From Deltaproteobacteria bacterium (GTDB lineage: Bacteria; Desulfobacterota; Dissulfuribacteria; Dissulfuribacterales; DYLC01), in contig JAQVIJ010000001.1 of NCBI GenBank assembly GCA_028695735.1, positions 299,081-363,080 on the forward strand: a DNA stretch of 64,000 bases, given 5' to 3'. Below, in pieces: positions 1-64,000 of this stretch. The first letter of the stretch is position 1, and each line of letters begins with the position of its first letter. A program made the translations under genes and the position numbers. A model generated the notes under the pieces. It was not told the origin of the DNA. It searched no databases and worked only from the letters and a program-made list of their open reading frames with translations.

Positions 1-462
1 GAAATAAAGACACTGCAAAAAACGGCCGATATCATGCATGATGCCCAGGGTAAATACCTCTTCGGGGTCCATTCCCGGAATATGCTGGGCCAGCTTGTTG
101 GCAGCGGTAGCCACCGCGACAGAATGAAGCCACAGGTCTTTGGTCTTGAATTCCTCGAAGCCCAGATCACCCGTCACCATGGTTGTAAGGGAGACACCCA
201 CCACCAGATTCCGCACCTCTGCAAACCCCATGATCACTATGGCCCTCGCTATACTGCTGATCTTCCCGGCCATTCCATAGTATGGGGAATTGGCCACCTG
301 TAACAGCTTGGCCGTGAGCAAAGGGTCTTCCTTGATAATGGTCTCGATGGTATCCGGCGTCGAAGATTCCTTCGCCAATTCGCTCAATACCTTATTGAGT
401 GTGTTGGGAATGGAAGGCAGGTCTTGAATGCCGTTTAACCGTTCAACCAAAGACACATACAT
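1..462 (-). CDS. HDOD domain protein, N-terminal fragment (runs off left edge)
   Basis: The reverse strand reads open from an ATG at 462 to the window edge, giving 154 residues. An AGGAGG about ten bases upstream of the ATG supports this start. The protein shows the HDOD pattern: an N-terminal 'LPSIPNTLNKVL', then 'IIKEDPLLTAKLLQVANSPYY', 'IARAIVIMGF', and an HD-type 'GIMHDIG' near residue 145. HDOD proteins are HD-superfamily relatives, usually signalling or regulatory and often linked to motility or c-di-GMP circuits. Only the first three quarters of a roughly 200-residue domain is present, so any C-terminal partner domain is unseen. It is divergent from mglB, which fits a motility or polarity neighbourhood, but this link is inference. 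Confidence 0.85.
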   Translation of the reverse strand, partial: MYVSLVERLNGIQDLPSIPNTLNKVLSELAKESSTPDTIETIIKEDPLLTAKLLQVANSPYYGMAGKISSIARAIVIMGFAEVRNLVVGVSLTTMVTGDLGFEEFKTKDLWLHSVAVATAANKLAQHIPGMDPEEVFTLGIMHDIGRFLQCLYF

Positions 463-699
463 GTGGCGGGTGCCTCCTTCCCATAAAATCGTTATATAAC
501 ATATTATTCAGAATTGTTATCAATTATTGCAGATATATTTTTCATTGTAAAACCTTTCGGCAAGAATTTCACTTGAAAAAAATCCAACTACATAATAAAA
601 AATGAATTGGATTGTGGCAACCAAGTTTCTGAGTAAATTTATAATGTGGCAACCGGCGCATAACCGGTATCTTAAAGTATTTCTTCATGGAGTCTAAAG
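463..699. promoter_or_regulatory. Divergent AT-rich intergenic region with 10-bp direct repeats
   Basis: This gap separates the HDOD gene (reverse) from mglB (forward). A TATAAT hexamer lies at 640–645. The word TGTGGCAACC occurs at 613–622 and again at 645–654, exactly 32 bp apart, about three helical turns, bracketing the hexamer. No good -35 box stands 16–18 bp upstream of the TATAAT, so an activator-dependent promoter is possible. The rest is AT-rich without an ORF. Confidence 0.35.
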
Positions 700-1092
700 A
701 TGGGAGACCTCGTTTTAACCACCGCAAAATTGGACGCTATTCGAGCACAGCTGGAGAACAATCTGATATCAGCAGGCATACACTCGGTTTTGATAGTGGA
801 CAGCGCAGGAAACATAATCGCCAGTTGCGGCGAACACATGCAGGGCATCGACAGCATCTCCCTTGCAGCACTCACGGCAGCCAATTTTGCAGCAACCTCA
901 CAGATCGCCCGCATCATAGGAGAAGAGGACTTCAGTCTCCTATTCCACAAGGGCAAAAAAGACAGCATCCATTTTGCCAAAATAGGCCAGGATTATATCC
1001 TGATTTCCATCTTCAACGACAATGTCTCATTGGGGGTGGTCCGGCTAAAAGTCACAGAAGTATCCCAGCATCTACACGAATTATTGAATTGA
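700..1092 (+). CDS. mglB: Roadblock/LC7 family protein (MglB-like)
   Basis: This 130-residue protein has the Roadblock/LC7 form: an N-terminal helix, a central strand 'SVLIVDSAGNIIAS', a helix 'LAALTAANFAATSQI' and strands ending in 'ILISIFND' and 'LGVVRLKV'. In gliding and twitching bacteria MglB is the GTPase-activating protein of MglA and helps set cell polarity. The start at 700 has a GGAG seven bases upstream. The next gene, 50 bp downstream on the same strand, encodes the matching MglA GTPase, which makes the assignment strong. The family also contains regulators outside motility, so the exact role is inferred from context. Confidence 0.85.
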   Translation: MGDLVLTTAKLDAIRAQLENNLISAGIHSVLIVDSAGNIIASCGEHMQGIDSISLAALTAANFAATSQIARIIGEEDFSLLFHKGKKDSIHFAKIGQDYILISIFNDNVSLGVVRLKVTEVSQHLHELLN

Positions 1093-1142
1093 TGAGTCCA
1101 GACAACCACTAACGACACTCTAATATCTGACAGGATAAAAAA

Positions 1143-1757
1143 ATGGCTTTAATCGATCTCAGTAAAAAGGAAGTTCACTGTAAGGTGGTCTATTACGGTC
1201 CAGGCAGATGCGGTAAAACTACAAACCTCATCTATATCTACAATGCCATGAGTGATGCCGCCAAGGGCAAGATGCTGACCATCGAGACCAAAGGCGATCG
1301 CACCCTTTTTTTTGATCTTCTTCCCCTGAATCTGGGTAAAATAGGGGGATTTGACATTCGTATTCAGCTTTATACCGTGCCAGGACAGACTATTTATGCA
1401 TCTACACGTAAACTGGTTTTGAAAGGCGTGGACGGCGTGGTTTTCGTAGCGGACTCCCTGAAGGTCAGAAAGGCAAAAAACATCGAAAGCCTTCAGGACC
1501 TGGCCAATAATTTAAAAGAGCATGGCAAATCCATGGACGAAATCCCCATGGTGATACAATACAACAAACGGGACCTGGTATCCTCTCCCATACCCACCCT
1601 CTCCATTGAAGAAATGAAAAAGGATTTGAATCCTCAAAATAAATGGCCTGATTTCGAGGCATCGGCGGTAAAGGGGGCCGGGGTTTTTGAAACTTTGCGC
1701 GAAATCAGCAAGCTGACCGTTAAATATGTCGCAAAAAAGCATCTGCTGATCAAATGA
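1143..1757 (+). CDS. mglA: MglA-like small Ras-family GTPase
   Basis: The 204-residue product is close to MglA in length (about 195). It shows a P-loop GPGRCGKT at residues 19–26, a switch-II region 'TVPGQ' in place of the usual DTAGQ, and an NKRD base-recognition motif near residue 140. MglA-GTP marks the leading cell pole and controls type IV pili or gliding machinery. Its position between mglB and pilB on the same strand supports a polarity role for pilus function. The start has an upstream 'gacaggataaaaa' stretch, a weak ribosome site; translational coupling to mglB is possible. Confidence 0.9.
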   Translation: MALIDLSKKEVHCKVVYYGPGRCGKTTNLIYIYNAMSDAAKGKMLTIETKGDRTLFFDLLPLNLGKIGGFDIRIQLYTVPGQTIYASTRKLVLKGVDGVVFVADSLKVRKAKNIESLQDLANNLKEHGKSMDEIPMVIQYNKRDLVSSPIPTLSIEEMKKDLNPQNKWPDFEASAVKGAGVFETLREISKLTVKYVAKKHLLIK

Positions 1758-1809
1758 CGAATACCATGTCCGCACAAAACCCCTCACAAATAAACCAGGA
1801 GGCATATGC

Positions 1810-3309
1810 ATGAACACTTCTGAGAATTCCATAGAACAACTCACGCAAGAGATGGAAAATGCCATCGATTCTCTTTTTACACCAACCAAAAAAATAGAGA
1901 TAGACCCTCTGACCAATGAAATCAAGGCCGAGAATAACACCCAGAGGACCGGGACCAGCCCCTCAGCCTCAGCAGCTCCGGAGATACATGACTCCATCCC
2001 TCCATCAGGGCTCTTTGATCAAAATGTAACCAAGCTGCCTCTATCCCTTCAGAATGCCCTGCGGGAGTTATATCAAGGCCTGATGACCATCGAATGGGAC
2101 ATGGCCGTTTCACACATTCAGAAGGCCCGGCGGCTGCTTGACGGGTTGAGCGGAAATCTGACTGCGGACCAGATCGGGCTCACACAGCATGTCATGACTC
2201 AAATGGCTGACATACTGGCCGCGCTTGAGGCCATTCCCCTCAACCAGGTACCCAGTCACTCTCCCAAACTGCTGCTGAATCTCTTCGAGGTGCTGGAACA
2301 GGTACTCACCTCAGACAATATGACCCCTGAAAAAACCATTGCGATGGCCGCTCCGCTCTCGCAGGAGCTCAATAATTTCTTTGAAGAGATAGAAAGGATA
2401 CAGCAGGATACCCCGTTTCAACTGGAGCAGGGTGCTGCCGCCGGCACCACATCGCCGGGGTTGGCATCCGCCGCTGCCATAGCCCGTGACCTGCATCGGC
2501 CCCTGCCTGAACAATCCATTCCAAGCCTGTCACTCGTCCCTGAAACAGAACCACCTGTTGCGCCCAAACCTGTCACTCCCGCTGCACCAGAGGCACCACC
2601 ATTCTTGCAGGAAGCTGTCGCCAAACATACAATGCAACTCAGCAGATGGATAGACCGGCTGAACGCCCTGGAGAAAATCCTGGCCGGCGTCTCAGGCATG
2701 GAGAAGCTGCTAGCATTTCACCGGCAATTGAAACAGGAAATGGCGGCGCAGGGGCAGATTCTGGCTCAGGCCATTCACAGGCCGATGGCACCTGTTGCGC
2801 CCGACGTCCGTACCGAAGCCCCGGAACCTGCCCAACCCGCTTGTCCGTGGCGCATGCTGGCCAGGACGGAATGGTGGGGCAAACGCATTGCATTCCCTCA
2901 GGAATATATTGCCTTTGAGGGCAAACTCCCATGGGGCAGGGGCAAACAGCTTCTTTCAAAAGACAGCTTGCCCTTATCTATGCTGAAAAAATGGCCGTGG
3001 TCCGGCATTCGCTCCCTTCTGACCGGAAGCCTGTCCTCTCTGGAAGATAGCCAGTTAAAGACAATGGTCATGCCCATCCTTGTTTCGCAGGAGCCGCCTC
3101 CTTCCATCATCATCACAGAACCATCCGTATTGCTGCTATGGAATCCGGAGACATCCAAGGGGTGTGTCATTCTGGCCGACAGCCCCTCGACACCGTTCAA
3201 GACCGATGCGTGGACATGGGAAGATGCCCCGACAAAACCATTTTTTGCAGGCATATTGCGCAAAAACGATGATGCAATATATGTGTTGTCGCAGGATATC
3301 TTTTCGTAA
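1810..3309 (+). CDS. Unknown 499-residue protein between mglA and pilB
   Basis: The family is not recognised. The first 210 residues are acidic and helical and contain 'LPLSLQNALRELYQGLMTIEWDMAVSH'-type helices. A Pro/Ala-rich linker (about residues 240–265) follows, then a helical stretch, and then a C-terminal globular half from about residue 345. That half has alternating strands ('EYIAFEGKLPW', 'MVMPILVSQ', 'SVLLLWNP', 'GCVILADSP', 'AGILRKNDDAIYVLSQ'). The strand pattern could fit a CheW-like or scaffold fold, but this is a guess. It starts 52 bp after mglA with an AGGAGG just upstream ('ccaggaggcatatgcATG'). The conserved-looking setting suggests an adaptor linking MglA to the pilus ATPase. 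Confidence 0.6.
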   Translation: MNTSENSIEQLTQEMENAIDSLFTPTKKIEIDPLTNEIKAENNTQRTGTSPSASAAPEIHDSIPPSGLFDQNVTKLPLSLQNALRELYQGLMTIEWDMAVSHIQKARRLLDGLSGNLTADQIGLTQHVMTQMADILAALEAIPLNQVPSHSPKLLLNLFEVLEQVLTSDNMTPEKTIAMAAPLSQELNNFFEEIERIQQDTPFQLEQGAAAGTTSPGLASAAAIARDLHRPLPEQSIPSLSLVPETEPPVAPKPVTPAAPEAPPFLQEAVAKHTMQLSRWIDRLNALEKILAGVSGMEKLLAFHRQLKQEMAAQGQILAQAIHRPMAPVAPDVRTEAPEPAQPACPWRMLARTEWWGKRIAFPQEYIAFEGKLPWGRGKQLLSKDSLPLSMLKKWPWSGIRSLLTGSLSSLEDSQLKTMVMPILVSQEPPPSIIITEPSVLLLWNPETSKGCVILADSPSTPFKTDAWTWEDAPTKPFFAGILRKNDDAIYVLSQDIFS

Positions 3310-3379
3310 ACGAATCGCTTAATGGCGATGCGATGGATACTGATACCCGCTGGCAGACCGCTTTAACCGAAGGGAATCT

Positions 3380-3625
3380 CGAAAAATTGCCCTTTCGCCC
3401 ACAACTGCGTTGCCCGTCCCTGCCTGTGCGTTGCCTGCAGACAGGCACGCAGACAGGGGCTAAAAATGCTCACATATCGGAAGGGTATAACAACCATGAG
3501 CCAGAATCAAAAACAACCCCCCTCAATCCCCCCTTATCAGGGGGGAAGTTTGTCCAGTGATGAATATAACGGAAAAGGGGTTTATCTCCCTCCCCTGACA
3601 AGGGGAGGGCCAGGGTGGGGTTAAA
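3380..3625 (+). repeat. Composite repeat, left arm of an inverted pair flanking pilB
   Basis: The arm begins with 'cgaaaaattgccctttcgcc', then has a palindromic core (cctgcctgtgcg…cgcagacagg), a 'ctcacatatcggaagggt' segment, and G/C-run hairpins of the types ccccccttatcagggggg and ctcccctgacaaggggag. A near-identical copy lies at 6108–6432 in the opposite orientation. No ORF of substance lies between 3310 and 3689. Confidence 0.85.
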
Positions 3626-3689
3626 GGTTTCCCTTAATGTAAAACGGCAATGGTTTATTTTTCAAGGGACCCATAACTGAGGTAAAAAT

Positions 3690-6083
3690 ATGCAAGAAGA
3701 TATCATGGATTTGGAATTGGTTATAGAAGATAACAATACACCGCCAGCTCAGACCCCTGGCCCAGCTTCGGTATCAGACGAGCTGACGGTCAAGGCCGAA
3801 GAGGCTGCATTGTATGCCAAACAGGGCCTGGTGGAAGAGGCCATCGAGATATATGAGGACATCCTCTTCAAGCTCACCGACATAACATCGCCCCTCTATA
3901 AAGACATCGAGGCAAGGCTCCAAAGGTTGCGAAACACATCAGGAGAAGCCCAGGGCCACGCCAATGACATTCCGACAGACTCATCCAGCCCTCAGGACCT
4001 CTTTGAAAAAAACAAGGAAAATGCCCTCGGCCTCAAGGAGGCCGGTTTCTATCATGAGGCCATAACGGATTTCTCCAAGCTGCTGGAACTGACAGACAGG
4101 CCGGGCGAGATATATGCACAGATAGGCGAGTGCTATGTGGGCCTGAATATGCCTTTCGATGCCCTGGAACAGTTCGGCATGGCCCTGAAAGACACGACTC
4201 TGCCGAAGGCCACGCGGCTCGAACTGCTCTACAAGCTTTCCACCATCCATGAAAGAACCGGCGCCATTCAGGCCGCCATCTCCTCCCTTGAACAACTGGT
4301 GCATCTCGACCCGCAGTACATGAATGCGGCCCAAAGACTGAGGGACCTGACGCAAACCGCACAGAGATACGGCCGTTTTTCCTATCTCGTCACATCCGGC
4401 ATTCTAAGGGAACAGGACCTGCAACAGGCCAGAGAGATCGCAAAGAACGACAAAAAATCCATCGAATTCGTCCTGATTAACTCTTTCGGCATAGATAAAA
4501 AGGACATAGGTTATTCCCTAAGCGAATATTTCAAGCTACCTTTCGTGGAGTTCAATGAGTTGGAGGTGGGTGCCACCCCAAAATGCCTGACAGGCATCAA
4601 GGAACATTTTCTGCGCAATATCAGTTGTGTGCCCATCAAGGACCTGGGCAGCAGCCTTCTGGTTGCAGTGGACGATCCCCATGACTACGCCAAACTGGAC
4701 AGCATTCGCAAGGCCATTCAATTTCCTCAATATGAATTTGCAGTGTGTCTAAAGGAGGATATCGATAAATTTATCGATTACTTCTACGGCAAATACACTG
4801 TGACCGATGAGTCGCAAAATGTCTTTGAAGAGATCGCCGCAGAAGAACTCACCGAAACAGATGAAGAAGAGGAGTCCATTGCACCGGAATCAGACAGCGT
4901 CGTTGTTCAACTGGTAAACCAGATCATAGAGGATGCCTATGCAAAAAACGCATCGGATATCCATGTGGAATCCCTCACAGGAAAACGCGGAGCACTCATT
5001 CGGTTACGGGTGGACGGAGATTGCAGACCATATAAGACAGTCCCCTACAACTACAAAAAGGCATTGGTTTCCCGCATCAAGATATTATCCAATCTGGACA
5101 TAGCCGAAAAAAGGCTTCCCCAGGACGGCAAGATCAAATTCAAGAGCCGCACAGGCAAGACCATAGAGCTGCGCGTAGCCACCCTTCCCACCACCGAAGA
5201 CAATGAGGATGTGGTCATGAGGATATTGGCGGCCTCCACTGCCATGCCCTTAGATAAACTGAATCTTTCCGAACGCAATCTTGCCACCATGAAGCAGGTA
5301 CTGGAGATGCCCTATGGCCTCATCCTTTGCGTGGGTCCCACAGGTTCAGGTAAAACCACAACCCTTCATGCCGCCCTCGGCTATGTAAACAGGCCCGAAA
5401 AAAAGATATGGACGGCTGAGGACCCCGTGGAAATCGTACAAGAAGGATTGCGGCAGGTACAGGTCAAACCAGCCATCGGCTTGACCTTTGCCCGTGTGTT
5501 GCGGGCCTTTCTGCGAGCCGACCCCGATATCATAATGGTGGGTGAAACACGAGACGAGGAAACTGCCACCACCGTCATAGAGGCGTCCCTGACCGGTCAC
5601 CTGGTTTTTTCAACCCTGCATACCAATTCCGCCCCGGAAACTGTCACACGACTGCTGGGCATGGGCATGGACCCGTTCAATTTTTCAGACGCCCTGCTTT
5701 GCGTATTGGCCCAGAGACTACTGAAGCGTCTCTGTCCCAAATGCAAGGAGCAGTATGAGCCAAGCGCAGAAGAAAAAGAAATGCTCATCAAGGAATATGG
5801 AATGCACCCCACTGTGCCTCTGGAATTCAAAAACTACACCATGTACAGGCCGGTTGGCTGTCAGGCCTGCAACTACACAGGCTACAAGGGACGTATGGCC
5901 ATTCACGAACTCCTTACATCCGATGACGAGATGAAAAAGCTGATTCAGGCCAAGGCACCTGTCTTCAAGATCGGGGCCCATGCCATGCAAATGGGGATGT
6001 TGACACTGAAACAGGATGGTATCTGGAAGATATTACAAGGACACACAGACATCAAACAAGTAAGGGGCGTGTGTATCAAATAG
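3690..6083 (+). CDS. pilB: Type IV pilus assembly / type II secretion ATPase with N-terminal TPR extension (PilB/GspE family)
   Basis: This is a 797-residue secretion ATPase, longer than the usual 560–570. Residues about 30–240 contain helical TPR-like units ('EEAALYAKQGLVEEAIEIYED', 'AGFYHEAITDFSKLLEL', 'GAIQAAISSLEQLVHLDP'). A GspE/PilB N-terminal domain follows ('FGIDKKDIGYSLSEYFKLPFV'), then the motor. The motor has Walker A 'GPTGSGKT' near residue 550, an Asp box and Walker B region 'RADPDIIMVGETRD', and a His box 'STLHTN'. A four-cysteine zinc motif comes next (CPKC near 680 and CQAC near 723), followed by 'GYKGRMAIHELL'. A GAGG eight bases before the ATG supports the start. The gene is isolated between inverted repeats and follows mglBA, which points to type IV pilus extension under MglA control. 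The TPR part probably docks regulatory partners. Confidence 0.9.
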   Translation: MQEDIMDLELVIEDNNTPPAQTPGPASVSDELTVKAEEAALYAKQGLVEEAIEIYEDILFKLTDITSPLYKDIEARLQRLRNTSGEAQGHANDIPTDSSSPQDLFEKNKENALGLKEAGFYHEAITDFSKLLELTDRPGEIYAQIGECYVGLNMPFDALEQFGMALKDTTLPKATRLELLYKLSTIHERTGAIQAAISSLEQLVHLDPQYMNAAQRLRDLTQTAQRYGRFSYLVTSGILREQDLQQAREIAKNDKKSIEFVLINSFGIDKKDIGYSLSEYFKLPFVEFNELEVGATPKCLTGIKEHFLRNISCVPIKDLGSSLLVAVDDPHDYAKLDSIRKAIQFPQYEFAVCLKEDIDKFIDYFYGKYTVTDESQNVFEEIAAEELTETDEEEESIAPESDSVVVQLVNQIIEDAYAKNASDIHVESLTGKRGALIRLRVDGDCRPYKTVPYNYKKALVSRIKILSNLDIAEKRLPQDGKIKFKSRTGKTIELRVATLPTTEDNEDVVMRILAASTAMPLDKLNLSERNLATMKQVLEMPYGLILCVGPTGSGKTTTLHAALGYVNRPEKKIWTAEDPVEIVQEGLRQVQVKPAIGLTFARVLRAFLRADPDIIMVGETRDEETATTVIEASLTGHLVFSTLHTNSAPETVTRLLGMGMDPFNFSDALLCVLAQRLLKRLCPKCKEQYEPSAEEKEMLIKEYGMHPTVPLEFKNYTMYRPVGCQACNYTGYKGRMAIHELLTSDDEMKKLIQAKAPVFKIGAHAMQMGMLTLKQDGIWKILQGHTDIKQVRGVCIK

Positions 6084-6107
6084 TAGGGTGGCTGACAAAA
6101 GGGGAGG

Positions 6108-6432
6108 GGATAACCCCACCCCGTCCCTCCCCTTGTCAGGGGAGGGTGATAATCTCCCTTTTCCGTTATATTTGTCACTGGACAAACTTCCCCCCTGATA
6201 AGGGGGGATTGAGGGATACAGACCAATATAAGCCTGGCCAGTTAATAATCCAAACTTCCCCCCTGATAAGGGGGGATTGAGGGGGGTTGTTTTTGCTTCT
6301 GACTCATGGCTGTTATACCCTTCCGATATGTGAGCATTTTTAGCCCCTGTCTGCGTGCCTGTCTGCGTGCAACGCACAGGCAGGGACGGGCAGCAACGCA
6401 GTTATGGGGCGAAAGGGCAATTTTTAAGGTTT
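6108..6432 (-). repeat. Composite repeat, right arm of the inverted pair flanking pilB
   Basis: This is the reverse complement of the 3380–3625 repeat, with long stretches of near identity. It is longer because one internal unit is duplicated: 'aacttcccccctgataagg' occurs at about 6185 and again at about 6255. The outer edge at 6432 overlaps the stop codon end of lspA. The intergenic stretch 6084–6423 holds nothing else. Confidence 0.85.
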
Positions 6433-6933
6433 ACAAGAGCTACACGAGGATACGTCCTTGCCAGAGGACATTATCAACGACCACGCCATGATCCCTCCGC
6501 CCACTGTAATAGCCGAATCCGCCACATTGAATGCAGGCCAGTGGTAATTCCCCAGATAAAAATCCAAGAAATCCACCACAAAACCCAATTGTACCCGATC
6601 CCAGACATTGCCAAGCGCTCCGCCTGACACCATGGCCAGCCCGAGGGTCACAGCCAGCGGATGCGGACCTGCCTTGAAATAAAAAATGAGCATAGCAAGC
6701 ACGGACATCCCCCCGATTCCCAGAAAAAACAGATACCTCCAGGCCTCGTGCCCTGCCAGAAAACCAAATGCAGCCCCTGTATTGGTGACATGGGTCAGAT
6801 TGAAGAAACCGTTTATCAGCGGAACTGTTTTATACAGGGGTATGCCTTGCAGCACCAGGTGCTTGGTGAACTGATCCGCCGCAATAACCATGAATATCGT
6901 TAAAAAAAAGAGGATATGCTGTTTCGATCTCAC
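6424..6933 (-). CDS. lspA: Lipoprotein signal peptidase II
   Basis: The 169-residue protein has four hydrophobic segments and the LspA signatures. 'GGALGNVWDRVQLGFVVDFLDF' carries the first catalytic Asp region and 'FNVADSAI' the second. An 'NTGAAFGFL' motif follows the first transmembrane pair. It cleaves the signal peptide of prolipoproteins in the inner membrane after diacylglyceryl transfer. The start overlaps the stop of the M48 gene (ATGA type), so the two are translationally coupled. The last few residues and the stop codon run into the edge of the 6108–6432 repeat, so the extreme C-terminus may be repeat-derived. Confidence 0.95.
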   Translation of the reverse strand: MRSKQHILFFLTIFMVIAADQFTKHLVLQGIPLYKTVPLINGFFNLTHVTNTGAAFGFLAGHEAWRYLFFLGIGGMSVLAMLIFYFKAGPHPLAVTLGLAMVSGGALGNVWDRVQLGFVVDFLDFYLGNYHWPAFNVADSAITVGGGIMAWSLIMSSGKDVSSCSSCKP

Positions 6934-8396
6934 GGCCGTGCTGTCCTGTCCTTTTCGGTCTTTTTGTCCTTTTCTTCCTTCTCCTCACCCAGAGTGAACC
7001 ACCCCTTTTTTTTCTCTTTTTCAGCCACGAGTTCCTTGTACATGGCACTGGTGGCGGGCAACAGGGCCATGGCCTTCATGCGATGAAATTTGGCATTTTT
7101 GTAGTCGTCTATGGCCTTGTAATGTAGGTAGTAATAATAATGCGCCTCTCCTGGCCTTCCTTCGCCGGACATGCACTTACCCAGGTTCAGGTAAAGCGTT
7201 GCCCTGTCAGGCCATGAACCCCTGAGATTATAAAAGATCGGAAGGGCTGAGCGGGTGTCGCCTTTTTGAAGAAAGGCGCTGCCAAGGTAGAAACGAACGG
7301 CCTTGTCATCGGGGTCCAGCGCAAGAAAGGCGGTCAGGGTCTGAATGGCATCATCGTATCTGCCGGCTGTATAATAGGCCTTTCCAAGGTCTGCAAGGAA
7401 ATCCCTGCGCTCCTGATGATGGCTGGCCAGCCATTTCAGATGCTGAATAGCCTCGTCATATTCCTTGGCGGTCAACAGACCTATGGCAAGACCATAATGT
7501 GCCGTAAGATCGTCCGGCTTGGCCGCCAGGTCCTGCCTGTATTTCGTTACAAGTTTCTGCGGGTCTTCGGTCAATGCCTTGATCTTGATCTGTATCTTCT
7601 GAAGCGTAAAAGGGTCTTTTTTGGAGATGTTGGTGCATGGATGCTGCTGCAGCAGGTCCTCCAGATAGGTGATACGCTGACTGGAGTCGGGGTGGGTCAT
7701 GAGATAACTGGGGATGGCGTCACTGCCCAGCCACCGAAATTGCAATATCTTTTTCATGACAGAGCTGAGCCCCGCCGGATCGTAGCCAGCCTTACAGAGC
7801 CATTGATCCGCCCTTCTGTCCGCCTCTTCCTCATCAGCCCTGCTGTATTTGAGATCAATGGAAGAAGCGAGTGCCCCTGACGACACAATAGCCGCAGTGC
7901 TGGCCTGACTTCCTCCAAGAAACAGGCCGCCTATGGCCATGGCAGCGGATGCGAGGGTGACGGCCTGCATGCGCTCCATGCGTCTGGCTATGTGCCGGCC
8001 CTGTATATGCCCGATCTCATGCGCCAGGACACACCCAAGCTCATCTTCCGTAGAGATGACCTCCAGAAGTCCTGTGTGAACAAAGATCAGACCGCCGGGC
8101 ATTGCAAAGGCATTGATACCTTGGTCCTCTATGACAAAAAATTCATAATCGAAATATTTTCCTTCCACATTCTGCAAAATTTTCTGGCCCACCCCATTGA
8201 TATAGTCCACGATCTCCGGGTCCTTGACCAACGGCACCTTTGTCTCCACCATGCGCAGAAGCTTCTCACGCAGTTCCTTTTCTTCTTCTATGGACATCAT
8301 GGCCTGTGCAAAGGGCGGCTGAGAAAAGACCGCCACGAAAAAGGCCAGAAAAACAAAACATCCTGTTATAATGCTGTTGAATAGGGTCTGTTTCAT
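6930..8396 (-). CDS. Secreted M48 metallopeptidase with TPR repeats (BepA/LoiP-like)
   Basis: The 488-residue protein begins with a signal peptide (cleavage likely near 'FAQA', residue 30). The zinc motif HEIGH is at residues 126–130 and the third zinc ligand region is 'RADEEEADRRAD' near residue 190. From about residue 270 to 450 there are TPR-like repeats ('LTAHYGLAIGLLTAKEYDEAIQHLK', 'AYYTAGRYDDAIQTL'). This architecture is that of BepA-type periplasmic proteases, which act in outer-membrane protein quality control. The lysine- and glutamate-rich C-terminus ('EKEKKKGW…EKDKKTEKDR') is unstructured. A GAGGTG five bases before the ATG supports the start, and the gene is coupled to lspA downstream. 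Confidence 0.9.
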   Translation of the reverse strand: MKQTLFNSIITGCFVFLAFFVAVFSQPPFAQAMMSIEEEKELREKLLRMVETKVPLVKDPEIVDYINGVGQKILQNVEGKYFDYEFFVIEDQGINAFAMPGGLIFVHTGLLEVISTEDELGCVLAHEIGHIQGRHIARRMERMQAVTLASAAMAIGGLFLGGSQASTAAIVSSGALASSIDLKYSRADEEEADRRADQWLCKAGYDPAGLSSVMKKILQFRWLGSDAIPSYLMTHPDSSQRITYLEDLLQQHPCTNISKKDPFTLQKIQIKIKALTEDPQKLVTKYRQDLAAKPDDLTAHYGLAIGLLTAKEYDEAIQHLKWLASHHQERRDFLADLGKAYYTAGRYDDAIQTLTAFLALDPDDKAVRFYLGSAFLQKGDTRSALPIFYNLRGSWPDRATLYLNLGKCMSGEGRPGEAHYYYYLHYKAIDDYKNAKFHRMKAMALLPATSAMYKELVAEKEKKKGWFTLGEEKEEKDKKTEKDRTARP

Positions 8397-8479
8397 GGAA
8401 CACCTCGATACAATCTAATCTGAAGATACAAAAAAAACTGGATTTGTAAACTTAAAACCCAAAAAAAGACGGGCGCCTC

Positions 8480-8510
8480 TTGACATATGACCATAAAACA
8501 GCGATAAAAT
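8480..8510 (+). promoter_or_regulatory. Predicted sigma70 promoter for the aminotransferase–serA–ispG run
   Basis: TTGACA at 8480–8485 is followed by TAAAAT at 8505–8510 (19-bp spacer) or by GATAAA two bases earlier (17-bp spacer). It lies about 80 bp upstream of the aminotransferase start in the 192-bp divergent gap (8397–8588). Confidence 0.45.
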
Positions 8511-8588
8511 AACCCTTTATCAGTGTTCGGCTGCGCCATGGATTATGACCTGTTATGAAGCGCAGACAATCTCTAAGGGAGTGTTTAT

Positions 8589-9731
8589 ATGCAAAAACGA
8601 TATCTCATGGCACCAGGCCCGGTTGCAGTGGCACCGGAAATCCTGGCCAAAATGTCAGAACCCATCATACATCACAGATCCCCGCAATTTTCCGCCATTT
8701 TGCAAAGGATTCGGGAGGACCTCAAATATCTGTTCCAAACCCAAAATGACGTGATCATGTTCGCATCATCAGGCACCGGAGGCATGGAAGCCTCAGTGGT
8801 CAATCTGCTCTCACCCGGCGATACGGCCATTGTCATTCGGGCCGGCAAATTCGGTGAACGCTGGACGGAGTTATGTGAGGCCTACGGCATCAAGGCTGTA
8901 AATATAGACGTTCCATGGGGCGATGCGGCGGACATCTCTGTGGTGGAACAGACCCTGAACGCATTCCCTGAGGCCAAGGCGGTTTTTATGCAGGCCCATG
9001 AGACCTCAACAGGCGCCAAGCAGCCCGTCAAAGAGATTGCCGCCCTTTTGAAAAACAGGGAAAATACAGTCCTGGCAGTGGATGCAATCACCGCCCTGGG
9101 TGTCTATGAACTCAAGACAGACGAATGGGGGCTGGATGTCGTGGTAACCGGCTCTCAAAAGGCGTTGGCCTTGCCTCCAGGCCTTGCCCTGGTCAGTGTG
9201 AGCGAAAAGGCCATGAATCTGGCCAAAAAATCCACATCCCCCCGGTATTATTTCAATTTTCTCTCAGAAAAGAAGGCTGTTGCCAAGCAGACTACTGCCT
9301 TCACGCCGGCTGTCTCGCTGATCATGGGTCTTGGCACTGTGCTGGAAGACATCAAAAAGACAGGGCTGGAGGCGGTTTTTGCGCACCATGCCAGGCTGGC
9401 GGCAGGCACGCGCGCCGCCGTATCGGCTTTAGGGCTTGAGCTCTACACTCGAGTCCCATCCGAGGCGGTCACAGTGGTTAAAACCCCTGATGGCATCGAC
9501 GGTCAGGCGCTGGTGAAAAAACTGCGTGAGGAGTACGGCATCACCATAGCCGGCGGCCAGGGCCAGGCCAAGGGTAAGATATTTCGCATATCCCACATGG
9601 GACACCTCTCAGAATGGGATATGATCATAGCCATAGCAGCAGTGGAACGCGGGCTGAACAACCTTGGTTTTTCTATAGAATTGGGCAGGGGCGTGGCTGC
9701 CGCACAAAAATATTTTGCGGCTGACCGCTAA
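8589..9731 (+). CDS. Class V aminotransferase (serine–pyruvate / alanine–glyoxylate type)
   Basis: The 380-residue PLP enzyme belongs to fold type I. It has the N-terminal 'MAPGPVAVAPEIL' and 'HHRSPQF' motifs of the serine/alanine–glyoxylate aminotransferase group. Asp165 in 'AVDAIT' should bind the pyridine nitrogen, and Lys191 in 'GSQKALALPPG' should form the Schiff base. An 'aagggag' eight bases upstream sets the start. serA begins 26 bp downstream, so the pair probably supplies serine, with this enzyme standing in for SerC or interconverting serine and glycine precursors. The substrate cannot be fixed from sequence alone. Confidence 0.9.
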   Translation: MQKRYLMAPGPVAVAPEILAKMSEPIIHHRSPQFSAILQRIREDLKYLFQTQNDVIMFASSGTGGMEASVVNLLSPGDTAIVIRAGKFGERWTELCEAYGIKAVNIDVPWGDAADISVVEQTLNAFPEAKAVFMQAHETSTGAKQPVKEIAALLKNRENTVLAVDAITALGVYELKTDEWGLDVVVTGSQKALALPPGLALVSVSEKAMNLAKKSTSPRYYFNFLSEKKAVAKQTTAFTPAVSLIMGLGTVLEDIKKTGLEAVFAHHARLAAGTRAAVSALGLELYTRVPSEAVTVVKTPDGIDGQALVKKLREEYGITIAGGQGQAKGKIFRISHMGHLSEWDMIIAIAAVERGLNNLGFSIELGRGVAAAQKYFAADR

Positions 9732-9756
9732 ATCGATATTGGAAAGGACAACTGAC

Positions 9757-11343
9757 ATGAAGGTATTGGTAACGGATTCCATCTCAAAAGAGGGTTTAGA
9801 GATATTGAAAGAGGCCGGCATAACCGTTGAAGAAAGACCTGGTATCTCACAGGAAGACCTGTTGCAGGCCATTTCAGACGCTGATGGGCTCATCATACGC
9901 AGCAACACCAAGGTGACCGAAGAGGTAGTAGCTGCCGCCAAAAAACTCAAGGTCGTGGGCCGAGCAGGCTCTGGGCTGGACAATGTCAACATTCCTGCCT
10001 GCAATAAGCGCGGCATAGTGGTCATGAACACGCCAGGAGGCAACACCAACTCTGCCGCAGAGCATACCATGGCCATGATCATGTCCATTTCGCGCCACAT
10101 CCCCCAGGCCACCGCCTCCATGAAGGCAGGTAAATGGGAGAAAAAGCGTTTTATGGGGCAGGAATTGGCCGGTAAGGTCCTGGGCATTGTGGGCATAGGC
10201 CGCATAGGAAGCATTCTGGCCCAACGCGCCCAATGCCTTGGCATGACAGTCATTGCCTATGACCCACATGCCTTACCAGACATGGTTAAACAACTGGGCG
10301 TATCTATTATGGAACTGGATGAACTGCTGGCCAAGGCGGACTACATCTCTATTCACACCCCCCTTACGCCTGAGACCAAAGGCATGTTCGATGCCTCGAA
10401 ATTCGCCAAAATGAAGAAGGGCGCATATATCGTCAATTGTGCCCGTGGTGGCGTAATAAACGAAAAGGACCTCTATGATGCCCTGGTATCAGGACATTTG
10501 GCAGGTGCAGCCCTGGATGTGTTCGAAAAGGAGCCTACCTCTGTGGAAGGCACTCCCCTTCTTTCCCTGGACAATTTCATCTGCACTCCACACCTTGGGG
10601 CCTCTACGCGTGAGGCACAGGAAAATGTGGCGGTAGCGGTAGCAAGACAGATTGCAGACTATCTCATCAAAGGGGAGATACGAAATGCCGTCAATGTGCC
10701 GTCCGTCAGCGCGGAGACCATGGCCAAAATCGGTCCGTTTTTGTCTTTGGCGGAGAAACTGGGGGCATTTCAGGCCCATCTTGCCACAGGCCCCATGGAA
10801 GAGGTACAGATCATCTATCAGGGAGACCTGGCGGAATTAGACAGCAAACCCATCACCATCTCGGCGGTCAAGGGGCTTTTGACACCTATCCTCAAGGAAG
10901 AGGTCAATTTTGTCAATGCCTTGATGCAGGCCAAGGATCGAGGGGTGCAGGTGACTGAGACCAAAAATGTAACCTCCGAGGAATTTACTAATCTTTTGAC
11001 CCTTCGTGTCCGCACCAAGGACGGAAATGTCAATGAGGTGGCCGGTACTATCTTTGGCAAGAAAGAACCGCGTATCGTGCGCATCAATGACTTCAGGCTG
11101 GAGGCGGCCCTGGAAGGCCATATCCTGCTGATCTATAACGAAGACAGACCAGGTGTCATTGGCCGCATCGGTCTATGTCTTGGGAACGCCAATGTAAATA
11201 TCGCCCGCATGCAGGTGGGGCAAGACCCGAGTCACAAAAGAAATGTCATTCTGCTCTCCACAGATGAGACGGTCACGCCTGAAATCGTCACGAGCCTGAT
11301 GCAGCAGGATGGAGTCAGCCGAGTAAAGGCTGTGGAATTGTAG
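9757..11343 (+). CDS. serA: D-3-phosphoglycerate dehydrogenase
   Basis: The start at 9757 gives 528 residues, the usual length of long-form SerA, and has a 'ggaaagga' site upstream. An in-frame upstream ATG at 9715 overlaps the previous gene and is less likely. The NAD-binding motif 'GIVGIGRIGS' is near residues 143–152. Catalytic regions 'NCARGGVINE' and 'CTPHLGASTREAQ' are intact. The C-terminus has the allosteric substrate-binding domain and an ACT domain ('HILLIYNEDRPGVIGRIGLCL'). The enzyme starts serine biosynthesis from glycolysis, and the ACT domain suggests serine feedback. Confidence 0.95.
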   Translation: MKVLVTDSISKEGLEILKEAGITVEERPGISQEDLLQAISDADGLIIRSNTKVTEEVVAAAKKLKVVGRAGSGLDNVNIPACNKRGIVVMNTPGGNTNSAAEHTMAMIMSISRHIPQATASMKAGKWEKKRFMGQELAGKVLGIVGIGRIGSILAQRAQCLGMTVIAYDPHALPDMVKQLGVSIMELDELLAKADYISIHTPLTPETKGMFDASKFAKMKKGAYIVNCARGGVINEKDLYDALVSGHLAGAALDVFEKEPTSVEGTPLLSLDNFICTPHLGASTREAQENVAVAVARQIADYLIKGEIRNAVNVPSVSAETMAKIGPFLSLAEKLGAFQAHLATGPMEEVQIIYQGDLAELDSKPITISAVKGLLTPILKEEVNFVNALMQAKDRGVQVTETKNVTSEEFTNLLTLRVRTKDGNVNEVAGTIFGKKEPRIVRINDFRLEAALEGHILLIYNEDRPGVIGRIGLCLGNANVNIARMQVGQDPSHKRNVILLSTDETVTPEIVTSLMQQDGVSRVKAVEL

Positions 11344-11365
11344 GTCGTTCAATCTCCTCCTGTTT

Positions 11366-12508
11366 ATGGAAGATTCTTACTACAGGATGCAACCTGAGGG
11401 CGGCCGGCCGGTCGCCCCTGCCCCGCGCAACACTGCTGTAGCCACCAGGGTCATCCATGTGGGGGCAGTGCCCGTAGGCGGCGGCCATCCCGTTGCAGTA
11501 CAGTCCATGACCAACACGGATACAAGGAATGTAGCCGCTACGGTAAGCCAGATAAAGGCATTGGAAGAGGTGGGATGTGAGATCATTCGCATCGCCATTC
11601 CTGATATGGAAGCGGCCCAGGCAGTAACCGCCATCAAAAAGGCTGTACATATTCCGATTATTGCAGACATTCACTTCGATTGGCGTTTAGCTGTGGCAGC
11701 CATGGAGTCAGGCGCCGACGGCATTCGCATAAATCCCGGCAACATAGGCGGCCGGGACAAGCTTGCCAAGATAGTTGCCAAGGCCAAGGAACGCGGGATA
11801 CCCATTCGCATAGGCGTAAATTCAGGCTCTCTGGAGAAACACATCCGCATTAAATACGGCGGTCCCACACCAGAGGCGCTGGTGGAGAGCGCCTTGTTGA
11901 ATCTTCAGGCCATTGTGGAAATGGGACATGAACAACTCAAGATCTCCATCAAGTCCTCGGATTGTCTTAACACCATTAGAGCATATCGCCTTCTCTCTCA
12001 ACGCACTGATTTTCCACTACATCTTGGCGTAACCGAGGCAGGGGGGCTTATTGCAGGCACGGTCAAGAGCAGCATAGCCATAGGTACGCTCTTGATGGAC
12101 GGCATAGGCGACACATTTCGCGTCTCTCTCACACGAGACCCCCTGGAAGAGATACAGGTGGCTTATGAGATATTGAGGGCGACCGGCCTTCGTCATCGAG
12201 GCCCTGAGATCATCTCCTGTCCCACCTGCGGACGCTGCGAAATCGATCTGTTCAGCATAGCCGAAGAGGTGGAAAAACGGGCCAGGCTGCTCACAACGCC
12301 CATCAAAATCGCTGTAATGGGCTGCGTGGTAAACGGGCCAGGGGAGGCCAGAGAGGCAGACATCGGGCTGGCAGGCGGGAAAGGTGTCGGAATCATCTTC
12401 AAAGGCGACAAGATACTGAAAAAGGTGGATGCATCCCTGCTTTTAGAGGTCTTTTGGGAGGAAGTGGAAAAAATATCCCGGGAAAAGACCATGACAAAGG
12501 AGCCTTGA
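11366..12508 (+). CDS. ispG: 4-hydroxy-3-methylbut-2-enyl diphosphate synthase
   Basis: The 380-residue product matches IspG/GcpE. 'PVAVQSMTNTDTRN' opens the TIM-barrel part and 'ADIHFDWRLA' follows. The iron–sulfur domain carries 'CPTCGRCEID' and 'GCVVNGPGEA', which give the three cluster cysteines. It acts in the MEP isoprenoid pathway, reducing MEcPP to HMBPP. The start is uncertain: ATG 11366 lacks a ribosome site, and ATG 11387 is preceded by 'acagg'. The first 20–30 residues include 'GGRPVAPAP', translated from a GC-rich palindromic repeat also found in metG. The N-terminus therefore seems to have been extended by a repeat insertion. Confidence 0.92.
   Translation: MEDSYYRMQPEGGRPVAPAPRNTAVATRVIHVGAVPVGGGHPVAVQSMTNTDTRNVAATVSQIKALEEVGCEIIRIAIPDMEAAQAVTAIKKAVHIPIIADIHFDWRLAVAAMESGADGIRINPGNIGGRDKLAKIVAKAKERGIPIRIGVNSGSLEKHIRIKYGGPTPEALVESALLNLQAIVEMGHEQLKISIKSSDCLNTIRAYRLLSQRTDFPLHLGVTEAGGLIAGTVKSSIAIGTLLMDGIGDTFRVSLTRDPLEEIQVAYEILRATGLRHRGPEIISCPTCGRCEIDLFSIAEEVEKRARLLTTPIKIAVMGCVVNGPGEAREADIGLAGGKGVGIIFKGDKILKKVDASLLLEVFWEEVEKISREKTMTKEP
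11395..11425 (+). repeat. GC-rich palindromic repeat (GRPVAP type) at the ispG N-terminus
   Basis: The core 'ggccggccggtcgcccctg' matches the arms seen twice inside metG (30800–30895). Here it is translated as GGRPVAPAP within the IspG N-terminus, upstream of the conserved domain. Confidence 0.55.
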
Positions 12509-12660
12509 AAAATTAGAATCTTCATTCGGGAACAAGCGCGATGAAGACGAAAAAGCGGTAGAACGTATTTTAATACGCCCATACTTCCTGCCTGTGCGCA
12601 ACGCACAGGCAGGGACGATCAACACAGTTATCTGGCGAAAAGGCAATTTTGCAAGGTTCC
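12504..12660. repeat. MITE-like interspersed repeat with inverted ends
   Basis: The left end reads 'ccttgaaaaatt' and the right end 'aattttgcaagg', so the termini are inverted. The inner part 'cctgcctgtgcgcaacgcac' forms a hairpin with 'aggcagg' and matches the cores at 3380, 6350 and 23840. It fills most of the gap between ispG and the DegT-type gene. Confidence 0.65.
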
Positions 12661-12675
12661 ATCAAAGGAAAATTC

Positions 12676-13809
12676 ATGAAATTCATAGACTTGAACAGGC
12701 AATATCAGGCATATAAACAGGAAATCGACGAAGCCGTTTCCAATGTGCTGGAAAGCGGGGTATTCATTTTAGGCCCTGTACTTGAAGAACTGGAGACATC
12801 TCTTGCAGCCTTTACAGGGGTGCAGAAGGCGGTTGGAGTGGGGTCGGGCACGGATGGTCTGCTCCTGGCCTTGATGGCTATTGGAGTCGGACCGAACGAT
12901 ACGGTCATCACAACGCCTTTTTCATTTTTTGCCACGGCAGAGGCGATAATGCTGCTCGGGGCAAAACCGGTCTTTGTGGACATAGACCCTCTGACCTACA
13001 ACATGGATACAGCCCATCTCCTTCATACAGTTGAAGCACTCAAAAACAAAGGCGAGCGGCCCAAGGCCATTTTGCCTGTCAGCCTCTACGGCCAGTGCGC
13101 TGATATGGACGAGATATGTGAGACCGCAAGAACAGCAGACATACCAGTCATAGAGGATGCCTGCCAGTCCTTCGGTGCCACATATAAAAACCGGCGGTCA
13201 TGCGGTCTAAGCCTCATGGGGGTCACATCCTTTTTCCCATCCAAACCCCTTGGTGCATATGGAGAAGGCGGCATGATCTTCACCAATGACCCTGAACTGG
13301 CGGACGAGCTTCGCAGCCTGAGGGTACACGGCCAGAAACAGCATTATCAACACACATCCATTGGGCTGAATGCCAGGTTGGATGCCATACAGGCAGCGGT
13401 TCTGCTTACCAAATTCAAGCATTTCCCTAAGGAGATAGTGCGCAGACAGGAACGGGCCATGACCTATGGCAGCCTCTTTCAGCAATATCTGCCTGAGATA
13501 CAACTGCCGCATATCAAGCCGGACAGGACAAGTGTGTTCGCCCAATATACCATTCGTCTTCCGGACGACAAAAGGGCCAGGGTAGTTGAGCATCTCAAGA
13601 CCAGGGGCATACCAACGGCCATCCACTACCCCACCCCCCTGCACCTACAACCAGCATGCGCCCATTTAAATATACTCAAAGGCAGCCTCCCTCATGCGGA
13701 ACAGGCGGCAAAAGAGGTATTATCCCTGCCCATGCACCCATTTATGCTGGTGCAGGAGCAGGAAATGGTGGTGACAGCCATTAAAGAGGCGCTGGCAAAA
13801 GGTCACTGA
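12676..13809 (+). CDS. DegT/DnrJ/EryC1-type sugar aminotransferase
   Basis: Starting at the ATG with 'aaaggaaaattc' upstream gives 377 residues beginning MKFIDL, the common start of this family. The upstream ATG at 12649 lies in the repeat and is rejected. 'GSGTDGLLLAL' binds the cofactor phosphate, 'VIEDACQSFGATY' holds the PLP-contacting Asp, and 'FFPSKPLGAYGEGG' contains the Schiff-base lysine. The family transaminates nucleotide-linked keto-sugars for surface polysaccharides or glycoproteins. The closest known sequence style is the WbpE/WlbC 3-amino-sugar group, but the substrate is not determined by sequence. No other sugar genes are nearby. Confidence 0.9.
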   Translation: MKFIDLNRQYQAYKQEIDEAVSNVLESGVFILGPVLEELETSLAAFTGVQKAVGVGSGTDGLLLALMAIGVGPNDTVITTPFSFFATAEAIMLLGAKPVFVDIDPLTYNMDTAHLLHTVEALKNKGERPKAILPVSLYGQCADMDEICETARTADIPVIEDACQSFGATYKNRRSCGLSLMGVTSFFPSKPLGAYGEGGMIFTNDPELADELRSLRVHGQKQHYQHTSIGLNARLDAIQAAVLLTKFKHFPKEIVRRQERAMTYGSLFQQYLPEIQLPHIKPDRTSVFAQYTIRLPDDKRARVVEHLKTRGIPTAIHYPTPLHLQPACAHLNILKGSLPHAEQAAKEVLSLPMHPFMLVQEQEMVVTAIKEALAKGH

Positions 13810-13821
13810 ACAATTCGCGAA

Positions 13822-15243
13822 TCAAGGCGCAAGGACGCAAAACGGTACTGGTATATTCACCAGAAGAGAGGACGCAAAGACTTTATCCGGAATGGGCAAA
13901 CCGGTCTCCTGACTGCCGTCGCATAAAAAGACATGAGGCGGCGGTTCCACCAGGTAAAAACCCAGATGAAACAGGTCCGATATCTTGAGCGGTGTGGGAA
14001 ATGGATTGAGAAAATCCGGTATATAGACATTGGCCCCAACGGGGTCCGTCTGAAAATACGCATTGGCCTCCTGGACATTCATACGCACACCCTTGAAACA
14101 GATACCGGCTATCTCCTCAAAGACAGACAGCCAGTAATCCGTGCAGTTGGCGCCGTTTTTCAGGCCGTCGTCCACTATGTAAATGGCCCTGTCAAAAAAA
14201 TTGCCTGACCAGTAATACTCCATCTGATATGGCAAATTCGCCTCCATATCCGCCTGCATTCGCGCAAAAAGCCGTTCCTCCGCTGCCGTTAGTTCAGTCA
14301 ATGGTTCTGCTGCAAATCGCTTGGCCCATCTGGCGGTATATTGCGCAAGATCTTTATTCTGCACAGGCTCACCAGTGTTTTCTGCCACCGGCACTGCCAG
14401 CTCATAGTATTCAGGAAGACGAATCAAGCGCAGTTCGTGACTTTTATGCGTAAAGTCCGGCGTTATCTCCATGCCGTAGGCCTGACCGTCTTTATCCCTT
14501 CCAAGATACACAGCGATGTGGTTGAAGAGACCCGGTATGATCTCGCTTATGAGGGCCTCGTTCTGAGGCGTAGAAGGGTCATCTAACACCTCTCCCATGA
14601 ACATTATGTCCCAACGATTCAAAGGCAGGTAACCCATGGCATCCTGATCAGGCAGCCGTACAGGAAACAGGTACGGCTCATTCACCAACTCGTAAGGAGT
14701 GAGCGGCAGATAGGTCAGAACGACCTTTTGCACGGCCACATTGCTGAGCCAGGTCTCAGGCTGAAAAGGTGGAGAGCCCTGTTGAGTCAAAACCGCTGCA
14801 AAGACATACTCACCAGCGGCTATTTCAGGCGGCAGCACAAGGGAAATCACGGGAATGGCCAGGTCCTGTTGCGACCTTCTCACGGCCTGGAATGCAATGG
14901 GAACAGAACTCCAGTGATTCAAGTCCGGCGCGAGAAAAAGAAGCTCGTTCTTCGGTGTTAAAACCGCTACATAGAGATCTGCCTGAATATCCGCTGTATT
15001 CGAGATCCCCAGGCCCAATCTGAATTCATTGCCCGGCCGCAGTACCCTTGCCGAGACATTAAAGGTCACGATAGCAGAAGGAGAGGGCTCAGCGCCGAAG
15101 ACAACAGGCAGAAGGTAAGACTGAAATAAAACAAATAAGATGACCATAGCGCAAAAAAGACACGCCATGTGCCGCAAATGATACAGCCCGACCGTATTCA
15201 ATATAATGGAACCCGGCCGGGCGGCCAGCCGGGCAGATTGCAT
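13822..15243 (-). CDS. Secreted protein with a possible permuted papain-like (YiiX-type) fold
   Basis: The 473-residue protein is not confidently recognised. A hydrophobic segment ('FCAMVILFVLFQSYLLPVVF', residues about 30–49) ending near 'GAEPS' looks like a signal peptide. The true start could be the ATG at 15168 rather than 15243; neither has a clear ribosome site. Residues about 55–190 form a strand-rich, bacterial Ig-like domain ('VSARVLRPGNEFRLGLGISN'). Later, 'GLFNHIAVYLGRD' gives a His and 'NGANCTDYW' a Cys, in the order expected for permuted NlpC/P60 hydrolases of the YiiX/YebB type. That link is inference. It converges on the DegT gene with a 12-bp gap. Confidence 0.6.
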   Translation of the reverse strand: MQSARLAARPGSIILNTVGLYHLRHMACLFCAMVILFVLFQSYLLPVVFGAEPSPSAIVTFNVSARVLRPGNEFRLGLGISNTADIQADLYVAVLTPKNELLFLAPDLNHWSSVPIAFQAVRRSQQDLAIPVISLVLPPEIAAGEYVFAAVLTQQGSPPFQPETWLSNVAVQKVVLTYLPLTPYELVNEPYLFPVRLPDQDAMGYLPLNRWDIMFMGEVLDDPSTPQNEALISEIIPGLFNHIAVYLGRDKDGQAYGMEITPDFTHKSHELRLIRLPEYYELAVPVAENTGEPVQNKDLAQYTARWAKRFAAEPLTELTAAEERLFARMQADMEANLPYQMEYYWSGNFFDRAIYIVDDGLKNGANCTDYWLSVFEEIAGICFKGVRMNVQEANAYFQTDPVGANVYIPDFLNPFPTPLKISDLFHLGFYLVEPPPHVFLCDGSQETGLPIPDKVFASSLLVNIPVPFCVLAP

Positions 15244-15266
15244 AACAACTTTTAACCCTATTTACA

Positions 15267-15755
15267 CTAAGAACCTGACAAGGAAGCGACCAAGTCACTT
15301 GGCAGTTCAATGCTGGCTATATATTGACCTGTCTTGGCGCTGGAACTGTAGATATAAATATCTAAACGTAGATTGGTTTTGCTAAGAAAAGATACCTTGG
15401 AGGCCTTGATATAGACATAACTAAAGGCAGGAGGGGATGCGACAGCGCCTGGCACAAGCTGATTATTCAGGGCATCGGCGTCATTCCCCAGTCCTGCAGC
15501 CGCAAGGTCAGTGGGCGAAAAGGCATAGACCTTGGTGGTGCTGTCCGACAAAAGGGAACTTATCATATTTTTAAGGCTGTTCATGTAGCCATTTACCTCG
15601 TTCACTGTGTATTGTGAACTATTGAAATTTACAAGGACGACATACATACTGGAGCTGTCCTGGGCCACAAAACCAGCCGGGATACCGGCGGCTATGGCAT
15701 TGGTTAACCACAGAGAACACACTAACATCACTAATGACATCAGTTTCTTTTTCAT
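15267..15755 (-). CDS. Small secreted protein of unknown function
   Basis: The 162-residue product begins MKKKLMSLVMLVCSLWL with an 'AIAAG' cleavage region, a clear signal peptide. The mature part is Ser/Ala/Val-rich with predicted strands ('MYVVLVNFNSSQYTV', 'LRLDIYIYSSSAKTGQYIASIEL'). The family is not recognised. A 'gggaggtgcg' site precedes the start. It lies 23 bp upstream of the YiiX-like gene on the same strand, so the two are probably cotranscribed. Confidence 0.65.
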   Translation of the reverse strand: MKKKLMSLVMLVCSLWLTNAIAAGIPAGFVAQDSSSMYVVLVNFNSSQYTVNEVNGYMNSLKNMISSLLSDSTTKVYAFSPTDLAAAGLGNDADALNNQLVPGAVASPPAFSYVYIKASKVSFLSKTNLRLDIYIYSSSAKTGQYIASIELPSDLVASLSGS

Positions 15756-15954
15756 ACCGCACCTCCCTTGAAATTTTTATTATGTTTAAATTGAACATCT
15801 TTTGAGATTACTGTCAAGTTCAATTGTTACGAATGTTAGGGACAAATAGATTTGTCCGGTTTTAGAGCACATAATCTGTCCACTCTTAAGATTTGCGTTG
15901 ACTTGGGCAAGGGCTGCCTCCTCATGTAAGAGTCTCATCCAATTAAAGGGGGCT

Positions 15955-16050
15955 TGAAAAATTGCCCTTTCGCCCGATAACGGTGTTACTCATCTGCAAA
16001 AATCACATACCTCCCTGCGTGCAAGACACAGGGAGGTAGGGAGTAGGGGA
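15955..16050 (+). repeat. Interspersed repeat (aaaaattgccctttcgccc family)
   Basis: 'gaaaaattgccctttcgccc' matches the left end of the 3380 repeat. A hairpin-forming 'cctccctgcgtgcaag…acacagggagg' follows in place of the cctgcctgtgcg core. The remaining gap 15756–15954 is AT-rich, with a short hairpin 'gacaaatagatttgtc' and no ORF. Confidence 0.6.
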
Positions 16051-16054
16051 GTAA

Positions 16055-16076
16055 GGGGGCATTCGCCCCCTTTTTT
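16055..16076 (+). terminator. Strong hairpin with T-run on the + strand
   Basis: gggggc-attc-gccccc is followed by six T on the + strand. A second hairpin, atgggcg…cgcccat (about 16082–16102), stands between it and the porin gene end. Together they probably end the leftward porin–cytochrome transcript and insulate the region. Confidence 0.6.
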
Positions 16077-16106
16077 CGTAATGGGCGAGTTCCCGCCCAT
16101 TGTCTG

Positions 16107-18512
16107 TTAGAAGCTATAGGTCAGATAACCCACCAGCGACTGCAGGGTATTGCTCTCATCCCGATAGACATAGGGCGCATCGTCCTGATAATCGGTATAG
16201 TAGTAGTTCAGGCCGATCCCCATCTGCTTAGTGAGGCGGTATGCCACGCCCAGAGTCACATCCAACTCCTTGAAGTCCGCATTAGAATAAGCGGAGATGC
16301 CGTTTATGTATGCAGTGTCATAGAGATAGATCTGATTGGGGTTCAGTGCGCTCACATTGTATGAGAGCTTCACATCACTGGTCTCCAAGTGGGCAAAGCT
16401 CAGCTCCGATATGTTGCCTGTACCCTTGGTGTAACTGCCAGTGAGGTTGAAGGACAGTTTTGCCATGGGCTTCAGGCCTGCGCCTAACATGAAGGTGTGA
16501 GCCTCTGTCTCATACTCCATCTTGGTGTGTGCCGAACCAAACTGGTTCGTTGTGATGAAGTTAGCTCACCCATCATAAAGTGCGATACAATACATGGAAT
16601 CGTATGTATCATAGAAATAATTATAACCGGCTGTAAATACCAGTTTTTCAGACGGCGTGAGCACTAAGTTCAGACCGCCTGTAAAGAGGTCCTGCTGCCA
16701 GTCATTGCCACTTACATCGTCGTTTTTGGCGTTTCTATACTTGCCGTACAGATTTGCGGACAGTGTCTTCATGGGCATGAAATTGCCCTTCAGGCTGAAC
16801 TCATGCGCCTGATTGGGGAGATTGGAGCGTGTGCCTGTACGGGCGTCGTAGATGGTAGGCCCATAGCTTCTGTAATAATCCGCTCCATCGGAGGCAGGGC
16901 CTGCATACTGGCCGAAACTGCCCCACGGCGTACACACAGCGTTTTTATAGGCATAAGGATGGTTCACAAACTGGCCCTTGTAGCCCAATGCCCACTTCAT
17001 CTGCCGGTTTATACGCCAGTCCGCCCCTAACTTTATGGTGTGCTCCTCCGTGGTCTCAGGCACATTCAGGAGATCCGCATTCTTGCGATCGTCCATCTTG
17101 TACTCATAGCCACCCTTGAGCGTAATGCCCTTGGCCAGCTTCCAGGAGAGGTCTGCCCCAAGGGTCAGGATGTCCATGTCATAGGCGGAGAAGCGAGTGA
17201 AGTCCCAGAGGTCCGCAGGCTCATTCTTATACTTATTGTGCAGGGCAGCATCATTGACATCTATACCGACATTGTCGTTGTTCATGGTCTGATACTTGCC
17301 GAACAGGTTCAGACTCACTGCATGGGACAGACGGCTGTGCCACTTGGCCATCATGGCTGTGCTGTCCAGCTCCAGGTCCTTGCCGAACTCGCCGTAGAGC
17401 GGCGAATAGGCCCCATCCGTCTGAGTGTTGGTGCTCTTGGAATAGACCAACCCTGCCATCACGGTGTTGTTGGCATCGATGTCGTAGCGACCCTTCAGTG
17501 TATGGCTGTCCTTGGTGGAGTCAGGCGTGCGGCTGAAAGGCAAAATCTCCGAACCTGCATTGAGAGTGGTGCCACTGTAGGTGGGGAATTGCAGGTTTGC
17601 GGCAAAAGGCGCTATGTGCGCGGCTGCCAGGGCATTATAGCCGTTTATCATCTCCTGACTCTTGTCATTGAACTCCCGATGCAGGAATGAATACTCCAAT
17701 GCAAGGGCCTCGAACTTCAAGGAGACCCTGGGGATATAGTCATTGGTCTCCTCGTTTATTCCTTTACTGTAGGACTCGATGTGACAGGCTGAACACTTGC
17801 TGGTGGTCAGGGCCTGAGCGCATCCCTTGCGTTTTTCCTGCCTGTGATCAAAGCCCACCTGTAGCCCAGGGAAGTTGGGCACATTGAAGGTCAGGCTGTT
17901 CTCCCAGGTGGTGTGCGTGTTGCCATATGTGGCAAACGGGTCATGATCCGTGTGATATACGGCCGCCGCACCGATGGTGCTTCTGGAGTTCTGATAGCCA
18001 GCGGTGTTTGGGTCTGTATCAGGCAGGGCCTGACAAAAGGCGGGATTGTTTGGATCAGGGCATGGGAAGGGCAGACCCACCGGCGCCCCCGGAGTACCTG
18101 CGGCCCTGAAGATCTGCGCCGTCAGGTTGTCCATGTAATCATGGCCTAACCTGTGCATAAAGCGGTCGTAATTGGTCTTGTAGAGCATTACGCGATTCAG
18201 GTCCAGATTGCCGCCATAGGTCTGGTCATCGCCATCCTTGTAACGGCCGTTCACATCGAAGTTGATGGCATTACTTCTGTAATCCAGCTTGGCGCCCGTA
18301 TCCCAGGACAGGTTCTTGTCAGCGGTGCTGTCAAATTCAGCCCCGCCTTTGGCCCTGCCTTCGTGTCTATCCAAGTCGTCCAACTGCCACTTGCCTCCGA
18401 TGGTGACTTCACCCTGCAGGGGCTTGTCAGAGGAATCTCCGGCCACGGCCTGAATGGCAAGGGGCATAGCAAGACACAGACCAACCAATACAGTTAGATA
18501 TCGTCTTTTCAT
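16107..18512 (-). CDS. MtrB/PioB-type outer-membrane porin with in-frame UGA (possible selenocysteine)
   Basis: One frame runs from the ATG at 18512 to 16107, about 801 residues, broken only by a TGA at 16566–16568. Signs of an outer-membrane beta-barrel are a signal peptide ('LAIQAVAGD'), repeated alternating aromatic strands, and a final Phe in 'VGYLTYSF'. It resembles the MtrB/PioB porins that hold decaheme cytochromes across the outer membrane, and the decaheme gene lies 13 bp upstream. Without readthrough the product stops after 648 residues and lacks the last strands. Downstream of the TGA the frame stays open for 153 codons with barrel-like sequence. The UGA is preceded by 'CIALYDG' and followed by a SECIS-like hairpin; selB lies 10 kb away. 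A CSACH heme motif also sits near residue 245. The alternative is a nonsense mutation. A GGAGGAGA site precedes the ATG. Confidence 0.8.
16533..16568 (-). promoter_or_regulatory. UGA codon with SECIS-like stem-loop in the porin gene
   Basis: After the UGA (16568–16566) and a 16-nt spacer, the mRNA can form CGAACC-AGUUU-GGUUCG (16549–16533). This is a perfect 6-bp stem with a 5-nt loop that has G at its second position. The distance from UGA to loop is about 22 nt. These values fall in the range described for bacterial SECIS elements. No SelB-binding test is possible from sequence. Confidence 0.45.
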
Positions 18513-18525
18513 GGTCTCTCCTCCT

Positions 18526-19518
18526 CTACCTTGTCAGTGCCTGACCCTGGCCTGATACCGACTGCGATGGCAGATCAGAACCATGCACATAGGGGTGGCA
18601 TTGAGTGCATTTGGTCATAAAGGACTTCTGGAAACCGTATTCCGTGGCGCCAATGGTGCTGGACGGGTCTCCAGGCGCTGTCACAGCAAACTTGCTGTTG
18701 GAGGCGCGAGCCGCATGGAAATGGGCCTCATGACACTGTAGGCAAAGGAAAGGCTCCTGTTGGCGCAGCAGGTTGTTGGCCACTGTACCGTGCGGATCAT
18801 GACAGATCATGCAGTCCTCCACTACGGGGTCATGCTCAAACACAAAAGGCCCCTGATAGCGGGTATGACACTTGAGGCAGAGGTCGTTTACACGCTCATC
18901 GGTCTTCAGCATGGCCTTGCCGAAGTTATTGCCTCCATGTGGGTTATGGCAATCCGTGCAGCCCATCTTACCCTCTTTGATGGGGTGATGGGATGCAAAA
19001 TAGGTCTGGGCCATCACATCCTGATGGCAGGTGCCACAGAGCTCGTTTTGGCCCTTGGCAAGCAGGGCCTTTCGGTCGTTTTTGTGTACGGTGTGACAGG
19101 TGGTGCAGGTGACTTCGTTTTCTGCATGTGCGGAACCAGCCCAATTCAGGTGTTCCTTGGAGCTGTGACAGGTGGTGCATACTGCGGCCACCTCTTCCTC
19201 ATGCAGACCCTCTTCGCCGAAGCGGAGTATCTTGGTCTTGTCTCCTCCGCCATCCACATGCAGGGAACCAGGCCCATGGCAACCCTCACAGCCGATGGCC
19301 TTGGCGCCCGGCGCCTCAAATGAGGCAATACGCAAGTGCACATTGTGCCTTTCCTTGGAGATCTCCTCATGACAACCCATACAGGTGTCATTTCCCACAT
19401 ACTTGGCACATGGATCGATTTCAGGGGGCTTGACTATATTGGCCCTCTTTTCTACGGCCTGAGTACAGCCCACCAAAAGGCCGACACAGGCAGCTGCTAC
19501 GATGAACTTTCGAACCAT
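18526..19518 (-). CDS. DmsE-like decaheme c-type cytochrome lipoprotein
   Basis: The 330-residue protein contains ten CxxCH motifs (CMGCH, CEGCH, CTTCH twice, CGTCH, CTDCH, CLKCH, CMICH, CLQCH, CTQCH). The N-terminus 'VGLLVGC' is a lipobox, so the protein should be lipid-anchored after the lspA-encoded peptidase acts. It matches the small MtrA/DmsE-type decaheme cytochromes that sit inside MtrB-like porins and pass electrons across the outer membrane. The porin gene follows 13 bp downstream. The gene has a strong 'cgaggaggtaatt' ribosome site. Upstream lies a structured leader with a terminator, so expression is probably conditional. The extracellular acceptor or donor is not identifiable here. 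Confidence 0.9.
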   Translation of the reverse strand: MVRKFIVAAACVGLLVGCTQAVEKRANIVKPPEIDPCAKYVGNDTCMGCHEEISKERHNVHLRIASFEAPGAKAIGCEGCHGPGSLHVDGGGDKTKILRFGEEGLHEEEVAAVCTTCHSSKEHLNWAGSAHAENEVTCTTCHTVHKNDRKALLAKGQNELCGTCHQDVMAQTYFASHHPIKEGKMGCTDCHNPHGGNNFGKAMLKTDERVNDLCLKCHTRYQGPFVFEHDPVVEDCMICHDPHGTVANNLLRQQEPFLCLQCHEAHFHAARASNSKFAVTAPGDPSSTIGATEYGFQKSFMTKCTQCHPYVHGSDLPSQSVSGQGQALTR

Positions 19519-19614
19519 AATTACCTCCTCGTTGATTTTTTGAAGATAAAAGACAACTCCATTTACAAAAAACGAGCTTTCCTTGCCTTGTTACTCACCT
19601 CCTTTTCTCTGGAA

Positions 19615-19661
19615 TAAAAAAAGCCCTTTTTGCCTGCCTAAATTGACAGACCAAAAGGGCT
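19615..19661 (-). terminator. Intrinsic terminator in the leader of the cytochrome–porin operon
   Basis: On the reverse strand AGCCCTTTT and AAAAGGGCT form a 9-bp stem around a loop of about 22 nt. The stem is followed by a run of seven to eight T. It lies about 95 bp before the cytochrome start codon and about 150 nt after the leader promoter. Confidence 0.75.
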
Positions 19662-19808
19662 GAATAAATGGAGATATACCACGGCTCTTAAGCGTGCCGC
19701 GAGCATGTGTTCGGCAGTCTCAGCCTGAGACGCACTATTTTTTACGAATCATGGCCGCAAAAGACATGGGGGCATTTATGAATTCTCCATGTGAATATTG
19801 GTTCATTT
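19662..19808 (-). ncRNA. Candidate structured leader RNA (riboswitch or attenuator) of the cytochrome operon
   Basis: This stretch lies between a good promoter and an intrinsic terminator and holds no ORF. It can form a GUCUCA-GGC-UGAGAC hairpin and a UGCCG…CGGCA hairpin. The segment AUGGAGA (19790–19784) can pair either with UCUCCAU near the 3' end (19674–19668) or, through AUGG, with CCAU in CCCCCAUG (19772–19765). Such a choice of partners is typical of switching leaders. No known riboswitch consensus was matched by eye. It could also be an independent small RNA of about 190 nt. Confidence 0.5.
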
Positions 19809-19814
19809 TTAACA

Positions 19815-19843
19815 CTTATAACTTTTTAGTTTCATTTTGTCAA
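19815..19843 (-). promoter_or_regulatory. Predicted sigma70 promoter for the leader and cytochrome operon
   Basis: On the reverse strand TTGACA (19843–19838) is followed after 17 bp by TATAAG (19820–19815). Transcription should start near 19808, just inside the hypA–cytochrome gap. Confidence 0.7.
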
Positions 19844-19860
19844 CAAGAATAAACCAACGC

Positions 19861-20241
19861 CTACTCCATCTCCACCGTAAGCAGCAAAAGTTCATCTCCG
19901 CCTTTACGGCTACAGAATTCATGACCGCATAAGGGGCATGAAACAGCAAGGGCTTGAAATATATTGATAGGATCCGTGTGTGCGGAGTGTTCCGGCTGAA
20001 AATTATGTCCACACCCGTTGCAGGTGTATTCCACATTTGAAGATTCTACCTCCACTTTCATTCCTTTCAGGGCTGATTCCTGTTCGGACAAGGCAGTTAG
20101 GGAAAAGAGCAGGGATTCCACAACCACCCCTGAAAATCTGCCGATGGCAAGTTTGATGAATGTAACCCTGCGTCTTTGATACTGCATCAAAAGCCCTTTT
20201 AGTTGGCTCACGAGTTCCTGGGCTATGGAAAATTCATGCAT
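19861..20241 (-). CDS. hypA: Hydrogenase/urease nickel insertion protein HypA
   Basis: The 126-residue protein starts MHEFSIAQELV, with the nickel-binding His2. It carries two zinc-ligand pairs, 'CNGCGHNF' near residue 73 and 'CPLCGHEF' near residue 105. HypA delivers nickel to NiFe-hydrogenase precursors with HypB. The start overlaps the stop of the upstream protease gene by 8 bp, so it is the last gene of the hyp cluster. No hypB or hypF is in the window. The spacing between the Cys pairs is somewhat longer than usual, with an insertion rich in His, Asp and Pro. Confidence 0.92.
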   Translation of the reverse strand: MHEFSIAQELVSQLKGLLMQYQRRRVTFIKLAIGRFSGVVVESLLFSLTALSEQESALKGMKVEVESSNVEYTCNGCGHNFQPEHSAHTDPINIFQALAVSCPLCGHEFCSRKGGDELLLLTVEME

Positions 20242-20806
20242 AAGGACCAGCAGGTGCGTCTATGGAAACAACGGGCACACTCATCTCCTTCAAAAAAGAG
20301 ACGATTTGCTCAGCCATTTGCGGCAAAAGGGCCTGAAGTTTTGGTGAAAGCTGAACCCCAAGGCTCAAATCCCGAGGGGTTGTACAGAAAAAGTCCAAGG
20401 CCCTTGCGGCATTTCCACGCAATAAAGAGAGCTCAAAGACCTCTAATATCCCCACTTGATGCGGAGACATGGCTGTCTGCATGGAATGCCTGCGAAAGGC
20501 ATTTGCATCAGTAAAATGGTAGATGGCCTGGCCTGAGTCCTTGTCCTGAAAGGGGACAGAGACCGACGAAGACGGCCTTGGCGCCTCAGCGATCACATCT
20601 ATGAGGATTACCCTGTCCACATCCTCCAGATATGGGCCGAGTACCATGCCGCCTGTGCCCGCATCCACTAATTGAATCTCGAAGCCCTGGGCATCAGCCG
20701 CAGAGAAATCATAGTGGGCATGCAGGTAGCGGATACAATGCACACCAAAGCCTTCATCTGACATGAGCAGATTTCCAAGGCCTAATATATTGATTTTTTT
20801 CAGCAT
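20234..20806 (-). CDS. NiFe-hydrogenase maturation endopeptidase (HyaD/HycI family)
   Basis: The 190-residue protein begins 'INILGLGNLLMSDEGFGVH', containing the conserved Glu/Asp nickel ligand region. 'LVDAGTGG' and 'ILIDVI' follow, as in HyaD-type proteases. 'MSPHQVGILE' supplies the His ligand. These enzymes clip the C-terminus of the large hydrogenase subunit after metal insertion. It overlaps hypE by 7 bp and hypA by 8 bp, so the operon is tightly coupled. Its substrate hydrogenase is not in this window. Confidence 0.9.
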   Translation of the reverse strand: MLKKINILGLGNLLMSDEGFGVHCIRYLHAHYDFSAADAQGFEIQLVDAGTGGMVLGPYLEDVDRVILIDVIAEAPRPSSSVSVPFQDKDSGQAIYHFTDANAFRRHSMQTAMSPHQVGILEVFELSLLRGNAARALDFFCTTPRDLSLGVQLSPKLQALLPQMAEQIVSFLKEMSVPVVSIDAPAGPYA

Positions 20807-21810
20807 ATTCTGGGAAGCGGCTCGCCTGTAAGGGGCCTGAGCAATCTTTTGCCGCCGATGGCGGTCTTGAGGATAACCCTGCCATTTTTCTCTGGCATGA
20901 CTCGGCCAATTATAGCGGCACTGACCCCTTCATGCCTACTGCGCATAAGCTGAAGTGTCTTCTCTGCATGTTCAGGGGCCACAAATACCACACACTTGCC
21001 CTCATTGGCCAGGTATAGAGGGTCAAACCCCAGTATTTCACAGGCCGAGGCCACAGATGAATGAATGGGAATGGCCTCTTCATCTATCTCAAAATCCCAG
21101 CCACTGCGGCCAGCCAGTTCCGTCAGGGTGGTGGCCAGTCCGCCTCGAGTCGGGTCTCTCATACAGTGCAGCCCGCTTTTCACTTCCTCCAACAGGGCCG
21201 CCACCAGCCTGTGAAGGGGCATGGTGTCGCTGGTTGTGGAGGTCTCCAGCTTGAGACCGCTGCGGCTGGTCAGAATGGTGATGCCGTGGTCGCCCACTGT
21301 CCCTGAAACCAGAATGCAATCCCCAGGCTGTATGCGATGATATGATGGAACCGGCTCGCAATGAATGACTCCTATCCCTGAGGTATTGATGAATATCTTG
21401 TCTCCCTTGCCGTGAGGGACCACCTTGGTATCGCCTGTGACCACCTGTATCCCTGCTGCCTCCGCTGCCTCTGACAGGGAGCGGGAGAGCCGTTCAAATT
21501 CCTCAAGCCTCAATCCCTCTTCCAGAATCAATCCGAGGCTCAGACACACAGGGCTGGCCCCCTTCATGGCCAGGTCGTTAAGAGTGCCGTTCACTGCCAG
21601 CCGGGCGATATCGCCGCCAGGAAAAAAGATGGGGTCCACCACATAGCTATCGGTGGTAAAGGCGAGTTTTGTCTCGCCGATTGAAATGACGGCGCTGTCT
21701 TCCAGCTCATTCAACACCGAATTGTTCAGAAACGGCAGCAGGTATTTGAAGAGCAGTTCCTGACTGGCCAGCCCGCCGCTTCCATGATCCAGGGTTATGT
21801 GTTGTTGCAT
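20800..21810 (-). CDS. hypE: Hydrogenase maturation protein HypE
   Basis: The start at 21810, preceded by CAGGAGAC, gives 336 residues. A longer ORF to 21918 would overlap hypD deeply and is rejected. 'LDHGSGG' opens the ATP-binding PurM-like fold, and 'FTTDSYVVDPIFFPGGDI' follows. The C-terminus ends PRIC, the cysteine that is carbamoylated and dehydrated to a thiocyanate. HypE makes the cyanide ligands of the NiFe active site with HypF, then passes them to HypC–HypD. The gene overlaps hypD by 16 bp. Confidence 0.95.
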   Translation of the reverse strand: MQQHITLDHGSGGLASQELLFKYLLPFLNNSVLNELEDSAVISIGETKLAFTTDSYVVDPIFFPGGDIARLAVNGTLNDLAMKGASPVCLSLGLILEEGLRLEEFERLSRSLSEAAEAAGIQVVTGDTKVVPHGKGDKIFINTSGIGVIHCEPVPSYHRIQPGDCILVSGTVGDHGITILTSRSGLKLETSTTSDTMPLHRLVAALLEEVKSGLHCMRDPTRGGLATTLTELAGRSGWDFEIDEEAIPIHSSVASACEILGFDPLYLANEGKCVVFVAPEHAEKTLQLMRSRHEGVSAAIIGRVMPEKNGRVILKTAIGGKRLLRPLTGEPLPRIC

Positions 21811-22931
21811 GTCTCCTGACCCCCATATTTGAAAAATGCGGCGCAAGTGCCCTCTGTGGAGACCATACATGGCCCAAAAGGCCTGGAGGGCGTGCAAGCC
21901 CTGCCGAAAAGCGGGCACGCTGAAGGCGATGCCTTGCCCTTGAGTATCTCACCGCATCGGCATTTGTTCTTCAAGTCCGATGAGTCCTGAGCAAAGGTTT
22001 CAGGAAAGGAAATGCGACTGCGCACATCGAAATCTGCATATTCAGGCCGCAAGGCAAGCCCGCTTTGAGGCAGAATGCCCAGCCCGCGCCATTCGGCATC
22101 TGCGGGCAGAAAGACCCGCTGCATCATGTCCATGGCCCGCTGATTGCCGTCCCAGCTCACCACCCGTTCATAGGCGTTGTGAATACCGGGCCTGTTATTC
22201 AGTATTCGCTCCGCCAGGACACATAGGCCCTGCATTATATCCACGGGCTCAAAACCGGTGATCACACAGGGCACCTTGTATTGGTTCGCTATGGGCTCAT
22301 AGGCCCTGGCGCCGATGATGGCGCTCACATGCCCTGGGCAGATAAGACCCTGCACCCGGCAGCCGGTATCGCTGAAAATGGCATGCAGGGCAGGCGGCAT
22401 GAGCTTCATGGCAGGATATAGAGTGAGATTGGAGAGATTCTGACGTTTTGCCTCAAAAAGCATACTCGCTATGCCTGGAATAGTGGTCTCAAATCCTACG
22501 CCCAGAAAGACAACAAGGGTATTTAAGTGCTCTTTTGCCACAGAGATGACATCCATCGGTGAATAGACCGTAAGCACGCGAGCGCCCGTGGCCCTGGCCT
22601 CCTGAAGGCTGCCTTGAGTGCCTGGAACGCGCATCAGGTCGCCGAAGGTGGTGAGAATGCAGTCCTGACGGCTCAGCCATATAAAGGCGTCTATATCCCG
22701 CTGGCTGGTGACGCACACAGGACAGCCCGGGCCTGATATGAGGTGCAGACCAGGCGGCAGCAAGGAACGAATGCCATGTCGAAAGATACTGACGGTATGG
22801 GTGCCGCAGACCTCCATGCAGAAGACCTCCTGGCCCTTGTTTGCATCGAAAAGGGATATGAGGCGTTCTCTCAGAAAGGAGACCAGCGCAGGTCTTCTGT
22901 AATTCGCCTCAAAGGAACCGAAGACGTTCAT
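21795..22931 (-). CDS. hypD: Hydrogenase maturation protein HypD
   Basis: The 378-residue protein has the HypD markers 'CMEVCGTHT', 'GPGCPVCVT', 'FLGVGFETTIPG' and 'CPGHVSAIIG', plus C-terminal cluster cysteines ('CRCGEILKG'). HypD holds a [4Fe-4S] cluster and assembles the Fe(CN)2CO unit with HypC. The stop codon of hypC overlaps its start by 4 bp (ATGA). The C-terminal tail, about 30 residues past 'RACTPSRPFGPCMVSTEGTC', is typical of the family. Confidence 0.95.
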   Translation of the reverse strand: MNVFGSFEANYRRPALVSFLRERLISLFDANKGQEVFCMEVCGTHTVSIFRHGIRSLLPPGLHLISGPGCPVCVTSQRDIDAFIWLSRQDCILTTFGDLMRVPGTQGSLQEARATGARVLTVYSPMDVISVAKEHLNTLVVFLGVGFETTIPGIASMLFEAKRQNLSNLTLYPAMKLMPPALHAIFSDTGCRVQGLICPGHVSAIIGARAYEPIANQYKVPCVITGFEPVDIMQGLCVLAERILNNRPGIHNAYERVVSWDGNQRAMDMMQRVFLPADAEWRGLGILPQSGLALRPEYADFDVRSRISFPETFAQDSSDLKNKCRCGEILKGKASPSACPLFGRACTPSRPFGPCMVSTEGTCAAFFKYGGQETCNNT

Positions 22932-23194
22932 GCTGAAGAACGCTCCAGCGCCTGACGAATGAGCTCCAGGTCCTTCAGGGCATCCTCAGGCGGCAGTGTG
23001 CGAATGGCAAAACCGGCGTGGACGATGACATAATCACCCTCTTTGGGCAGAATGTCCACAATGTCTAATCGGACACCCTGTTCCACGCCGTTAACTTCCA
23101 CAATTGCGGTCACAGGTAAGTCGTTCGCATGAGCGCACTCAGCCCCTGTTATATTCAGGAGTTTTTTGACTCGCATGGGCACAGCAAGACACAT
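22928..23194 (-). CDS. hypC: Hydrogenase maturation chaperone HypC
   Basis: The 88-residue protein starts MCLAVPM, with the essential Cys2 that carries the iron ligand complex. 'GVRLDIVDILPKEGDYVIVHAGFAI' is the family hallmark. It acts as a chaperone for HypD and the hydrogenase large subunit. The gene is the first of the hyp run (C, D, E, protease, A) and lies 12 bp downstream of the RRM gene. Confidence 0.95.
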   Translation of the reverse strand: MCLAVPMRVKKLLNITGAECAHANDLPVTAIVEVNGVEQGVRLDIVDILPKEGDYVIVHAGFAIRTLPPEDALKDLELIRQALERSSA

Positions 23195-23206
23195 GGCAGA
23201 CCTCTA

Positions 23207-23560
23207 TTACCAGGAGCGACGTCCTCCGCCGGATCCCCCGCGGCCCCTGCCGCCACCTCTGCCACCTTCTCTGTTACCTCCGCCGTAACCACCACGTCCG
23301 CCGCCCCTGCGGTCATCGGTACGCGGTTTTGCCTCATTGACTGTGAGCGGCCTGCCCATGAAATCCTTGCCGTTCAATGCTGCAATGGCCGCCTGCGCCG
23401 CAGCAGTATCCGGCATCTCCACGAAACCGAATCCCCTGCCCTCGCCGGTGAATTTATCCTTGATGATATTTACGGTGGAAACCTCTCCAAAGGCGGAAAA
23501 TGCCTGCGTAAGGTCCTGTTCCTGTGTGTTTCTTGGTATATTACCTACATATATATTCAT
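23207..23560 (-). CDS. RRM RNA-binding protein with Gly/Arg-rich tail
   Basis: The 117-residue protein has one RNA recognition motif (residues 1–80) with RNP2 'IYVGNI' and RNP1 'GRGFGFVEM'. A Gly/Arg-rich tail of about 35 residues follows. Such proteins occur in cyanobacteria and some Desulfobacterota, act as RNA chaperones, and often respond to cold. The start is preceded by 'caggataagaca', a modest ribosome site. It is just upstream of hypC, but a functional link to hydrogenases is unlikely; they may only share a transcript. Confidence 0.9.
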   Translation of the reverse strand: MNIYVGNIPRNTQEQDLTQAFSAFGEVSTVNIIKDKFTGEGRGFGFVEMPDTAAAQAAIAALNGKDFMGRPLTVNEAKPRTDDRRGGGRGGYGGGNREGGRGGGRGRGGSGGGRRSW

Positions 23561-23837
23561 TGTCTTATCCTGAAAATAGTTAGAGAAAAGAGGGCTCTTT
23601 TTGTGTTCCTGCCTGTATATACTGCGCCAGCGCGATTCCCCTTCCCTGGAGTGAGTTGACGGCGAAGCCGGACGGGGTAGTCCCTAAAAAGAGGGTGAAT
23701 GCTCATCAATAAGTACCGATTTTCGTTATGAAGATATGCCGCGGCTATGAAATCCTCCTGTAGGGTGAATAACTATGGAGATGCCCGCAAAAATTGGAAT
23801 CTCCCTGTATTTAATGTGATCTCTATGAAATTAGAAT
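23561..23837 (-). promoter_or_regulatory. Long leader of the RRM gene with stable hairpins
   Basis: On the reverse strand there is CGGC-UUCG-CCG (23670–23660) and GGAC-UACCCC-GUCC (23683–23670). An ACUCACUCCAGGGAAGGGGAA segment and a polypurine stretch before the start codon follow. Long structured leaders are typical of cold-regulated RNA-binding protein genes. The pattern is seen directly; the function is inferred. Confidence 0.35.
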
Positions 23838-23918
23838 TTTCGCCCCTGTCTGCGTGCAACGCACAGGCAGGGACTGACAACACAGTTGTGAGCGAAAAGG
23901 CAATTTTGTAGAGTTCAC
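23838..23918 (-). repeat. Interspersed repeat copy between the RRM and GGDEF genes
   Basis: 'cctgtctgcgtgcaacgcac' with 'aggcaggga', then 'gagcgaaaaggcaatttt', matches the 6340–6432 and 12587–12660 copies in the same orientation. It carries the same hairpin core and the same 'ggcaatttt' end. Confidence 0.7.
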
Positions 23919-23947
23919 ATTCAATTTACGATTAAAATCCGCTTTGG

Positions 23948-25339
23948 TCAATAAGAGTTTTCCTGCCACATATCAGGCGTAAAACGCATCACTCGGTTTC
24001 TACCGGCCTCCTTTGCCTTGTAAAGGGCGATGTCCGCAAACTTTATGGCCTCCCAGATGGCGTTGGAATCCGTGGGGAACTCACTCACTCCGATACTCAG
24101 GGTCTTTTTGATATTTTGTCCGGGCAGTCTGATCAGATGATTTTCAAAGTTATCCCGCAGTTTTTCCGCTGTGACCATGGCATCCGATGCGGTGCAGTCG
24201 ATGAGGAGGATCAGAAACTCCTCTCCTCCAAAGCGTATTACCAGGTCAGAAGCCCTTACATTAGAGAGCAGAATATGCCCCAGATCCTTCAAAACGATAT
24301 CCCCTGCATCATGGCCGTATTCATCGTTCACCTTTTTAAAATAATCTATATCGCACATCAAAATACAAAGGGTGGAATTTCTGCGTTTTATGCCGGCCAG
24401 GATATTATCTATGTAAAGCTCCAGATAGCGCCGGTTATACAGACCTGTCAACTGGTCTTTGACGGCCATTTCCTCCACAGCCCTGGCATATCTCTTGGCC
24501 TGAATCACAGGCAAGGCCTCCTGCAGATAGCGTCTGGCCTCCTGAAGGGCCCTGGCTGTGCAGGTCTGCCGCATGGGATTATCCACATATGGGAACATGA
24601 ATTGCACCACTCCCACCACCTGCCCGCCGATGGTCATGGGGATGCAGGTGTGTGTGAGGGCGTCAGGCCATGGAAACATGCGGCATATTCCGGGGTTGTC
24701 CACAGAAGAGACCACAGCCCCTGTGCGCTTGGCCCTGCACCTGTCACCAGTGAGCTCCGGCAGGTCTGCCTGTATGTCGGCTGGCTGGCAATAGATGGGT
24801 ATAAGCGCATCCCTTTTGGAATCGAATTCATAGATCACGAACATGCCCAGGCTCAATTGATGTTCAAAGACATGGGCCAGGCGCAGATAGATGTCTTCCA
24901 CTGTCTCGTCCGCCTCTATGGTGCGACGGAATATGGAGATCTCTCGAATGGTGTGAACCAATTCATTTACGGCCTTGGCCACCTGACCCACTTCGTCATT
25001 GGTATGCACAGGGATACTGATTATGGCGGTGCAGCCCGCCTCGTTGTTAGTGCAATCCCTGACTTCCTGTAAAAGCGTAGTCATCTGTTTTAATGGGGTT
25101 ACCAATGACCTGCCCCAGAAAAAGCCAGCCAGCAGAATAGATATGCTAAAAATCAGTATGATCAGAAGATGTTGAGGAAGGTACTGTAATAATTCCGTCT
25201 GTCGGCCCATTATAAGGATTTCGAAGCCAATCTGTATGACAATAAATACCGCTATGATCAGCAAGGCAAACAGGGTGATCTTGGTGGTCAGTCTGGTATT
25301 TTTCAGTACCTCTTTTATTCGGAAAAACAGGCTAAACAT
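23948..25339 (-). CDS. Membrane-bound diguanylate cyclase (GGDEF)
   Basis: The 463-residue protein has two transmembrane segments (about residues 20–40 and 58–77), a HAMP-like linker ('SLVTPLKQMTTLLQEV…DEVGQVAKAVNELV') and a GAF-like cysteine-containing middle part. The GGDEF domain starts near residue 305. Its active motif is RFGGEEF, so it should make c-di-GMP. An RxxD inhibitory site (RASD) stands five residues before it, giving product inhibition. It follows the NtrC-type gene by 40 bp on the same strand, so the regulator and the cyclase are probably one operon. Confidence 0.9.
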   Translation of the reverse strand: MFSLFFRIKEVLKNTRLTTKITLFALLIIAVFIVIQIGFEILIMGRQTELLQYLPQHLLIILIFSISILLAGFFWGRSLVTPLKQMTTLLQEVRDCTNNEAGCTAIISIPVHTNDEVGQVAKAVNELVHTIREISIFRRTIEADETVEDIYLRLAHVFEHQLSLGMFVIYEFDSKRDALIPIYCQPADIQADLPELTGDRCRAKRTGAVVSSVDNPGICRMFPWPDALTHTCIPMTIGGQVVGVVQFMFPYVDNPMRQTCTARALQEARRYLQEALPVIQAKRYARAVEEMAVKDQLTGLYNRRYLELYIDNILAGIKRRNSTLCILMCDIDYFKKVNDEYGHDAGDIVLKDLGHILLSNVRASDLVIRFGGEEFLILLIDCTASDAMVTAEKLRDNFENHLIRLPGQNIKKTLSIGVSEFPTDSNAIWEAIKFADIALYKAKEAGRNRVMRFTPDMWQENSY

Positions 25340-25379
25340 AACATTTATTCCCCTCTTTCAATTTTGCTGCACCCTCGTA

Positions 25380-26765
25380 TTATTCCATACCCCACCTTCT
25401 GAGCTTCAGGCGCAGGGTCTTGCGGTCTATGCCCAGAATACGGGCCGCATCGCTTCTGTTTCCCTTTGTCTCATTCAATATACGCAACACGTACTGCCTC
25501 TCCACATCTTCCAGGGGCATCAGTTCAAACACCGCATATTGGGCCATATTCGCACCGTCAGATGGGTCTTCTTCCTGGACAGGGCCTTTCTGCGCCGCGA
25601 TTCCGGCCAGCTCCACATCCTCCCGGTCTATATGAGGACCGCTGGAGAAGATGGCCAGACGCTCCATGGTATTTTCCAGCTCCCTGACATTTCCGGGCCA
25701 GGAATATTCCTCCAGCAGACCCACGGCCTCCTGTGTGAGGTATAGACCAGGCCTGTCGTGTTTTTCGCTGAATATCCGCAGAAAATAGTGGGCAAGCAGG
25801 GCTATATCCTCCCTGCGTTCACGCAGGGGCGGGGTCTTGATGGCCACTACGTTCAACCGGAAATACAAATCCTCTCGAAATGCACCCTGCTGCACGGCCT
25901 TTTTGAGGTCCTGATTGGTGGCGGCAATAATGCGCACATCCACCTTTGTGAGGCGGTTGCTGCCCACACGGGTGATCTCCTTTTCCTCCACTGCCTTGAG
26001 CAGCTTGGCCTGTAACTCCAAGTTGATATTACCGATCTCGTCGAGGAACAGTGTACCCCTGTTGGCCAGCTCGAACTTGCCCATCTTTGCACCGGATGCC
26101 CCTGTAAAGGCCCCTTTCACATGGCCGAACAGCTCGCTTTCAAAGAGTGTGGGCACCAGGGTGGAACAGTCCACGGAGACAAAGGCATTGTCCTTGCGTT
26201 GACTGAGTTCGTGAATCCGTCTGGCTATGAGCCCCTTGCCTGTTCCGCTTTCGCCTGTAATCAGAACGGTGCTGTCGGTATTGGCCACTCGGCGAATCTG
26301 CTCCATCAACGTGCGCATGGGCTGGCTCTGGCCTATGAGTTTGACATCTCCCTCCTTTTTCCGCAGCTCTTCCTTGAGATAGATGTTTTCAATGGTGAGT
26401 CTGCGGGCATCCAGGGCCCTTCGCACCGCCATGCGCAGCTCGTCCGGCTCAAATGGCTTGGAGAGAAAATCCGTAGCGCCCAAACGCATGGCCTCCACGG
26501 CATTGTGTATGGTGCCGTAAGCCGTGATCATGATGACAGGCACCAAGCTGTCCTTTTCCTTGATTCGTGAAAGCAGGGTGAGGCCATTGATATCGGGCAT
26601 CTTGAGGTCCAGAAGAATCAGGTCGTATTCATAGCGCTCCAGCAGCGACATGGCCTCTTCACCTGCGGCTGCCTCCGAGACCTCATAATCCATGCGCTTC
26701 AAGGTCTGGACGCAGCCGTCTCGAATGGCCATATCGTCATCGACTATGAGTATCCGTTCCTGCAT
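25380..26765 (-). CDS. NtrC-family sigma54-dependent response regulator
   Basis: Starting at the ATG preceded by 'gagggtgat' gives 461 residues; an upstream in-frame start at 26792 has no ribosome site. The receiver has 'ILIVDDD' and the phospho-acceptor in 'LILLDLKMPDI'. The AAA+ domain shows Walker A 'GESGTGKG', the sigma54 loop GAFTGA, and Walker B 'LFLDEIG'. The C-terminal Fis-type helix-turn-helix reads 'GNRSDAARILGIDRKTLRLKL'. It activates sigma54 promoters after phosphorylation by a histidine kinase that is not in the window. The partner operon gene encodes a diguanylate cyclase. Confidence 0.93.
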   Translation of the reverse strand: MQERILIVDDDMAIRDGCVQTLKRMDYEVSEAAAGEEAMSLLERYEYDLILLDLKMPDINGLTLLSRIKEKDSLVPVIMITAYGTIHNAVEAMRLGATDFLSKPFEPDELRMAVRRALDARRLTIENIYLKEELRKKEGDVKLIGQSQPMRTLMEQIRRVANTDSTVLITGESGTGKGLIARRIHELSQRKDNAFVSVDCSTLVPTLFESELFGHVKGAFTGASGAKMGKFELANRGTLFLDEIGNINLELQAKLLKAVEEKEITRVGSNRLTKVDVRIIAATNQDLKKAVQQGAFREDLYFRLNVVAIKTPPLRERREDIALLAHYFLRIFSEKHDRPGLYLTQEAVGLLEEYSWPGNVRELENTMERLAIFSSGPHIDREDVELAGIAAQKGPVQEEDPSDGANMAQYAVFELMPLEDVERQYVLRILNETKGNRSDAARILGIDRKTLRLKLRRWGME

Positions 26766-26896
26766 ATCACCCTCTTGCTGTTTCGGCGCCAACAGACACG
26801 CAATAATTCAAATCGTTCAGTCCCATACTCGAAAACAAGATTACTGTGCCCCTGTAGGGTTTGCCCTGTAAGGCTTGCAATGACATGACCAAATGG

Positions 26897-26918
26897 AAAA
26901 AGGCGGACACAATCCGCC
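26897..26918 (-). terminator. Intrinsic terminator after the MTHFR gene
   Basis: On the reverse strand GGCGGA-TTGTG-TCCGCC is followed by TTTTT. It stands 8 bp after the MTHFR stop codon and ends the long leftward selB–metG–pdxA run. The remaining gap to the regulator start (26766–26896) shows no ORF. Confidence 0.75.
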
Positions 26919-26925
26919 GGCATTC

Positions 26926-28500
26926 TCAACGCCATGTTTCATATCTCGTGTGGTCTTTTTGCAGAAAAAAATTCAGCCACGAGGATGTCCTGTAAAGCGA
27001 CCAATCCCTGGGAGGTAATATGTTGGTACTCCCCTTGAGATGGAAGTGCTGCATTCGCTCATAGCGCCTCACATAGACACAACGCTTGCGCCCGGGCCAG
27101 ACCTCGCACCAACCGTTCTGACTCCCTCCGCAAGGGCCGTTCAGCAACCCTTTGGCGCACTGGGATTGTGGGCAGAGAAATGCCATCTCTCCCAGGGTGC
27201 AGTCGCCGCAGGATTGACAATCGTAAAATATACCCTTTAGACAATATTCGAAATTTGTCAACATATTTCCCAGAGATGCCCTCTCAAAAAACAGGACGGC
27301 AGCCCTCATCGCCTCATAAAAAGGCGCATTCCTCTCAAAAAACAGGTTATGCACAGCCATATTTGCAGCCATGGCAAATCTGTCGCCAATGGCTGGAGTG
27401 GCTGTTTCAACCCCCTTCCGGAATTCAGGCGAGTTGAGACCAGTGGCTGCATCCTGCTCGAACAGCCAGGCATTCCACTCCTCTGGAAAGAGGAACTCCG
27501 AAATAAATGCCTGCCAGCGGTCCTGCCATGCCTCGGCCATATCCAGGACATGCACGATGTGTTCGTATCGAAGCCCTGGGCCGCTCAGATGCACGCCGTC
27601 ATAGCCCATACCCTTGAGCACGGCTATCATCCTGGCTGCCCGCTCAAGCCGGGCCGCAAGACCAGCATCAGGCCCTCTTGCCTCCTCTTCCATGCGCTCC
27701 AGCAGTCTTTTGGGCAGGATACAGCCGGGAACCACCCCTCTGTGCAGGAGCCTTGCCATCTTAACCCCTGGAATAAAGACTGTTCCCAACAGGGGGATCT
27801 CTTCAAAAAGCGGAGGAGGGCCACTGTGAAACAGGGTCGCAAACAATGGTGACGGGCCGGCTACATGGGTCTTTCCCAGCAGGATATTCATGACCAGGCG
27901 CAGTTCATGGTACTTGCGCATGTCGTAACCAGTCTGTGAAATGACGAATCTGGCCCCTGAAGCCAGTTTTTTGATGAGCTTTTGATACTGTGGCAGCAGT
28001 TCAGCCGCGAGGCGTTTAAAAGGAGACACCACGCAACCGGCGTTGAATGAGGCCGGAGGCATCTGCACACCTCCGCCCGGGGCACGGCTGTCCAGCAGAA
28101 AACCCCTGTTCATGTCCTGCACCATCTGTAGTGCAAGCACCGAATCCAGGTCGAAGACCGGCTTGGCATTACCCTGAAAACCATATCTGGGGTAGTCTCC
28201 TGTGACCACCAGCAGCTGTCTCATGCCCAGACGGTCCAGCTCGAATAGTTCACTCTCTATGAGATTCCGGTTCTTGTCCTTGCAGGAAAAGTGAATAACG
28301 GGCTGAATGCCCATGCGCTGAATATCCCTGCCCAGGGACTTGGGGGAAAGGGCAGGGTTGCCGCCCGCGTTGTCCGTGATGGAGAGGGCCGCTATCCGGC
28401 CGTCGCGTGCCGCCTCTCTTGCAAAGGTCAGGATGTCATTCAGCGCCTTGCCGCTGGACGCCCTGCCCGGAACCAATTCATAACTGACATGAAATGACAC
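26926..28500 (-). CDS. Methylenetetrahydrofolate reductase, MetF–MetV-type fusion
   Basis: The 524-residue protein joins a MetF-like TIM barrel ('ALSITDNAGGNPAL', 'LLVVTGDYPR') to a cysteine-rich C-terminal domain. That domain carries 'CLKGIFYDCQSCGDCTLGEMAFLCPQSQCAKGLLNGPCGG', the MTHFR_C/MetV zinc or cluster-binding pattern. MetF–MetV enzymes reduce methylene- to methyl-tetrahydrofolate, often in the methyl branch of the Wood–Ljungdahl pathway in anaerobes. It lies 2 bp downstream of selB. The fusion in a single chain is the notable point; many organisms keep metF and metV separate. Confidence 0.88.
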   Translation of the reverse strand: MSFHVSYELVPGRASSGKALNDILTFAREAARDGRIAALSITDNAGGNPALSPKSLGRDIQRMGIQPVIHFSCKDKNRNLIESELFELDRLGMRQLLVVTGDYPRYGFQGNAKPVFDLDSVLALQMVQDMNRGFLLDSRAPGGGVQMPPASFNAGCVVSPFKRLAAELLPQYQKLIKKLASGARFVISQTGYDMRKYHELRLVMNILLGKTHVAGPSPLFATLFHSGPPPLFEEIPLLGTVFIPGVKMARLLHRGVVPGCILPKRLLERMEEEARGPDAGLAARLERAARMIAVLKGMGYDGVHLSGPGLRYEHIVHVLDMAEAWQDRWQAFISEFLFPEEWNAWLFEQDAATGLNSPEFRKGVETATPAIGDRFAMAANMAVHNLFFERNAPFYEAMRAAVLFFERASLGNMLTNFEYCLKGIFYDCQSCGDCTLGEMAFLCPQSQCAKGLLNGPCGGSQNGWCEVWPGRKRCVYVRRYERMQHFHLKGSTNILPPRDWSLYRTSSWLNFFLQKDHTRYETWR

Positions 28501-28502
28501 TT

Positions 28503-30416
28503 TCAGCCACGCAGCCTTCTCTTGTCACCTATGCGCATGGTGAGCTTCTGATTGTCCAAATATTCCAGGATCGGCACCATATATTTGCGGGAAAGCCCTC
28601 CTGCCAGGTCCCTGAAGTCGTTTATGCCCATTTCACCGTGTTGCTTCAGAAAATTCACCACCATAGACCTGATCTGCGCCAAAACAGCTGTGTGCAGATA
28701 GAGGTCGTCCTTCAGATATACAAGCACCCCTTCCCTCACAAGGAGGTTCAGCAGGCTGGAGACCAATGTCTTGTCCTCAAACATGGCGAAGAGTTCCGTC
28801 TTTGATGGGGGTGTCATGCCTGCCTTGAGATATATTTCCGCTATGCGCGACTGTATGTCCCTGTCCTTCTCCTGCATGTTCAAACGGTGACCTGCAAGCC
28901 TTACCAGGTCCTTGTCCTGGGTCAATTCATCGGCCTTGACCAGATCGGCAAGCAGCCGCTGAAAGAAACGGTTATCTTCCAGAATGGGGAAGAGCCTGGA
29001 GCGCAGCTCTTCCTTGGGCATGCCCGGAGACAATGGGGCTTCCAAATGATATTGTTTCAAAAAATTCAGGGCCTGACTGCGTTTCTTTTCATAAACTTCT
29101 GCACTCAAGATACGCTGGCCCTCACTGTCCAGTTTGATGGCCTTGTTCTGCCCCAAGAGGTTTTGCAGCTCCCTTTCCAGGGTCTTGCCATAGAGGGCTG
29201 TGCGCAGGGAAATCTCGGCCAGGGACAGGCCTCGCTGGTCCGCCTGTTTCAGGTGGTAGAGTATGCGCTCAGAAGGAGTACCTTTGTCCAGCACAGCCAT
29301 CTCATTCCAGAGTTCGGGCCTGGAGCGTCTGCGCCGTCTGGGGAGGGGGTTCAGAATGCCGCCTCCGCCGATGGTAATGACAGGTGAGTAACTGCGAATG
29401 ATATACCGATCCCCTGGCAGCACAGCCACGGGTCTTTCAAGCTTGATCTGGGCATAGGTGTGTTCACCCGGGGCCAATTCGTCCTGTTGCAGCAACACCC
29501 GGCCCATGACCTCTGCTGTGCCTGTATGGAATCTCACAGGCGCCCTGTGCTTAAGGGGCCGTTCAGCAGTGGCGAGATGGTACAGCTGAATGTCCAGCAG
29601 AAAACTGGGCCGCAAGCCGTCAGGGACGGAGAGGACATCCCCACGTTCTATCTGATCCACCTGCACCCCCTGAAGGTTGATGGCTGTGCGCAGCCCCGGC
29701 ACGGCCTCCTGGGCCTCCTGGCCGTGGTTCTGAATGCCTCGAATACGGGTGGAAATGCCCTTTGGATAGAGCATCGCCTCTTCGCCCACGCGAATGTGTC
29801 CGGAAACAGTGGTGCCTGTCACCACGGTTCCAAAACCCTTGATGGTAAAGACGCGGTCGATGGGCAGGCGGTAAGGTCCTGATGTGGTGGAGACAGGCAG
29901 GTCGTTCAGCAGTCTCTGAATTCCGGCCTTCAGGTCATCGAGTCCCTCCCCTGAGAGAGACGAAACAGGTATGATTCCGGCCCCCTCCAGAAAGGTACCC
30001 TGCATGGCCAATGCTACGTCCTCCTTGACCAGTTCGAGCCACTCGGGCTCCACCATGTCTTTTTTGGTGAGACAGATCACCCCCCTTTTGACTCCAAGCA
30101 GCTCACAAATGGCCAGGTGCTCCCGTGTCTGGGGCATGATGCCTTCATCCGCTGCTATCACCAGCAAGACCATGTCCATGCCCGTAGCGCCCGCAACCAT
30201 GTGTTTGACAAAGCGTTCGTGGCCGGGCACGTCAACTATGCCGATGCGCTGACCCGACGGCAGATCCAGGTGTGCAAAGCCCAGTTCTATGGTGATACCA
30301 CGGCTCTTCTCCTCCTTCAGGCGATCCGTGTCGATGCCTGTCAATGCCCGTATCAGCGAGGTCTTGCCGTGGTCTATATGCCCGGCCGTGCCGAGTATGA
30401 CTGTCTTGGCGGCCAT
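28503..30416 (-). CDS. selB: Selenocysteine-specific elongation factor SelB
   Basis: The 637-residue protein has an EF-Tu-like GTPase core: G1 'GHIDHGKT' at 12–19, G3 'DVPGHE', and a G4 'TKKD'. Two beta-barrel domains follow, and then a long C-terminal part of winged helices (about residues 370–637) that read the SECIS hairpin. SelB delivers selenocysteinyl-tRNA to in-frame UGA codons. Its length is close to E. coli SelB (614). The gene lies between metG (1 bp) and the MTHFR gene (2 bp). It makes a selenoprotein reading of the UGA in the porin gene plausible. selA, selC and selD are not in the window. Confidence 0.95.
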
Positions 30417-30417
30417 G

Positions 30418-32436
30418 TCAGCCTATGCGCGCCCCTGGTGCGATGTCAGGGTTGTGAATCGTAGTCAGGGTGAGCAGGCCGTTTTCATCCTTTGCTGCAA
30501 GCAGCATGCCCTCGGATGTGATGCCGCGCAGCTTGGTGGGCTGAAGATTGGCCACCACGATAATCTTTTTGCCGATCAATTCCTCCGGCGCGAAATGCTC
30601 CGCTATGCCCGCCACGATGGTGCGTTCTTCAGGGCATACCACCGTCAGCTTCAAAAGCCTGTCCGCCTTGGGTATGCGTTCGGCATTGCGAATCTCCGCC
30701 ACTCGCAGGTCCACCCGCCTGAATTCATCAATTGTAATCAGATTTCCCTTGTCTTCTGTATCCATTTCCTTGATTTCCTTTGTTTTTTGTGATGCCGCCG
30801 AGGTAGGGGCGACCGGCCGCTCGCCCTTACTGGCTGCATTGTCTTTTCCCACGGTTAGACCTGAGGTAGGGGCGACCGGCCGGTCGCCCCTACTGCAATC
30901 CGACCCAGCCGCCTCCAGACGGGGAAACAGGGACGGTATGCGAATACAGCCTGTGCTTGGGCACAAAAGCCCCCACTCCCTGGCCAGATTTAGGCGAAAA
31001 TCCTGTTTCCCCGCCAGACCAATGGCGTCTTGTATGCGCTGGGCGGCCTGGGGCATGACAGGCCAGATGAGAATGGAGACGATACGCAGGGTCTCCAGCA
31101 GGGAATACATGAGATTTTTGAGCTCACCCTGCCGGGTCTCATCCTTCGCCAGGTTCCAAGGGGCGGAGTAGTCTATAATCCGATTTGCCAAACCGATGAC
31201 CTCCCACACCCTTTGAAGGGCCTTGTGTGTCTGAAACTCCTCCATGTCCAGTTCCCACAAGGGGATCAGGGCCATACAGGCCTTTTGCAATTCCGAATCC
31301 AGGGATTCAGGCGTGGGGATGACCCCCTTGAAATATTTCTCCTGCATGGACAGGGTCCGACTCACCAGATTGCCTAAGTCATTGGCCAGATCGGCATTGA
31401 TGCGGGTCCGAAAGGCGTCTTCACTGTAGGATGCATCCAGACCAAAGGCCATCTCGCGCATCAGGCAATAACGCACTGCTTCAGCACCAAATTTTTCCAG
31501 AAGCTCTGCGGGCCTTATCACATTCCCCAGGCTTTTGGACATCTTTTGCTCCTTGATCTGCCAGTAACCGTGCACGTGCAGGCTTCTGTAAGGCTCAAGG
31601 CCTATGGCCTTAAGCATGGTGGGCCAGTAAATGGCATGGGGTTTCAAAATATCCTTGGCGATCACATGTTCCGCAGCCCCCCAGAATCTTTCAAAATCTG
31701 AATGGGTCGGCCAGCCGATACCGGTGAGGTAGTTGATCAGTGCATCGAACCAAACATAGGTCACGAAGTTTGTATCGAAGGGCAGGGGAATGCCCCAGGT
31801 AAGCCGCGTAGTCGGCCTGGAGATGCAGAGGTCGTCCAGGGGTTCCTTCAAAAAGGACAGCACCTCATTGCGGTATCGCTCGGGAGTGATAAAACCAGGA
31901 TGAGAGCGGATATGGTCTATCAGCCAGTCCTGATAGCGGCTCATGAGAAAAAAATAGTTCCGCTCCTTGAGGCGCACCGGTTCAGTGCCGTGATCAGGGC
32001 ATCTGCCGTCTTTCAGTTCCCTTTCCATGTAAAACCGCTCACACCCAAAGCAATAAAGGCCCTCGTATTCACGAAAGGCGATCTCACCTTTTTCATGTAC
32101 CAGTGCGAGGATCCGCTGCACAGTGGTCACATGTTCCGGATCCGTGGTCCTGATAAAACGGTCGTACTCTATGCCCAAAAGAGGCCATGTCTCTCGAAAG
32201 ATGGCGCTGATGTGGTCCACATATTCCTTGGGGGACATACCTTTGGCATGGGCGGCCTGGACAATCTTGTCGCCATGTTCATCTGTACCTGTGAGAAAAA
32301 AGGTCTGCTCCCCCCGCATGGCATGGAATCTTCGCTGTACATCAGCGACTATGGTGGAATAGGCATGGCCTATATGGGGCGGGGCGTTTACGTAATAGAT
32401 CGGCGTGGTGACATAGAACGCCTTTTCATTCTTCAT
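30418..32436 (-). CDS. metG: Methionyl-tRNA synthetase with repeat-containing linker
   Basis: The 672-residue enzyme has the class I HIGH motif near residue 21, zinc cysteines in 'CFGCERF' and 'RCPDHG', and KMSKS near residue 297. The C-terminal tRNA-binding OB domain starts near '[11 protein letters not shown]'. Between the anticodon-binding and OB domains lies a linker with 'GDRPVAPTS' and 'GERPVAPTS', translated from two palindromic repeats. The linker tolerates such insertions, so the enzyme should work. It overlaps ricT by 4 bp, and selB follows directly. Confidence 0.95.
30800..30895. repeat. Two palindromic repeats encoded in-frame inside metG
   Basis: 'gtaggggcgaccggccg' arms occur at 30800–30830 and 30863–30895; each copy is a near-perfect inverted repeat. 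They read as RPVAPTS in the MetG frame. A related sequence sits at the ispG N-terminus (11395–11425). Confidence 0.8.
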
Positions 32437-33374
32437 GTTCTGTCATTCCTCTTCCTTTTTTGCTTTGCACCAGCCTGGCCTGTCTGCCGCGGCACAGCCG
32501 GACCGCCTGCCGCGGCCTTCCCATGGGAAACAGGCCCGGCTTCAGACGATTCACTGTCCTCCAGGGCCTGCAAAATGACCGCTTCATCCGGCATCCCAGG
32601 CTGAGTCCCGGACTGGCCGTCATTTGCCTCCGGCTCATGTTTTTTGTTGAGATATGCCTCATATTCATAGGTCAGACAACAGAGCAGCCTGCCGCATCTG
32701 CCTGATATCTTGCTGGGATTCAAGGGGAAATTCTGTGATTTGGCCATCTTGATGGAGATGGGGTCAAAGGTCTTCAGATAACTTGAGCAGCAGAACTCGC
32801 GGCCGCATTCACCCATGCCACCCACCATCTTTGCCTGGTGTCGAATACCTATCTGGCGCATTTCAATCCTGATTCGAAGCTCCCGCACCAGCTCTTTGAC
32901 CAACTCCCTGAAATCCACTCTCTGTTCGGCGTAGTAATAAAAGATGATCTTGGCCCCATCGAACAGGCTGTGGACACGCGTCAATTTCATCACAAGATTC
33001 AGTCTGGCCACCTGATCGCAGCAGAAGGCGAAGGCCTTTTTTTCCAGCTCCAGATTGGCGTTGTAGTGCTCCAGGTCGGCTTCGTCCGCCATGCCTTCCA
33101 CAGAAGACAGCGAAACCCCTGAGGGCAGGGAGATGGGAACAGGCGGCATCGTCACCTGTCCGACCTCTCTGCCTGTATCTGTTGAGACAACCACCCAGTC
33201 ACCCCGCTTCAGTGCCAGGGTACCCGCATCATGGGATGCTGCCGGCCAGTCCGGCCTGATCTTCACCTTTACGAGCCTGCGTCTGCCCTCGATGGACAGT
33301 GGACAATGATCATTGTCCATGAATAATTGCCCTTTGAAAGACGCTTCATGAGTCACTTTATTGTTATCGTCCAT
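32433..33374 (-). CDS. ricT: PSP1-domain protein (RicT/YaaT-like)
   Basis: The 313-residue protein has a PSP1 domain with the cysteine cluster 'GECGREFCCSS' and 'CGRLLCCLTYEYE', as in RicT, which in Bacillus binds Fe–S clusters and assists RNase Y in mRNA processing. 'RVDFRELVKELV' and 'RIEMRQIGIRHQAKM' precede it. The last 80 residues are low-complexity and may be dispensable. The order holB–ricT–metG resembles the Bacillus holB–yaaT–metS neighbourhood. It overlaps metG by 4 bp. Confidence 0.85.
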   Translation of the reverse strand: MDDNNKVTHEASFKGQLFMDNDHCPLSIEGRRRLVKVKIRPDWPAASHDAGTLALKRGDWVVVSTDTGREVGQVTMPPVPISLPSGVSLSSVEGMADEADLEHYNANLELEKKAFAFCCDQVARLNLVMKLTRVHSLFDGAKIIFYYYAEQRVDFRELVKELVRELRIRIEMRQIGIRHQAKMVGGMGECGREFCCSSYLKTFDPISIKMAKSQNFPLNPSKISGRCGRLLCCLTYEYEAYLNKKHEPEANDGQSGTQPGMPDEAVILQALEDSESSEAGPVSHGKAAAGGPAVPRQTGQAGAKQKRKRNDRT

Positions 33375-33397
33375 GGCTGCAATGTAACAAAATCATG

Positions 33398-34447
33398 TTA
33401 CAAAGACAACCTTTCCAACCAAAAAGCAAGCATGCTCTCCACCAGAAGCGCCTTGTTGATGTTGCGTTCCAGCAGGTATTCCACCCTCTCCAGACGTTCG
33501 GAATACTGCTCCAGCTCAGGCATGGAGATGCTGCCGGAAATAGCCATGAGGTCCTGGCCCCTGTCCTGGTTCAACAACAACGAAAGGCCGTCACCCCCTG
33601 ATTTCAATAAAAATATATCCAGCACAACGGACATGAGCAGCAGCTTCAGGCACAACACTCCGGCATCGCTTTCCGAAAGCTCTCTGGTCAATTGAAAAAA
33701 CATCGAGATGTCTGCCTTGCGGGCCATAAGCCTCCAAAACCTGTCTCTGACACTTATGAAATTCAGATTCAAAAGCCCCCTAACCACCTCAGAGTCACCT
33801 GCACAGAGCCGTTCCCAGAACTGCAATGGGTATATTCGCAAGACAGCCTGTTCTTCCGGCGAAAAGCAATCCATTGTGAGGGGGTCCGAAAGGCATTTCA
33901 GTATCTGGCAGCGTGATACAATGGTGGGCAAAAGGGTCTCCACCGCCGATACGGTCAGAAAGAGGTGGTTGGACGCAGGGGGTTCCTCCAGGAGCTTCAG
34001 CAGGGAGTTGGCGGCGTCAGGGGTCATATTTTCGCAGCCGTGCACGAGACAGACCCGTCTTTCCGCCTCAAGCGGGGCAAAGGCCACGGCCTTCTGAATG
34101 GCTCGCACATGCTCTATCCTGATGGCGCCGTCCTCTTCAGACTGACAGACGAAAAGATCGGGATGCGTGCCATGGGCCGTTTTTCTGCAATGAATGCAGA
34201 CGCCGCACGGGGTCAAAAGGCCGCATGTCTCTTGAGGACGGCTGCACAACAGGAGCCTGGCGAAAAAAAACGCCGCAGCACTTCTTGTACTCACGCCTCC
34301 CCCTGAAAACAGATAGGCATGCGCCACTCTTCCTCGTTGCAGTATCCGTCCCATAAGTGCAAGCAGTGCGTGCTGGACGGCAGGCCCATGAATGACACCA
34401 GAGCCCGTAGCATGGGATTCCTGGCTGATTTCTTGCGTGTTTTGCAT
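33398..34447 (-). CDS. holB: DNA polymerase III delta' subunit
   Basis: Starting at the internal Met (MQNTQEIS) gives about 349 residues. The upstream in-frame start at 34522 would overlap the exonuclease gene by 49 bp and pass through a repeat remnant, so it is less likely. The zinc module 'CGLLTPCGVCIHC' is near residue 80. 'NSLLKLLEEPP' and 'TIVSRCQIL' are the conserved sensor regions. Walker A is degenerate ('YLFSGGGVSTRS'), as in other delta' subunits, which do not hydrolyse ATP. The protein is a clamp-loader component. The ricT start lies 24 bp downstream. Confidence 0.88.
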   Translation of the reverse strand: MQNTQEISQESHATGSGVIHGPAVQHALLALMGRILQRGRVAHAYLFSGGGVSTRSAAAFFFARLLLCSRPQETCGLLTPCGVCIHCRKTAHGTHPDLFVCQSEEDGAIRIEHVRAIQKAVAFAPLEAERRVCLVHGCENMTPDAANSLLKLLEEPPASNHLFLTVSAVETLLPTIVSRCQILKCLSDPLTMDCFSPEEQAVLRIYPLQFWERLCAGDSEVVRGLLNLNFISVRDRFWRLMARKADISMFFQLTRELSESDAGVLCLKLLLMSVVLDIFLLKSGGDGLSLLLNQDRGQDLMAISGSISMPELEQYSERLERVEYLLERNINKALLVESMLAFWLERLSL

Positions 34448-34451
34448 GTAT

Positions 34452-34474
34452 AAGGTAATTTTTCGAGGTGCCCT
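34452..34474 (-). repeat. Short remnant of the cctcgaaaaattgcc repeat at the holB start
   Basis: On the reverse strand 'cctcgaaaaattacc' stands just before the preferred holB ATG. It is the same end sequence found at 3380, 15955 and 43617. It may have displaced the original ribosome site. Confidence 0.4.
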
Positions 34475-35427
34475 TATGGCAGATGAAACGCCCTTCCGTA
34501 AATACCCTGATACCCTGACCATGTCTCCTCATGGCCTTTCAGCTCCGACTTCAGGGCATCAAGATAGTTTATCTTGGCATCTATCTCGTCTATGAAATGC
34601 AGCACGAAGGCCTCTCTGGTCATGGGCAGTACAGGTGAGCCGTATTCGTAACGGCCGTGATGGCTGAGAATCAGGTGTTTTAGTGCCACAATGCAGGGCA
34701 CATGATGGTCCAGTCCGATTTTGGCTGCGGCCTCGTCTATCATGGAAACGGCTATATTCAGGTGCCCTACCAGTTTCCCTTCGTCGGTTCTGGAAAAGCC
34801 CGGCCTGCTGAAGTCATACTCCACAATCTTTCCCAGGTCATGCAAAATCACACCTGCAATCAGCAAATCCCGATTCAATACAGGATACAGTTTACAAAGC
34901 GCGGCTGCGGTTCTAACCATTTGAAGTGTGTGCACAAGAAGCCCGTGCAGATAGGCGTGGTGCATGCGTTTGGCACCGGGGGCAGTGCAGTAGGCATTCA
35001 CCAGGGCTTCATCGGAAAACAGACCTGAAAGCAGACCTGAAAGCACAGGATCCGAGATGCTTCCCATATAACCAGACATCTCCTGCCAGAGGGCATCCTC
35101 GTCCACTTGCGCCGCCGGCATGAAATCCGCCAGATTCACATCTCCCTCATCAACAGGCCTCACAGCCTTGACGGTCAGCTGCAAGGCGCCGTTATAGGGT
35201 TTGCAGAAGGCGTTTATGGCCACAAACCCGTCTTTTTTGCACTTACTATCCAGGGATACCGCATCATCCCATATCTTGGCCTCTATCTGGCCGGTTCTGT
35301 CGGCCAGGGTGAGGGACAGGTACGGCTTGCCGTCCCGCGTATTGGCCAGCTTTTTGGCTGCTATGTAAAAAACCCCCTCTACCGGCCTTTCTGCGTCTAT
35401 TTCTTCAACAAACATGCCTTTTACCAA
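34474..35427 (-). CDS. HD-domain 3'-5' exoribonuclease (YhaM family)
   Basis: The 317-residue protein has an N-terminal OB-type domain ('YLSLTLADRTGQIEAKIWD') and a C-terminal HD domain. The HD domain shows 'HHAYLHGLLVHTLQM', 'GVILHDLGKI' and 'LSHHGRYEYGSP', the metal-ligand sites of YhaM. The usual length of the family is about 310–320. YhaM-type enzymes trim RNA and single-stranded DNA. The gene is upstream of holB and ricT on the same strand, so RNA-processing genes cluster here. Confidence 0.88.
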   Translation of the reverse strand: MVKGMFVEEIDAERPVEGVFYIAAKKLANTRDGKPYLSLTLADRTGQIEAKIWDDAVSLDSKCKKDGFVAINAFCKPYNGALQLTVKAVRPVDEGDVNLADFMPAAQVDEDALWQEMSGYMGSISDPVLSGLLSGLFSDEALVNAYCTAPGAKRMHHAYLHGLLVHTLQMVRTAAALCKLYPVLNRDLLIAGVILHDLGKIVEYDFSRPGFSRTDEGKLVGHLNIAVSMIDEAAAKIGLDHHVPCIVALKHLILSHHGRYEYGSPVLPMTREAFVLHFIDEIDAKINYLDALKSELKGHEETWSGYQGIYGRAFHLP

Positions 35428-35451
35428 ATTCAGTCTCCTTGGGGATGCATA

Positions 35452-37143
35452 TCATCTCTCTCTCATCACCACTCTAAAGCCGATCTGATCCGTTTTTTCG
35501 TCAGGAGCGGCCCTGTGACGGTTCGCACAGCGGGTCTGCTGGGCATCGGAAAGCCATGAACCGCCCCGCAGCACCTTTTTACCTGATTTATCCTGACCGG
35601 CAAAGGGATTCAAGGTCTTGGGCTTGAGGGTCTTGTAAAATTCAGGATCATACCAGTCCTCACACCACTCCCAGACATTACCGTGCATGTCGTATATACC
35701 GAATTGATTCGGCTGGAACGACCCCACACGAGCAGTGGAGCTGTTCAGCCCCGCGGCACCGTCGGCTTTTGAACGCATGTTCGCCTGGCCGGCTGCAATG
35801 GACTGGCCGAAACTATAGGCCGTTGCCGCCCCGGCCCGGCAGGCATACTCCCATTCAGCCTCTGTGGGCAGACCCACAAGATACGCCTTTTCGAGGGCTG
35901 ACATCCTTTCCACAAAGGCCTTGGCATCCTGCCACGAGACATTCTCCACAGGAAAATCCGGGCCGTTTTTGAAGGATGACGGGTTGCTGTTCATGAGTTT
36001 CTGCCATTGGCCCTGTGTCACCTCAAATCTGCCCATCCAGAAGCCGTTTACACACACTTCCTGCGCAGGCCCTTCGTCCTGATCCCGTTTGAGTTCCGAG
36101 GCAGGACTGCCCATGGTGAAGCAGCCCTCGGGCACCCAGACAAACTCCATGCCTGTGACCGGTTCCTTTTCTATGGCACCCGGCCTGGGCAATGGTTTCA
36201 AATGGATATCCAGCTTTTTTGTCTCACCAGCAGAGACGGCAACCTCCTCAATGGCATTCCGCCAGCCCTTTTTACGCACCGTTATTCTATACCGTCCAGG
36301 GGATAGGTCTGTCTGCAACGGGGCATTGGCGACATAGCGATCATTCAGAAAGACCTGGGCCTCTCGCGGCTCTGTTTCTATCAGGAGCCGTGGCCTTTTG
36401 GGGTTGAGCGTTACAGTCAATTTCTTGCTCTGTCCCTTGGACAGGGATATTTTTGTGGCGTAATCTTCATAGGTTGCATCCTTCGCCACCAGAATCTCGT
36501 GTTCTCCGGGAGGGACCTGAATTGCAAGGGGCGTCTGACCTGCGGGTTTGCTGTCCACATAGACATCGGCCCCCGATGGATTTGATATAACCTCAAGCCC
36601 CTCCAGTTCCTTGACCAGTATGATGTGCAGTCTTTTTTCCTCTCCGCGAGCGAAATAAATGGTATTTTCATACTCTTCATAGCCGGCCAATGTGATTCTG
36701 AGTTTGTGGCTGCCAGCCTCTATGGTAGTCCAGTCCAAAGGGGTATTGCCCAGCAGTTGGTCGTTTAGATAGAGCATGGCCCCGGGCGGTTCAGTATCCA
36801 CATGCAGCGAGGCTTTCAGGGGCTTCAAGGTAAAGGAAAGCTCCTGATGTTCCGTACCCTGCACCTGAAGCTGTGTCTCCAAGGACTCATAGCCTACCTT
36901 TGTGATTCTAAGCTTATGCATACCACGGCTTACGCCCTTGAATTCATTGGGAGCAGTGATGATTTCTTTGCCATCCAAGTAACAATGGGCATCTGGAGGG
37001 TCTGTGGTGACTCGAATGGAGGCCTTGGGAGCACCCGGGCCAAACCAGTACCACCAGCCGAGAAACATGCCACAAATGCATAGGGCCACCAGCAGCGCCA
37101 TCCACAGAAGAGGACGGGCGCCGTAGATTCTAACCTCTCTCAT
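35452..37143 (-). CDS. Membrane-anchored PEGA repeats with formylglycine-generating-enzyme-like domain
   Basis: The 563-residue protein has one transmembrane helix (residues about 14–32). Four PEGA repeats follow, recognisable by 'TDPPDAHCYLDGKE', 'TEPPGAMLYLNDQ', 'SNPSGADVYVDSK' and 'TEPREAQVFLNDR'. From about residue 335 it has an FGE/SUMF1-type domain ('GCFTMGS', 'ENVSWQDAKAF', 'LPTEAEWEYACRAG', 'GNVWEWCEDWY', 'LRGGSW'). Near the end 'TRCANRHR' keeps only one of the two catalytic cysteines of true FGE. It may be a binding or signalling member rather than a formylglycine maker. It overlaps pdxA by 14 bp. Confidence 0.88.
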   Translation of the reverse strand: MREVRIYGARPLLWMALLVALCICGMFLGWWYWFGPGAPKASIRVTTDPPDAHCYLDGKEIITAPNEFKGVSRGMHKLRITKVGYESLETQLQVQGTEHQELSFTLKPLKASLHVDTEPPGAMLYLNDQLLGNTPLDWTTIEAGSHKLRITLAGYEEYENTIYFARGEEKRLHIILVKELEGLEVISNPSGADVYVDSKPAGQTPLAIQVPPGEHEILVAKDATYEDYATKISLSKGQSKKLTVTLNPKRPRLLIETEPREAQVFLNDRYVANAPLQTDLSPGRYRITVRKKGWRNAIEEVAVSAGETKKLDIHLKPLPRPGAIEKEPVTGMEFVWVPEGCFTMGSPASELKRDQDEGPAQEVCVNGFWMGRFEVTQGQWQKLMNSNPSSFKNGPDFPVENVSWQDAKAFVERMSALEKAYLVGLPTEAEWEYACRAGAATAYSFGQSIAAGQANMRSKADGAAGLNSSTARVGSFQPNQFGIYDMHGNVWEWCEDWYDPEFYKTLKPKTLNPFAGQDKSGKKVLRGGSWLSDAQQTRCANRHRAAPDEKTDQIGFRVVMRER

Positions 37144-38185
37144 AGATTTTCTCCTGCTCTCGACGCTTCCTGCGGTTGATGGCCATGGTAAACGCTATTT
37201 CTATGGCGGCATTCAGACTTGATTCGTCTGCTATACCCCTGCCCGCTATATCGTAAGCTGTGCCATGATCAACGGATGTGCGCACTATGGGCAGACCCAG
37301 GGTTACATTGACTCCATCCTTGAAATGCAGCAGCTTGAAGGGGATCAGTCCCTGATCGTGATACTGGCAGACCACGACATGGAATTCACCCTGAACAGCC
37401 CGATGAAAGACGGTGTCAGGCGGGTAGGGGCCCATGGCCTGAATGCCCTGCCTGACCGCCTCCGCAATGGCGGGCTTCAAAATCCGCTCCTCTTCATCCC
37501 CGAACATTCCGGATTCACCGGCATGGGGGTTGAGCGCAGCCACGGCAATACGGGGCGAATCTATGCCGAAATCCCGTTGTAATGCCTCATGCGTCAGGGA
37601 GATGACCTCCAGCACATTTTTTTGTGAAATTTGCGAAGCTACATTCCGCAATGCACAATGAATGGTGACCAGCACCACTCGAAGACTGGCGCCTGCCAGC
37701 ATCATGGCGAATCTCTTTGAGCCTGTATGTGCAGCCAGTATTTCTGTATGCCCCGGCGCATCTATTCCGGCCATGTGAAGCCCGACCTTGCTGATAGGAC
37801 AGGTCACTATGCCGGAAAAACCGTCTTTGTCACAGAGTTCCAGTGCCTTTTTCAGATAATCATAGGAGGCCTTGCCTGTCACGGCATCAGGCCGGCCCAC
37901 AGAAAAATCTCCTGCGGCGCCGTTGGATTCCAGATGTGTGACAGACAGGACCGCAACCTTGCCTCTGACCCTTTGACCACATCGCCCTTGCGCAACCCGC
38001 TCTATTCGAAGGGACAGGCCAAGGGATGCAGCGGCGGCCTCCAAAAGGCCGGCATCTCCGACTACGAGGATGTGATCAAGATATTTGGCACCAGCCCCGT
38101 TGGCCAGGGATTTCACCAGTATTTCAGGGCCGATACCGGCAGGACAGCCCATTGTTATGCAGATATCCGGTAAAATATCAGCCAT
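37130..38185 (-). CDS. pdxA: 4-hydroxythreonine-4-phosphate dehydrogenase
   Basis: The 351-residue protein has PdxA markers: 'ITMGCPAGIGPEI', 'VTCPISK', 'GHTEILAAHT', 'ALNPHAGE' and 'HDQGLIPFK'. The histidines of the last motifs bind the metal. It acts in the DXP-dependent route to pyridoxal phosphate. It starts 15 bp after pyrR. A supply of PLP fits the several aminotransferases in the window, but the genes are not linked to each other. Confidence 0.95.
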   Translation of the reverse strand: MADILPDICITMGCPAGIGPEILVKSLANGAGAKYLDHILVVGDAGLLEAAAASLGLSLRIERVAQGRCGQRVRGKVAVLSVTHLESNGAAGDFSVGRPDAVTGKASYDYLKKALELCDKDGFSGIVTCPISKVGLHMAGIDAPGHTEILAAHTGSKRFAMMLAGASLRVVLVTIHCALRNVASQISQKNVLEVISLTHEALQRDFGIDSPRIAVAALNPHAGESGMFGDEEERILKPAIAEAVRQGIQAMGPYPPDTVFHRAVQGEFHVVVCQYHDQGLIPFKLLHFKDGVNVTLGLPIVRTSVDHGTAYDIAGRGIADESSLNAAIEIAFTMAINRRKRREQEKIYERG

Positions 38186-38200
38186 TTGTCCGTCTGCCTG

Positions 38201-38743
38201 TCAGTCCGCCTTTGAGGCTATAAGTTCTAAAACCACCTCGTCCCTGCCGTCCAGCTCGTTCAGGAAGACGTTCACATGCTCGTCCTTGGCAGTGGCCACC
38301 ACAAGCCCTACATAATCCGGCTGAATGGGCAATTCCCTTCTTCCCCTGTCCACCAGGGCAGCCAGTTGAATCTTTCGGGGCCGTCCCAGGTCTGTAAGGG
38401 CGTCAAGGGCGGCCCGAATGGTACGACCTGTATAGATGACATCATCCACCAGCACCACGGTCTTGTCGTCCAGGGAAAAATCGATCTCGGTCTTTTTCAC
38501 AAGGGGGTGCTGGCTCAAACGGCTCCAGTCATCCCGATAAAGCGTGATGTCCAGAATGCCTATGCTGGGCCTGACGCCTTCTATGGCGGCCATTTTCTGG
38601 CAAAGCCTTTCGGCAAGGGGCACGCCGCCTGTGCGAATGCCGATGAGGGCTATGTTTTTGCAACCCCGGTTGTCTTCTATGATCTCATGGGCCATGCGCG
38701 TCAAGGCCCTTTCAATCTCTTTCATGTCCATTATAGTTTTCAT
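38201..38743 (-). CDS. pyrR: Bifunctional pyrimidine regulator / uracil phosphoribosyltransferase PyrR
   Basis: The protein is about 180 residues. The PRPP-binding loop is 'VVLVDDVIYTGRTIRAAL' and the family motif 'IGIRTGGVPLAERL' is present. PyrR can attenuate pyr operon transcription by binding RNA and can make UMP from uracil. The start is uncertain: the ATG at 38743, a TTG at 38755 with AGGA just upstream, or the ATG at 38728. No pyr genes are in the window. The gene is divergent from the EF-G paralogue. Confidence 0.92.
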   Translation of the reverse strand: MKTIMDMKEIERALTRMAHEIIEDNRGCKNIALIGIRTGGVPLAERLCQKMAAIEGVRPSIGILDITLYRDDWSRLSQHPLVKKTEIDFSLDDKTVVLVDDVIYTGRTIRAALDALTDLGRPRKIQLAALVDRGRRELPIQPDYVGLVVATAKDEHVNVFLNELDGRDEVVLELIASKAD

Positions 38744-38831
38744 GCCGTAACCCAATTTTCCTGTATTTGTATTGTATTGTTCATGAGTTTTTGTTAAATA
38801 AACAATTGATTATTTGTCAATGAGGATTTGC

Positions 38832-40874
38832 ATGGCTGGAGAAACAAGAATAAAAAATATTCGCAACATAGGCATAATCGCCCATATCGATGCAGGCAAG
38901 ACCACCCTTACCGAACGCATCCTGTTCTATACCGGAAAGACACACAAGATCGGTGAGGTGCACGACGGCCAGGCCACCATGGACTGGATGCCCGAGGAAC
39001 AGGAACGCGGAATCACCATCACCTCTGCGGTCACCACCTGCTACTGGCAGGGCAAGGAAATACACATCATCGATACCCCGGGTCATGTGGACTTCACTAT
39101 CGAGGTGGAGCGTTCCCTGCGCGTTCTGGACGGCGCCATCGGCGTGTTCTGCGCCGTAGGGGGCGTGGAGCCGCAGTCGGAGACGGTCTGGCGCCAAGCG
39201 GATAAGTACCGTGTACCCAAGATGGCCTTCATAAACAAGATGGACCGGCTCGGCGCAGATTTCGACGGCGTCATCACTCAGCTCAGAGAAAAATTGAACG
39301 CAAATCCATTAGTCATAACCATGCCCTGTGGAAGCGAGGACGCCTTTGAAGGCGTGTTCGACCTGATACGGAGGAAATTCATTCAGTGGAACGAAAACGA
39401 CCAGGGCGTCACATTCGAGGAACACGACATTCCAGCTGATTGGGAGGCACGCGTCAATGCAGGGCGAAATGCCTTGCTGGAGGCGGTTGCCGAGCTGAAT
39501 GACGGCATTATGGAGAAATATCTGGCTGAAGAACCCATAGAAGAGCAGGAGCTGCGCAGCGCCATTCGTGAGGCCTGTATCGGGCTCAAGGCCGTGCCGG
39601 TTTTTTGCGGTTCGGCCCTGAAAAACAAAGGGGTTCAGCCACTGCTGGACGGTGTGGCCGCATATCTGCCAAGTCCCCTGGACATCCCACCCATTGAAGC
39701 GGACAACCCGAATACAGGCGTGCCGGAAATTCGGGAGGCCCGCGACGACGCCCCATTTACAGCCCTTGCATTTAAGGTACAGATGGAAGAGGGCAGAAAA
39801 CTCACATACATACGCATCTATTCCGGCATTCTGAAGGTTGGAGTGGATGTGCTGAACCCGGTCAGAAACATCAGGGAAAAGATATCCCGTATCTTTCGTA
39901 TGCATGCCAACAGACGTGAGCGCATAGAAGAGGCCCGGGCGGGGGACATCGTGGCGGTCATGGGCCTCAAGGAGACCTCCACAGGCCACACCATCTGCGA
40001 TCCGGCCCATCCCATTCTGCTGGAACCCATAGATGCATACCAGCCGGTCATCTCCATAGCCATAGAGCCGAAGACCACCGCAGACCAGGATAAGGTGGAG
40101 CAGGCGATAAAAAAGCTGGCGGAGGAGGACCCGACCTTTCAAGTCAAGACAGACACCGATACAGGCCAGACCATCATCTCGGGCATGGGCGAGCTGCATC
40201 TGGATGTGCTCATTCACCGCCTGACAAGGGAATTCAATGCCCCTGTAAATGCAGGAAAACCTCAGGTAGTTTACAGGGAAACCATTCTGGCAGAGGCCGA
40301 GCATGAAGAGACCTTCGATCGCGAGATAGCCGGCAGCCGTCAATGGGCCCGCGTCACCGTGGGGGTCAAGCCCCGTGAGCGGGGCGCAGGCAATCTGGTC
40401 TCAACCCTGCTTCCGCCTGACACCCTGTCTCCGGCCATAGAACAGGCCCTGCATGAAATACTTGAGCAAGGGCTGGAAAGCGGTGTGGTGCAGGGTTATC
40501 CCATGCTGGATGTACATGCGATTCTCATGAATATAACCTTGCAGGAAGGTGCAGTCTCTGAAATAGCGCTGAAGGCCGCTTGCTCCCTGGCCCTTAGACA
40601 TGCCTGCGAAAAGGCGTCGCCGACCCTGCTTGAGCCGGTTATGCAAGTCGAAATACTGACACCCGACCAATATCTGGGCGAACTCATAGGCGATATGAAT
40701 TCAAGGGGTGGCAGGGTGGATTTCATAGAACCCAAGGGGAATACACAGATTATTCGGGCCATAGCCCCGCTTGCCCGTATGTTCGGATATTCCACGGCTA
40801 TTCGCTCCCTGAGCCAGGGCCGTGCCAGTTTCACCATGGTATTTTCTCACTATGAACCTGTAATGAACCGTTAA
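38832..40874 (+). CDS. fusA: Elongation factor G (fusA paralogue)
   Basis: The 680-residue protein has all five EF-G domains. G1 is 'AHIDAGKT', the effector region is '[10 protein letters not shown]', G3 is 'DTPGH' and G4 is 'NKMD'. Domain IV starts near 'VVYRETI'. The start at 38832 has a GAGG seven bases upstream; an earlier ATG at 38814 lacks one. There is no tuf, rpsG or rpsL beside it, so this may be a second copy with a specialised role such as recycling. The main fusA would be in the str operon elsewhere. This is inference. Confidence 0.88.
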
Positions 40875-40903
40875 CCGCTTTCATTTCAACCAGGAGGTAT
40901 GTC

Positions 40904-41392
40904 ATGCCAGTCAAAAAGTTCCGCATAGTAAAAGGGGAATGGTCAACGTTTCTAAAGGACTTCAACCGGCAGAACCAGTGCCGCATGTTCGATCTCATGG
41001 AGGGAGAGAATTCCAATGCCTCGGGCGCCGTTTTTCTGGGCATAGTCTATGAACCCAATGCAAACAAAATAGAGATATATGCCGGGGATGCAAACCCTGC
41101 TGAGCCAGGCCGTCTGGTGCACGCGGTGGAGTCCCCACGCGCCGTATATCTCGTAAGGGATGACGACCTGCCGGACCCCCTTGTGGGCCTGAATATTCAG
41201 GGCCCTCCGGGCAGCCCCATGGTTTCGCTGCAATTTCATGCAGTCAGCGCTCAGGATGTCATGACACAATGGACCACAGGTATCGCACACTCCCTCTACC
41301 TCATGCGCGACATGCGGGAAGGAGACGAGCTGCAAGACTGGTTTGAGGCTGAAAGGATTATCAAAAAGGCCCTCGAAGGATTTGTAGATTAA
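40904..41392 (+). CDS. Conserved-looking unknown upstream of the YcaO gene
   Basis: The 162-residue protein is not recognised. It is mixed alpha/beta with 'AVFLGIVYEPNANKIEIYAG', an acidic middle ('VRDDDLPDPLVGL') and a helical C-terminus ('AERIIKKALEGFVD'). A strong AGGAGG six to seven bases before the ATG shows it is translated. It ends 6 bp before the YcaO–TPR gene, so the pair is almost certainly one transcription unit. It has no leader-peptide features. It could be a substrate, partner or regulator of the YcaO enzyme. Confidence 0.6.
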   Translation: MPVKKFRIVKGEWSTFLKDFNRQNQCRMFDLMEGENSNASGAVFLGIVYEPNANKIEIYAGDANPAEPGRLVHAVESPRAVYLVRDDDLPDPLVGLNIQGPPGSPMVSLQFHAVSAQDVMTQWTTGIAHSLYLMRDMREGDELQDWFEAERIIKKALEGFVD

Positions 41393-41398
41393 TTACCA

Positions 41399-43144
41399 AT
41401 GAATATGTTTTTAACAGATATTACAAAGGATCGTTTCTCTGGTATCGACAAGACAGCTCCACCTGAAGACACTATCAAGCGTGCCTACAGGCTCTTTGCC
41501 TCCCTGGACAGGCCGGTTGTGCAAAAGGTGGAGCGCATCGACAAACACAGGCTTGGCATTCCGGTCTATATCAGCCGTTACACGCCGGAGGCCGCCAGGC
41601 TAACGCACACCCGCAAACAGATGGGCAAGGGCGCCACTCCAGCCCAGGCCGAGGCCAGCGCCATCATGGAGCTGGCCGAGAGATACAGCCTTTTCAGCTT
41701 TCATGAAACAGGCGAATACCTGGTAAAGGCGAATCTTTCCGATGATACAGCAACAATACCCTGTGAAGAACTCCTGCAATCCCTAAACTGGCATGCCGCC
41801 GCTCCTGCGGCTGCCGATACGGACAGGGAACTGTCGAACATCCGCTCCTTACTTGAAGTTTTTCCCATGCGATGGGTCAAGGCATTCAGGCCCGACAGAA
41901 ATTGTTTCTTTCATGTGCCATGGTCATGGTTCTGGCAGATAAATGAATACAACGGCTCCGCTGCCGGCAATTGCAGAGAGGAAGCCGCCATTCAGGCCAT
42001 CTGCGAGGTCGTAGAACGGCATGTGTGCGCTATCATAAGCAGAGAACGTCTGACCACTCCACTCATAGACGCCGCTTCGGTCAAGGACCCCACGGCCCGC
42101 GAACTGCTGGACAAATTTACCGCCAGGGGCATTCAAGTGGTACTGAAGGACTTCTCCCTGAATACCGGCATTCCAACCATCGGCGCCATTGCCTGGGACC
42201 CATCCACATATCCCAAAACAAGCGAGATAGTCTATACCGCCGGCACAGCCCCGCATCCCGAAAGGGCATTGATTCGCTGCCTGACGGAGGTAGCGCAACT
42301 GGCCGGGGATTTCGATACGGACGGCCGGTATGTGGAAAGCGGACTGCCCAAATTCGCCACTCATGAAGAAGCGGATTATGTACTTGAATTCAACAGAATC
42401 TGCTGTATGGATGAGCTGCCCGACATCTCATCCGACAATTTCAGGATCGAGATTGAAAATGCCTGCGCAAGCCTGCAACGCATCGGCATACCTGTTTATC
42501 TCGTGGACATCTCTCATGCAGGGCTTGGAATTCCTGCGGTCTATGCAATTTTGCCTGGCAATCACTTTCGGGAAAGGGCCTTTCAAATAGACCCCGCCTT
42601 TCATATGGCCCGACTCACAGCCCCCATGCCGCCTGAACAGGCCGTCGAATTGCTTTTACACCTGCAACGCCTGTACCCTGACCGCTATTTCATTCATTTT
42701 TACCTGGGCTATGCCAGAGAACGCCTGGACAGGCCTGAACTCGCCATTGAACACTATCGTGACGCCCTTGCATCAAACCCTGATCCCAACGAGCTGGCCA
42801 GTATTCACTGCCATATCGGTAATGCCCTGAAGGAGATGCAGCGCTTCGACGAAGCCATATCCGCATTGAATGAAGCAAGGGCGTTGAACGCTGACCTGAA
42901 AGAAGTCCATAACCTGCTGGGCTATTGTCATTACAAAAAAGGCGAGCATGCAGCGGCGGTGGAGGCATTTGAAAGGGCCATAGAACTGGATCCAACATCA
43001 GCTACTGACTACGCCAACATCGGCGTCAACCTCGCGGCCATGGGCATGAAGGCGCCTGCCGCCAGATGGCTGGAAATGGCCCTGGAACTGGAACCCGAAC
43101 TGCAATGGGCCAGAGAGAAGCTGAAAGCCCTTCAACAAGGATAG
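41399..43144 (+). CDS. YcaO-domain protein fused to C-terminal TPR repeats
   Basis: The 581-residue protein has a YcaO domain over residues about 60–400. 'GKGATPAQAEASAIMELAERYS' and 'GNCREEAAIQAICEVVERH' are the conserved helices that bind ATP and magnesium. From about residue 420 there are TPR units ('IHCHIGNALKEMQRFDEAISAL', 'VHNLLGYCHYKKGEHAAAVEAFERAIEL'). YcaO enzymes activate backbone amides with ATP to make azolines, thioamides or amidines. E. coli YcaO, which also has a C-terminal TPR-like part, is linked to RimO-dependent ribosomal protein modification. No cyclodehydratase partner, TfuA or precursor peptide is seen nearby. The neighbours are EF-G and an unknown gene. Confidence 0.85.
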   Translation: MNMFLTDITKDRFSGIDKTAPPEDTIKRAYRLFASLDRPVVQKVERIDKHRLGIPVYISRYTPEAARLTHTRKQMGKGATPAQAEASAIMELAERYSLFSFHETGEYLVKANLSDDTATIPCEELLQSLNWHAAAPAAADTDRELSNIRSLLEVFPMRWVKAFRPDRNCFFHVPWSWFWQINEYNGSAAGNCREEAAIQAICEVVERHVCAIISRERLTTPLIDAASVKDPTARELLDKFTARGIQVVLKDFSLNTGIPTIGAIAWDPSTYPKTSEIVYTAGTAPHPERALIRCLTEVAQLAGDFDTDGRYVESGLPKFATHEEADYVLEFNRICCMDELPDISSDNFRIEIENACASLQRIGIPVYLVDISHAGLGIPAVYAILPGNHFRERAFQIDPAFHMARLTAPMPPEQAVELLLHLQRLYPDRYFIHFYLGYARERLDRPELAIEHYRDALASNPDPNELASIHCHIGNALKEMQRFDEAISALNEARALNADLKEVHNLLGYCHYKKGEHAAAVEAFERAIELDPTSATDYANIGVNLAAMGMKAPAARWLEMALELEPELQWAREKLKALQQG

Positions 43145-43154
43145 GGTGACGGTC

Positions 43155-43580
43155 TCAAACCGTCTTGTTGATCAGAAGACCCTGCAGGGATGAATCCGAT
43201 GCACTCAAGCCGCTCAAAAGCTCGTTCACGGACACCTCTTCCAGCAGGGCGCCCGTCTCTTCATCGATAAATTCCACGCAAAGGAGGCGTTGATCCGCCT
43301 GCCACTTCCATCTCAACCCCACCTTTTTCTTCCATTTTTTGCTGGAACGCTGCTGCAGAACCCTTACCAGGGTCTGTAATTTCTGACGCAGCTGTTCATC
43401 ATAGACATTCGAGTGCAGCAACAGGAGCTCTCTATCGGCCCTTTCCATATTGGAGCGCAACTCGGATTTTCCGCTCTGCTCCACCGGCTTTATAACCTGA
43501 GGTAGCTTTCTGTCGGTCTTGATTGCCTGGGTTATGAGGACAGGCGTGACATTCAGTAAATCAATGCCTTTGGGATCCAT
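43155..43580 (-). CDS. FlaG-like protein
   Basis: The 141-residue protein is basic in the middle ('SSKKWKKKVGLRWKWQ') and ends in 'LLCVEFIDEETGALLEEVSVNELL'. This resembles the FlaG signature 'VIDKETGEVIRQIPPEE'. FlaG proteins are flagellar accessory factors of uncertain role. The match is short, so the call is tentative. It converges with the YcaO gene with a 10-bp gap; no flagellar genes are present. Confidence 0.5.
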   Translation of the reverse strand: MDPKGIDLLNVTPVLITQAIKTDRKLPQVIKPVEQSGKSELRSNMERADRELLLLHSNVYDEQLRQKLQTLVRVLQQRSSKKWKKKVGLRWKWQADQRLLCVEFIDEETGALLEEVSVNELLSGLSASDSSLQGLLINKTV

Positions 43581-43616
43581 GCATTATTTATCGCCATTTC
43601 ACGCAAAAAACTAAAA

Positions 43617-43652
43617 GGAACCTCGAAAAATTGCCTTTTCGCCTTTCATTGC
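43617..43652 (+). repeat. Repeat remnant between the FlaG-like and trmFO genes
   Basis: 'aggaacctcgaaaaattgcc' followed by 'ttttcgcc' matches the end of the 3380 repeat family. The rest of the gap 43581–43703 has no ORF. Confidence 0.6.
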
Positions 43653-43703
43653 GCCTTGTTGTCAAACAAAAAATCTAATTTTTTAATGTAAAGCGGTAAT
43701 GGT

Positions 43704-44413
43704 TTATTTTCCCACCGGAGCCGCCTCATCGACCTGGCTCAAAAATGTCCGCCAAGCGGCCAAGGCGCGATCAGAGTAGGCCTCACCCCGTTTAGCCTTT
43801 GCATAGCGGCCTGACAGCGGGGCAAACAAGCCGAAATTGATATTCATGGGTTGAAAATGTTCGGGCCTGGAATGCAATAGATGATGCAGCAGGGCGCCAT
43901 GAGCCGTCTCCTGTGAAGGACAAGGCGGAACAACCCCCTGCAAAAGACAGGCTGCGAATACGCCTGCCATCCAACCTGCGGCAGTGGACTCCACATAACC
44001 CTCAACCCCGCTCAATTGGCCTGCCAGAAATATGTGCGGATGAGTTTTTATCTGAAGTGCAGGAGAAAGCACTTTCGGGGCACAGATGAAGGTATTGCGG
44101 TGAATACTGCCGAACCGCAGGAATTCGGCATGCTCCATGCCTGGTATCATGCGAAAAACCCTGGCCTGTTCCGGCCACTTGAGCTTGGTCTGAAATCCCA
44201 CCATGTTATACATGTCGCCTGCAAGGTTTTCCTGACGTAATTGCACCACGGCATAAGGAGACCGGCCGGTGCGAGGGTCCGTCAGACCCACAGGCTTCAT
44301 GGGCCCGAATCGCAGGGTTTCCTGCCCCCGTTCGGCCATGACCTCAATGGGAAGACAGCCTTCAAAATATACGGATTTTTCAAAGGATTTGAGCGGGGTT
44401 TTCTCGGTGGGCG
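43704..44413 (-). pseudogene. trmFO: trmFO, 3' half only, interrupted by a Mu-like prophage
   Basis: About 236 codons match the C-terminal half of TrmFO: '[31 protein letters not shown]', '[30 protein letters not shown]', 'HRNTFI', '[12 protein letters not shown]' and '[11 protein letters not shown]'. The family is about 440 residues. The N-terminal FAD-binding half, with its GxGxxG motif, is absent. At 44414 the sequence changes to the phage end repeats, and the open frame continues only into phage-derived codons to 44474. TrmFO makes m5U54 in tRNA using methylene-tetrahydrofolate and FAD. The remaining piece cannot work alone; the other half should lie across the prophage. Confidence 0.9.
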
Positions 44414-44457
44414 TGCACAAATTATATGCGACACGTGCACAAATTATATGCGACATA
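44414..44457. repeat. Mu-type end: two abutting 22-bp transposase-binding repeats
   Basis: TGCACAAATTATATGCGACA occurs at 44414–44433 and again from 44436. The unit length is 22 bp and the copies differ only at the last two bases. Tandem 22-bp sites that start with the terminal TG are the layout of the Mu right end (R1 and R2). Confidence 0.85.
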
Positions 44458-44470
44458 ATCTTGGTGCCAA

Positions 44471-45958
44471 TCATTGGTCACACAATACGAGCAACTCACC
44501 AAGATAACCATTAAGCCAAGGCCAAAAATTGCGCTTGTCCAAATCCATCCAGCCGTTATAAATGTCACCCAAAACCCAAGGGGTCACGCCTCCCATCATA
44601 CCGTTGCGTACAGACACAGACATGACCACAGGAGGATATGTCATGGTTGGTAGCGGGGTATGGGAAGATAGTGGTGACCAATATACCACAAATATACCGT
44701 TATCTAAGGGACGTGGGGAAATTGTGACATCTGGCATATATAGTTGTGTAGGCCTGCATGATGCGTACATAGGCTCATAACCATCGGGCGTAGCTGAATA
44801 TGTGTTACAAAATCTAAATTCATCCTGTAGGATGCTTACACTTACATCTGGAGTGTGTGTTGCTACCAATATCGACACATCGCCTGGCCTGACCTCAGTA
44901 TAATGTGGATAGACAATCCTGTGCGCCGGAATTGGGGCTACAATCAAAAAGGGTGCATCAGCGATATAGTCAAAACAATCATAATAAGGCAACCCATTGA
45001 CGTAGATCTCAGTAGGCTTACATAATAGCAATCGACGGGACTGAAACGAACTCAATGCACAATCGAGGCAATATAATCCACTATATCCAATGAACCAATT
45101 GCTGCACGGTGGACAACAATGATCTGACAGCGGCATATGACAATGTTGGGGGCAATATGTCTGCAGCGGTGGCGGTGGCGGCGGTGGCGGCGGTGGCGGG
45201 GTGGTGGGGTCACTGAGATCATCGCAGATCATGATGTCTGTCATCACAAACTCACACCCCGAACCTGACGCATGATACTCCCCTAATGGGTCGCCACTCC
45301 AAGATACATTATATTGAGTCTCAAACCGTGCTGCGGCCAAGATTATATATCTGTCCTTGCCGGCCTCCGAATAATTGCCTCGCACCACAATGCGGCCTGC
45401 CCTCACACGCCTCACATCAGGCGACGGAAAGCCAAATCTGGCACGGCAAAGCGGTCGCAATATGCCATCACTGGATGGGATAGGGATGATGATCTCATCC
45501 CGTGACCATGGCGGCTGAATGAGGCGGCGCATCTGGAATGGCCGGCACTCTATCTCAATATCCGGATCGTTTTCAGGGCACAACTCATGGTTATCCACAT
45601 ATATTATCACCTCCAGATTGCGGAGGCCTGGTATAGCTGGGAGGTCTGTGATGCTGATATACCCCACTCCGCCAGCGATGCGGCCTGGGCACTGCACCAG
45701 ATGGGCCTCCTCCCAACATGGCACAGGGCCTGGCTCACGAGGCTCGCATGACATGATATCGATGCAAGGCATACACTCCAAGGCAGGACGATCCTTGGGC
45801 TGCATGAATATCCGCACCACCGTCGGATCACCATCACCACCACGCTGCACACATATTGCCTGACGCCAACAGTCGATGGGCTCTAACTCAATATGGGTAT
45901 TGATATCGGCATTACAATCGTCAGTGATAGCATCTGGGGGGAGTCGTAACATCACCAT
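44471..45958 (-). CDS. Cysteine-rich terminal tail protein with polyproline stretch
   Basis: The 495-residue protein is the last gene before the phage end. It has over 25 Cys, many in pairs ('[12 protein letters not shown]', '[20 protein letters not shown]', 'CLDCALSS'). A run of eleven Pro near residue 260 separates an N-terminal strand-rich half from the C-terminal half. The family is not recognised. Its place at the distal end of the tail genes suggests a tail-tip or receptor-binding part. It overlaps the preceding gene by one base, as phage structural genes often do. Confidence 0.65.
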
Positions 45959-46851
45959 CAGATATTGACCTCCTCATTACGCACCTCATCTTGATCGGTA
46001 GGACGATATCCCATAGCTGTCGCCCTGATGGTGTGCTTGCCGGGAGATAATGGCAAACGCAATATGCCTTGCTCATTGGTCATACCAGCATACTTGCCAT
46101 CCACATATACCATCGCCCCCTTAATAGGGTTGCCACTGCACATATCTGTCACAGTGATATCTGTCATCTCCGTGCAACGAGACACATCCCAATTGACTGT
46201 CAATGTTGCCACAGTCTCGCCCAGTTGGGCGCTCACCAGTGCAACTGCGGCAGGACAATCACACGGATCGCCTGTATCACATGGCGGGGCGACTGGTGCG
46301 CTATTAGTATGCTCCAAGAGCGTATAAAATGTGGTATATCGCACCCACAGCACAGCGATCACCTTATGCGGCAGGATGATATCTGTGCCAGCGAATAGTG
46401 GCTCTACACCTGGATCATAGCCCAGCCAATGCCACTCTATCCCTTCTACTCGCGCCTGTGGATTGATGCGTGGAGGATACAGCTTAATCAAAGTGCCAAA
46501 TATACGGCCATATACTGGAGGTAGATTACTGCGAGTATTGGACACTGGCGATGTGGGGATAACCCCGCTGGATCGTGTCATAGGCAGTCCTGAGAGACTA
46601 CCTCTGTCGCTATTGGCGAATGTGATTGTCTCATCGATGCGCTGCGGATACTCGCCTATCGCACGGACACTGCCCTGCGTGGCTCTATATGTGATGCCAG
46701 GCAGGGCAGGATAACACCTGATGTAACAGGTGTCTGAGGCCCTAAATGTGGACTTGCCGTCATTGTGCTCGTCATCCAGCTCCAACGAGAGCTGATAGTC
46801 CTCCGATGCGCTATCATCATGGAATACAATCTGAGCAGACGCAGACGACAT
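45958..46851 (-). CDS. Phage tail protein with paralogous N-domain and C-terminal PEGA-like domain
   Basis: The 297-residue protein opens with a domain similar to the whole of the next gene upstream: 'LSLELDDEHNDGKSTF' compares with 'ISIELDEEMNQGKTQF'. The C-terminus ('MCSGNPIKGAMVYVDGKYAGMTNEQGILRLPLSPGKHTIRATAMGYRP') is a carboxypeptidase-regulatory/PEGA-like beta-sandwich, common in surface proteins. It probably builds part of the tail tip. It touches both neighbours by single-base overlaps. Confidence 0.65.
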   Translation of the reverse strand: MSSASAQIVFHDDSASEDYQLSLELDDEHNDGKSTFRASDTCYIRCYPALPGITYRATQGSVRAIGEYPQRIDETITFANSDRGSLSGLPMTRSSGVIPTSPVSNTRSNLPPVYGRIFGTLIKLYPPRINPQARVEGIEWHWLGYDPGVEPLFAGTDIILPHKVIAVLWVRYTTFYTLLEHTNSAPVAPPCDTGDPCDCPAAVALVSAQLGETVATLTVNWDVSRCTEMTDITVTDMCSGNPIKGAMVYVDGKYAGMTNEQGILRLPLSPGKHTIRATAMGYRPTDQDEVRNEEVNI

Positions 46852-47339
46852 CAGGCAGCCACCGCCACGATAAGCACCGGATATTCTGGCACGCCCTTGT
46901 TTGGCACTGATATGGCATAGCGTGTGAAATCAGCCTTATAGCTCACCTTCGTTATGCCGATCTTACCTTGTGTGATATCAGGCGACTGCGCACACTTGAT
47001 CTGATAGATGCCTGTCTTGGTGATATTACCCAAATCCTGACCATACCACTGATAGCTCTCGATGCTGCGTATGGGCTTACCAAGCTCTGCGGTCTGGGAA
47101 TCGATAAACTGCACCTGCTCGTCAAATGTACGTGTGCCAACACCCTCATTAGTCAATATGCCATCTGTCTTGATGAGATGCACTGTCAATCCAGGGTCTG
47201 CATACACCTGAAAATACGCCTTGCTGCCATAGGCGAACTGGGTCTTACCCTGATTCATCTCCTCGTCCAGCTCGATGCTGATCTTGCCAGCATCTCCTAC
47301 TATCCCAAATTGTATGGTGATCGAACCGTAATTAGCCAT
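46851..47339 (-). CDS. Phage tail-tip protein (paralogue of the 45958–46851 N-domain)
   Basis: The 162-residue protein has 'GKISIELDEEMNQGKTQFAYGSKAYFQVYADPG'. The following gene's product repeats this pattern, which points to duplication of a structural domain. The family is otherwise unrecognised. It starts 2 bp before the end of the repeat-containing hub gene and is a likely minor tail component. Confidence 0.6.
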   Translation of the reverse strand: MANYGSITIQFGIVGDAGKISIELDEEMNQGKTQFAYGSKAYFQVYADPGLTVHLIKTDGILTNEGVGTRTFDEQVQFIDSQTAELGKPIRSIESYQWYGQDLGNITKTGIYQIKCAQSPDITQGKIGITKVSYKADFTRYAISVPNKGVPEYPVLIVAVAA

Positions 47340-47340
47340 G

Positions 47341-49776
47341 TTAACTCCCTAATATGATAGTGATCTTATCGATTATCTTGAGTGGCTGGGCTGTCTGGCT
47401 GATACTGACATGTGTGACCAAACCCGCGCCATATGGTGTGTCAACCCATATATACGGCTTGGCACATAGGCTGTCCTCATGTGGCAGCTCCACATCCATC
47501 ACACGATTGTGCTGCACAAACCAGTACTCCTTGCGAGCACGCATCATAGCCAGTCCAGCCGTAGATGTTAGCCCAGCCGACACGGTCTGATTGGATGTAT
47601 TGGCAGCCCACGCGATGGGCGCAGACACCTCCAGCACCCTATCTCCAGCGCCAGATGACACCATGACGCTACTATCAGTCGTCACCCCGCACACCAAATC
47701 CTTGCGGGCTGTATAGCTTGTGACACGCCACAGATCATATCTGGTGACATACTCCACCACCGCTATCTTGCAGCCTTTGCCATATACCGTCTGACCCAGC
47801 ACAGATGCACCAGGACAGCCTGATATACGCTGCACTGACAGCACAGGGTAGCGCAGACTGCCGCTACCATCCACCAACTCCACCTCCTCAGTCACCACCT
47901 GCTGGACTGCTGTTGCTACTCGATGCATGGCATCTGCCGTGGACTGCATAGTGTAAGGCTCAAGGCAATACACCCTCACCTCCGCCCACTCTCCTATTGC
48001 CAGTTCTGTTTTATCCGCATCGATGCGGATCACGGGCTGGAGTGCACCATAATTGACCTTCACAGCATCATATTGCACAGGCTTACGTGTGAGCTTACAA
48101 GATAGCATCTGATGCAGGGGTATGCTCATAGCAGGGACAGACGTGATATCTGATATGGGATACACTGCTCTGACGTAGCCATCAGGCATACACACCACAT
48201 CACCGCCCACTGCACCTGCGATGTCGTCTATCAACTCCAGCGGAGTAGATGATGCCTGTAGTCCAGTGATCAGATAGTCAGGTAATTGCCATGATATGGT
48301 ATGTGGCATGGCATACTCCTGACATACATCACGAGCCAGCATATTTTGTATGGTGATGGACTGCGACATCCTATAGGGCGTATATAGCCCAGCAGTCAGG
48401 GCTCTGCCCCATATATCCACCTGATATGCAGCGATGTCATGCGTGATGTCCTCGATGAGCCAGCGATACGATCTGCCTGCCAGCCTGCATGACATAATCG
48501 TGCCATATATAGGGGTATCAGACCGTAGCAAGACGCGGGCATCTGATAATATCTGCCCACCATAGAGATTGATATCAGCCTTGACGACTTGGTCTGTGAT
48601 GTCTATACCGTCCAGCAGCCAGACTACATCCTGCTCCACAGTGATGCCTGTGGCATCTATGGCGCTCACCATCCTCATACTGCCATATATGCTATCCAAT
48701 ATGGATGATTGGAGACGCAGCATGGATTGTGTGAGATAGTCTATATTGCCGATGAGTCTCAGACGAGACAACACAGCCTGATTGAGGCTATTGCATACAT
48801 CAAGCACATGCACATCAGCCACAAGAGCATTGCGCATCGACATATTATGCACGCCTATGTCTGTGTCAGCTATCAACAGCGGCAAGCGCAGACTATCATA
48901 TACAGCCTGATTGAGGCTATTGCATACATCAAGCACATGCACATCAGCCACAAGAGCATTGCGCATCGACATATTATGCACGCCTATGTCTGTGTCAGCT
49001 ATCAACAGCGGCAAGCGCAGACTATCATATACAGCCTGATTGAGGCTATTGCATACATCAAGCACATGCACATCAGCCACAAGAGCATTGCGCATCGACA
49101 TATTATGCACGCCTATGTCTGTGTCAGCTATCAACAGCGGCAAGCGCAACCGTGACCATATACGTGCTGACATAGATGTGCGCAGCACATGTGGTAGCGG
49201 AGACCATAGCGACGAGCCAACCACTACCCTATCAGATAGGATACAGGCATTGCGGATGCGCAGGACATGCACCAATGGCATGCCGATGTCCGATACCAGC
49301 ACCCACCCTGCTGCTGTTGGCATACCGATATCTGACGACAATCTCCAGATATTGGGCAGCGGCATACCGATATCTGATATGATATCGGGACGAGCAGCCA
49401 GCAACATGGCAGTAGATAGGCGCAGGCCATATCCCAATGGCATGCCGATGTCCGATACCAATCTGGTCATGGTAGCTACAAGCGGTATGCCGATATTAGT
49501 CACAATATGTGGCTGCCCAGACAGCAACACGGCAGACGAAACACAGTGACCGCCTGACAATAATATCGCAGACGATATGCGGAGACCGCCAGAAAGCAGT
49601 GACGGGCTGATATCTGACACCAAATACAACCCGCCAGAAAGCAAAGACGGGTCAATATCTGTGACCAAATACAGCCCACCAGAAAGCAAAGACGGGTCAA
49701 TATCTGTGACCAAATACAGCCCACCAGAAAGCAAAGACGGGCTGATATCTGTTATAATTGATATATTGCCAGTCAT
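47341..49776 (-). CDS. Repeat-containing tail hub-like protein
   Basis: The 811-residue protein has two parts. Residues 1–340 are repeats: first about five 15-residue units (pattern DIxPSLLSGGLYLVT), then degenerate units around 'SDIGMPL', then three perfect 43-residue units encoded by 129-bp DNA repeats. From about residue 350 the sequence is non-repetitive and resembles a phage tail hub or gp44/gpD-like baseplate protein ('LLDGIDITDQVVKADINLYGG…ITIQNMLARDVCQEYAMPHTI'). A hub domain with such an extension is unusual. The repeats may form a beta-solenoid. The start lacks an obvious ribosome site, and 73 bp separate it from the upstream gene. Confidence 0.7.
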   Translation of the reverse strand: MTGNISIITDISPSLLSGGLYLVTDIDPSLLSGGLYLVTDIDPSLLSGGLYLVSDISPSLLSGGLRISSAILLSGGHCVSSAVLLSGQPHIVTNIGIPLVATMTRLVSDIGMPLGYGLRLSTAMLLAARPDIISDIGMPLPNIWRLSSDIGMPTAAGWVLVSDIGMPLVHVLRIRNACILSDRVVVGSSLWSPLPHVLRTSMSARIWSRLRLPLLIADTDIGVHNMSMRNALVADVHVLDVCNSLNQAVYDSLRLPLLIADTDIGVHNMSMRNALVADVHVLDVCNSLNQAVYDSLRLPLLIADTDIGVHNMSMRNALVADVHVLDVCNSLNQAVLSRLRLIGNIDYLTQSMLRLQSSILDSIYGSMRMVSAIDATGITVEQDVVWLLDGIDITDQVVKADINLYGGQILSDARVLLRSDTPIYGTIMSCRLAGRSYRWLIEDITHDIAAYQVDIWGRALTAGLYTPYRMSQSITIQNMLARDVCQEYAMPHTISWQLPDYLITGLQASSTPLELIDDIAGAVGGDVVCMPDGYVRAVYPISDITSVPAMSIPLHQMLSCKLTRKPVQYDAVKVNYGALQPVIRIDADKTELAIGEWAEVRVYCLEPYTMQSTADAMHRVATAVQQVVTEEVELVDGSGSLRYPVLSVQRISGCPGASVLGQTVYGKGCKIAVVEYVTRYDLWRVTSYTARKDLVCGVTTDSSVMVSSGAGDRVLEVSAPIAWAANTSNQTVSAGLTSTAGLAMMRARKEYWFVQHNRVMDVELPHEDSLCAKPYIWVDTPYGAGLVTHVSISQTAQPLKIIDKITIILGS
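48773..49148. repeat. Three tandem perfect 129-bp repeats inside the hub-like gene
   Basis: Copies begin at 48773, 48902 and 49031; the first two are full and the third is 118 bp long before it diverges. They are identical base for base as read. The unit is 43 codons, so copy changes keep the frame. Confidence 0.95.
49589..49753. repeat. 45-bp tandem repeats at the start of the hub-like gene
   Basis: About three and a half units of 45 bp ('ccagaaagcaaagacggg' plus 'tcaatatctgtgaccaaata') encode the 15-residue DPSLLSGGLYLVTDI pattern. Two inner copies are identical; the outer ones have drifted. Confidence 0.9.
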
Positions 49777-49849
49777 ATCGATAGGTAGAGCTGTATGGGC
49801 AGACCTGTGTGTCCGCCTAAAACGTGGCGGTTATCATGCGAGGGGTTCT

Positions 49850-51109
49850 CTATTCTATAAACCACACTGTCTGCACCACATTGTTTGGCTCCCTGGCAGT
49901 GCCAGCAGGCACCACCTCCTTGAGCCATATCGCGGCATGGGCTGGGCGAGTGCCAAACTGCACTGTATTGCCGGCCTGCCACACACCGCTCCAAGCAGCC
50001 GTAGGGATGCTGAAATATGGTGCCCCACCATCATAAGGATTGGCGGGACTATATGTGGCTGTGGTCAAGCCATTTGGGAGTGCCCCTGTGATCTGCCCTA
50101 CACACTGATACTCTATGTCGCTAACGAAGGTCAGTGTCCAAGTGTCAAACACTGCGCCGATATTATGCAACACGATCTGCTGCGCATCGATATTACCATT
50201 GGCGCTGGTCTTGGTAAGACCATACAAATCAGGATACAAGTCTCCCAACGAAACACACGCCACAACTTTGGTGGTGGTGGCAGCAAACGCTTGTGATACC
50301 TGGGTTGCCAGCGCAATGGTAGCCACATTACCGGTGTATTGATAGCACTTCTGCTCATAATCGATATCGATTGTTATATCCGTGCCATTATAGCCAGGTG
50401 CATTGGACACATTAAAGTTTATATTGACCACACCTGTTTGCCCATTGATATAACCAGAATCGATATAAGTGCCGGTGATAATTCCGTTTGCGCTGACATC
50501 CGCATCGTATGTGACGCCTCCTATCGTATAGGTGATCCCTACACTGGCAAAATCAATAGGAGGATGTGCCACTATATAATTATATATATAGTCTATGCCA
50601 TTACCAGTCGCCACGGTCTCTGTGTAATACACTCCGCCTATAGTATTGACCCACGCATCATTAGTACCGTCGGTTATATACAGTAGCTGGCCACCGTAGA
50701 AATGATAATCATTAGCCTCCATATTGACCTGTATAGATGTCGCACCTGCTGACACAGGTGCAGCCACTACACCTGCGCCATACCACTTGGGCGATTGCGC
50801 TATGATGTCTTGCTGGGTGTCCGCCATATCAGCTGACGCCACGTAAAATCTGTCGCCTCCATTAGATTGGCTTAGCAATCCAAAAAAAGCGCCGTATGCC
50901 TTTTCGTCCAGATTATTACGGTTCGCCATGAACAATTTTCGATACCTCGTCACACCGTTCATGCGCTCCGCATGGCTGACACGTGGGAACAGGTTGTATT
51001 TAACGTTGTCCACCACTTGTGCAGATACATCTATAACACCGCCATTGACATCAGTGTCTGTAACTTTAGCAGAACGATAGAACTTGATATCAGATACATC
51101 TATTGCCAT
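49850..51109 (-). CDS. Phage tail protein, probable tail-tip structural protein
   Basis: The 419-residue protein begins 'DVSDIKFYRSAKVTDTD', followed by 'RYRKLFMANRNN'. It is rich in beta strands and Gly/Thr ('GVTYDADVSANGIITGTYIDSG'). A family name is not recognised. Its place between the tape measure and hub-like genes suggests a distal tail role. It starts 1 bp after the stop of the upstream gene, so translation is coupled. Confidence 0.65.
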   Translation of the reverse strand: MAIDVSDIKFYRSAKVTDTDVNGGVIDVSAQVVDNVKYNLFPRVSHAERMNGVTRYRKLFMANRNNLDEKAYGAFFGLLSQSNGGDRFYVASADMADTQQDIIAQSPKWYGAGVVAAPVSAGATSIQVNMEANDYHFYGGQLLYITDGTNDAWVNTIGGVYYTETVATGNGIDYIYNYIVAHPPIDFASVGITYTIGGVTYDADVSANGIITGTYIDSGYINGQTGVVNINFNVSNAPGYNGTDITIDIDYEQKCYQYTGNVATIALATQVSQAFAATTTKVVACVSLGDLYPDLYGLTKTSANGNIDAQQIVLHNIGAVFDTWTLTFVSDIEYQCVGQITGALPNGLTTATYSPANPYDGGAPYFSIPTAAWSGVWQAGNTVQFGTRPAHAAIWLKEVVPAGTAREPNNVVQTVWFIE

Positions 51110-51110
51110 A

Positions 51111-51485
51111 TTAGACCTCCTTTAGTCTGATTTTGCCTCGAAAATAATCTTGGTCGATATAATCAGGACGTGGAATGACAGGCTGCAAATCCAGTGCGCC
51201 GTCCTCATAACGAAACCGCACCATCATCTGCTGCCCACGCCATGTGAGCAGATACTCTCCGCCTGCCTCGCTCATGGCATAGAGCGCATCCACTTGCTCG
51301 CGTGTCAGCCATGCGTAATTATCGCCAGCCTCCAAGTCGATCTTGCGGCCTGATGATCTGCGCTGGATGAACGATATCTCCGTGCCATCCACAGCCATAT
51401 CTGTCACTGCCACATGACTCTGATGCGCATAGTCTGTGGTGCATATTAGGTCATCGGATAGGACGAGATTGCCCAATAGGATCAT
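51111..51485 (-). CDS. Small phage tail protein
   Basis: The 124-residue protein has strands 'MILLGNLVLSDDLI', 'GTEISFIQRRSSGRKIDLEAGDNYAWLTREQVDALYAMSEAGG' and 'MMVRFRYEDGALDLQPVIP'. The pattern is found in tail accessory proteins of Mu-like siphophages, but no named family is claimed. It overlaps the upstream gene by 4 bp. Confidence 0.6.
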   Translation of the reverse strand: MILLGNLVLSDDLICTTDYAHQSHVAVTDMAVDGTEISFIQRRSSGRKIDLEAGDNYAWLTREQVDALYAMSEAGGEYLLTWRGQQMMVRFRYEDGALDLQPVIPRPDYIDQDYFRGKIRLKEV

Positions 51486-51754
51486 CTCTTACCACCACAG
51501 CCATTGCATGGCGCACGTCCCGCTATGGGAGTGGATGTCCGATCCGATACTGATGCACTATACGGCTGGCTCACAGGGGGTGGCACCATGACACCATACG
51601 GCATAAACACACGTTCCGGTCTAAAATCTACGAGGGACTGTGGATTATCAAAAATCACCTCGAACCCTGTCACAGCCCCATCCTCACAGACAAAGAGGGT
51701 AAATTGTAGTTGTTTGTTAGGATCATAGTGCGATATCACTTTCTCATGCGACAT
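51482..51754 (-). CDS. Small phage protein after the tape measure
   Basis: The 90-residue protein contains 'LQFTLFVCEDGAVTGFEVIFDNPQSLVDFRPERVF' and ends in 'CNGCGGKR'. That CxxC could bind zinc with other Cys. It overlaps the tape measure stop by 19 bp and the next start by 4 bp. The function is unknown. Confidence 0.6.
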   Translation of the reverse strand: MSHEKVISHYDPNKQLQFTLFVCEDGAVTGFEVIFDNPQSLVDFRPERVFMPYGVMVPPPVSQPYSASVSDRTSTPIAGRAPCNGCGGKR

Positions 51755-54522
51755 AATTGCCTCCTATGCAACTTGGTCTCAAAATCTGCCAATATTTGGC
51801 TTGTCGATATGCCTGTTAACTGGGCATCGCCAATCTCAAGCACAAACCGCTTTGGGGGATCAATCGATGTCTGCTGCCCCGCATCTGTGGCAGCCATAGG
51901 CATCACCACCACTGCAGGCGCCGGCATATCCAGTCGGGGGATGATAGCATCTGGAGATAGCATCAGATTGTTGATGGCGTATAACAGGTCATCGCCATAT
52001 TTTTTGACCGCCTCCTTGCGTATGACATACTCACCAGGCTCCAACATGGCCTTGACTCGGTCACCTCCACCATATCCTCCAGGCACCGTCCCGATGATAG
52101 GACCTCCCCATCGTTTCTGCACGACCTCGTGGACATATATAGTTACATGCTTATCTCGTATGCTGTTATACATCTGTTGTATCTGAGTCAATCCATTCTC
52201 GCGGAATATAGCCTCAACATCCTTGTCTTTCAGGTCTTTGTATTTGTTTGTTATCTCTATGAGGCCATCTTCGTGGAACATGAATGTGATTGGGTTTGGC
52301 GTCTCTATATCTTTGATCTGTTTATCAATCTGTTTCAGGGAGTCATCGGCGTTGAACTTGATTATCACTTCCTTTTCGGTGGCCATGTTATCGAGCAGCT
52401 CAGATAACCCCTGCACAGTGACACCCAAATCCTCCATCGACTGCGCCAGCATCTTGACATTTTCTTGCTCTATTTGCCAGCGTTTGATGGCTGCATTCTC
52501 CTGCTCTGTCAGTGCTGATATATATTGTTTATGTACATCCTTTGCCTTGGCTATGGCCTCGGCATAGTGATCTATGCCGCTATCCTTGGCCTCAGAATTG
52601 ATCTCCCGTAACTTCTCGGCATATTTCTGGGCATCTATCTTGCCACTTGCCATCTCTGCCTGCAGGTCTGCGAGACTCTCTTTCTGCTTTTTGGCTGCTG
52701 ATGCCGAATCCTTTGCCACATCGAGATATATATTCTCAGCCTCTTTATACAGCTCCATAGCGTGCTTGTAGTCAGCGCTGTTCTCGTCAGTCGACTGAGC
52801 CATTAGCCGCTGTGCCTCTGCCACCTTCTCGGCAGCCTGACGCATCTTGTCCGACATGGCTTCCTCGTCTGACATGCGGGCCCTCTCCACATCCCGCAAT
52901 TTGTCGGCGAACGACTTATTGGCATCATATATCTCTTCTTGCAGCCGCAAGACTTTATCTTTATAAGCCTTTTCACGAGACAAGGCATCATCCAATGCCT
53001 TGGTGAGAGCTTCTGTTGCAGCCTTTGCCACCTGTTTCTTTGTCTCGAGTATATCCTTCTGGTATTTCTTGACTACTTCCGACGACAACTTCTCTTTATT
53101 TGCAAGAGCCTGCACATCAGCCATTGCCTTATTTGCGCCAGCCATCTGCTCCTGATAATACTTCTTGACTGCCTGCGTCAGGGATTCGTAATACTGCTTG
53201 GCTGCTGTCTGCTTGGACATCTCAGAACCGTATTTCTTTTGCAGCTCATATCCCTCCTGCATTGCCTTGATGCTGCCCTCGAATGCCTTTTCTTCTTCCT
53301 TAATCTTGTCTTTAAGCGCATCCACAGCCCTTCCGAGCACTTCCTTGGCACGTGCAAGCTCCTCTTCTTTTCGCCGTTGCTCCTCGGCTGCCTTGATGGC
53401 ATCTCTCCTTGCCTGCACCTCTGCTGATATCCTCTGCTTTTCTGCCTGTGACAGGCTGGACTTGTTGAGCACTGCCCGCATCTCCTCTTGAGATAACTTG
53501 GCAAGCTCATTTATCAAGTTTTTATATTCTTTGTTGGTGTTTGACAGTGATTGCTTATACTGTTCACCTTTTTGGATTGCCATATCATAAGACCCAGTAT
53601 GCTTACCAATCCATAACACCAACTCTTGTAATAATCCCTTAGATTGATTACCAAAGCCATACCATATCTTCAGATTATCACTATAATCAATTAGACTCTG
53701 TCGAGCCCTGTTGAGTGCCTCCACCTGGGCATCCAGCGCCACTGCTAACATATCAGTGCGCTGCGACCCAAGCAGCGCAATGCGCTCCCGCAATAGCCGA
53801 AGGTTGTCGCTCTCAGCCCCTGACACACGCGCCAATAGACGCCCTTGCTCATCCAGCTCCACATTGACGCCTGGCAACACGCTGGCTAACCGCTCCTCCG
53901 CAGCTACATGCTCCGCAGTGCCAGCCTTGGTTGTCAGTAGTGTCTGCTCCAGTCGTTTCAGTTCATCCTGTTCTTTGGCTATGTTTTGGGCGTGCTTGAG
54001 CGTTGTATCCGACAGCGATTGCATATCCTTATTGTATGCGTCCAAGACCATACTGACTGCCGTGATGGCAGCAGTGATACCTAACAGCCAAGGCGTTGCC
54101 TTTATAATCTCCAGCCACTTACTCTTGATGCCATCCAGCATCGCACCATAGCCATTGAGACTCTCCCGCAGCTCTCTGGTCTTGACGGCGAGCTGGAGCT
54201 GCGCCTTGGATATCTCCTGCTGAGACGCCACTCCTGATCGCTTGATAATGTCATATGCACGCTGCAGGTCTGCGATTTCCGTTTTGACCTTGCGAAAGTC
54301 AGGCATGTCCAATTTCTGGAAAGCCTCGGCTAACTCATCGCCTGCCTGCTTGGTCTTTTGGGCCGCATCGTCGGCGGATTGAGACACCTTGCCCATGCTG
54401 GAGGATGCTGTATCACCAGCATGCTTGACATTACCGATCAGCCCAGATAAGCTGTTTTTGACAGCATCCCAGCCTTGGATTACAAACTGGAGGACGATGC
54501 TTATGGCAGATTTATCAGACAT
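51736..54522 (-). CDS. Tail tape measure protein
   Basis: The 928-residue protein is the longest phage product here. The N-terminus has 'LSGLIGNVKHAGDTASSSMGKVSQSADDAAQKTKQAGDEL'. A hydrophobic segment ('WLLGITAAITAVSMVLDAY') lies near residue 140. A long Lys/Glu/Ala coiled coil runs from about residue 340 to 720. This is the standard make-up of a tape measure, which sets tail length and helps DNA exit. The start codon has no good ribosome site. A reverse-strand gene (54503–54784) overlaps its first 20 bp. Confidence 0.88.
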   Translation of the reverse strand: MSDKSAISIVLQFVIQGWDAVKNSLSGLIGNVKHAGDTASSSMGKVSQSADDAAQKTKQAGDELAEAFQKLDMPDFRKVKTEIADLQRAYDIIKRSGVASQQEISKAQLQLAVKTRELRESLNGYGAMLDGIKSKWLEIIKATPWLLGITAAITAVSMVLDAYNKDMQSLSDTTLKHAQNIAKEQDELKRLEQTLLTTKAGTAEHVAAEERLASVLPGVNVELDEQGRLLARVSGAESDNLRLLRERIALLGSQRTDMLAVALDAQVEALNRARQSLIDYSDNLKIWYGFGNQSKGLLQELVLWIGKHTGSYDMAIQKGEQYKQSLSNTNKEYKNLINELAKLSQEEMRAVLNKSSLSQAEKQRISAEVQARRDAIKAAEEQRRKEEELARAKEVLGRAVDALKDKIKEEEKAFEGSIKAMQEGYELQKKYGSEMSKQTAAKQYYESLTQAVKKYYQEQMAGANKAMADVQALANKEKLSSEVVKKYQKDILETKKQVAKAATEALTKALDDALSREKAYKDKVLRLQEEIYDANKSFADKLRDVERARMSDEEAMSDKMRQAAEKVAEAQRLMAQSTDENSADYKHAMELYKEAENIYLDVAKDSASAAKKQKESLADLQAEMASGKIDAQKYAEKLREINSEAKDSGIDHYAEAIAKAKDVHKQYISALTEQENAAIKRWQIEQENVKMLAQSMEDLGVTVQGLSELLDNMATEKEVIIKFNADDSLKQIDKQIKDIETPNPITFMFHEDGLIEITNKYKDLKDKDVEAIFRENGLTQIQQMYNSIRDKHVTIYVHEVVQKRWGGPIIGTVPGGYGGGDRVKAMLEPGEYVIRKEAVKKYGDDLLYAINNLMLSPDAIIPRLDMPAPAVVVMPMAATDAGQQTSIDPPKRFVLEIGDAQLTGISTSQILADFETKLHRRQLCRMRK

Positions 54523-54784
54523 ATCTATAGTTTTCGGTGCCTGTGTAAGCTTTGGGGTGGCTTTTGTGTTATCGAGCGTGCTCGCCCATCACACATACGG
54601 GCGGCTGCCACGTCCAATTCGCAAGTACCAATACGCATTCTGGCTATGGATGCTCGGGATCATATTGTTAATGATAAGCCAGACTACCCTTGCACTGGTA
54701 TGGGGATTGATCCTTGGAGTGTTTTTTTTGGGGTCGATATTGGCATGTATAGCTATCATTGACTCTTGGATAAGAAGGCGCTGA
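54503..54784 (+). CDS. Small membrane protein on the opposite strand (possible moron)
   Basis: The only forward-strand gene in the prophage part seen. It encodes 93 residues with hydrophobic segments at about 8–28 ('IVFGACVSFGVAFVLSSVLA') and 45–87 ('FWLWMLGIILLMI', 'LALVWGLILGVFFLGSILACIAII'), split by a basic loop. A TGGAGGA site stands eight bases before the ATG. It fills the 233-bp space between the tape measure start and the 34-residue ORF. The function is unknown; membrane morons often give superinfection exclusion or lysis control. The alternative is a chance ORF. Confidence 0.55.
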   Translation: MADLSDISIVFGACVSFGVAFVLSSVLAHHTYGRLPRPIRKYQYAFWLWMLGIILLMISQTTLALVWGLILGVFFLGSILACIAIIDSWIRRR

Positions 54785-54860
54785 TCTTGGCGTCTGACTC
54801 AATGAGTCTCATAGCCCAAGAGTATCCCATAACATCCATATCATACCCCTGTCTAATCAT
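54756..54860 (-). CDS. 34-residue coupled ORF after the tail chaperone gene
   Basis: The start ATG overlaps the upstream stop as ATGA, a coupling signal. The product begins MIRQGYDMDVMGYSWAMRL and ends SKSQ. Short second ORFs after the chaperone gene and before the tape measure are common in siphophages, sometimes made by frameshift. It overlaps the forward-strand membrane gene tail to tail by 29 bp. Confidence 0.5.
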   Translation of the reverse strand: MIRQGYDMDVMGYSWAMRLIESDAKISAFLSKSQ

Positions 54861-55192
54861 GCAGTTGCGCCAGTCAAAGAGCGACCAAGCGTCTCTGTGA
54901 CGCTCCTGAGCACCTCCAGACGGGCGGGTAAAACAGCCAAAAAATCAGCATTCACCTCCCGCCATGCCTGCTCAAGCAGCGCATAGCCATTGACACCATC
55001 TGTGACTGCATCCAACTGTTCCACAGGCTCTACACACAGACGCATTGCCTGCATGATAGCTTCGGGATCGCCAATCGCCATGCCCACCAGCAGATGAGGT
55101 GCATCGTGCTGTAGCCTGATGATATCGCACACTCTCATCTCTTTGACTGTGAGCGTTACATCTCCAATGATGACAATCTTTTCTCGCCTCAT
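54857..55192 (-). CDS. Probable tail assembly chaperone
   Basis: The 111-residue protein ('VTLTVKEMRVCDIIRLQHDAPHLLVGMAIGDPEAIMQAMRLCVEP') is helical and lies between the tail tube and the tape measure. That is the usual place of tail assembly chaperones. The family match is by position and length, not by a clear motif. A GGAGATGT ribosome site precedes the start. Confidence 0.6.
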   Translation of the reverse strand: MRREKIVIIGDVTLTVKEMRVCDIIRLQHDAPHLLVGMAIGDPEAIMQAMRLCVEPVEQLDAVTDGVNGYALLEQAWREVNADFLAVLPARLEVLRSVTETLGRSLTGATA

Positions 55193-55202
55193 ATCACATC
55201 TC

Positions 55203-55922
55203 CTATATGACTGTCATAGTCCATGTGCCAGATGCAGTGGACAGGATATCGCCGGTAAATCCCAGCTTAATAAAGTCTGTGGACAACAAATCCACCTCGC
55301 TGCTCGGCTGTATGCTCGCCTCATAGACGACGACTTCCACGGCACGAGACATGGCGATATCGCGTCCCACAAATCGCACCTCTGCCTCTATAATCTGCTG
55401 CTTATTCGCATCCACCTTGTATCCCGTATAAGCGTCGTAGCTATAGTCCACCTTGATATTGCCATTAGCTATCGCACCAGACTCAATCGCTAATATGCGA
55501 CCTGCATCGTAGTCAATATCATAATCTGTGCCATGAACATATGTGGTAGTGCCATCACTGTTAGTCACGACCACAGCAGGTGACGACTTAACCTTACGGT
55601 GAGCCAATGGTGACCAACGACCCTTAGTTACTGCCACCACTTCATCATCAGCAGCGCCAGATGTCTGACTAATCACTGACCCCTCACCATACATAGCGAG
55701 TATCAAGTTGTCTTTGTTTATGTCAGTCAGTGTAAACTTGAGCGACTGGCTAAATGATATCGGCACTGACTTAACAATAGTGCCATAACTGTCACGCCTC
55801 ATACTCTTCATGTCTTTAGTGTCAATTTTTGGTGCTTGGATTGTAAAGTCAGACGCATTACCAACATCTCTACCATTGATATAGATTTCGCCCGAGCCGA
55901 TAAACGGTGTTGCCTGATACAT
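55203..55922 (-). CDS. Major tail tube protein
   Basis: The 239-residue protein begins 'YQATPFIGSGEIYINGRDVGNASDFTIQAPKIDTKDMKS'. It has strands such as 'SLKFTLTDINKDNLILAMYGE' and a domain 'KVSYD'-like in the middle ('YVHGTDYDIDYDAGRILAIESG'). This is the layout of siphovirus-type tube proteins with an added Ig-like stretch. An AGGAGG lies close upstream ('aggaggatatcatc'). The chaperone and tape measure follow. Confidence 0.75.
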   Translation of the reverse strand: MYQATPFIGSGEIYINGRDVGNASDFTIQAPKIDTKDMKSMRRDSYGTIVKSVPISFSQSLKFTLTDINKDNLILAMYGEGSVISQTSGAADDEVVAVTKGRWSPLAHRKVKSSPAVVVTNSDGTTTYVHGTDYDIDYDAGRILAIESGAIANGNIKVDYSYDAYTGYKVDANKQQIIEAEVRFVGRDIAMSRAVEVVVYEASIQPSSEVDLLSTDFIKLGFTGDILSTASGTWTMTVI

Positions 55923-55946
55923 GATGATATCCTCCTATTATGTTGA

Positions 55947-56131
55947 TTATGCCTCAACCAAATACACTGCAGGCATGGACAGTCCTGCAGCTATGGTCTG
56001 TGCTGTAGTTATTGAGGCAGGCAATCCATTCGCCTGCGTATTAGTGCCATACGGACAAAACCCTGGCCCACGCCAGCATCGGTTAAACGATCCAGATACA
56101 CATCACCAGCGTCTACGAATGATTGTGCCAT
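55947..56131 (-). CDS. Small phage gene with a possible programmed -1 frameshift
   Basis: The ATG at 56131 has an AAGGAGA six bases upstream. Frame zero gives 40 residues (MAQSFVDAGDVYLDRL…) and stops at 56009. The heptamer G GGT TTT falls in the right phase for a -1 slip. The -1 frame then continues as 'CPYGTNTQANGLPASITTAQ' and on to 55947, where it stops just before the tail tube ribosome site. The joined product would be 61 residues. A simple indel or sequencing error could also explain it. The function is unknown. Confidence 0.45.
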
Positions 56132-56146
56132 AGTTACATCTCCTTA

Positions 56147-57400
56147 TCATAATATAATCACCTGTGGTATCACCTCCGCACTGCCAGCAGCAGTGCGTGT
56201 AATAACTGTATGAGTGGCATCCACGACCTCAATATTGTAATTATCGTTGCGGGGGCTGTAGAACGCCCGTTGGTCATAATTGATCGTGATGCCGCTGATA
56301 GCAGGAGTAATAGATGCCACGGCAGTCAGTAAATCGATGGCTATCCTGATACGTGCATCGGAGACCATGAGATTAGTTAGTCCCCGCTGCATCATGGGTA
56401 TATCCATATCGGTGGCATTCAGCATATCCCGCAGGGTAGCACCCGAGACAGACACCCATGTATTACCATCATATCTACGCCACGATGTGCCGCCATCAAA
56501 ACTGACCAATACCTTGATCTGTGTACCTGTAGGCTGCGTATAATCCACGGCAACACTATTGATACGCTTGGCCTTACGGACCCCACAGTCAAATACAGGC
56601 GTGATCACATAATAGGGCGTACCCACTGGGGAGCTGGCATCACACACATACTCCAGCTCCTCCAGACCACACCAGCGAACACCATTGTGCACATGTATGC
56701 GGTAATAACGGTAACTGCCGGGGGATGATATGGTGTAATATGGTGACCACGCTGCTATGTATAATGACTGGCCCACTTGCGAGTCTAATATCACCCAATC
56801 CTGGGCATCATTAGACCCCAATATATCCCAGGCGGTAGCACCACCGCCGCCGGCACCAGCGGCACCATCAGCCTTGCGATACTTAGTGACCATAGTGGGC
56901 GTCTCAAAATCATAGGTCACCCAACCATCATTGATATTACTATCAGTGGATATTATCCATCCCGTACCGCCCCTGTTGGAGTTGTCAAATATGTTGCGCG
57001 CCGCATAATTGGTGTCGTTATATTGCGAGCTATAATAGACAGTGCCCGTCGGACTAGTGAGATCGGCAAGACTGCCGCCGGCATTATGCAGAGTCACTCT
57101 GCCGTCGACGATATCGGTGCCGTTGACGGCATCCTCTTGGATATATAGACCCTCGTCTGCCAAATCAAAATCTATGCTAATATCCTGCAGTCCAGACTGG
57201 CCGATATTCTCCATGCACTGCACCAGCACCCGTGCATTGGTGACAGCAGGGTGCTCCACAGTGACACTATCTCCTTGCGACATCACTGCGGGATAGCCTT
57301 GCGGAATTACTATTGTCAGACCAGCGCCACTACCGCTGCCGCCGATCTCGTAGTAATCCAATCGACCACTCATCGGATTAACCCTATATGGCATATCCAC
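56147..57400 (-). CDS. Phage protein with discoidin (F5/8 type C)-like domain
   Basis: The 417-residue protein contains 'NYAARNIFDNSNRGGTGWIISTDSNINDGWVTYDFETPTMVTKYR', 'AWDILGSNDAQDWVILDSQVGQS' and 'YRYYRIHVHNG'. These are the hallmarks of a carbohydrate-binding discoidin fold (about residues 115–255). Parts before and after are strand-rich. In phages this domain decorates the virion and binds host glycans. Its place between head completion and tail tube genes is unusual, since such domains usually occur in tail fibres. Confidence 0.75.
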   Translation of the reverse strand: MDMPYRVNPMSGRLDYYEIGGSGSGAGLTIVIPQGYPAVMSQGDSVTVEHPAVTNARVLVQCMENIGQSGLQDISIDFDLADEGLYIQEDAVNGTDIVDGRVTLHNAGGSLADLTSPTGTVYYSSQYNDTNYAARNIFDNSNRGGTGWIISTDSNINDGWVTYDFETPTMVTKYRKADGAAGAGGGGATAWDILGSNDAQDWVILDSQVGQSLYIAAWSPYYTISSPGSYRYYRIHVHNGVRWCGLEELEYVCDASSPVGTPYYVITPVFDCGVRKAKRINSVAVDYTQPTGTQIKVLVSFDGGTSWRRYDGNTWVSVSGATLRDMLNATDMDIPMMQRGLTNLMVSDARIRIAIDLLTAVASITPAISGITINYDQRAFYSPRNDNYNIEVVDATHTVITRTAAGSAEVIPQVIIL

Positions 57401-57402
57401 TC

Positions 57403-57651
57403 CTACGCATAGGTATAGGACGCACGCTGTGACCAGCGATAGCGGTAATCGGCCGTGCCACCCGCATATGTGCGGCTTATCACATTGCCGGCGGCATCAT
57501 ATGTATATCGAGCGATCTGCCATACCTCATCGTCCTCAGACTGACCTGGTATAGCATAACCAATATACTCTATCAGCCCTTGCGCATTGTATGCGCATCG
57601 CATAGCCAGCAGGCTATCACCTGTGATGTTATATCGTGCTATTGGGCGCAT
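57403..57651 (-). CDS. Small phage protein with an RHS/YD-like repeat
   Basis: The 82-residue protein contains 'IARYTYDAAGNVISRTYAGGTADYRYRWSQR', which fits the YD-repeat pattern of RHS proteins (YxYDaxGnv). 'GGAGGGTAG' stands directly before the ATG. It lies 2 bp upstream of the discoidin gene. A single YD unit as a free protein is odd, and it may act with the discoidin protein. Confidence 0.6.
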   Translation of the reverse strand: MRPIARYNITGDSLLAMRCAYNAQGLIEYIGYAIPGQSEDDEVWQIARYTYDAAGNVISRTYAGGTADYRYRWSQRASYTYA

Positions 57652-57660
57652 CTACCCTCC

Positions 57661-57852
57661 TCAATCACACACACTCCACCCACAGGACATACAGTGGGCA
57701 CAGCCAGAGGCATGCACCAGGGCAGGACTATGGCAGATGGGGCATGCGTCCATGGCATCGACCTCGGCCTTGGTATAGCGCCGATGGGGCACAGACACCG
57801 ATTGATCCGCCGTGCACTCCACACACATCTCGCAATAGCCTTGACAATCCAT
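57661..57852 (-). CDS. Small zinc-ribbon protein
   Basis: The start at 57852 has CAGGAG six to seven bases upstream and gives 63 residues; a longer version to 57870 is less likely. Cysteines are grouped as 'CQGYCEMCVEC' and 'CPICHSPALVHASGCAHCMSCGWSVC'. The second group resembles the C-terminal zinc ribbon of class II ribonucleotide reductases. It could be a DNA- or RNA-binding regulator. It overlaps nothing and sits in the head–tail joining region. Confidence 0.6.
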   Translation of the reverse strand: MDCQGYCEMCVECTADQSVSVPHRRYTKAEVDAMDACPICHSPALVHASGCAHCMSCGWSVCD

Positions 57853-57854
57853 AT

Positions 57855-58292
57855 CTACTCCTGTCTGCACAATATGATCTTATAGCTCTCGTACGCCATC
57901 GGTAGCAGTAACAATCCGCTCGCATATTCCGGTGGTGGAGGCTGTATGGGCATCATGGGCTGGTGCTGTGGCGTGGGCTGCCATCGATATAGCCGTGACA
58001 TCACCTCTGTAGCTATATCCGACACTGCGGCACGGGCATCTGTGCCTCCTACCACATCCGCCACCTGTCGCACAGCTACGATCACGAGCCAGCGCACCGC
58101 CACTCGGACTGCCCCAGGCGATGAGTCGTCCACCACGCGATAGCCATCGCAGCCCGCGAATATGGCTGGCAGACGCTTGCCTGCTGCGGTCTGTATATCC
58201 ATGGTGAGATCGGCGATGCCATGCACACCGCCGATGAGACCTGGTATATCCTGCAATCGCTGTCGAATGAGCGGCTCAATCTCCAGCATCAA
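57855..58292 (-). CDS. Phage head–tail joining protein (Mu gp37 / DUF1834-like)
   Basis: The 145-residue protein has 'VRVAVRWLVIVAVRQVADVVGGTDARAAVSDIATEVMSRLYRWQP', as in Mu gp37 homologues. It overlaps the gp36-like gene by 4 bp. These small proteins complete the capsid and join the tail. A proline-rich stretch ('QPPPPEY') precedes the C-terminus. Confidence 0.7.
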   Translation of the reverse strand: MMLEIEPLIRQRLQDIPGLIGGVHGIADLTMDIQTAAGKRLPAIFAGCDGYRVVDDSSPGAVRVAVRWLVIVAVRQVADVVGGTDARAAVSDIATEVMSRLYRWQPTPQHQPMMPIQPPPPEYASGLLLLPMAYESYKIILCRQE

Positions 58293-58708
58293 TATCCTCC
58301 GGTGGCGTCTCGGCTAAACACAGGCGGGCTGCCTGTCTGTGCAGCAGCGCTGGACAGGACAGGCTTGGGCTGATTGGCATCTATACCAAGGCTGATGAGA
58401 CCCTTGGCGATATTGCCGAGGAGTCGTATCGCATCCTCATACCGTCTCCTCACCTCATCCGATGCCATCTCCTGCCACAGGTGATACCGTGCAATGTCGC
58501 ATGCAATGCGGACAAGTATCTTGGGCACAGCAGGGAGTGGTAAGGCATAACGAGTGGATAGATACGCATCGATCTCGGCATCTGCATCCTGCAGCGCTCG
58601 ATCCAACACCACAGTATCCACTCCCGCTCCATCTGTGCGGTTTGTGCGGGCGATGATCTCCTCTATGCCATATCGAGCCTCCATGTCGGCGAGCGTGGCA
58701 TAGGGCAT
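58289..58708 (-). CDS. Phage Mu gp36-like protein (DUF1320)
   Basis: The 139-residue protein begins 'MPYATLADMEARYGIEEI' and contains 'DAEIDAYLSTRYALPLPAVPKILVRIACDIARYHLW', the DUF1320 hallmark. It is part of the head–tail joining set. A GGAGGATG ribosome site lies in the tail of the preceding gene, which it overlaps by 1 base. Confidence 0.85.
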   Translation of the reverse strand: MPYATLADMEARYGIEEIIARTNRTDGAGVDTVVLDRALQDADAEIDAYLSTRYALPLPAVPKILVRIACDIARYHLWQEMASDEVRRRYEDAIRLLGNIAKGLISLGIDANQPKPVLSSAAAQTGSPPVFSRDATGGY

Positions 58709-58914
58709 TATTGCACATCCTCCACGATCAACAGTGGATCGGACCGAAGCATATCCGCCTGCTCTGGCGTAACACGCACCACTATTGGGGTCGCCCCAAA
58801 CGGGCCGAGCTGGGAGCGATAACGCCTTATATCGCCATATGCTGCATTAGTCCGCACCTGCAGGAGTATGCTGTCGGATGCAGCATCATCCACCTTGCGT
58901 GTTAGCTTAGCCAT
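58708..58914 (-). CDS. Small phage head protein after the capsid gene
   Basis: The 68-residue protein ('DIRRYRSQLGPFGATPIVVRVTPEQADMLRSDPLLIVED') lies where Mu encodes gp35. AGGTGA precedes the start inside the capsid gene end, overlapped by 13 bp. It is probably a minor head component. Confidence 0.65.
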   Translation of the reverse strand: MAKLTRKVDDAASDSILLQVRTNAAYGDIRRYRSQLGPFGATPIVVRVTPEQADMLRSDPLLIVEDVQ

Positions 58915-59816
58915 GGTGACACTATCACCTCGACAGCCTTATAGTTTGGATTGCTGGCCCCGCCAGTAGTGAGCTGTGCCTCGATGAGAGCGATCGCCGA
59001 TGCACGCAGGCTCGGAGGCACCACCAGGTGTGTGGGCTTGATCCCCATGGGACGCCCGCCATCTGCCTTGACCTGCATCATGGCGGTGTATGCGGCATTG
59101 AAATTGACATCATTGAGCTCGGCCTTGGACTTGTATGCGAGCTGCCAGAAGCCAAACCCTGCATTGCAGCGATATCTCACGCCATAGCGATACTCGTCCC
59201 TTACGAACACGCCCTCGTCATTGGTGGCGGTCATGGACTCCAGCTCTGGCTTGGTGCGTTCTTGGAAGATCAATGGCTTGAGGGCTCTACTACAATCCAA
59301 CAGATACCATGCCTGCCCTGGCGATGCGCCGCCATTATTATAGTTGGACACCAACGTCGGGGTGCCTGTCCCATCCACATTGGGATAGACAGGGTGATCG
59401 ACATCGAAATAATTCTGCCCGTCATAACATAGGCTGGTATCCCCTGCTGCAAGCAGGTTATAGACCAACTCATCTGCATGGGCAGCAGCAGCTCGCCCCA
59501 TCTCGGCAAACAGCGGTGTATAGACACCCACGTTGTCGTCCTCAATGTCTGTGCGCTTCACACCTACTGTGGCTTCAAACAGCTTGTTCTGGACCTGATA
59601 TGCCTGCGCCGCCATATCCTTGACCACACGGTCTCCCACCCACTCCATGAGCTTGGGGAACTGGTTGAGCCAGCCGTAGGTGTTGCTCGCGGATGTGGAC
59701 GGCACACGAGTGGCTATGCGCTCCCAGTCAGTTGGTGTATTGGTGAGTGCGTCCTGGAACGCCTTGCTAAATCCGGTGCGTAGTGATGTAACGAGTGCTG
59801 GTGTGATTATGGCCAT
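58902..59816 (-). CDS. Major capsid protein (Mu gpT-like)
   Basis: The 304-residue protein begins 'ITPALVTSLRTGFSKAFQDAL' and contains 'NQFPKLMEWVGDRVVKDMAAQAYQV', 'FEATVGVKRTDIEDDNVGVYTPLFAEMGRAAA' and 'KPTHLVVPPSLR'. These are diagnostic of the Mu T family. It builds the icosahedral shell and follows the protease/scaffold gene by 3 bp. Confidence 0.93.
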   Translation of the reverse strand: MAIITPALVTSLRTGFSKAFQDALTNTPTDWERIATRVPSTSASNTYGWLNQFPKLMEWVGDRVVKDMAAQAYQVQNKLFEATVGVKRTDIEDDNVGVYTPLFAEMGRAAAAHADELVYNLLAAGDTSLCYDGQNYFDVDHPVYPNVDGTGTPTLVSNYNNGGASPGQAWYLLDCSRALKPLIFQERTKPELESMTATNDEGVFVRDEYRYGVRYRCNAGFGFWQLAYKSKAELNDVNFNAAYTAMMQVKADGGRPMGIKPTHLVVPPSLRASAIALIEAQLTTGGASNPNYKAVEVIVSPWLS

Positions 59817-59819
59817 ATC

Positions 59820-60794
59820 TTACTCCTTAATAATAGTCTGCTTGTGTGCGGCGAAATCCGCTTCGCTCATGCCCAGCAGGGCACATGCGATGCGATCCTC
59901 GTCTGTCAGTATGTCCGTTGCGGAGCTACTGTGTGCCGTCGGCTTGGTATCCGATGACACTATCACAGGGGCCTTATCTGTCCACTCCGCAAATCCATTC
60001 GGGTCTCGTGTGGCGTATGCCATAGCCCAGTCCTTCAGCGCAGGTGCGAGTTTGCCCGAGCGCATCGCCTCGGTCACAGCAGCCTCGGCCCTCTGGGCTG
60101 CGATATCGGCCTGCAAGCGGGCTAACTCATCGGCAACCACCTTATGCTGACTCATGGGCACCCACTGGGTAGGATCAGGCTGTCGGGACTGTGCAGCGGT
60201 CTCGGCCTGCTGCAATTTGTCCATTATCTTACGCAGCTCAGCCACCACATCGTCGGATGTGGCTGATAGCGGCAGATTGAGCATGTATCTTAGCTGCTCC
60301 AATAGATCATCCATATTGTTGTCTCCTTTGGCGTTAGAGATGGGATTGAGATCGAGATTGGGATAATGGGTCAGGCCTGCACCCTCCAACGAGAGGATGC
60401 TGCCTGTCTTGGACACGCGAAATACAGGCGATATATATCGATACTCACGGGATGTGATCAGCTCTGACGCACGAGGAGTCCATGAGACTCGGCCCCATAG
60501 TGCGCCATCCCTGACATCCAGCTCTTGTATCCAGCCGGCGGCAGGTACTGGCCCAGCCTTGGCATCGGCACTAAGGGTCTGATGGTCATAGTCGATTGGC
60601 AGATCGAGGCCCGCCTTGGCATATGCGGCCAGCACCGCGTCGGCATCTAATCGATATGGGCCTCTGCCATCCCTCCCAGAAAAATCCCCAGCCGGAATGA
60701 GCATGACCCATTCCGGCGGGGCGGACGGCTCTTGGCCATCCGGGGGCTGGAGGGGGGTTGAGGAGGCTGTAATGAGTGTGGTGCTTGTGAACAT
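59820..60794 (-). CDS. Mu I-like prohead protease and scaffold
   Basis: The 324-residue protein has the Mu gpI core. 'LPIDYDHQT' provides the catalytic His region and 'GWIQELDVRDGALWGRVSWTPRA' and 'YRYISPVF' follow. After residue 160 the sequence becomes helical, starting near an internal Met ('MDDLLEQLRYML'). The scaffold Z may be made from that internal start. The N-terminus is near a rather GC-rich stretch, and the start at 60794 is not marked by a strong ribosome site. Confidence 0.88.
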   Translation of the reverse strand: MFTSTTLITASSTPLQPPDGQEPSAPPEWVMLIPAGDFSGRDGRGPYRLDADAVLAAYAKAGLDLPIDYDHQTLSADAKAGPVPAAGWIQELDVRDGALWGRVSWTPRASELITSREYRYISPVFRVSKTGSILSLEGAGLTHYPNLDLNPISNAKGDNNMDDLLEQLRYMLNLPLSATSDDVVAELRKIMDKLQQAETAAQSRQPDPTQWVPMSQHKVVADELARLQADIAAQRAEAAVTEAMRSGKLAPALKDWAMAYATRDPNGFAEWTDKAPVIVSSDTKPTAHSSSATDILTDEDRIACALLGMSEADFAAHKQTIIKE

Positions 60795-61000
60795 GCTGCC
60801 ATAGTAACCAGAGCTGCGCCATCAAGATAAGCCGAAACAATTCAGCACAGTCCACATCTGCGAAATCATGTTCGCTCACACATCTCACAATGCCCCTAAA
60901 ACGAGCGTAAAGGGGTTGCCATTGGTTGCCAATTCGACACCCTATATGATTTATCGTTTTTGGGGCAAAAGCCCTAAAATAGGGCAATAGTTATTAACCC
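60795..61000. terminator. 206-bp gap between gpG and gpI genes with a hairpin
   Basis: On the reverse strand GCCCTA-TTT-TAGGGC (60985–60971) is followed by TTTT and then a second GCCCC/GGGGC-rich segment. It looks like an intrinsic terminator just after gpG. The rest has no convincing ORF; a 133-residue reverse-strand reading frame runs through into gpI out of frame. A new promoter for the capsid genes may lie here. Confidence 0.45.
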
Positions 61001-61525
61001 CTACTCGGCCAAGATATACTCGATAATCTGCTGATACACCGCCTGGCGATCCACTTCCCCTATCCATCTGCCGTGTTGGTCTATAGGGAGATATGGTCGG
61101 GCTGGGATGGTGACCTTGCGGCCTCTCCCTGCCTGTCCGCCAAACTGATGTATGGCGGCATATCGCATGGGGCTGCCGATGGTGACTGAGCTTGAGTCGG
61201 CACGATAATAGATGGTGGTGGATAGTGCCTTGGTCTCTCCGATGAGCGGGCGCTTGTTAGCAGCCATGCGCTGCCCGCGCTTGGATATGCTGCCGTCCTT
61301 CTTACGCGTCCCGCCGAACTTGCGCAGGTATGCCTCGATGGTGGCAGGGGTATTGGGCTGCCACTTGGCACCGTCAGGCGCGGTGGAGCTCGCAAACCTC
61401 TGCTTGATGCGCTCCACCATCTCCTCGCCGATGCTGCGCATGGCAGGGGTGAGGTCGGATATCCGACCCTGTAGGCGGGCGAGCATATCCCGCAGGTTGT
61501 GGTCATCTACTGTGATTGTGAGCAT
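61001..61525 (-). CDS. Virion morphogenesis / tail completion protein (Mu gpG-like)
   Basis: The 174-residue protein contains 'MVERIKQRFASSTAPDGAKWQPNT', 'LIGETKALSTTIYYRADSSSVTIGSPMRYAAIHQFGGQAG' and 'IPARPYLPID'. These are the markers of the phage virion morphogenesis family (Mu G). It is needed for tail completion or connection. The gap to gpF upstream is 146 bp and holds a structured element. Confidence 0.9.
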   Translation of the reverse strand: MLTITVDDHNLRDMLARLQGRISDLTPAMRSIGEEMVERIKQRFASSTAPDGAKWQPNTPATIEAYLRKFGGTRKKDGSISKRGQRMAANKRPLIGETKALSTTIYYRADSSSVTIGSPMRYAAIHQFGGQAGRGRKVTIPARPYLPIDQHGRWIGEVDRQAVYQQIIEYILAE

Positions 61526-61570
61526 GGTGGCTTGACAACGTAGCTATTAGTGATATCTTGTTTAATTATA

Positions 61571-61672
61571 ACCGTCGCCGTGAGCGAAACCGGGGTGGAC
61601 AGGACCAGATGCCCGGCGTTAGCGAGGCATTACCCATCCTGGCAAGGGGATGTCTGCTGAAGCGGCGACGGT
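61571..61672 (-). ncRNA. Candidate structured RNA or MITE-like element between gpF and gpG genes
   Basis: ACCGTCGCCG (61571–61580) and CGGCGACGGT (61663–61672) are perfect 10-bp inverted arms around 82 bp. Inside, nested pairings exist: CAGGA…TCCTG, and AUGCC…GGCAU with a GCGUUAGC-type loop. The right arm touches the gpF stop codon. It could be an RNA processing or termination structure, or the trace of a small mobile element. The family was not recognised. Confidence 0.45.
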
Positions 61673-62919
61673 CATCTCCCATACAGCAGCTCTCCCCTTC
61701 GGAAGTCGTCAATGCGCTTATCATTTGCGTTCATCACATTATAAAACAGGCTGCCATCCTTATTTATCCGCAGTATTACGACGATCTGGTGCTTACCGCG
61801 AAACAAGCTGATGAGGCGGGGACGGATCGTCCCATCGCTGTAGAGCGTTGACCACACTTCGTATGGGGTGATGAGCGTAGGGAGGATAAAATTGGCGTAG
61901 CGCTCGCGGGCATCGTTGTCTTTTTCGACCATATGCGCCAAATAATTGTAATCCACTACAACCCTTGGCAAGGCCGGTACTTCGGTATCAATCCAGCGGC
62001 GTGGCTGCGCCGCTGACACTCCCAGCGAGGCTGCCAACTGCTCCAATGCGGCCTCACGACTTGCAGCCTTAGGCAATAGAGCTGGCGCCTCGATGCGTAG
62101 CATATCATCGATGTCACGAATACGCTGACGCCCAAAATCGATATAGCTGCGCTGTCCATCTACTGCGCGGATGCACGTAGATAATCGCCCATGCATCGAT
62201 ACTGTTGGACACTCTGGCGTGTAGGCATGTCTGTCCCACACATGCCATGTCCCCCCGGGCATATAGTCCCACCCCTCCGGTATGCCAGGGAGATTGCCCT
62301 TGGCGTCCCGCTGATCCCAGCCTGCTGGTGGTGCATCATAATCGGGCTGGCCTCCGACCCTGCCGGCTGCATCCCGTGTCCTCACACCCACCACTCGGCA
62401 GCCACAATGCCAACCATTTGGCGGATAATGAGTCTGCCAGAATGGATGATCCGACGGCAGTGTAAGACCATCCCATGCCTTGTGCTGCAATCTTGGGTGT
62501 GGTGAGCCTGAGTGGCGATATACCCAGATCGGGAAGTGTTGTAGCTGCGATAGCCTACCAGCTGCATAGCTGGTGCTCATATTGGTATGGTAGATGATAC
62601 GCGTGCGCCAATTAGTGCCTGCAGTTGACCCCTCACCTGTCCAGCCATGCCAGCCGTGCCGCTGCACGATGTCACGGAAACGCTTGCGGAATGCATCGAT
62701 CCCCTCACCATCGCTGATAGCCTTATCCACAGCAGCAGCCAAATCAGCCAGCAAGTCTGCCTTGGCTGCTCCCGCCACCATGAAGGCACGGTCATGCGCC
62801 TCGCGCATGAGGTCACGCCATGTGGCAGTCGGCACCAGATCACCGAGCTTGTCACGGAAAAACTTTACCTGCTCCTCGAACGGAAGACCAAATACGGCGC
62901 TGAGATCAGCATCACTCAC
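61672..62919 (-). CDS. Mu gpF-like minor head protein with C-terminal toxin-like nuclease domain
   Basis: The 415-residue protein has the SPP1 gp7 / Mu F core: 'WRTRIIYHTNMSTSYAAGRLSQL', 'HSGSPHPRLQHKAWDGLTLPSDHPFW' and 'PPNGWHCGCRV'. From about residue 320 there is an extra domain ('YNYLAHMVEKDNDARERYANFILPTLITPYEVWSTLYSDG… VVILRINKDGSLFYNVMNANDKRIDDF'). It fits the phage Barnase/EndoU/ColicinE5/RelE-like nuclease group (PBECR) found on other gpF proteins. It may be an injected nuclease. It overlaps the portal gene by 4 bp. Confidence 0.85.
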   Translation of the reverse strand: MSDADLSAVFGLPFEEQVKFFRDKLGDLVPTATWRDLMREAHDRAFMVAGAAKADLLADLAAAVDKAISDGEGIDAFRKRFRDIVQRHGWHGWTGEGSTAGTNWRTRIIYHTNMSTSYAAGRLSQLQHFPIWVYRHSGSPHPRLQHKAWDGLTLPSDHPFWQTHYPPNGWHCGCRVVGVRTRDAAGRVGGQPDYDAPPAGWDQRDAKGNLPGIPEGWDYMPGGTWHVWDRHAYTPECPTVSMHGRLSTCIRAVDGQRSYIDFGRQRIRDIDDMLRIEAPALLPKAASREAALEQLAASLGVSAAQPRRWIDTEVPALPRVVVDYNYLAHMVEKDNDARERYANFILPTLITPYEVWSTLYSDGTIRPRLISLFRGKHQIVVILRINKDGSLFYNVMNANDKRIDDFRRGELLYGR

Positions 62920-64000
62920 TGGCCAGACTCCTGTAACACAGCATAACGTCCAGCCAAGTTGGCTGCTGCAAATCCGATTGCCATGATGTCTGCGAGCTGG
63001 TCAGTAGGCAGATCACCATAGGCTGCCAGCAGTGCATCCCGCAGCGCCGGCAGGCTCTCCGACTCATCCACCATGCGCTGTATGGTAGCTAATATGTCTC
63101 TCCATACAGGCGCTGTCTCCATGTCCATGCGATCTGTCATGGGTGCAATCGGGTCAGGTGTGAGGATGTCTGGAGATGTCTGATATGTGTCACGTGTCGC
63201 ATGTAATGTGAGCACGGTCTGCGGTGCAACAGCTCTAATGGGCTGCTCGCCCACCACAGGCTCACCATCTTGCGGATCAGGTATGCCGAACTTACTCCTC
63301 ACCCATCCCTGAGGTATGGTAACGCCTGCGCCTGCGAGCTTGGCGATCTGATCCGCCATTTCTGACATATCCTCTGGGTCATCTACCACGATATCCAGCA
63401 CTGGCAGTGGTACATCATCGCCCAGATTGAGCCTCACGATAGGGATAACGAGGTCACGCATGAGCGTTGCCTCCAATGCCCTGGCATCTGCTCGGATAAT
63501 ATCCAATCGCACCTCGTTATGTACCTGGGCCTGCGACAGGCTGGAGCCGTCATCAGTGGTCATGGTCTGCCCCAGTACTGCCTTGCTGACCTGACGGTCG
63601 AGATAATCGATGAGATTATGATACAGATCAGCGGATGCAGATTTACTGCCTGCCTCGATGAGCTCTACCATCATCTCCTGCGGCAGCACAGCAGCAGCAT
63701 CCGAGCCTAACTCGAACACTGCACGCTTGAGCACAGCTACATCATCGGGCGACGCCCCTTGATGATACTTGCCGATGCGCAATGGCTGGCCAAAGAGCTC
63801 ACAGAATCGTGCCCAGTCGCGCAGTGCGTAGCTCTTGAACACCCATGCCCAGAGCGCCGATCTCGCCACGCCACCCAAAAGAGGTATGCCACATGCCAAT
63901 GGCGGTGTATGCACGATCATATGATATGGTGGTATCTCGGCACCCTCAGCACTGCCATCTACCAGCCGTAGTAGCCGTCCCGTATCCCGATCCCATGTAA
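62916..64000 (-). CDS. Mu gp29-like portal protein (DUF935), N-terminus beyond window
   Basis: The frame is open from the right edge (about 26 codons before the Met at 63920: 'WDRDTGRLLRLVDGSAEG') to the stop at 62916. Markers of the Mu portal are 'HTPPLACGIPLLGGVARSALWAWVFKSYALRDWARFCELFGQPLRIGKY', 'LIDYLDRQVSKAVLGQTMTTD' and the long C-terminal helical part. About 360 residues are present of roughly 500. The portal forms the DNA entry ring of the head. The start codon lies outside the window. Confidence 0.92.
   Translation of the reverse strand, partial: TWDRDTGRLLRLVDGSAEGAEIPPYHMIVHTPPLACGIPLLGGVARSALWAWVFKSYALRDWARFCELFGQPLRIGKYHQGASPDDVAVLKRAVFELGSDAAAVLPQEMMVELIEAGSKSASADLYHNLIDYLDRQVSKAVLGQTMTTDDGSSLSQAQVHNEVRLDIIRADARALEATLMRDLVIPIVRLNLGDDVPLPVLDIVVDDPEDMSEMADQIAKLAGAGVTIPQGWVRSKFGIPDPQDGEPVVGEQPIRAVAPQTVLTLHATRDTYQTSPDILTPDPIAPMTDRMDMETAPVWRDILATIQRMVDESESLPALRDALLAAYGDLPTDQLADIMAIGFAAANLAGRYAVLQESGQ

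Follow-up and report, generated by a model that had tools for sequence, protein, structure and literature searches.

The locus analysed here raises the question of whether the single TGA that splits a predicted electron-conduit porin gene is a stop codon or a selenocysteine (Sec) codon and, if the latter, what selenium may do at the outer membrane. The window, that is, the whole stretch of DNA that was analysed (64,000 nucleotides), carries this gene on its minus strand, and the sequence and coordinates given for the TGA, the gene, and the hairpin in a preliminary description of the window all proved correct on rechecking.

16107..18512, minus strand: porin gene of the OmcL/GSU2204 family, MtrB/PioB type, predicted to encode a selenoprotein; 801 residues across the TGA, stop codon included
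16566..16568, minus strand: in-frame TGA, codon 649, predicted to be read as Sec; the same codon is TGA in 57 distinct homologues

The 801-residue reading contains only this one internal TGA, with the 152 residues behind it forming an open frame that ends in ...YLTYSF; a C-terminal Phe is typical of outer-membrane barrels. The preliminary description of one TGA interrupting an otherwise continuous MtrB/PioB-type barrel gene holds across the family, with TGA found at the identical aligned codon, and the frame open downstream, in the 57 distinct homologues from Thermodesulfobacteriota, Myxococcota, and Nitrospirota. The porin was found in 36 of the 60 related genomes searched, nearly every full-length copy having exactly one internal TGA, and a phylum-wide search showed the same pattern, with a single internal TGA in nearly all full-length copies; the named loci are drawn from Thermodesulfobacteriota, Myxococcota, Nitrospirota, and Aminicenantes. 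The surrounding motif is mostly [YF]C-x-A-x-Y-[DN]-G-U-[AG] or a looser version of this pattern. Alignment of homologues at the UGA position, as proposed in the preliminary description, reveals Cys (TGC/TGT) in six (L071, L073, L074, L078, L082, and L110), five of them from Aminicenantes and one a paralogue in the same genome, with a tree built by a quick method, and carrying a long-branch warning on the paralogue, indicating at least two separate Sec/Cys switches. Gly (GGA) is found in one close relative (L037), and Gly or Ser in the more distant L107, L111, and L114.

That the TGA is a true stop, or that it reflects misassembly or a pseudogene lesion, leaving a truncated porin, is extremely improbable: termination would give a predicted protein of 648 residues, but 57 distinct sequences share the identical TGA with conserved protein beyond it and a covarying hairpin, and the final five of 26 barrel strands are encoded behind it. 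Pseudogene formation and sequencing error are ruled out by the 57 homologues with TGA in register, and a change of genetic code by the use of TGA as the ordinary stop of 19 of the 38 long open reading frames in the window, from which it follows that the genome has undergone no such change. Standard annotation can end such porin genes at the UGA and thereby lose the last barrel strands.

In L037 (genome G022) the GGA lies one base from TGA and the hairpin is degraded, yet selA and tRNA-Sec are present; this is likely a loss of Sec, and such a Gly-bearing homologue suggests that some settings may not require Sec. In L064, from Thermodesulfatator autotrophicus, a TAA or TAG breaks the porin frame some 40 profile positions upstream of the conserved TGA, and this break is an error or lesion.

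Directly behind the TGA lies the hairpin that had been described as SECIS-like.

16533..16549, minus strand: hairpin CGAACC-AGUUU-GGUUCG, predicted SECIS, starting 16 nt past the TGA; assessed by covariation and by a synonymous-shuffle test

A perfect stem of at least 6 bp is found in the expected window in 82% of the 57 distinct TGA sequences, compared with 23% following synonymous-codon reshuffling (sd 5, maximum 39%; 300 shuffles). The five central stem pairs are paired in 87–93% of sequences, the 93% figure allowing five sequences a one-base register shift, versus 67% in column shuffles (maximum 74%), and these pairs show 48–60 double changes versus 15–16 (maximum 28). Sliding the stem partner by one to three bases lowers pairing to 21–59%. 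Pair 22-32 illustrates the range of pair types (AT 19, CG 14, GC 12, TA 2), and the stem of L038 and L067 is displaced by exactly 3 nt through the deletion of one codon. No SECIS-type hairpin is recognisable in the Cys, Gly, or Ser forms examined, all homologues lacking the TGA, with L111 and L114 having AT-rich stems whose sequence is unlike the SECIS hairpin. Conservation through compensatory changes, above both the synonymous and the column shuffles, bears out the earlier suggestion and indicates that the hairpin is a SECIS. As in the bacterial SECIS and UGA-Sec system generally, the hairpin stands directly behind the UGA, a G lies early in its loop, and all four sel genes are present; no difference from that system was found.

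The selB gene noted previously on the strand of the porin was identified as follows.

28503..30416, minus strand (that of the porin): selB, selenocysteine-specific elongation factor; TIGR00475, 365.8 bits (cut-off 242)

The remaining genes that the preliminary description had named for a search of the genome, selA, selC, and selD, were all found: selA at 592 bits, selC as a tRNA-Sec with anticodon TCA, and selD at 366 bits and itself with an internal TGA. Among other genomes, selA is present in 28 of the 29 UGA-porin genomes tested versus none of the five Aminicenantes genomes with Cys forms, these five being mutually related and not five independent observations. A tRNA-Sec scoring above 70 bits is likewise present in most UGA-porin genomes, several drafts having no high-scoring match, and in none of the five Aminicenantes genomes.

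Recoding or suppression of the UGA to Trp, Gly, or Cys is similarly far-fetched, as although unusual decoding exists in this genome, in the form of a selC*-like tRNA(GCA) and a second SelB, the anticodon of that tRNA is GCA and not UCA, UGA is a normal stop in half of the long open reading frames of the window, a SECIS and the full selABCD set are present, and the residue replacing Sec in homologues is mostly Cys. Judging from these sequence comparisons, the TGA codon almost certainly encodes Sec, inserted via the SECIS by the genome's own SelA, SelB, SelC, and SelD, and the porin gene is, on the same grounds, a genuine selenoprotein gene of a known predicted family.

That family is NCBIfam NF041027, named ‘GSU2204 family CXXCH-containing (seleno)protein’, which the porin matches with 495.3 bits (cut-off 350); the model stops exactly at the Sec residue, with the match ending at residue 648. 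The score, the single CXXCH, and the adjoining GSU2203-type decaheme gene all place the porin with the OmcL proteins of Geobacter and HotSeep-1, to which it is a full-length family match, its partner matching NF041028 (GSU2203/OmcK); no family-level difference was seen, and the porin here represents this family in another lineage. The porin additionally matches Pfam MtrB_PioB (PF11854) with 69 bits (gathering score 23), and a profile search among solved structures retrieves MtrB (6r2q_B). An AlphaFold2 model built from 40 sequences (mean pLDDT 80) shows 26 barrel strands, as counted from the strand list, and has 6r2q_B as its best structural match (TM 0.62 by query, 0.75 by target). Profile, predicted fold, and structural match thus agree with the MtrB/PioB-type identity assigned to the porin at the outset.

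The partner of the porin is encoded directly upstream.

18526..19518, minus strand: decaheme c-type cytochrome, MtrA/DmsE-like, OmcK/GSU2203 family, first gene of the pair; NF041028, 457 bits; TIGR03508, 254 bits; 10 CXXCH

In each of the 33 loci examined, the porin is immediately preceded by a gene for a cytochrome of 9 or 10 hemes. Apart from a distant four-heme open reading frame fragment in L072, no further multiheme gene adjoins the pair in these loci, whose flank lengths vary and are in some cases below 1 kb. No outer-surface multiheme cytochrome of the MtrCAB type (MtrC/OmcA) was found in the cluster within the flanks examined. The porin and the upstream cytochrome very probably form a two-gene electron conduit of the OmcK-OmcL type, similar to MtrAB and PioAB and without MtrC, as judged from gene order and the predicted fold. 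The decaheme cytochrome would fill the 26-strand MtrB-like outer-membrane barrel. Compared with the MtrB/PioB porins (PF11854; 6R2Q chain B), the 26-strand barrel and the pairing with a decaheme cytochrome are common to both, whereas the porin here adds its own CXXCH heme site and Sec and is not adjoined by an MtrC/OmcA-type gene.

Elsewhere around the pair, the window holds hydrogenase maturation genes upstream (20234-22931, minus strand; an HycI-type protease, an AIRS/HypE-like gene, and HypD), and, downstream of the porin (13822-15755, minus strand), two open reading frames of 473 and 162 residues without a Pfam or NCBIfam match. A plasmid search gave no near match.

Where Sec would lie on this barrel can be judged from the model, together with a heme motif in the porin itself.

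17781..17795, minus strand: CSACH, putative heme c motif, residues 240-244, in the loop joining strands 7 and 8; without variation in alignments A1 and A2 and in all homologues covering the region

From its motif, the porin would carry one covalently attached heme; all Sec and Cys homologues covering this region have a single CXXCH. All even-to-odd strand turns of the model are 2–6 residues long, with most odd-to-even loops being long (up to 73 residues). Porins usually expose their long-loop face to the outside. The C-terminal Phe lies on the short-turn face, with the long-loop face carrying the Sec loop (residues 646-656, at a moderate pLDDT of about 70), the heme motif, and Cys527; the invariant His120 and Cys642 are placed at strand ends on the long-loop side, and the strands bearing the heme (7-8) and Sec (21-22) are among the longest. 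By the porin rule the face of Sec and heme is therefore taken as extracellular, and the two probably share the extracellular mouth of the barrel, where other conduits bear an MtrC-type cytochrome.

Among the possible roles for Sec in such a position, a structural or maturation function unconnected with electron flow, for example in heme attachment to the same-face CXXCH or in barrel folding, is possible but rather unlikely. The presence of a single CXXCH in every covering Sec or Cys homologue, and its location on the face that bears Sec, are in favour of this role; however, CXXCH is retained in L037, L107, and L111, which have Gly or Ser at the site, and persistence of the heme site therefore needs no Sec. 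Furthermore, Sec is costly, and its retention across a long divergence speaks against such a role.

Less probable still is that Sec acts with the Cys seven residues upstream as a conventional redox pair (CxxxxxxU), as the preliminary description had proposed. Two cysteines are relevant here.

16587..16589, minus strand: Cys642, seven residues upstream of Sec; not universal, being missing from several UGA homologues and every Cys form
16932..16934, minus strand: Cys527, likely disulfide partner of Cys642 in the order; co-occurs with Cys642, both being absent in L038, L066, and L067

The presence of Cys642 in most members of the order is consistent with such a pair, but UGA is kept without Cys642 in ten homologues (L038, L066, L067, L091, L094, L102, L103, L105, L112, and L113), and every Cys form lacks it. 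Where Cys642 does occur, another partner is usually available to it, either Cys527 or, in the Thermodesulfatator and Desulfuromonas relatives, a Cys 13 residues past Sec with which it co-occurs. With Cys642 dispensable while the Sec site stays, the pair is ruled out as a general mechanism, and the proposal is not sustained. Some UGA homologues do have extra cysteines that are potential partners of Sec.

In the paralogue of the same genome and in L078, the Sec-site Cys is the only one besides the two heme-motif cysteines, and the sole further Cys of L073, L074, and L082 sits in the signal peptide. With the Sec-site Cys the only non-heme cysteine outside the signal peptide in such proteins, it is a lone selenolate or thiolate, and not half of a dithiol, that appears to count. 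We therefore put forward, tentatively, a lone-selenolate role for Sec, in which Sec at the surface would serve as a metal or heme ligand, or as a one-residue redox or contact site for the last electron step. His120, invariant and on the same face as the heme motif, could be the second heme ligand, leaving Sec free, or Sec itself may take the sixth coordination site of that heme. Taken as a whole, the best explanation of the locus, and one we hold with considerable confidence, is a Sec porin and decaheme conduit in which Sec would act at the surface. A more specific and more speculative possibility, which we consider doubtful as it stands, is that a conduit without an MtrC-type cytochrome ends in a selenium-tipped outlet, with the porin-bound heme and lone selenolate together forming the last point of contact to minerals, filaments, or partner cells, for instance with Sec ligating the heme iron or binding metal directly. 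If true, selenocysteine would here have a function other than thiol-type catalysis.

The majority of known selenoproteins act as thiol-type redox enzymes or as metalloenzymes. The position of Sec at the apparent extracellular mouth of the barrel, its wide retention, and its exchange with Cys and only rarely Gly suggest that selenium may have a job at the point where electrons pass out of or into the cell.

Parts of this picture have precedents. Reviews of 2022 (PMC9312934) and 2026 (PMC13188914) include the GSU2204 family among predicted selenoproteins and give no redox motif for it; in the main text of the 2008 metagenome paper that both cite for the family, no mention of it was found. In Geobacter, expression of GSU2203/GSU2204 rises 2.4–2.7-fold with hematite and 1.5–1.7-fold with magnetite (PMC4070692). 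The pair has been named OmcK/OmcL, with expression of the HotSeep-1 OmcKL homologue reported as four-fold above that of OetABI (PMC10553843); the same study calls OmcK extracellular and states that no periplasmic cytochrome adjoins the pair, in contrast to the locus here, whose partner gene has the score of a decaheme cytochrome of the MtrA/DmsE type. ExtKL, a predicted selenoprotein of Geobacter electron transfer (PMC1914089, PMC5877670), is likewise tied to electron export or selenite reduction, but is a multiheme cytochrome and not a porin, and is compared here by description only. A literature search, with most subscription papers outside its scope, found no paper on Sec function in the OmcL/GSU2204 porin. 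The earlier claim that Sec in an electron-transfer porin would be a new role does not stand, as the family is already catalogued and ExtKL already proposed: neither Sec in this porin nor Sec in electron export is new. What is new is the covariation evidence for the porin SECIS, the strict two-gene unit of decaheme cytochrome and porin, the evidence against the proposed Cys-Sec pair, and, probably, the placement of Sec and the porin's single heme on one extracellular face of the predicted barrel. Selenoprotein reviews have listed the GSU2204 family with no function assigned, and electron-transfer studies have separately discussed it as OmcL; joining the two opens a direct test in a genetically tractable host. 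Natural test cases are provided by the Cys form in the Sec-less Aminicenantes, and by the Sec/Cys paralogue pair of this genome.

The Cys member of that pair belongs to a second decaheme-porin unit (L123:10867-14358, plus strand), which has TGC at the site, is 24% identical to the Sec porin, and shows no SECIS-like stem. The unit is flanked by a double-cubane reductase/activase pair and by a selC*-selB* pair, a kind of pair described by Mukai 2017 (in PMC7609411). The latter consists of a second SelB-like gene (L123:8469-10454, minus strand; TIGR00475, 273 bits) lying 24 nt downstream of a tRNA of the tRNA-Sec family (L123:10478-10567, minus strand) with a GCA (Cys) anticodon, a T after the acceptor stem, and CCA not encoded, both within C2:676469-678567 of the same genome. 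Recoding of the Cys-form paralogue by the second SelB and tRNA(GCA) was considered and rejected, there being no SECIS-like stem in the paralogue and no porin of this kind near the other selC*-selB* pairs (L154, L155, and L156); the association of selC*-selB* with the Cys-form porin is one of neighbourhood only. Similar selC*-selB* pairs occur in G006, G031, and G005, each with different neighbours.
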